Source: Candidatus Yonathbacteria bacterium CG17_big_fil_post_rev_8_21_14_2_50_43_9 (GTDB taxonomy: Bacteria > Patescibacteriota > Minisyncoccia > Phycocordibacterales > UBA1550). Taken from it: 24,657 nucleotides of DNA. The position numbers were made by a program, and so were the translations under genes. The notes beneath the pieces were generated by a model, which did no database searches, had not been told where the DNA came from, and worked only from the letters and a program-made list of their open reading frames with translations. The stretch covers positions 1-24,657 of the forward strand of contig PCUO01000016.1 in assembly GCA_002771015.1 (NCBI GenBank), written 5' to 3'. This document shows positions 1 through 24,657 of the stretch, one piece after another; position 1 is the first letter of the stretch, and every line of letters starts with the position of its first letter.

Positions 1-1
1 A

Positions 2-3000
2 GTAGGACTCAAAGAAGCATTTAAAGAATTCTCCCCTATTGAAGATTACTCAGGGAAAAAGTTTGCATTGGAATTCGTAGGTATTGAACTTTCAGCGCCA
101 AAGTACGACGAGTATTTTGCAAAAGAAAACAATCTCTCATACGAAGCGCCTCTCAAAGCGCGCGTAAAGCTCATAAACAAAACGTTTAAGAGTGAGAAAG
201 AGCAGGAAATCTTTATGGCGGATTTTCCTATGATGACCTCGCACGGTACTTTTATCGTGAACGGGGTTGAACGCGTGGTTGTGCCACAAATCTCGCGCTC
301 CTTTGGCGTGTCATTCACAGTGGATGAGCTCAAGGGCAAGCGTTACTTCGGCGCAAAGATTATTCCTGGACGTGGCGCGTGGGTAGAGGTGGAGTCCGAT
401 CCAGACGGAGCGGTATACGTGCGTATTGATAAAAAGCGCAAGTTCCCTGTGACTGTGCTTCTTCGCGCTCTTGGTTTGGAAAACAACGACGCAATCCTCA
501 AAACATTCGCAAGTAAGGACGAAGCGGTGAAGAAGGTGATTGAAGCAACTCTAGCAAAGGATACTGCTCAGACTCCAGACGAATCATTTATTGAAATTCA
601 CAAGAAGCTTCGTGACGGCGACCTTGCAACAGCAGAAAACGCTCGTGGTTTCGTGAACTCTATTTTCGCAAAGGAAAAATACGACCTCTCAGAAGTTGGA
701 CGTTTCAAGTTCAACAAGCGTTTCGCAAAAGGACTTGATAAAGATGATATTGCAAAACGTACTATTGACGCAAGTGATGTTGCCGTAATCGTTTCTCACA
801 TTGTAAAGCTAAATGCCGACCCTCGTTCTCTTCCAGACGATATTGACCACCTAGGAAGCCGTCGCATTCGCTCTGTGGGTGAAATGCTCCAGCAGAAAAT
901 CCGCGTTGGTATGACACAGATGAAGCGAAACATTCAGGACAGAATGTCTACTATTGATACAGATGCCACAATGCCTGTGCAATTTATCTCTCCTCGCCCG
1001 CTTCAGGCGCGACTAAAAGAATTCTTTTCGACAAACCAGCTTTCTCAGTTTATGAGTCAGTACAACGTTCTTTCTGAGATTGAACTCCTCCGTACTTTCT
1101 CTGCGCTTGGGCCCGGTGGCCTCACACGCGAACGTGCAGGCATTGAAGTTCGCGATGTGCACACATCGCACTACGGACGCCTTTGTCCTATTCACACCCC
1201 AGAAGGTCCGAACATCGGTCTTATTCTTCGTCTTTCTTGCTACGCGCGTATCAATGATTTCGGAATGATTGAAACGCCTTATGTAAAGGTAAGGAACGGC
1301 AAGACAACAAAAGAAATCGTGTACATGGATGCGTTAGAGGAAGAGCAATACAACATTGCGCATGCGTCTTTAAAAATGGATGGCGACAGTATTGTTGAAG
1401 AAAAAGTTGAGGTACGTCGCGCTGGTCATCCAGAGCTTGTGGATCGCAAGGATGTGCACTACATGGACATCGCAGCAAACCAAGCATACTCGGTTGCTAC
1501 ATCTATGATTCCATTTTTGGAACACGACAACGCAAACCGCGCGCTCATGGGTTCAAACATGCAGAAACAGGCAATCCCAGTCGTTGTGCCTGAGGCTCCT
1601 CTAGTTGCAACAGGTATGGAGGGAATGGCCGCTCGCGACACTGGTCGTCTAGTTATTGCGGATGTGGACGGCACTGTCACTCACTCAGATTCAAGGAAGA
1701 TAGTTTTGAAGGGTGGAGATGGAAAGGAGCATTCATACAAGCTTGTAACATTCTCACGAACAAACGGATTTACAGCGTTCCACCAGCGTCCTATAATAAA
1801 CGTTGGTGACAAGGTGAAAAAAGGAGCTGTGCTTGCGGACACTTCGTCTTCAGACAATGGTCAGATCGCTATCGGGCAGAACGCGCTCGTTGCGTTTATG
1901 TCATGGGCAGGTTCAAACTACGAAGACGCTATCATTCTTTCGGAACGTCTCGTGAAGGACAGCAAGTTTACTTCTATTCACATGGATGAGTTTGTTGTAA
2001 ATGTGCGCGACACAAAGCTCGGGCCAGAGGTTACAACTCACGATATTCCAAACGTTGGAGAGCTAAAGCTTAAAGACTTGGACGAGGACGGAATCATTCG
2101 CATCGGAGCAGAGGTGCATCCGGGAGATATTTTGGTTGGAAAGATTACTCCAAAGGGTGAGACTGAACTCACCCCAGAAGAGCGGCTCCTCCGCAGTATT
2201 TTCGGCGATAAGGCTCGCGATGTGAAAGACACCTCGCTTCGCATGGATCACGGCAAGCGTGGTCGTGTTATTGGCGTGAAAATATTCTCGCGCGAAAAGG
2301 GTGACGCTCTAGATAGCGGTATCATCAAGAAAATTCACATTGAAGTTGCGCAGGTGCGTAACATTTCTGTGGGTGACAAACTCGCGGGACGTCACGGGAA
2401 CAAGGGTGTTATATCGGTAATCCTTCCCGAAGAAGATATGCCTTACATGGCAGACGGTACACCTATTGATGTGGTGCTTACCCCACTCGGCGTGCCTTCA
2501 CGTATGAATCTGGGACAAATTCTTGAGCTTCACTTAGGCCTTGCCGCGCACACTCTTGGCTATCAGGCGATAGTGCCTCCGTTTATGGGAGCGACAGTTG
2601 ATGAGATTAAAGGCGAGCTCGTAAAGGCAGGATACCGCGAGGATGGAAAGATGCCACTCTTTGACGGACGCACGGGAGACTCGTTTGATCAGGATATTGC
2701 GGTTGGTTATATGTACATCTTGAAGTTGAACCACATGGTGGAAGACAAAATTCACATGCGTTCAATCGGGCCGTACTCTCTTATTACGCAACAGCCACTT
2801 GGCGGAAAGGCGCAAGGCGGAGGCCAGCGTTTTGGAGAAATGGAAGTGTGGGCACTGGAAGGTTACGGCGCATCGCATGTACTTCGTGAAATGCTCACTA
2901 TTAAATCAGACGATATTTCAGGTCGTTCGGAAGCATTTGACGCTATTGTGAAAGGCAACGACATCACAAGCACAAATATCCCAGAGTCGTTCAATGTGCT

Positions 3001-3055
3001 TCTAAATTATCTACGCGGGCTCTCACTCGACATTTCGCTCAATAAGAAAAAATAA
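2..3055 (+). CDS. rpoB: RNA polymerase beta subunit (5' end outside window)
   Basis: Beta subunit of RNA polymerase; with beta' it forms the active-site cleft. The frame is already open at base 2 and the first residues read as normal RpoB N-terminal sequence (KEFSPIEDYSGKKFALEF), so the true start lies upstream; 1017 residues are visible. Landmarks in order: GTFIVNGVERV in the N-terminal protrusion, the rifampicin pocket (about 1022-1120), the fork region GPGGLTRERAG, HTPEGPNIGLI, the nucleotide-side motif VGDKLAGRHGNKG, LTPLGVPSRMNLGQ, and the C-terminal QPLGGKAQGGGQRFGEMEVW clamp segment. No large lineage insertion is visible. The rifampicin pocket departs from E. coli at several drug-contact positions (see findings). 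The gene is followed by 142 bp of structured spacer and then rpoC. Identification is certain. Confidence 0.98.
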   Translation, partial: VGLKEAFKEFSPIEDYSGKKFALEFVGIELSAPKYDEYFAKENNLSYEAPLKARVKLINKTFKSEKEQEIFMADFPMMTSHGTFIVNGVERVVVPQISRSFGVSFTVDELKGKRYFGAKIIPGRGAWVEVESDPDGAVYVRIDKKRKFPVTVLLRALGLENNDAILKTFASKDEAVKKVIEATLAKDTAQTPDESFIEIHKKLRDGDLATAENARGFVNSIFAKEKYDLSEVGRFKFNKRFAKGLDKDDIAKRTIDASDVAVIVSHIVKLNADPRSLPDDIDHLGSRRIRSVGEMLQQKIRVGMTQMKRNIQDRMSTIDTDATMPVQFISPRPLQARLKEFFSTNQLSQFMSQYNVLSEIELLRTFSALGPGGLTRERAGIEVRDVHTSHYGRLCPIHTPEGPNIGLILRLSCYARINDFGMIETPYVKVRNGKTTKEIVYMDALEEEQYNIAHASLKMDGDSIVEEKVEVRRAGHPELVDRKDVHYMDIAANQAYSVATSMIPFLEHDNANRALMGSNMQKQAIPVVVPEAPLVATGMEGMAARDTGRLVIADVDGTVTHSDSRKIVLKGGDGKEHSYKLVTFSRTNGFTAFHQRPIINVGDKVKKGAVLADTSSSDNGQIAIGQNALVAFMSWAGSNYEDAIILSERLVKDSKFTSIHMDEFVVNVRDTKLGPEVTTHDIPNVGELKLKDLDEDGIIRIGAEVHPGDILVGKITPKGETELTPEERLLRSIFGDKARDVKDTSLRMDHGKRGRVIGVKIFSREKGDALDSGIIKKIHIEVAQVRNISVGDKLAGRHGNKGVISVILPEEDMPYMADGTPIDVVLTPLGVPSRMNLGQILELHLGLAAHTLGYQAIVPPFMGATVDEIKGELVKAGYREDGKMPLFDGRTGDSFDQDIAVGYMYILKLNHMVEDKIHMRSIGPYSLITQQPLGGKAQGGGQRFGEMEVWALEGYGASHVLREMLTIKSDDISGRSEAFDAIVKGNDITSTNIPESFNVLLNYLRGLSLDISLNKKK

Positions 3056-3073
3056 ATAAGATAACGAGCGAGG

Positions 3074-3175
3074 CGACATCAGATTATTTACCCAGTTAAA
3101 TAATTTAAAATTTATACAAATTTTAAATTGCGATTTGAAAAATCGCATTTAACCGGGTGGTGATTTTGATAGTCG
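3074..3175 (+). other. Three-way-junction inverted repeat in the rpoB-rpoC spacer
   Basis: The spacer folds on paper into a closed three-way junction. The outer stem pairs 3090-3101 with 3147-3158 (12 positions, one A-C mismatch). Inside are two perfect hairpins: 3102-3113 with 3118-3129 (12 bp, loop ATAC) and 3130-3136 with 3140-3146 (7 bp, loop GAA). The helices abut with no unpaired base at the junction. Outside, 3074-3077 can pair with 3172-3175, joined to the core by an interrupted helix. No T-tract follows, so it is not a standard terminator. It could be an mRNA processing or attenuation element, or an inserted palindromic element; the sequence does not decide. Confidence 0.7.
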
Positions 3176-3197
3176 TTTCACTCTTTAAAAATCAACC

Positions 3198-6100
3198 ATG
3201 AAAACACTACGCGAATTACAGAATTTCGACGAAATCGTTCTCAAGCTTGCATCTCCTGAGCGTATTAAGGAGTGGTCATACGGCGAGGTTACCAAACCGG
3301 AGACTATCAACTACCGCACACAAAGAAGCGAGCGCGGAGGTCTCTTTGACGAGCGAATCTTCGGGCCTGAAAAGGATTACGAATGTTACTGCGGAAAGTA
3401 CAAGCGCATTCGTTACAAGAATATTATTTGTGAGAAATGTGGAGTTGAGGTTACTCGCTCTATAGTTCGTCGCGAGCGAATGGGGCATATTGAGCTTGCT
3501 TCACCTGTTGCGCACATTTGGTTCCTTCGTTCCATCCCTTCACGCATGGGTCTTCTTCTAAATCTTCCTATCGTGGATCTTGAGAAAGTTATTTACTTTG
3601 CAGGGTACATCATCACTTCTGTAAACATCACAGAGAGAGACAATTTCTTGAAGGAGCTTGATCAGGAATACAAAAACAAATCAAAGACACTTATCGACGA
3701 AAAAGGAAAGGAAAAGCTTAAGGAGCTTCTTTTGACAGCAAAAAAAGAAATTGAGTCACTTGTTGAGGGTAAGGTGCTTGATGAGATGACATATCACAAG
3801 TTTGCGCTCAAGTACAGCACAGCATTTGAAGCAGGTATTGGCGCAGAGGCGATTTACAACATCTTCAAAAAGATTGACCTCGTTAAATTCCGCGAGAAGC
3901 TTCAGTGTGAGCTAGAAAAGGCAGGCGCAGTTGAACGCGCGAAACTTCACAAGCGTCTAGGAATTGTGAAATCACTTATCAACTCAGGCGTCCGTCCAGA
4001 GTGGATGTTCATTAAAGTTATTCCTATTATTCCACCAGCGCTTCGTCCAATGGTTGCCCTTGAGGGTGGACGCCATGCTACTTCGGACCTGAACGACTTG
4101 TATCGTCGCGTTATCAACCGCAACAATCGCTTGAAGAAACTCATTGCTATTGGCGCGCCTGATGTTATTCTACGCAACGAAAAGCGTATTCTTCAGGAAG
4201 CTGTGGATTCGCTTATTGATAACTCAATTCGCCGTGTCCAATCTGTGGCAATGAATGCTGCTCAAAAGCGAACTTTGAAGTCACTCGCTGATACTCTCAA
4301 AGGCAAGCAAGGACTCTTTCGTCAGAACCTCCTCGGAAAGCGTGTGGATTATTCTGGTCGTTCGGTTATTGTTGTTGGGCCAAAACTTCATCTAGATCAG
4401 TGCGGTTTGCCAAAGCACATGGCTCTTGAACTTTTCCGTCCGTTTATCGTTTCAAAAATTATTGAGCGTGAGCTAGCGTACAATATTCGCGGAGCAAACA
4501 AGCTCATAGACGACAGCGTTGCTGAGGTGTGGGCAATTTTGGAAGAAGTGATCAAAGGCAAGTATGTTCTTTTGAACCGTGCTCCAACTCTTCACCGTCT
4601 TGGTATTCAGGCTTTCCACCCTGTACTAATCGAAGGCAACGCTATCCAGGTTCATCCACTAGTTTGCGCCGCATTCAACGCGGACTTCGACGGAGACCAA
4701 ATGGCGGTGCACGTGCCACTTTCGCACGCTGCGCAAAAGGAAGCTGGCGAGCTTATGGCCGCAAACAAGAACCTTCTCGGGCCAGGGAACGGCGATCCAA
4801 TTGTAAAACCAAAACTTGATATTCCTCTTGGTTGTTATTCAATGACAAAGATTATTGAAGGAGCAAAGGGTGAAGGAAAGATTTTTCCTACGCCAAACAG
4901 CGCTATTACAGCACACGACTTTGATGCGGTGAGCTATCGCGCAAAGATAAAGGTGATGGGCACCGACTCTCAAAAATACGCCATTTTCCGCGGTCAGGTT
5001 TTTGAGACTACGGTTGGTCGTCTACTTTTTAACAGCGTGCTTCCTTCAGACTTCGCATATGTGAACAAGGAGATCACACAAAAGGAGCTTGAGTCTATTA
5101 TTGATGAACTCATCAATACTTACGGCATCGACGCGACCCCTCCGATTTTGGACAAAATCAAGGACTTTGGTTTCAAGTATGTAACCAAAGCTGGTATTAC
5201 GTGGGGGATTGATGAGATCAAGATTCCTGCCGAGAAAAAAGGCATTATTGCAAAAGCAAAAATTAAGGCAGACGAAATTCGTTCAGAATTTAATGCTGGG
5301 CTTCTTTCCGAGGATGAGCGTTATCGTCGCACCATTGAGTGTTGGCAGGGAGCTCGTGGCGAGATTGAGAAATTTATGCCAGCAACTCTAGACAAAAATG
5401 GTTCTGTGGAGGACATGTTGAAGTCAGGAGCGCGCGGTTCTATTGCTCAGATTCTCCAGATGGGAGGTATGATGGGGCTCATTATCAACACAGCAGGACG
5501 CACTATTGACTTCCCGATTATTCCATCAAGCAAGGAAGGTTTGTCACCAGTGGAATACTTCATTACGACTCACGGTTCACGTAAAGGTCTCGCCGACACA
5601 GCGCTTCAGACTGCAAAGGCAGGATACCTTACTCGTCGTATTGTTGATGTAGCGCAGGACGCCATCATCACCGAAGAAGACTGTGGAGACAAAGAAGGCA
5701 AGACTATCCGCAAGGAAAACCTTGTTGGATTTGACATCCTTCTTTCACGCAATCTAAAAGGTCGTGTGCTTGCGAAGGATATTGCGCTCGCAGACGGTAC
5801 GGTGATTTACAAAAAGGGTCATCTTATGTCAAAAGCAGATGTAAAGGATTCGGAGGCTCGTGGCATTACCGAAGCAATTGTACGCTCTCCTCTTTCGTGT
5901 AAGACTTCGCACGGCATTTGTCGCATGTGTTATGGTTTGGACATCGGTAGAAATGAACTTGTAGAGATTGGCGAGGCGGTGGGTATTATAGCTGCTCAAG
6001 CTATAGGCGAACCAGGTACACAGCTTACTATGCGTACTTTCCACTCTGGAGGTATTGCATCGGCAGGTGGTGACATTACTATGGGTCTTCCACGTGTTGA

Positions 6101-6839
6101 AGAAATATTTGAAAAGCGTGAGCCAAAGAGTCTCGCAATTATCTCTCACACAAACGGCGTGATTACTGAAGTAATTCGTGACGAAAAGGAGTTAATTATC
6201 AAGGTACTCCCTGCTGAGGGGGAAGGAAAGAAGAAGGGTGAAGCAATAGAGTACGAAACATCAGCAAAGCGTACTCCGTTTGTAAAGGTGGGCAGTGCTG
6301 TGTCAAAAGGACAACTTTTGTCAGACGGTTCAGCCGACATAGCAGAGGTGTTCCAATACGCAGGAAAGGATGTAGCAGAAAACTACATTATTACTGAAGT
6401 CCTCAAGATTTATGAACTTCAGGGCGCGTCAATCTCACGCAAGCACATTGAGGTGATTATTCGCCAAATGTTCTCGCGAAGAAAGATTAAAGATTCTGGA
6501 GATACAATCTTCAATCTTGGTGATGTGGTTGAACAGGGAGAACTCGCTCATGAAAACGAGCGAATAGAGAAGATGGGTGGAGAAAAGGCAAAGGGAGAAA
6601 TAGTGGTACTTGGTATTTCCGTTGTCGCCCTTACTACAAAGAGCTGGATGTCAGCTGCGTCATTTGAGAATACAACTCGCGTTCTTATTGATACTGCAAT
6701 CCAGGGCGGTGTGGACACTCTTCGTGGACTGAAAGAGAATGTTATCATTGGTCACCTTATCCCAGCAGGAACAGGGTTTGGTAAAAATGGTGGCGTGAAT
6801 GAGCTTCCCGGAGAAGTAGCAGAGGAATTATCCGCGTAG
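3198..6839 (+). CDS. rpoC: RNA polymerase beta' subunit
   Basis: Beta' subunit, which carries the catalytic magnesium site. The N-terminal zinc ribbon uses C63, C65, C78 and C81. The catalytic loop NADFDGD is at 494-500, with the three Mg-binding aspartates at 496, 498 and 500. The second zinc site is C829, C901, C908 and C911. The bridge helix ([20 protein letters not shown]) starts near residue 789, and the trigger-loop motif [11 protein letters not shown] is present. At 1213 residues it is of the compact type, without the large trigger-loop insertion of proteobacterial RpoC. The ATG at 3198 gives the expected start ([20 protein letters not shown]) but has no clear Shine-Dalgarno. The stop codon lies in the loop of a 13-bp hairpin. 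Identification is certain. Confidence 0.99.
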
Positions 6840-6937
6840 CGGATAATTCCTACGTTTGACAATTGACACCGCTACGCGGACATTTGACGGAATCCACTCG
6901 TAGCACCTTGTCAATTGTTAAATGTCAATTGTTAAAT
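6823..6937 (+). repeat. Nested inverted and direct repeats spanning the rpoC stop and the dnaG leader
   Basis: A perfect 13-bp hairpin pairs 6823-6835 with 6839-6851 around the rpoC TAG. Its inner arm (6831-6842) is also exactly complementary to 6869-6880, so a competing 12-bp pairing exists. Further on, 6855-6867 can pair with 6910-6922 or 6924-6936 (one G-U), because GTCAATTGTTAAAT occurs twice in tandem (6910-6923 and 6924-6937). The ten-base core GTCAATTGTT recurs at 10191-10200. There is no T-tract after the first hairpin, so a simple terminator is unlikely. Confidence 0.7.
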
Positions 6938-6945
6938 GTAATCCA

Positions 6946-8691
6946 ATGTCCTCAGTCATCGAAGATATAAAATCACGATTAAACATCGTGGATGTCGCAG
7001 GTGGATACCTCAAGCTTGAAAAAGCTGGGGGGAATTTTAAGGCGTGCTGTCCTTTTCACAATGAACGCACACCATCATTTTTCATTTCGCCTTCACGACA
7101 AACATATCATTGTTTCGGATGCAACAAAGGAGGAGATGTTATTTCATTTGTTGAGGAAATTGAAGGACTTGATTTTCAAGGCGCGTTGAAACTTCTTGCA
7201 GACAGAGCCGGTGTGACGCTCACTCGCGAAAGAACCGGCGCAAAAGACGAGCGAGACGCGATATTTTCCACGCTTGAACTCGCTACAAGGTTTTACGAGG
7301 CCGTGTTGCCAAAGTTTCCAGATGCTGTGTCGTATCTGACTGGTCGCGGGATAACACAGGAAACTGTAAAAAGTTTTCGTGTAGGTTTTGCTCCAGACGA
7401 ATGGCGTTCTCTAGGTGATTTCCTTGCAAAGAAGGGAGTTTCAGAAAATGTGATGGAAAAGGCTGGGCTTATTGTTAGGTCTCCAAAAGGTTTCTACGAC
7501 AGATTTCGTGGGCGCGTTATGTTCCCAATCACAGACAGTTCGGGACGTGTTATAGCGTTTTCTGGGCGAATCCTTAAAGAAGAAGCAGGGAAGACTATTG
7601 GCGCGTCGGCCTCCGCTAAGTATGTAAATAGTCCTGATGTAGAGGTTTTTCACAAGTCGCGCGCGTTGTTTGGTTTTTCACAGTCGCGGGACGCTATTCG
7701 TAGCGAAGATAGTTGTGTTCTTGTGGAGGGGCAAATGGATCTCATACTTTCGCATCAAGCAGGAGTAAAAAATGCCGTTGCTTCATCTGGAACTGCTCTC
7801 ACTTCCGAGCATCTAGAGATGATCAAACGCTTCACAAAAAATATTGTACTTGCGTTTGATGCTGACGATGCTGGCATTTCTGCAGTACATCGCGCGGTTG
7901 AGCTCGCTCTCTCGCAAGATATGTCAGTACGCATAGCACGTTTGCCGAAAGGTATGGATCCTGCGGACGTTGCTTGCAAAGATCCTTTACAGTGGGTTGA
8001 CGCGGTAAAAAACTCAAAGCAGGTGATTGATTTGTACATAGAACTTTTGCCATCGCTTCACAAGGAGAAGTCGGAACTCCGCGCAAAAGTTACAGAAGTC
8101 ATTGTGCCGTTTGTAGCACTACTAAAGAGTCAAATTGATCAGGGGCACTATGTGGGTGAAATAGCAAAAATTCTTGGGATAAAGGAGGAGCATGTGTGGG
8201 ATGAAGTTAAAAGAAGAGGAGCTATGGCAAACGCGAATCAGCTGATTCATGGCTCGGCCATAAATTTAAACGCTGAAAAACTAGAATATAAAAATCCTCC
8301 GCTTTCCAGACTATTACGCATTTCTCGTACTATAGAAGGCGTGTTACGATGGCAAGAGGGATTGAAAGAAAACGCCATCAATAATATTGGAGATTATCGA
8401 GCTCGCTTTGCGAAACTCCTAGAGGGCTTACCGCCTATTGATGTGGTTTTGGGAGATGCAATTGTTTTTGAGGCAGAGGCGCGACTTCACGGGAGCGAAC
8501 GTATAGAAGAGGAATTGAATGTTCTTCTAAGAACAATGAATGAAGAGATTCTTCAAGAAAAGTTTACGGCAAAGATGGCAGAGTTAAAAGAAGCAGAAAA
8601 TAAAGGAGACGTCCCGCTTGCGGAAAAACTTCTTACCGAATGTCAGTCAATTTCAAAAGAATTACACACGCTAACAAAAAATATTTTATAA
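6946..8691 (+). CDS. dnaG: DNA primase
   Basis: Makes RNA primers for DnaB-driven replication. With the start at 6946 the protein is 581 residues. The CHC2 zinc ribbon uses C35, H38, C56 and C59. The RNA-polymerase core follows, with the TOPRIM domain holding the catalytic glutamate E261 (VEGQMD) and the metal-binding D305-A-D307-D308-A-G. The C-terminal third is helical, as expected for the helicase-binding region. An in-frame ATG at 6922 was rejected: it lies inside a tandem 14-bp repeat, and the 8 residues it adds do not look like primase, whereas MSSVIEDIKSRLNIVDV is the normal N-terminus. rpoD follows after 3 bp, so the two are almost certainly cotranscribed, as in the classical dnaG-rpoD pair. 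Confidence 0.97.
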   Translation: MSSVIEDIKSRLNIVDVAGGYLKLEKAGGNFKACCPFHNERTPSFFISPSRQTYHCFGCNKGGDVISFVEEIEGLDFQGALKLLADRAGVTLTRERTGAKDERDAIFSTLELATRFYEAVLPKFPDAVSYLTGRGITQETVKSFRVGFAPDEWRSLGDFLAKKGVSENVMEKAGLIVRSPKGFYDRFRGRVMFPITDSSGRVIAFSGRILKEEAGKTIGASASAKYVNSPDVEVFHKSRALFGFSQSRDAIRSEDSCVLVEGQMDLILSHQAGVKNAVASSGTALTSEHLEMIKRFTKNIVLAFDADDAGISAVHRAVELALSQDMSVRIARLPKGMDPADVACKDPLQWVDAVKNSKQVIDLYIELLPSLHKEKSELRAKVTEVIVPFVALLKSQIDQGHYVGEIAKILGIKEEHVWDEVKRRGAMANANQLIHGSAINLNAEKLEYKNPPLSRLLRISRTIEGVLRWQEGLKENAINNIGDYRARFAKLLEGLPPIDVVLGDAIVFEAEARLHGSERIEEELNVLLRTMNEEILQEKFTAKMAELKEAENKGDVPLAEKLLTECQSISKELHTLTKNIL

Positions 8692-8694
8692 ATC

Positions 8695-9993
8695 ATGCCG
8701 AAAAAAACAACTACAAAAAAACCAAAAACAACACCAAAGAAATCTATTAAGAAGGCTGTTAAAAAAGCGCCGGCAAAAAAAATCGCGGTGAAGAAGGTTG
8801 CTAAAAAAGCAGTAAGTTCACGTCCAAGACGCGTGTCCAGACACAGCTCTGGTGACCTGTCTGCTGATTCGAAAGTTATTCCTAAGAAGGTAACAAAGAA
8901 AACAGTTTCAAAAAAGAAATCCACCGAAGGATGGGAGCAAAAGGCGCAGATACTTATTCTCAAGGGTCGCGGCCGCGGATTTATTACATATAATGAAATT
9001 TTAAAGGATTTTCCTCAGGTTGAACAGGATGTTATTTTTCTAGATGCCCTTTATGAAAAACTTAACGATGCAGGTGTGGATATCCTGGAAAGTGGCGGGC
9101 TTCTAGAAACTGAGCCTGAAGAAGTTTTAACGCACAAAAAATACACCTACAAAAGTGGGGATTCATCATACGACTCCATTCAGATGTATTTGAAGGAGAT
9201 TGGGCAGTACCCGCTTCTTTTAGCTGCAGAAGAGCGAGATCTTGCTCAGCGTATTCAGATGGGGGATGAGGAAGGCAAAAATCTTCTCGCCCGCGCAAAC
9301 TTACGACTTGTGGTTTCCATTGCAAAAAAATATGTTGGACGAAGCGCGGACCTCACGCTACTTGACCTAATCCAGGAAGGGAACATCGGTCTTTTTAAAG
9401 CAGTTGAAAAATTTGATTGGGAAAAAGGCTACAAATTTTCTACATACGCAACATGGTGGATTCGCCAAGCTATTACTCGCGCCTTAGCGGATCAGTCGCG
9501 CACTATTCGTATCCCAGTGCATATGGTGGAAACTATTTCAAAATATAAGCAAGTGGTGCGTCGATTGTCTCAAGACCTCGGACGTGAGCCACTTCCAGAC
9601 GAGGTAGCAACAGAGATGGGTCTTGATGTTGAGAAAATTTACAACATTAAGAAAATTGACCAGGATACTGTTTCTCTTGAGAAACCTATTGGTGACGATG
9701 ATGATAAATCAACCCTTGGTGAATTTATTGCTGATGAAAAGATACTTTCACCTGCGCAGGATTCTGCCCAAAGGATTCTCTCAGACCAGGTAAAAGAAAT
9801 ATTGAATGACCTTTCTGAAAAAGAGAGAAAGATTCTTGAGCTTAGGCACGGGCTTGTGGATGGTGTGGTGTACACACTAGAGGAGGTGGGTCGCGAGTTT
9901 CAGGTAACACGCGAACGTATTAGGCAGATTGAGGCAAAAGCGATTGAAAAAATCCGCGCACATGATAAGGTGGATAAATTGCGGAATTACTAG
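8695..9993 (+). CDS. rpoD: Primary sigma-70 factor with lysine-rich N-terminal tail
   Basis: Housekeeping sigma factor, 432 residues. Residues 1-75 are a basic tail in which about 17 of the first 40 residues are Lys, in KK, PAKK and AVKK steps like histone H1 tails. A region 1.1-like fold follows (about 76-135), then region 1.2 (from [17 protein letters not shown]), region 2 ([32 protein letters not shown], and the -10-binding [17 protein letters not shown]), region 3 ([11 protein letters not shown]) and region 4.2 ([19 protein letters not shown]). The residues that read -10 and -35 boxes look canonical. The gene starts 3 bp after dnaG. The tail may be low-complexity filler or may bind DNA or RNA; similar basic extensions are known on some actinobacterial sigma factors. 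Confidence 0.97.
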
Positions 9994-10006
9994 TTTGGTT
10001 GAATAC

Positions 10007-10119
10007 GGCTCTTACTACTGTGCAATTTTTTGGGTACGGATTTTTTGAAGCTTAAAAAATTCTGAAATGCTCGCCTCGTCAGGCTCGCAACCCCCAAAAA
10101 AGTTGCACAGTAGCGAGCC
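10007..10119 (+). repeat. Branched inverted repeat downstream of rpoD
   Basis: The arms 10015-10034 and 10093-10113 are complementary over 20 bp with one extra G. The pairing continues outward through GGCTC (10007-10011) with GAGCC (10115-10119) across a small bulge. The enclosed 58 nt contain two lesser hairpins: 10040-10046 with 10054-10060 (AT-rich, 7 bp) and GCCT/AGGC at 10073-10084. The layout is another three-way junction, in the 3' region of the rpoD transcript ahead of the terminator. Confidence 0.65.
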
Positions 10120-10149
10120 TAACAAAATAGCAATATCATTACGAGGAAG

Positions 10150-10183
10150 AAAAAAAGGCGGACATAAATGTCCGCCTTTTTTT
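10150..10183. terminator. Bidirectional intrinsic terminator between rpoD and the dsbA-like gene
   Basis: The hairpin GGCGGACA-TAAA-TGTCCGCC (10157-10176) is flanked by seven A on the left and seven T on the right. It therefore has a U-tract on both strands and can end the rpoD transcript (plus) and the dsbA-like transcript (minus), which converge here. Confidence 0.9.
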
Positions 10184-10207
10184 GTGAGTTGTCAATTGTT
10201 TTTCAGA

Positions 10208-10909
10208 CTACTTCAGCAACTCGTCAATCTGCGCCTTTACAACCTCGTATGGTTGAGCGCCATTTATACCACTCGCCGCTTTTTTGTTTACGAGGATTAT
10301 TGAATATGGTGTTCCGCTTACGCCAGCTTTGGCGCCACTAGCAATGTGCGCGTCTACAACAGTTTTCATTTCGTCGCTCTCAAGACATTTGTTGAATTCT
10401 GTCACATTCAATCCGATTGACTTCGCGATTTTTGGAAGTTCTGCCTGATCAAGTTTGTTGTTGGATGGAGTTATTTCAAAAACCTGATTTATATATTCCC
10501 AAAACTTTGTATTGCCACCTAGCTTATTTGCGCACTCGGTAGCCTCGGCTTCATTCTGAGCCTTCACCGGATGAAGCGACTCTATAGGGAATTGTCTGTA
10601 TACCCATGCCACTTCTCCATCTTTTCCGTATTCGCGCATAATGCGGTTCATTGTTACGTGGAATGTTTTACAGTATGGGCACTCAGGGTCGGAGTATTCC
10701 ACGATTATCACTTTTGCATTTGGGTTGCCGATGATATGGTCATCTTTAGTCACGGGATCCACAGTCCCAGATGGTTGCGCTGCCACAGCTTCCTGTTTTC
10801 CATCGCCAAAATAAATTGCTCCAGCGATGGCTAGCCCTGCAATAACGATTGCAAAAGGAATTGCGTAATTTTGTGTTGTTATTGGGGCTGTTGTGTTTGT
10901 TTCTTCCAT
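10208..10909 (-). CDS. Membrane-anchored DsbA/BdbD-like thiol-disulfide oxidoreductase
   Basis: Extracytoplasmic thioredoxin-fold protein of 233 residues that forms or exchanges disulfides in exported proteins. One N-terminal TM anchor (about 16-34, no lipobox) is followed by a linker and the thioredoxin fold. The active-site motif C77-P-Y-C80 sits in EYSDPECPYCKTF, and the cis-proline is P201 in SGTPYSI. Two further cysteines, C126 and C175, lie in the helical insertion. Length and motifs fit the thioredoxin_4/DsbA family common in Patescibacteria. No VKOR or DsbB partner is seen in this window, so the reoxidation route is unknown. It stands alone, divergent from engB, with its own promoter and a shared terminator. 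Confidence 0.92.
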   Translation of the reverse strand: MEETNTTAPITTQNYAIPFAIVIAGLAIAGAIYFGDGKQEAVAAQPSGTVDPVTKDDHIIGNPNAKVIIVEYSDPECPYCKTFHVTMNRIMREYGKDGEVAWVYRQFPIESLHPVKAQNEAEATECANKLGGNTKFWEYINQVFEITPSNNKLDQAELPKIAKSIGLNVTEFNKCLESDEMKTVVDAHIASGAKAGVSGTPYSIILVNKKAASGINGAQPYEVVKAQIDELLK

Positions 10910-10942
10910 ATTTAATTTATGTAATTTCTAGTAATTTATTCA

Positions 10943-10969
10943 AGTATACCACAATTCCTTAATTTGCAA
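10943..10969 (-). promoter_or_regulatory. Promoter of the dsbA-like gene
   Basis: On the minus strand an extended -10, TGG-TATACT (hexamer at 10943-10948), stands about 34 bp before the start codon. A TTGCAA -35-like hexamer is at 10964-10969. The spacer is short (15 bp), so the extended -10 probably carries recognition. Confidence 0.5.
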
Positions 10970-11012
10970 CTTTGGTATTTCAATAGTTGTGTGGTTAAAT
11001 GAATAGATATGA

Positions 11013-11130
11013 ATCCCGTTAGAGACTCGTCATTATGTTTTTTTTGGTACTAATTGGGTATGTCGAATTCATCACTATTAGAAGTTTAATATAATAAGGC
11101 ATGGGGATTTACCCCCGTCTCTAACGGGAT
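11013..11130. repeat. 14-bp inverted repeats framing the engB promoter (MITE-like or operator pair)
   Basis: ATCCCGTTAGAGAC at 11013-11026 is repeated as an exact inverted copy at 11117-11130. The two are 104 bp apart start to start. The right copy includes the first two bases of the engB ATG. Between them lie AT-rich DNA, a TATAAT box (11090-11095) and a small hairpin GGGG-ATTTA-CCCC (11103-11115). The arms could be terminal repeats of a non-autonomous mobile element or a pair of protein-binding sites. Confidence 0.7.
11090..11095 (+). promoter_or_regulatory. -10 box upstream of engB-znuACB
   Basis: A perfect TATAAT 34 bp before the engB ATG. No good -35 is seen at 16-18 bp. Transcription would begin near 11102, making a leader of about 27 nt that opens with the GGGG/CCCC hairpin. 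Confidence 0.5.
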
Positions 11131-11704
11131 GAACATAACTAGCTCGGAATTTGTAAAAGGTATTATCGGCACAGACCCGATTCTCAAGGAGAAACACTCT
11201 CAAATAGCATTTGTGGGGCGTTCAAATGTTGGAAAGTCTAGTGTCATCAATTCTCTAGTGATGAAAAAAGATTTAGTAAAATCTAGTTCTATGCCAGGTA
11301 AAACGAGAGAAATCAATTTTTTTCTTATAAATAAAAAACTCTACTTTGTGGACCTTCCTGGGTATGGATTTGCTCGAATGGGCGCAAAAGGCGCAGAAAA
11401 AATCCGCAAACTTATTTTATGGTATCTTGGTAGCAGGGAAGCTGTCGTAGGTTTTGTGGTTTTAATTGTGGACTCTGTGGTAATGCCAATGCCGTATGAT
11501 AAAGAGATGGCAGACATCCTTCGCGCAGAAAATATACCATTTGTGGCTGTTGCAAACAAAATTGACAGATTGAATCAAACCGAGCGTTCTCATAATATAA
11601 AGGCAATAGAGGCCGGACTTGGTGCGACAGTTCTGCAATATTCCGCGCGCACTCATTATGGTAGGGAGGAATTACTAGATACAATCGCTAGGGCTATTAA
11701 ATAA
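11129..11704 (+). CDS. engB: Ribosome-biogenesis GTP-binding protein EngB/YsxC
   Basis: TrmE-Era-EngA-EngB-Septin family GTPase needed for late assembly of the large ribosomal subunit. It is 191 residues, normal for the family. Motifs: G1 GRSNVGKS (30-37), G2 threonine T59 in MPGKTREINF, G3 DLPGYGFA (75-82), G4 NKID (143-146) and G5 SAR (172-174). The start MNITSSEFV matches the usual family N-terminus, which supports the ATG at 11129 although it lies inside an inverted repeat and has no spaced Shine-Dalgarno. znuA begins 15 bp after the stop, so this GTPase appears to head the zinc-importer operon. Confidence 0.96.
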   Translation: MNITSSEFVKGIIGTDPILKEKHSQIAFVGRSNVGKSSVINSLVMKKDLVKSSSMPGKTREINFFLINKKLYFVDLPGYGFARMGAKGAEKIRKLILWYLGSREAVVGFVVLIVDSVVMPMPYDKEMADILRAENIPFVAVANKIDRLNQTERSHNIKAIEAGLGATVLQYSARTHYGREELLDTIARAIK

Positions 11705-11719
11705 GAAAATTAAAACATA

Positions 11720-12646
11720 ATGATAAATCGTAAATTGATTCTTGTTGCAGTAATTCTCTCTGTAGTTTTTGGCGCTGTTCTTTTGCTTTCATCACGCGTT
11801 CCACAAAAAGGCGCTCAGAATGAAAGAATTCACATCGTAACTAGCATTTATCCGCTTTCACATATCGCTACTGCTGTAGGTGGGAATCTCGTCACAGTCC
11901 ATAATCTCGTTCCATCTGGAGTAGAGTCTCACGATTTCGAGCTTTCTGCGCGCGACCTCGTTATTATAGGTGATTCAGATATTATAATTTATAACGGCGG
12001 AGGGTCTGAGTCGTGGGTCAATAAATGGGAAAAAGGGAACTCGCCACGCCCAAAACAAAGAATTAATATGACTGAATCGCTTATTAGCAATGAAATTATT
12101 CTTATAAATCGCAACGGAGTTATTGACCCGCACTTTTGGCTTGATCCAATGATAATGAAAAAAGAAATCGAGATTGTTATGGACATGCTTATAAAGATTG
12201 ATCCTTCACATAAGGATTTATTTAATGATAATGCAAATCATTATATAGGCATGCTCTCATTATTGGACGAGCGTTTTCGCTATGGGTTAGCTTCCTGCGC
12301 CTTGCGTGAAGTGGTTGTATTGCACGAAGCTTATAATTATCTTGCTCGTCAGTATAATTTCACAGCTACATCAATTTTAGGTATTTCCCCAGACGAGGAG
12401 CCGTCTATGATAGAACTAGCTCGTATTATAAATCTTGTGCGCGAAAAAGGCATTCAATACATATTTGCGGAAACAGTCGCCAGTCCAAAATTTTCAGAAT
12501 TAGTTGCGCGAGAGGTTGGCGCAACTGTTCTTGTACTCAATCCTATTGAAAGTCTGACCCCTGATGAGGTACAATCAAGAGAAGATTACTTTTCAATTAT
12601 GAAAATGAATTTGAACAATCTACAAAGAGCAATGTCATGCCACTAG
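11720..12646 (+). CDS. znuA: Zinc/manganese ABC transporter substrate-binding protein
   Basis: Cluster A-I (TroA/ZnuA-type) metal-binding protein of 308 residues that hands the ion to the ZnuB permease outside the membrane. An N-terminal hydrophobic segment (about 5-24) has no cysteine lipobox, so it looks like a TM anchor or uncleaved signal. Likely metal ligands are H71 (GVESHDFE), H138 (DPHFWLDP) and H202 (VLHEAYNYLA), with an acidic residue near E277 (NPIESL) as the fourth. The histidine-rich loop of many ZnuA proteins is absent, so zinc and manganese cannot be told apart by motif. The last 10 bp overlap the start of znuC. Confidence 0.93.
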   Translation: MINRKLILVAVILSVVFGAVLLLSSRVPQKGAQNERIHIVTSIYPLSHIATAVGGNLVTVHNLVPSGVESHDFELSARDLVIIGDSDIIIYNGGGSESWVNKWEKGNSPRPKQRINMTESLISNEIILINRNGVIDPHFWLDPMIMKKEIEIVMDMLIKIDPSHKDLFNDNANHYIGMLSLLDERFRYGLASCALREVVVLHEAYNYLARQYNFTATSILGISPDEEPSMIELARIINLVREKGIQYIFAETVASPKFSELVAREVGATVLVLNPIESLTPDEVQSREDYFSIMKMNLNNLQRAMSCH

Positions 12647-13413
12647 AAGAATCATATATTGAACTCAACAATGTGAGTTTTTCATACAACATTACTACGG
12701 TTATAGAAAACCTTACTTTTTCAATACGCAAGGGAGATTATGTTGGCATCATTGGCCCAAATGGGGGAGGTAAAACAACGCTTATAAAAGTAATCCTGGG
12801 ACTCCTGCATCCTACAGAGGGCGCGGTAATGCTTTTTGGTAAGGATCACCACGATTTTAAAGAGAAGTATCGCATTGGTTATGTGCCACAACGAGTTACT
12901 CATACAGAAAGAAATTTTCCAGCAACGGTATTTGAGGTGGTGCGTACGGGTCGTATTGCGCGTCTTGGTTTTTTTGAAAGATTCAAAAAAGAGGATATAG
13001 AAGCGGTAGAACGAGCAATGGAAATTTCTGGCATTGCTGAGCATCGTGACACCCTCATCGGCAATCTTTCTGGTGGAGAGCGTCAGCGAGTGTACATAGC
13101 GCGCGCGCTTGCAAGTGAGCCAGAGGTGCTTATCCTTGATGAGCCAACAGTTGGCGTTGATATCGGCGCTCAAAAAACCTTCTATGAGTTTCTTTCATCG
13201 CTCAATCGTGATAGACATCTGACGATACTTTTAATATCGCACGATGTGGATGTGGTATCACAGGAGACAAAAACAGTACTCTGTCTCAATCACAATCTTG
13301 TTTGTCACGGACTTCCAAAGGATATCCTAAACGAGCATGTGCTCGAGCGTTTGTACGGTAAGCACTCAAAGCGCGTGTCACACGAACCTAACGATCAGAC
13401 CACCAAAAATTAA
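12637..13413 (+). CDS. znuC: Zinc/manganese ABC transporter ATP-binding protein
   Basis: ATPase that powers the importer, 258 residues. Walker A GPNGGGKTT (40-48), Q-loop Q85 in GYVPQR, signature LSGGE (144-148), Walker B VLILDEP (164-170) and switch histidine H202 are all intact. The ATG overlaps the end of znuA by 10 bp, pointing to translational coupling. The last five codons and the stop lie in the left arm of a 155-bp imperfect palindrome, so the extreme C-terminus may have been set by that element. Confidence 0.95.
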   Translation: MPLEESYIELNNVSFSYNITTVIENLTFSIRKGDYVGIIGPNGGGKTTLIKVILGLLHPTEGAVMLFGKDHHDFKEKYRIGYVPQRVTHTERNFPATVFEVVRTGRIARLGFFERFKKEDIEAVERAMEISGIAEHRDTLIGNLSGGERQRVYIARALASEPEVLILDEPTVGVDIGAQKTFYEFLSSLNRDRHLTILLISHDVDVVSQETKTVLCLNHNLVCHGLPKDILNEHVLERLYGKHSKRVSHEPNDQTTKN

Positions 13414-13552
13414 TCTATATGTCCCAAGTCATTAAAATTTCAGCTATGTCTTTGAGAAAAATCTTTAGCATATACACATATGCCTCATATTTTTCTCTTC
13501 GCCTCGCTAGAAATTTTCAGGACTTAAACATAAATCTTAATTTTTGGTGGTC
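13398..13552. repeat. 155-bp imperfect palindrome between znuC and znuB
   Basis: The two halves are complementary through their length around a centre at 13475. Arms of 16 perfect bp close the ends (13398-13413 with 13537-13552). AAGTC and AAAATTT blocks follow inward, then GAGAAAAAT (13454-13462) with its complement at 13489-13497, and GCATAT-ACAC-ATATGC (13468-13483) at the tip. About 50 of 77 positions pair. It includes the znuC stop codon and ends 12 bp before the znuB ATG. It resembles a MITE-like insertion or a long mRNA hairpin separating two operon genes. Confidence 0.75.
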
Positions 13553-13564
13553 TAAAAGAATAAT

Positions 13565-14368
13565 ATGCTAGATATATTTCAATACGATTTTATGATACGA
13601 GCTTTTGAGGCAGGAATAGCAATTGGCATAGTTGCTCCTCTTATTGGTATGTTTCTTGTGGTTAGGAGGTACTCTCTTATGGCGGACACTCTTGCGCACG
13701 TGTCTTTTGCTGGAGTAGCAATTGGGCTTCTTCTTAAAATAAATCCAATTTTTTCCGCAATTGGGCTTTCTGTAATCGCGGGATTTGGCATTGAGTATTT
13801 ACGAAACTCTCGTCGTATATCTGGGGAGTCTGTGCTTGCGATTTTTCTATCTGGTTCACTCGCTATAGCGGTCATTATTCTCTCTCTTGCAAAAGGATTC
13901 AATGCGAATTTGTTCAGCTATTTGTTTGGGAGCATTTCAACTGTTACAGCAACAGACCTTGTTGTGATTATCACACTCGCAACAATTGTTTTTATTGACG
14001 TGGTGTTTCTCTACAAGGAGCTCTTTTTCACCTCGTTTGACACAGAGCTTGCCGAAGCAAGCGGATTGCCAGTAAAAATGATTAATCTTACAATGGTAAC
14101 ACTCGCGGCTGTAGCGGTCGCCATTTCTATTCGAATAGTAGGCGTACTTCTAATCGGCGCGCTTATGGTTATTCCAGTTATCTCCGCTATGCAGTATGGT
14201 CGCGGTTTTCGCTTCACACTTATTTTGTCAGTTATATTTTCTATAGTTTCTGTGATACTTGGGTTGTTCGCTTCATACTATTACAACCTTGCCTCAGGAG
14301 GCGCGATAGTTGTCGTGGCGCTAATTATTTTCTTGCTAAGTCTTGTTTTTGTAGGGGAAGGAACGTAA
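13565..14368 (+). CDS. znuB: Zinc/manganese ABC transporter permease
   Basis: ABC-3 family permease of 267 residues forming the transmembrane path of the importer. Seven to eight hydrophobic segments run through the whole protein. The family signature LVVRRYSLMADTLAHVSFAG (about 32-51) is present, as is the ATPase-contact segment ELAEASGLPVKMIN in the large cytoplasmic loop, and the SIRIVGVLLIGALMVIP stretch. It is separated from znuC by the 155-bp palindrome, unlike the tight znuA-znuC overlap, so its expression may be set separately. The gene ends just before a long palindromic terminator. Confidence 0.94.
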   Translation: MLDIFQYDFMIRAFEAGIAIGIVAPLIGMFLVVRRYSLMADTLAHVSFAGVAIGLLLKINPIFSAIGLSVIAGFGIEYLRNSRRISGESVLAIFLSGSLAIAVIILSLAKGFNANLFSYLFGSISTVTATDLVVIITLATIVFIDVVFLYKELFFTSFDTELAEASGLPVKMINLTMVTLAAVAVAISIRIVGVLLIGALMVIPVISAMQYGRGFRFTLILSVIFSIVSVILGLFASYYYNLASGGAIVVVALIIFLLSLVFVGEGT

Positions 14369-14379
14369 CGGATTTCAAA

Positions 14380-14433
14380 AAAGCAACATCCAGCAATAGC
14401 ACGCTATAGCGTGCTATTGCTGGATGTTGCTTT
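14380..14433. terminator. 54-bp perfect palindrome, bidirectional terminator of znuB and the FAD oxidase
   Basis: A perfect inverted repeat from 14380 to 14433 around CTATAG, with arms of 25 bp and TA at the centre as the minimal loop. It is flanked by A6 on the left and ends in TTT on the right. It sits between convergent genes and can stop both, although the helix is two to three times longer than a normal intrinsic terminator and the U-tract on the plus side is short. Confidence 0.75.
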
Positions 14434-14440
14434 GGCTCAT

Positions 14441-14472
14441 TCCATATCCAATATTCTAAATTCCAAATTCTG
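14441..14472. repeat. Short AT-rich dispersed-repeat copy
   Basis: A stretch built of ATATTCTAAATTC-like units, of the same style as the repeats at 19816-19905 and 22285-22308. It lies between the palindromic terminator and the 3' end of the FAD oxidase gene. The family link rests on pattern, not on a long exact match. Confidence 0.35.
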
Positions 14473-14476
14473 TCAC

Positions 14477-16129
14477 TTAGTACACCTTATCAATATGCTC
14501 CTTTACATACGCGAGGTCGTGTCCGTAGACTTTTTTGCCGGGGTTAAAAATGTTTTTCGGGTCAAATATATTTTTGGTTTTCTCAAATAGACTGTAGATT
14601 TTTTCTCCATACATCTGCATCAGGTACGCGGTGCGAACAAGCCCGTCGTTGTGTTCCGCCGACATTGAGCCACCAAATTCAAACACAAGGTCAAATACTT
14701 TTTGCGAAAGCTCCATTACAATATCGCGGTCACGCGTATTTCGCAGATTCATCAGAGGTATAATATGCAGGTTGCCATCGCCAATATGCCCCGCTATTGT
14801 GTACGTGAGTTTGTATTCTTTCATCACCTCGGCAAGTCTAGGCAGGAACATTGGAAGCTTTTCTGGCGCTACTATTATGTCGTCTATGAAAGGCGCGGTT
14901 TTGTCTGTACCGCCGTGTTTCCTGAGCAAGTTGAAACTCTCGTGGCGGATTGTCCAAAATTTTTCAGCGTCCTTTTTTGTTTTCATTATTTCAATCTGCG
15001 CGCGGAATTGTTTAAGGTCGTCATACGCCGTTTGCGCCTTCTTCATTGCCTCCTCCTCTGTGACGCCAGTAAACTCCGCAAGGAGCACAAGCTTTGGGAA
15101 ACCTCCACGCAGTACCATAAGTGCTTCAGGAATAAATGACAGTCCGAGCTTCACTATTCCTGTCTTCAACGATCTCACGATATCAGGGAAAAATCTAATC
15201 GCAAACTGAAAAGTGTGGTCATCGTAGGATTCAAATGTTTCAGGCTTGTGTGTTAGAACTTTTGCCACGACTTCTGAAAGTTTGCTAAAGTCTCGCAAAA
15301 AAATAACCACGAGCTTGCGGTGCTCATTTGGCTTAATGAGCGCGAATTCAATTTCCGTAAAAAGGCCTAGAGTACCCTCAGAGCCGGTAAAGAGCTTTGT
15401 AAGGTCAAAAGTTTTCCTGTCCCAAATATTCCATAGCGCGTAGCCCGTGGAATTTTTTGCAACCTTTGGTTTTGCGCGTTTTATAATGTCATAATTCTTT
15501 TCAAGAAGATCAAACATACGGCGGTAAATTTCCCCTTCAAAACCTTTCATTTCTTTCTTTTTTTCAAGATCGTCTGCCGTGAGCGGGCCGAATTCATATT
15601 CGTTGCCGTCAGAGAGAACGACATTGAGTCGTTTCACCCAGTTTTCCGTGCTTCCGTATGTGAGAGTCATTTCGCCAGACGCGTTTGTGCCGACCATTCC
15701 GCCCACTGCGCAAAGATTTCGCGAGGCAGGAAAGGATGGCATAATGACGCCCCGCTTTCGTGTTTCCTCATCCATCTCGCGATAAAAAACTCCTGGCTCT
15801 ACGACTACGCGCTCTGCGCTAACGCTCCTGATATGATTTAGGTTTGCCACGTCTACAATAATAGAGTCGTTAAGAGCCCCTCCTGCCATACCTGTGCCAG
15901 CGGCCCTAGCGGTGAGTGAAAGATTTGGGTTGGCGTCTTTCTTTTCAGAAATAAATGTTACAAGTTTTTTAATGTCCTCTGCGGATTTCGGTTTTACCGC
16001 GAGCGCAGGGCGAAGTTCAAACAAGCTGGCGTCGTTCTCGTAAGGAACAAGACTTTTTTCGTCAGTTAAAATTTCTCCTTCAAACCCAGCATTGCGAATA
16101 TTACTCGCAGTTTTAATATTTGTTTCCAT
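14477..16129 (-). CDS. FAD-linked oxidase, GlcD / D-lactate dehydrogenase type
   Basis: Flavoprotein of about 550 residues that oxidises a 2-hydroxy acid; D-lactate or glycolate are the usual substrates, but the substrate cannot be read here. The FAD_binding_4 (PCMH) domain covers about 35-215, with the FAD loop ARAAGTGMAGGAL (75-87), PGVFYREMD and NLCAVGGMVGTNASGE. The FAD-oxidase C domain has H448-IGDGNLH455, the conserved metal-site/substrate motif, and AEHNDGLVRT where many relatives have GEHGIG. No Fe-S cluster motif and no TM segment are seen. The start at 16129 gives METNIK; an upstream in-frame ATG at 16153 would add eight residues but would lie upstream of the likely transcription start. 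The gene is monocistronic, flanked by palindromes on both sides. Confidence 0.88.
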   Translation of the reverse strand: METNIKTASNIRNAGFEGEILTDEKSLVPYENDASLFELRPALAVKPKSAEDIKKLVTFISEKKDANPNLSLTARAAGTGMAGGALNDSIIVDVANLNHIRSVSAERVVVEPGVFYREMDEETRKRGVIMPSFPASRNLCAVGGMVGTNASGEMTLTYGSTENWVKRLNVVLSDGNEYEFGPLTADDLEKKKEMKGFEGEIYRRMFDLLEKNYDIIKRAKPKVAKNSTGYALWNIWDRKTFDLTKLFTGSEGTLGLFTEIEFALIKPNEHRKLVVIFLRDFSKLSEVVAKVLTHKPETFESYDDHTFQFAIRFFPDIVRSLKTGIVKLGLSFIPEALMVLRGGFPKLVLLAEFTGVTEEEAMKKAQTAYDDLKQFRAQIEIMKTKKDAEKFWTIRHESFNLLRKHGGTDKTAPFIDDIIVAPEKLPMFLPRLAEVMKEYKLTYTIAGHIGDGNLHIIPLMNLRNTRDRDIVMELSQKVFDLVFEFGGSMSAEHNDGLVRTAYLMQMYGEKIYSLFEKTKNIFDPKNIFNPGKKVYGHDLAYVKEHIDKVY

Positions 16130-16136
16130 AACATGT

Positions 16137-16165
16137 ATTGTACCCCTACACATACTTTTTGTATA
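16137..16165 (-). promoter_or_regulatory. Promoter of the FAD oxidase, possibly leaderless
   Basis: Minus-strand hexamers TATACA (16160-16165) and TACAAT (16137-16142) are separated by 17 bp. The expected transcription start, near 16130, falls at the ATG at 16129, which has no Shine-Dalgarno; a leaderless mRNA is plausible. Confidence 0.45.
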
Positions 16166-16278
16166 TGACGAGAAAACGTATTCAATCTAAAAACTATCAT
16201 CAAGATATTGTATGACATAGTATTTTGTAAAAGTAGGTGTGGGGAGGGTGTATCATTGAATCTTAGACCTTAGAAAGC

Positions 16279-16332
16279 AATCCCCTCTGCATAATAAGTT
16301 AACGGTCGTTAACTTATTATGCAGAGGGGATT
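16279..16332. repeat. 54-bp perfect palindrome upstream of the FAD oxidase
   Basis: Arms 16279-16304 and 16307-16332 are exact inverted copies of 26 bp with a 2-nt centre (GT). No T-tract follows on either strand, and the neighbouring minus-strand gene already has its own terminator at 16373-16405. The site lies between that terminator and the FAD oxidase promoter. The rest of the 291-bp gap (16130-16420) shows no gene. Confidence 0.8.
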
Positions 16333-16372
16333 ATACAGAGGCGTAAGCTGAAACAAGAATATGAGCATTAAT

Positions 16373-16405
16373 AAAAAAGGCCCCACCAGTGATGGTGAAG
16401 CCTTT
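16373..16405 (-). terminator. Intrinsic terminator of the 179-residue unknown gene
   Basis: On the minus strand, AAAGGC...GCCTTT closes an inner CACC/GGTG stem with a small internal loop (16376-16405), and a run of six T follows (16378 down to 16373). It begins 15 bp after the stop of the upstream minus-strand gene. Confidence 0.8.
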
Positions 16406-16420
16406 GAGATCCTGCGACTT

Positions 16421-16960
16421 TTATGTTGCGAGAGACATGTCGTTCATTTCCGCGCCCGTCATATGCGGAATGATATCCCACGATGCGCGCCCTTCTTTTT
16501 TGGAAGCTTTTGCAAACGGGTCAATAATCGGCAAATTCCAGAATTGGAATTCCTTGACGATTTTTTTTATATCATCTGGTGGGATTTCTTGAGCGAATGT
16601 TTTGGCGCGCAAAACTTCTACATCATATTCATACATGAGATGCTGATCCACATTTGTAAACCGAGAATCAGTGAGAGAAACGACTTCATCCGCAATCATC
16701 ATCGCTGTGTCAACCATTTCGTTAGATAGACATGAAATTTTTGAAACGGCGTACATTCCGCGCCAAAGGTTTAGCGGATCAATTGTTTTTGTTTTGTTGA
16801 AATAGAGGTGCTCAGTGTCGGGGTAGAGCACCCCCACTCCGTGCACAAAGTTTCCGTCTGCGCGCTGTACCACAATTATGGCAGAGGTTGCCTCCTTGAG
16901 ACCCCTGCCAATAGAGGCAAAACGTTTGCCCATGGATTTGCTTAGAACAATTTTAATCAT
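16421..16960 (-). CDS. Unrecognised 179-residue soluble protein
   Basis: I do not recognise this family. The protein has no TM segment, signal peptide or cysteine motif; single cysteine in SKISCLSNE. The N-terminal part alternates strands (SAIIVVQRADGNFVHGVGVLYP) and the middle is mostly helical, ending with conserved-looking PPDDIKKIVKEFQFWNLPII and a polar tail. The start at 16960 is supported by AAGGAT about 7 nt upstream, the best ribosome-binding site in the window. It has its own promoter, a roughly 115-nt leader and its own terminator, so it is an independently regulated single gene between the pilus cluster and the FAD oxidase. Codon use and composition resemble the neighbours. No function is proposed. 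Confidence 0.8.
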   Translation of the reverse strand: MIKIVLSKSMGKRFASIGRGLKEATSAIIVVQRADGNFVHGVGVLYPDTEHLYFNKTKTIDPLNLWRGMYAVSKISCLSNEMVDTAMMIADEVVSLTDSRFTNVDQHLMYEYDVEVLRAKTFAQEIPPDDIKKIVKEFQFWNLPIIDPFAKASKKEGRASWDIIPHMTGAEMNDMSLAT

Positions 16961-17076
16961 TTACATATCCTTTTTAAAAGAACTTACGCCTTTCCTGATA
17001 TAGGAATGGCTTAAACAAGAAAACGCCAAATGGCACTTTCATCCACCTCACACAAACCATAGGGTTGTGTGAGCAA
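16961..17076 (-). promoter_or_regulatory. Structured 5' leader of the unknown gene
   Basis: From the predicted start near 17076 to the ATG there are about 115 nt. The leader opens with a strong hairpin (17048-17074, CTCACACAACC pairing with GGTTTGTGTGAG, one bulge). Weaker stems TGCC/GGC(G) and TTCCT/AGGAA follow before the AAGGAT ribosome-binding site. The length and folds would suit a regulatory leader, but no known riboswitch class is recognised. Confidence 0.4.
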
Positions 17077-17082
17077 GTGACA

Positions 17083-17111
17083 ATTATAGTATATTTATAT
17101 ACAAAATGCAA
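17083..17111 (-). promoter_or_regulatory. Strong sigma-70-type promoter for the unknown gene
   Basis: Minus-strand TTGCAT (17106-17111), 17-bp spacer, TATAAT (17083-17088): the best consensus promoter in the window. It lies directly after the last gene of the pilus cluster. Confidence 0.75.
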
Positions 17112-17127
17112 GTTATGGATACAATCC

Positions 17128-17727
17128 TTACTTTGTGCCAATTGTGATAATCACGTCAAACAGGGCTGTTTCTGGAGAGGTTGTGGATACTGCGTCTGGG
17201 TAGGTTTCTCTGACGGTGTTTATCAACGCTTCGCCAATAGCAGATTTACTTTCCTTAACAGCGACGGTTGTGGTTGCGTATAAGGTTTTTTCGTTGCCAG
17301 TTTTTGCTTTTGGATAGCCTACAGATTCTAGCGACTGCGCCATAGCGCCAGCGAGACCGCTTTTTGCTGTGCTATTTAGGATGTTGAGCGTAAATGCTTT
17401 CTTGTCCAAAACTTGTGTCGTGGTTGTGGCTAATGGAGCAGACGGAATAGATGTTTCCACTGGGACGTTTGCTGATTCTTTTCTTACTTCTGTACTGATG
17501 CCGAGTTTCCTTGAAACGAGAGTATAGTTCTCAATATTAAGCGAGCTAGACCCTTTTCCTGTGTCGCCAGAAAATGCGGTGTCTATGCTTCTCGCTATGA
17601 ACCTAGTAGAAAGTATAAAAATAATGCCAACGATAATCGCAAACAAAAAAACAATTCCAGGATAAATTAGATCCTTTGGTTTTACACCAGAAACGGAATC
17701 ACGGATTTTTTTTATGAATGGAGACAT
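17128..17727 (-). CDS. TM-anchored LytR_C-domain protein in the pilus cluster
   Basis: A 199-residue protein with a short cytoplasmic N-terminus, one TM helix (about 21-41), a Ser/Thr/Pro-rich linker (about 50-108) and a C-terminal domain resembling LytR_C (LytR/CpsA/Psr C-terminal). The match is the pattern LNILNSTAKSGLAGAMAQSL (114-133) followed by a GY/GN turn and a final strand, VIITIG. The catalytic LCP domain is missing, so it is not a wall-polymer transferase; the domain is thought to be a small extracytoplasmic binding module. It starts 6 bp after the stop of the PilO-like gene and is probably the last gene of that operon. A role in anchoring the pilus platform to the envelope is a guess from position. 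Confidence 0.7.
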   Translation of the reverse strand: MSPFIKKIRDSVSGVKPKDLIYPGIVFLFAIIVGIIFILSTRFIARSIDTAFSGDTGKGSSSLNIENYTLVSRKLGISTEVRKESANVPVETSIPSAPLATTTTQVLDKKAFTLNILNSTAKSGLAGAMAQSLESVGYPKAKTGNEKTLYATTTVAVKESKSAIGEALINTVRETYPDAVSTTSPETALFDVIITIGTK

Positions 17728-17733
17728 ATTTCT

Positions 17734-18294
17734 TTATTCTATTGTTTGTGCGGCAACGGTGGCGCTGTACGATATGTTTGAAGTGCTTCGCCAGTCCGCG
17801 CTTCCCGAGGAAATATTCAGAGAATTGATTTTTGTGAAGTAGGGGAGCTTCTCAAAATCCTTGAGGTAATTTATAAATATTGAAACATTTGCCGAGGAAA
17901 TTGTATTTTGGTAGGAGATGGTCGCAAGTGGGAATGCTGTGCCGAGCGACGCTGGTGTCGGCGAAGAGAAATTGAGAGACTGAGTGATGCCATTTTTAAG
18001 AGCAAGGCTTTTTAGAATGGCAACGAACTCGAGAATGTTGTTGGAAGGGATAATTGTTTGCTTGAGGATTTTGTCATTCGGTCCAATGATATCCGTTTCG
18101 CGTTTGAGGTTAGAAAGGAGCGATGTGCGTTCGCTCAGAGTTGCGACTAGGTGGCGATTGGTTGCTGTTTCCGTCGCCATCTTTGTAATTTTTCTGGAAA
18201 TAAATAAAATGACGCCAAAAGAAACAATCACAACAGCCAGAGCGGTGAGGATATGTTTTCCAAAATGTGTGAAAAGATTTTTTGTGGTGAACAT
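17734..18294 (-). CDS. pilO: PilO-like type IV pilus inner-membrane protein
   Basis: A 186-residue bitopic protein with one TM helix (about 14-33), a coiled-coil-prone stretch (about 38-66) and a C-terminal ferredoxin-like region (about 85-183), the standard PilO layout. PilO pairs with PilN to form the alignment platform of type IV pili. Sequence similarity is weak, so the call rests on layout plus its place after a PilM-PilN protein. The start at 18294 (MFTTKNLF) is 4 bp after the upstream stop; a longer frame from 18333 would overlap the upstream gene by 35 bp and adds no plausible sequence. Confidence 0.72.
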   Translation of the reverse strand: MFTTKNLFTHFGKHILTALAVVIVSFGVILFISRKITKMATETATNRHLVATLSERTSLLSNLKRETDIIGPNDKILKQTIIPSNNILEFVAILKSLALKNGITQSLNFSSPTPASLGTAFPLATISYQNTISSANVSIFINYLKDFEKLPYFTKINSLNISSGSADWRSTSNISYSATVAAQTIE

Positions 18295-18298
18295 AATA

Positions 18299-19564
18299 TT
18301 AATGCGCCTGACTACTGCTAAAGTATAACGCACTCGGGTCTTTCAAGCGAAACGATATGCTGAAAGGCACACTCTCCTCTTTATCAAGGTTGGTCAAAGG
18401 AAGTTCAACTTCGGAAAGCATTGCGGACTCCTGCAGTGTTTTCTTGTAATTATTTAAGGTCTCGCGGTTCCTTGCGTTGCCAACAATTGAGAACCTGTCT
18501 GTGAAATTTGGCGCTGAAAATGTTGAAATTGTAATACCGTCAGGTGTTCGCAAAACAAGCTCGGTGATCACAACGCTCCATATTGGCATTTGCGATAGGA
18601 AATTTAAGCCTGTTTCCGTAATGGTGTTTATTTCGCCAATCAACTTTTCCTTTTCAACAAGTTCTGGCGGGATAACTGAGGATGAAAGGGTCGTCACCTG
18701 CTGTGTGCCTTTTTGTAACATAGAGAGCATAGAAATGTATGTTACTAGGTACGCAGACACAAAAAAGATGGAAATGCTTATGACGAGGTTTCTCATCAGC
18801 ACAATAAATGTAGTAGCGCGCTGGTATGAGTACGCTTCTTCGGTGCCCACAGGAAGGAGGGATATCAAATTGTCCATTCCCTCTGGGATTCTACCGCGAA
18901 TAGCCGTACCAAGAGCCACAAGCCATTTTGATTTTGGCTCGGTGATTTCTTTGCGATTTGCGTACTCGTCACGCACGGTCGCTTTTACGAGTTCCTGCTC
19001 TTTTATATCGCCCTTTGTTTCGGACGCGATAGCTTCTTTAACTTTATTAACTTCCTTATGAAGCTCTGCCTCTGGAACGAAGCGCGCAGGGAATGTGCGC
19101 GAAAAACGCAAAATGCCGTCTCTTAGGGCAAAAATGGTCGCGCCATCAGGAGTCTTTTTTGAAAAAATTGTTGTTTCTCCCGGGACAAGTTTTACCGCGC
19201 GAGCTATTCCCGCGAGATGGCTTTCAAGAGCGAGAGTTTTGATGCCAGCTTTTTCAAGCGCCTGCACATATCCATCCGCGACATCGCGTGGAATTGTTGA
19301 AAGTAGGATTTCGTTGGTCGTTGTAGTGCCTGGGGCGCGCTCCCAGTCCAGATACGCGTCCTCGGTTTTGATTGGGAGTTGAAAGGTGATAGCGAGACGC
19401 ATTGCCTCGGAGAGGCGTTCCTCGGTGACTGATTTTGGAAATGAAAAGATTCGGGAGTAGATTTTGTCGTCAGGTATGGCAACTATCGCATAGTCGGTGC
19501 CGAGCTTTGCTTTGTCCCAAATTTCCCTTAGCGAGCTTGCAAGAAGGTCAATGTCAATCACCAC
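18299..19564 (-). CDS. pilMN: PilM (C-terminal part)-PilN fusion, type IV pilus platform protein
   Basis: A 421-residue protein joining two normally separate proteins. Residues 1-230 are PilM, the actin-like cytoplasmic protein, from just after its first subdomain: AIVAIPDDKIYSRIFSFP, a segment like the PilM helix LSEAMRLAITFQLPIKTEDAYLDWE (two blocks), and near the end WLVALGTAIRG, the last PilM motif. PilN then begins at DNLISLLP (231-238, the usual NLLP entry), with a TM helix at 258-282, a coiled coil and a PilN-type domain to the end. The first PilM phosphate motif is missing here and is found in the upstream ORF in another frame. The annotated start is a GTG at 19564 that overlaps the upstream TGA; the real protein may be a single one of about 501 residues (see findings). 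Confidence 0.82.
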   Translation of the reverse strand: MVIDIDLLASSLREIWDKAKLGTDYAIVAIPDDKIYSRIFSFPKSVTEERLSEAMRLAITFQLPIKTEDAYLDWERAPGTTTTNEILLSTIPRDVADGYVQALEKAGIKTLALESHLAGIARAVKLVPGETTIFSKKTPDGATIFALRDGILRFSRTFPARFVPEAELHKEVNKVKEAIASETKGDIKEQELVKATVRDEYANRKEITEPKSKWLVALGTAIRGRIPEGMDNLISLLPVGTEEAYSYQRATTFIVLMRNLVISISIFFVSAYLVTYISMLSMLQKGTQQVTTLSSSVIPPELVEKEKLIGEINTITETGLNFLSQMPIWSVVITELVLRTPDGITISTFSAPNFTDRFSIVGNARNRETLNNYKKTLQESAMLSEVELPLTNLDKEESVPFSISFRLKDPSALYFSSSQAH

Positions 19565-19803
19565 ACCATCGGCGATAATGTTTGCAGCATTGCTTCTTCT
19601 ATGAGAATGAGTTCGTCGTCGGGTTCATGAGCTTCCGCTGGTGTCGTGGTCTCGGTTTGCGGTTTGTCCAACGTTACAAGATGAATGCTCGCGCGACCTT
19701 TTTTACTTCCGTTTGGACGAAATAAAGCAATACGAACAACAGAGTCGCTGATTTCAATTCCCGCTACGCGCTTTTCTTTTGTAAGAAGGTTTAGTAAATT
19801 CAT
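19558..19803 (-). CDS. pilM: PilM N-terminal fragment, frame-shifted from the rest
   Basis: An 81-residue ORF beginning MNLLNLLTKEKRVAGIEISD at 19803. GIEISDSVVRIALF is the first phosphate-binding strand-turn-strand of PilM and related actin-like proteins. A linker and EDDELILIEEAML-type helix follow (reads PDDELILIEEAML), and the frame then stops at 19558-19560. The downstream frame, read back past its GTG, gives NIIADGVVIDIDLL, exactly the continuation expected of PilM. One extra A in the AAA run at 19581-19583 would join them. A longer frame upstream to 19923 only translates the AT-rich repeat and was not used. It may be a broken gene, a sequencing indel, a translationally coupled pair or programmed frameshifting. 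Confidence 0.65.
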   Translation of the reverse strand: MNLLNLLTKEKRVAGIEISDSVVRIALFRPNGSKKGRASIHLVTLDKPQTETTTPAEAHEPDDELILIEEAMLQTLSPMVW

Positions 19804-19815
19804 TTTGGGTAGAAT

Positions 19816-19905
19816 TGTAGAATGCTGAATACAGAATGTTGAATTGGAACGATAGAACCCCACGCATTCTTCTATATTCAAAATTCTACATTCAATATTC
19901 TGCCC
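19816..19905. repeat. Inverted AT-rich repeat between pilM and the pilX-like gene
   Basis: Two left units (19816-19831 and 19832-19844, GAAT..TGAAT type) face two right units (19875-19890 and 19890-19902). The inverted pairs match with two mismatches in 16 and one in 13. The right end, 19888-19905, is identical over 18 nt to the complement of 22285-22302. The element fills the divergent intergenic region and supplies the first codons of the plus-strand ORF. Confidence 0.7.
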
Positions 19906-20321
19906 GTTCCCGTGGTGTCGCAACTCTCCCCACAGTGATGCTTCTTGGCGTGATGGCGCTTGTGGTTGCTGTGAGTATTACCACGCTTTCTTTTACCGAG
20001 CTTTTTATTTCACAGGGTAGCGCCCAGTCTTCCCGCGCGCATTTTTATGCAGAAGCAGGCGCTCGCGACGCGCTCATGAAAATAGCTCGCAACAAAACAT
20101 ATTTGTGCGCTACTACCGATTGTTACTCAGTTAATTTCAGCTCAAATGGATGCACCCTCTCAAAAGATTGCGCAAAGGTACAAGTGACAGGTAACGACAC
20201 TTCAAAAACAATCACATCAAAAGGCATAATGAACGCAAACACGCGAACACTCCAGGTTGCCCTTACTTTAGACACCGACGGCCTCATCACAGGCACCACT
20301 TGGAGTGAAGTCACGAACTAG
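19836..20321 (+). CDS. PilX-like pseudopilin / pilus assembly protein
   Basis: A 161-residue protein with a single hydrophobic N-terminal helix (about 29-52) reading RGVATLPTVMLLGVMALVVA, followed by FISQGSAQSSRAHFYAEAGA. This AxAG-type helix after a TM segment is typical of PilX-like minor pilins. The C-terminal part is a small beta-rich domain with four cysteines (LCATTDCYS, NGCTLSKDC) that could form two disulfides, possibly with help from the DsbA-like protein. The start is uncertain: residues 1-25 from the ATG at 19836 translate the AT-rich repeat, and a later non-ATG start is possible. It is divergent from the PilM gene, and its stop codon directly abuts that of the convergent permease gene. 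Confidence 0.7.
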   Translation: MLNWNDRTPRILLYSKFYIQYSARSRGVATLPTVMLLGVMALVVAVSITTLSFTELFISQGSAQSSRAHFYAEAGARDALMKIARNKTYLCATTDCYSVNFSSNGCTLSKDCAKVQVTGNDTSKTITSKGIMNANTRTLQVALTLDTDGLITGTTWSEVTN

Positions 20322-21557
20322 CTATTCGTAGCGGAGGGCGTCTATGGGGCTCTTGTTGGCTGCGGTGCGGGCAGGGTAGAGTCCAAAAATGAGCCCAATA
20401 GCGCCAGAAACAACAATACCGAGGATTGCGGCGGATACGGGGAAGGTAAACGTCCATGCAATGTTTGTGAAGTTTGTGATTGTGGTAGCTATAGCCCACG
20501 AAAGAAACGCTCCGAGAAGAATCCCAACGAGACCTCCCATTCCCGTGAGCATTACCGCCTCAAGAAGAAATTGTGTGAGAATATTTTTATATGTTGCGCC
20601 TAACGCTTTTCGGAGTCCGATTTCCTTTGTGCGTTCAGTAACAGAGACGAGCATGATATTCATAATGCCGATACCTCCGACAATAAGCGATATTGCCGCA
20701 ACAGCAGCGAGGAATATTGTAAGGACAGACGTGATGGATGAAAGACGCCCAGCCAGATCAACTTGTGTAACTACAAAAAAATCGTCTTTTGCGGTGCCTG
20801 TAAGATCGTGTGATTCGCGTAGTGTGAGTTTGATTTCTTCTGCCGCATCATTAATGAGCGCTTCGCTTGCCGCCTCGGTTATGAAGCGATTAAAATGCTT
20901 GATACCAAGCACGTAGTCTTGAGCCGTTGTGTATGGGATGATAGCTGCTTCATCAAAGTTAAAAAAGTCTTGCCCGCGCTCTGAAAGCACTCCAACGACA
21001 CGGAAGTTATGACCTTTCATTTTAATTATTTTCCCAAGAGCGTCGTCAGCGCCGAAAAGTTCATTTTTTACTTTGTTGCCAATCACCACATATTTTGCGC
21101 GCGCGCGGACATCCTCTTCCGTGAAAAAGGCGCCAGTTTTCATCGGCATATCAAAAATCTTTTCCATCAGTGAAGAGACTCCGTAAATAGTGAGATTGAA
21201 AGTGTCGTTTGCGTATCTGGCATCAGCGACACCAAAAACAAGAGGCATAACATACTTTATGCTCGGCGTGTTTTCTTTTCGCTCTAGGGCTTCAAGGTCG
21301 CGTTTTTTCAACGAGTCGCTAAAAATTTGCCCTGCATCCGATACTCCAGCAGGCTCACGACCTCCACCTACAATGATCGTGCGTGTGCCCATCCCTTTAA
21401 CTTGATCAAGAATTAAATCCTGCGCGCCTTGCCCGAGAGACATTACGAGGATGATTGCTGTAACTCCTATAACGATGCCAAGGATAGTAAGCAAAGACCG
21501 CGCGCGGTTTTGCTCTAGTCCTCTGTATGCGGTTTTTATACTGTGTTTAAATTTCAT
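20322..21557 (-). CDS. MacB-type ABC transporter permease
   Basis: MacB/FtsX-family permease of 411 residues. TM1 is near 22-43, followed by a large extracytoplasmic MacB_PCD domain (about 50-260), then three C-terminal TM helices (about 272-302, 333-361 and 370-395). The family signature GGIGIMNIMLVSVTERTKEIG is split across TM2 and its loop, followed by LRKALGA; the end reads YPARTAANKSPIDALRYE, also typical. It works with the ATPase encoded immediately upstream, whose stop overlaps this start (ATGA), as a mechanotransmission-type exporter; the cargo could be peptides or small molecules. Fused MacB of proteobacteria is split here into two genes, as in Gram-positives. Confidence 0.93.
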   Translation of the reverse strand: MKFKHSIKTAYRGLEQNRARSLLTILGIVIGVTAIILVMSLGQGAQDLILDQVKGMGTRTIIVGGGREPAGVSDAGQIFSDSLKKRDLEALERKENTPSIKYVMPLVFGVADARYANDTFNLTIYGVSSLMEKIFDMPMKTGAFFTEEDVRARAKYVVIGNKVKNELFGADDALGKIIKMKGHNFRVVGVLSERGQDFFNFDEAAIIPYTTAQDYVLGIKHFNRFITEAASEALINDAAEEIKLTLRESHDLTGTAKDDFFVVTQVDLAGRLSSITSVLTIFLAAVAAISLIVGGIGIMNIMLVSVTERTKEIGLRKALGATYKNILTQFLLEAVMLTGMGGLVGILLGAFLSWAIATTITNFTNIAWTFTFPVSAAILGIVVSGAIGLIFGLYPARTAANKSPIDALRYE

Positions 21558-22276
21558 TTTATTAGAATTCCATCATTGGTATGGCGTCGCTCCGCGACTT
21601 CGTTGTCACTTTCAACGAGCCCGTCTTTTATACGAATGATACGTCGCGCGTGCTCTGCCGTGTATGTTTCGTGCGTGATGAGAATAATCGTGTGCCCGAG
21701 CTTCTCATTAAGTTCCTGAAGAGTTTGAATGATGGCTCCACCGGACTTTGAGTCAAGGTTGCCAGTAGGCTCATCGGCAAAAATAACCTCTGGGTTGCAT
21801 ACAAGGGCGCGCGCAATCGCCACGCGTTGTTTTTCTCCACCTGAAAGGCGAGTGACATCAAAATCTGTGCGGTGAGAAAGCCCCACAATTTCAATCGCGT
21901 CATTTACTCGTTTTCCCCATTCTGATTCTGGAATATCCGAGTAAAATAGTGGAAGCCTTACATTTTCAAACACACTAGCGTGCGCTAAAAGATTGAATGA
22001 CTGGAAAATGAATCCGAGCTTTTTGTTGCGGATGCTTGCAGTGGCATCTCCCGCGTATGTGCTGGCCTCCTTTCCCTCAAATAGAAAGGAGCCGTCTGTG
22101 TAGTTGTCTAGAAAGCCAAGCACGTGGAGCAGAGTGGACTTTCCGGAGCCAGATGGACCCATGATGGCAACAAACTCTCCACGATTAATAGAAAAGGAAA
22201 CACCGTGAAGAACTGGTGTTTCAACCTCATCGTTTACGTATACTTTTGTGAGGTTTTTTATTTCAATGATGGGCAT
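21554..22276 (-). CDS. MacB/LolD-type ABC transporter ATP-binding protein
   Basis: A 240-residue ATPase of the MacB/LolD/FtsE group. Walker [10 protein letters not shown] (40-48), Q92 in FIFQSFNLL, signature LSGGE (144-148), Walker B VIFADEP (164-170), the family hallmark TGNLDS right after it, and H202. The start at 22276 ([13 protein letters not shown]) is the normal N-terminus of this family; an in-frame extension to 22327 would translate a dispersed AT-rich repeat and overlap the upstream stop. The 4-bp overlap with the permease indicates coupling. Together with the HlyD-like protein upstream it makes a MacA-MacB-like exporter. Confidence 0.94.
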
Positions 22277-22284
22277 AAATAAAT

Positions 22285-22308
22285 GGGCAGAATATTGAAT
22301 GTTGAATG
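22285..22308. repeat. Dispersed AT-rich repeat before the MacB-type ATPase gene
   Basis: GAATATTGAATGTTGAAT in a short block. Positions 22285-22302 are identical (inverted relative to the window) to 19888-19905 over 18 nt. As at the other copy, the repeat directly precedes a gene start and is read through in frame as FNIQYSA. Confidence 0.7.
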
Positions 22309-22326
22309 GGTGCAGGCCCGCGCTCA

Positions 22327-23841
22327 TTAATCCTTTGGAGCCATGATAATAGTTGTTCCCTCTGCAACTCCTGTAGTAAGCTCTATTGAACCATCTGAAC
22401 CTTTAAGACCAGTTGTTACGGGAACATCAGAAGTGGTTCCATCCGCAAGCGCTGTTCGTACAAACTTCTCGCCATTTTTTGTAATAATTGACCTTTCAGG
22501 GGTAAATAATACTCCAGAGCGAGATGATGTGCTTACATCAATATTTGCTGTCATTCCAGATTTTATACGCGGATCTTTTTTTGTAAACTGGAAGGTTGTT
22601 TTATATGTAGGGACATTGTCTATGATTGTTTCTGCGGGATCTATAGCGACCACGACTCCACTGAATGGAACATCAGAACCGTATGCGTCAAGCGTGATGC
22701 GAGCATTATCGCCAATTTTTATTTTTGCAATATCTGCTTCTGGCACATAAGTCTCTATTTCAAATGACGAATCTGAAAGAACAGAAAATACTGTCTTGCC
22801 AATAGTAGACCCTTCGCCGACTTTTATATCAACTTTTGTAACAACTCCGGCGATAGGGGAGGCTATGCGATACTTTGCGAGTTCTCCTCGCGCAGATAGT
22901 ACTCGCGCTTCCTGCGCTGCGATCACTTCGCTCGCGGTGCCAGCCTCAAGCAGAGCAAGCTCGTCTTTTGCCTTTGCCAATGTTAGCGTAAGTGTGGTGA
23001 TTGATTGTCTTTTTGTATTTACGTTTGAAAGCGCGGTCGTTATATTTGTACGCGCAGTATTTATATTTGAGCGGTATGTATCAAGCGCGGTGTTTGTAAC
23101 AGTGCAATCAAGAGAGAGGGCGCGACCGATTGATTCAAAAAGTCCTAGTATTATTGTCAAATGATTGCCTGCGTTGTTCAATGCGTTTGATAATTCAGTT
23201 TTTGATGGTGATATAGGGAATGATGAATTTTCTAATCGCCAATCGTCAAAATCGATCTCGGCTGTTTGGCGAAGAACCTCACTGTTTCCAGCAAGTTGGC
23301 TATCGCACACAGAAAATGTGTATTTGTATGAAGTGTTTTTGTAGCCAGAAAAAATTCCTGTTGTTTTTGTATGAAGCGCGTCGTCTGCTTTTGTGAAGGT
23401 ATCGTTTAGAATATCAGTAATACCGCTGTATGCGTTGTCCAAATCCTGAGTATATTTTGCAAGCTCAGCTCTTTTGACGGTTAGCTCCTCTGGTCGCGCG
23501 CCACGATTGAGCTCTGCTAGACGAGCTTCGGATTCCATTAGGCTTCCTCGCGCGCTGGATGACTCCACTTCACCAAGAAGTCCACTTGCTAAAACACGGT
23601 CACCGACTTTAGCGTATATACCTGCCACGCGTCCGCTTTTTTCAAAACCGAGATCAACAGCGGATGTGGATTTTACACGCCCTGTCACGCTTACTTCTTG
23701 GATCACATCTCCGCGTTTTATTGTGGTCGTGTTTGGGGGCACTGCGTTCTTTTTGTTTGTCGTAACAAAAAATATTATTGTTCCGACTGCGACAAGAATA
23801 CTTCCCCAGATGATTTGTTTTTTAGAGAGTTGCATACACAT
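22327..23841 (-). CDS. HlyD/MacA-like periplasmic adaptor (membrane fusion protein)
   Basis: A 504-residue adaptor that couples an ABC exporter to the outside. TM anchor at about 10-27; first half of the biotinyl-lipoyl-like domain from about 40 (GDVIQEVSVTGRVKS, GRVAGIYAKVGDRV); a long helical hairpin in the middle (about 100-330) with many Ala, Thr and Leu; second lipoyl half at KYRIASPIAGVVTKVDIKVG; then the beta-barrel and membrane-proximal domains (PEADIAKIKIGDNARITL and onward). The middle is enlarged relative to MacA and holds two isolated cysteines. The start is either 23841 or the ATG at 23835 two codons later. It lies 6 bp after the P-type ATPase stop and 50 bp before its ATPase partner. 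No TolC-like gene is in view, consistent with a cell lacking a standard outer membrane. Confidence 0.9.
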   Translation of the reverse strand: MCMQLSKKQIIWGSILVAVGTIIFFVTTNKKNAVPPNTTTIKRGDVIQEVSVTGRVKSTSAVDLGFEKSGRVAGIYAKVGDRVLASGLLGEVESSSARGSLMESEARLAELNRGARPEELTVKRAELAKYTQDLDNAYSGITDILNDTFTKADDALHTKTTGIFSGYKNTSYKYTFSVCDSQLAGNSEVLRQTAEIDFDDWRLENSSFPISPSKTELSNALNNAGNHLTIILGLFESIGRALSLDCTVTNTALDTYRSNINTARTNITTALSNVNTKRQSITTLTLTLAKAKDELALLEAGTASEVIAAQEARVLSARGELAKYRIASPIAGVVTKVDIKVGEGSTIGKTVFSVLSDSSFEIETYVPEADIAKIKIGDNARITLDAYGSDVPFSGVVVAIDPAETIIDNVPTYKTTFQFTKKDPRIKSGMTANIDVSTSSRSGVLFTPERSIITKNGEKFVRTALADGTTSDVPVTTGLKGSDGSIELTTGVAEGTTIIMAPKD

Positions 23842-23847
23842 ATTCTA

Positions 23848-24657
23848 TCATACCTTTGCTGACACAGTAAGGCGATAATACGACATCTTTGCAAATTCGG
23901 TTGTGACAAAATAGAGCGCTACAATGCCGAGCACAAAGCCAAGAGATGATGCGGTAGGAGCTATAAAATGGAACAATGATTGCCCGATACTGGTGAATGG
24001 AATGAGCAATGTAGCTGCCCCAGCGAGAACTGTAAGAACAACCAGCACAAATGAAGGAGCCTTTGTTTGGAAGAAGAAACCTCGTGAACGAATGGAGAAA
24101 AGGAACAAAAGCTCGGTTAGGATACTTAAAATAAACCAATGTGTTTGTAACATTTCTGGTCCGAGTTTATAGAATGAGGCAAAAATAATGAAGTCAAATA
24201 CTGTTGAAACAATGCCGAGAACGGTTCCCATCGCGACCAGTTTGCGAACGTTGTATTGTTTTGGTTCTCGGACTTCGGCATCGTCTACTGTGTCCGTCGC
24301 TATGGCGATAGCAGGGAAGTCTGAAAGAAGATTTACGAGAAGAATTTGAGTTGCAAGCATTGGGAGAAATGGAATAAAAAGGGAAGAAATTGCGACGGCA
24401 TAAAAATTGCCAAAATTAGAAGAAAGAGAACTTCTAATATATTTGACTGTGTTTGCAAAAATAGCGCGACCTTCGCGAATACCGCCCACAACGACCGAAA
24501 GACTGTTGTCCAGAAGGATTATGTCCGACACTTCGCGCGCAATGTCGGATGCGCTCGCGACAACGATAGCAACGTTTGCTATTTTTAGAGCAGGAGCGTC
24601 GTTGATGCCCTCTCCAAGGAAACCAACCTGATAGTTTTTTTGAAGTAGTTCAATCAG
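23848..24657 (-). CDS. P-type cation-transporting ATPase, C-terminal part (5' end outside window)
   Basis: The last 269 residues of a P-type ATPase; the frame is open at the right edge. It begins in the P domain with VGFLGEGINDAPALKIANVA, the hinge motif, followed by SDIAREVSDIILLDNSLSVV. The membrane half then shows about six hydrophobic segments with FLPMLATQILLVNLLSDFPA, which resembles the magnesium-type (MgtA, P3B) ATPases. The GTG at 24531 is not a start, since homologous sequence continues upstream. The conserved GDGxND motif reads GEGIND here (24607-24615). It is the first gene of the group leading into the HlyD-MacB exporter, with only a 6-bp gap. The ion cannot be fixed without the rest of the protein. 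Confidence 0.9.
   Translation of the reverse strand: MIELLQKNYQVGFLGEGINDAPALKIANVAIVVASASDIAREVSDIILLDNSLSVVVGGIREGRAIFANTVKYIRSSLSSNFGNFYAVAISSLFIPFLPMLATQILLVNLLSDFPAIAIATDTVDDAEVREPKQYNVRKLVAMGTVLGIVSTVFDFIIFASFYKLGPEMLQTHWFILSILTELLFLFSIRSRGFFFQTKAPSFVLVVLTVLAGAATLLIPFTSIGQSLFHFIAPTASSLGFVLGIVALYFVTTEFAKMSYYRLTVSAKV

Follow-up and report, generated by a model that had tools for sequence, protein, structure and literature searches.

A dispersed hairpin element at stop-to-start gaps in Patescibacteria, first seen in the rpoB-rpoC spacer of a Yonathbacteria genome

Results

The rpoB-rpoC spacer contains a three-part hairpin element

The window analysed is a stretch of 24,657 nucleotides, positions 1 to 24,657 of contig PCUO01000016.1 of Candidatus Yonathbacteria bacterium (genome G000). 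It opens within rpoB, a name taken from the initial annotation and from the position before rpoC, and the spacer between the two genes folds into a branched structure. The segments 3090-3101, 3102-3129, 3130-3146 and 3147-3158 pair exactly as the initial annotation described, and the RNA fold confirms its claim of a three-way junction without any unpaired base. In the outer stem 11 of 12 pairs form, and A3094 stands opposite C3154 as an A·C mismatch. The fold is far better than expected by chance: positions 3074-3175 reach -33.5 kcal/mol, compared with -13.4 +/- 2.7 kcal/mol for shuffled sequence (z -7.55; RNA fold), a value equalled by none of 200 dinucleotide shuffles.

These coordinates cut the element, whose true span is about 3053-3197: it starts with the rpoB stop codon (3053-3055) and ends immediately ahead of the rpoC ATG (3198). 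In full it consists of a left (L) hairpin that includes the rpoB stop codon, the centre reported at the outset, and a right (R) hairpin ending 4 nt from the rpoC start. The features, all on the plus strand, are as follows.

2..3055, +, 3' part of rpoB, cut by the window start, with stop codon TAA at 3053-3055 (open reading frame list, parsing of the spacer)
3053..3062, +, outer arm of the L hairpin, holding the rpoB stop codon, with pairing of 3053-3059 to 3084-3090 (sequence, fold of 3053-3090)
3063..3079, +, L core, supported by nested covarying columns when every column pair was scanned in 112 copies; the family consensus is AAX-GAGCGNAGCGA-X', in this copy GAGCGAGGCGA at 3066-3076
3080..3089, +, inner arm of the L hairpin (arm matching tested across the family by permutation and by swapping)
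3090..3101, +, 5' arm of the central stem (sequence, fold)
3102..3129, +, central hairpin 1, 12 bp, loop ATAC (fold); in long copies elsewhere this loop is larger and may contain an extended -10-like motif
3130..3146, +, central hairpin 2, 7 bp, triloop GAA (fold)
3147..3158, +, 3' arm of the central stem (sequence, fold)
3159..3172, +, inner arm of the R hairpin (fold of 3159-3197, family-level tests); GATTTT at 3162-3167 pairs with AAAATC at 3188-3193
3173..3183, +, R core TCGTTTCACTC, corresponding to the L core in inverted orientation (column-pair covariation scan)
3184..3197, +, outer arm of the R hairpin plus the bases leading up to the start codon, TTTAAAAATCAACC, common to element copies
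3198..6839, +, rpoC (TIGR02386, E 1.4e-76 with the first 220 aa, a score under the full-length cut-off owing to the truncated query)

An Rfam search of the window gave no match above the gathering score, and a tRNA search of the window was likewise negative. The lowest-energy RNA fold of the rpoB-rpoC copy is one long L-R helix at -45.8 kcal/mol, whereas separate folds of L, centre and R sum to -28.1 kcal/mol. Energy thus favours the long helix in this copy, whereas covariation, described below, favours separate hairpins.

Copies occur throughout the genome, the genus and the order

A DNA search with the spacer returned 35 matching pieces in G000 at E <= 10. A covariance model was then built from nine own-genome copies. 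At E <= 0.1 it gave 30 rows in G000, sorted manually into 22 distinct places and 8 opposite-strand duplicates; the weakest of the 22 are doubtful, and the number is a lower bound because 150 of 274 first-look candidates were scored. The exact core GAGCGNAGCGA is present at 14 places in G000, compared with 4 for a reversed control pattern, and seven of the 14 fall inside element copies by coordinates.

Matches were found in 10 of 16 genomes of the genus (E <= 0.01) and in 65 of 297 genomes and 48 of 165 genera of the order (E <= 0.001, with at most 11 candidates scored per genome). The nearest named relatives by RpoC are Nomurabacteria, Vogelbacteria and Taylorbacteria at 63-64% identity, a comparison from which very near records may be missing. 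The analyses below use 172 copies: 22 from G000, 62 from nine other genomes of the genus and 88 hand-picked from among the order matches listed. The rpoB-rpoC spacer is one copy of a dispersed repeated element, not an rpoB-rpoC device. No description of such an element appeared among the open-licence papers that literature searches listed.

Close relatives differ in which sites carry the element

In the nearest relative, G013, whose RpoC is 98% identical, a single base separates the rpoB stop from the rpoC ATG. The same spacer measures 11-67 nt in nine other genomes of the genus and is filled in G000 and G002, so that the element is present in 2 of the 12 genus genomes in which the junction is visible; of the 16 genomes, two are cut at a contig end near rpoB-rpoC and two lack an RpoC match. 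Among the roles first considered, an inserted palindromic element agrees with the 22 places in G000 and the 1-nt spacer in G013. A dedicated device balancing rpoB and rpoC does not fit an element found there in 2 of 12 genomes whose other own-genome copies precede other genes. Absence from all relatives, or a lack of compensatory change, had been named as grounds for discounting the fold; the element is indeed absent at 10 of the 12 junctions, but compensation is evident, with matched changes clear in L and R.

Filled and empty states also differ within the S10 operon, at rpsJ, rplC, rpsS, rplV and rplN (up to 11 genomes per junction), although the automatic stop caller misplaced the upstream stop at some filled sites; many native spacers are short. 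At rpsQ-rplN in G000 the element replaces the native last codons and spacer present in G013, and the upstream frame now terminates within the element. Empty sites were thus found, and at rpsQ-rplN native sequence was replaced rather than duplicated.

Matched changes in the L and R hairpins are seen both across copies and between orthologous copies. The rpsJ copies differ by one matched substitution (GTAAGTAA/TTACTTAC versus GTAAGGAA/TTCCTTAC), the rplC copies by a stop-codon change matched in both arms (GTAGT/ACTAC versus GTAAC/GTTAC), and the rplN copies by a one-base insertion matched in both arms (AGTTATTC/GAATAACT versus GTTATTTC/GAAATAAC).

Several neighbouring sites carry partial or different structures. 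The tuf-rpsJ junction of G003 (L280) has no element, yet TTAAAAATCAACC abuts the rpsJ ATG, as if a deletion had spared the right end. In G009 and G010 (L283, L284) the same junction holds a different, structured-looking spacer of 128-129 nt, which in G009 ends in a similar A-rich sequence before the ATG and may represent another stop-to-start element family. Upstream of rpsS in G005 (L282), a centre-like ACCCAGCCCC..GGGCTGGGT stem stands without recognisable L and R hairpins. Near-identical extra strings, CCGAGCGAGCGCAGGATATATAGTAATCTATATA, lie before frr in G000 (L048, contig C41) and before a gene that by eye is SecE-like in G013 (L139, contig C8), and are possibly a partial element subtype.

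The element spans the gap from an upstream stop to a downstream start

An ATG reading frame begins within 45 nt of the element 3' end in 163 of the 172 copies, and exactly at the model end in 127. The nine copies without one include three with a short frame under the 40-aa cut-off (G000:C6, G003:C18, G014:C5) and one that was collected from the wrong strand (G002:C38:24230). A same-strand upstream frame of at least 60 codons ends between -150 and +25 in 142 of the 172 copies. Position of the stop codon relative to the L stem was scored in the 106 copies that have such an upstream stop and two recognisable cores. Pairing takes in the whole stop codon in 48 of them, two of its bases in 12, a single base in 2 and no base in 5; the stop lies farther off in 34 and in the core or inner arm in 5, a count that has no shuffle control.

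Across 83 own-genome frames not marked as element-bearing, taken from the fetched stretches and including some spurious ones, no common sequence precedes the ATG. Two of the 83 have an element-like end before the ATG: rplK, 79 nt below the copy on contig C12, and an S4-like frame (L043) on the minus strand of G000:C11:55000-61000, where none of the listed model matches lies. These two right ends are perhaps missed copies or remnants.

With up to the first 220 aa scanned, 15 of 20 own-genome downstream proteins were matched, several under full-length cut-offs: rpoC, rplN, GAPDH, rpsS, rpsJ, ndk, rplV, GspF/PilC, murG, murF, rnc, rplM, frr, PBP2 and nusA. Four gave no match and one a weak match. 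Among 86 downstream proteins from other genera, the commonest families, considering the best 25 of 442, are NusA (8), L24 (4) and PilB (4), followed by GroEL, L3, GspF/PilC, L20 and type Z S14 (3 each), and a copy in G104, from another family, precedes a protein that resembles RpoC by eye. Housekeeping genes may be enriched downstream, an impression from the element-bearing genes scanned.

Each hairpin has a compact core and copy-specific arms

In 112 non-redundant copies, a scan of all column pairs placed (-3,16), (0,12), (-1,13), (3,9) and (4,8) at the top in L, and (0,12), (4,8), (3,9) and (-1,13) at the top in R. The pairing observed at these columns was reached by at most 1 in 2000 shuffles, and weaker non-nested pairs rank below. 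Each core therefore reads X-GA-GC-GNA-GC-GA-X', directly in L and in inverted orientation in R. According to PMC4686876, a GNA loop on two G-C pairs makes a very stable DNA mini-hairpin.

The cores of L and R do not covary with each other (9.175 pairs versus 9.146 in shuffles), and a cross scan of their columns was also negative. A column-wise pair count over the nine own-genome copies, covering the long outer helix and the central stem, gave 82.9% of cells paired versus 82.0% (97/500 shuffles). The long-range L-R helix was therefore rejected as a conserved fold, given that the cores do not covary and the nine-copy count does not exceed shuffles.

The arms follow the individual copy. In 80 non-redundant copies, the stem score with own partners is 17.6 for L, compared with 12.9 +/- 0.32 for shuffled partners, and 17.0 for R, compared with 14.05 +/- 0.26; these permutation figures overstate independence because copies are related. 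Ten clusters of copies have centres at least 93% identical to each other, which permitted arms to be swapped between near-identical centres. Nine clusters were used (five groups within one genome and four across genomes), after setting aside the cluster of rnc orthologs and a single member of a different cluster. Stems scored 19.2 with own arms (n=21), compared with 14.9 when arms were swapped (n=30). Exceptions were a G013 group in the opposite direction, an equivocal G189 group, and two of three G061 copies with the same arms. Compared across the family, the left inner arm of a copy fits that copy's flank. In several copies the flank matched by the L arm is the end of the upstream coding sequence; in the murF copy of G000, CCGGATAGGTAA, comprising the upstream coding end and stop, pairs with TTACCTATCCGG, and the G004 ortholog retains the same C-terminal residues.

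Centres are exchangeable and their pairing points to DNA copying

By RNA minimum free energy, the centres of the 172 copies form 114 three-way junctions, 43 single hairpins and 7 more-branched folds, with 8 lacking a centre stem by the rule used; in 73 of the three-way junctions no junction base is unpaired. The count of 114 is generous because long loops also branch by chance, while the 73 are clean. Closed-junction copies often have quite different hairpin sequences. At tuf-rpsJ two orthologous copies carry different centres, and centres recur at unrelated loci, showing that the centre is exchangeable.

Isolated mismatches in the L stem comprise 8 G·T and 15 A·C, and in the R stem 7 of each, all under the numbers for shuffled partners; mismatches of neither type form the majority (66 in L, 76 in R). 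Among 101 short centres, G·U contributes 2.5% of pairs, compared with 12.7% in folded mononucleotide shuffles, and triloops are the commonest hairpin loops (91 of 173), whereas tetraloops are commonest in shuffles. Pairing without G·U preference points to DNA copying by template switching rather than to RNA selection alone. Template switching is a described route to creating and maintaining such stems (PMC8794818).

Deviations from the core, 32:17 in L and 11:37 in R, suggested that the L hairpin forms on the plus strand and the R hairpin on the minus strand; non-core positions show the opposite bias (26:67 and 40:22), and because of this conflict the strand inference was dropped.

In the 38 centres of at least 100 nt, TGNTANNAT occurs in 13, compared with 6.7% of mononucleotide shuffles, and a looser promoter pattern, without its own control, in 15. 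As the copies are related, these matches are suggestive only of a possible internal promoter in long centres.

Discussion

Relation to known repeats and leaders

REPINs have been proposed to be mobilised by RAYT transposases, and the REPIN/RAYT system has conserved palindrome arms and a 5' tag tetranucleotide. The present element resembles a REPIN in being short, dispersed and extragenic, with two inverted hairpin-forming cores and a spacer (PMC3116915): its L and R cores correspond to each other in inverted orientation, and nested pairs covary within each. It differs in that its stems vary with the flank instead of being conserved, in that a start codon lies on the same side in 163 of 172 copies, whereas REP doublets are called randomly distributed in extragenic space (PMC3116915), and in that no link to a cognate RAYT (Y1 transposase) gene was found in the stretches and genomes examined. 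The core motif (at least 10 of 11 positions) was absent from 2.3-2.5 kb stretches around the five Y1 genes examined, including 2.5 kb around the single Y1 transposase gene in G000, and G003, from which nine element places were used, has no PF01797 (Y1) match. An association with RAYT is supported neither by the search around Y1 genes nor by G003.

BOX, ERIC and Correia elements are intergenic repeats built of hairpin modules, and some of them carry promoters. The present element is likewise modular and intergenic, but is distinguished from them by its stop-to-start placement, its flank-matched arms and its spread across an order of Patescibacteria. Like ribosomal protein leaders, it is a structured sequence before ribosomal protein genes; unlike them, it also precedes unrelated genes (GAPDH, murG, murF, ndk, GspF/PilC, rnc, GroEL, NusA), and the window has no Rfam match. 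The main text of a ribosomal leader survey (PMC7247131) contains no mention of Patescibacteria, Parcubacteria or candidate phyla. With template-switch (quasipalindrome) hairpins it shares stems and multibase compensation, which in those hairpins are created by copying (PMC8794818), but it is repeated, with a conserved fold-back core at many loci. Integron attC was considered on account of a GTTAAAT repeat. It was set aside since attC core sites have the orientation opposite to this repeat, and other centres lack it.

Proposed origin and function

Copies are repeated in the genome and across the order, stop-to-start and in sense orientation, and close relatives differ in which sites are filled. 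We consider it probable that the element is a non-autonomous mobile DNA element whose stems arise by template switching and whose copies are kept sense-oriented as putative leaders, often of housekeeping genes. In this scheme the element would spread as DNA through a putative mobilising activity, and template switching would make the stems and keep them near-perfect, with the compact GC-GNA-GC core serving as the fold-back turn beyond which the inner arm is synthesised as a copy of the outer arm. Copies would be retained only where the right end makes a workable start region, from which we infer a role as mRNA leader: in the transcript the element would cover the upstream stop codon, end at the next start codon, and might modulate coupling, processing or stability between the two cistrons.

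A more elaborate version, which we advance only tentatively, is a self-templating mobile element in which the folded-back core would prime the copying of host flank and so customise the leader for each gene. A DNA-type GC-GNA-GC mini-hairpin would form at each end, on the strand that runs from outer arm through core to inner arm. The fold-back, on landing or during a later round of replication, would build the terminal stems from host sequence, and the copied flank could take in the final codons and the stop of the neighbouring gene.

Regulation in the small, uncultured Patescibacteria is commonly regarded as stripped-down. For these bacteria, an element spread over an order and filling the gaps between stop and start codons, in many cases ahead of core genes, would add a layer of gene organisation that has not been described, and its flank-matched copies make it testable what share of apparent RNA covariation is due to DNA template switching and what share to RNA selection.

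Alternative explanations

That the element acts purely at the RNA level, as an intercistronic leader selected for its mRNA fold, appears unlikely. A ribosome reaching the end of the upstream gene would open the L hairpin, and the L core would then pair with the R core, freeing the downstream start. Sense orientation and ATG spacing, the stop codon frequently inside the L stem, and the many ribosomal, transcription and other housekeeping genes downstream all agree with such a regulator, and an RNA role keeps some plausibility because the minimum-energy RNA fold of the rpoB-rpoC copy is one long L-R helix. The missing covariation between L and R cores speaks against the proposed switch, as does the lack of G·U preference in the stems; moreover, centres differ between orthologous copies at tuf-rpsJ and are shared by unrelated loci, and the targets are many and unrelated. 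At the opposite extreme, a functionless selfish repeat, REPIN- or MITE-like, might sit at stop-start junctions only because these are the main gaps in a compact genome, an account to which we give rather little credence. It would explain inverted hairpin cores, dispersal and the coexistence of filled and empty sites, and many native spacers are short. Random insertion between co-directional genes, on the other hand, predicts both orientations and a variable distance to the ATG, whereas the adjacent start is on the same side in 163 of 172 copies, an argument weakened because the search model was built from mostly ATG-abutting copies and includes those three columns.

An antitermination (nut/boxA-like) element seems very improbable. 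The R end, CGCTC-NTTAAAAATC, resembles lambda nutL boxA, and nusA, rpsJ and rpoC are among the targets. Against this, the CGCTC part is accounted for by the inverted repeat, the boxA-like string is missing from several R subtypes, and three of four 16S leaders of the genus read by eye (G000, G005 and G014, not G002) have CYTTGACAAYTACAT instead, the G000 leader showing CCTTGACAATTACAT. On these 16S leaders, boxA identity was judged unlikely. The 16S match in G000 itself (L193, G000:C40:1569-3251) spans 1683 bases compared with a 1533-position model, suggesting a possible insertion in this rRNA gene.
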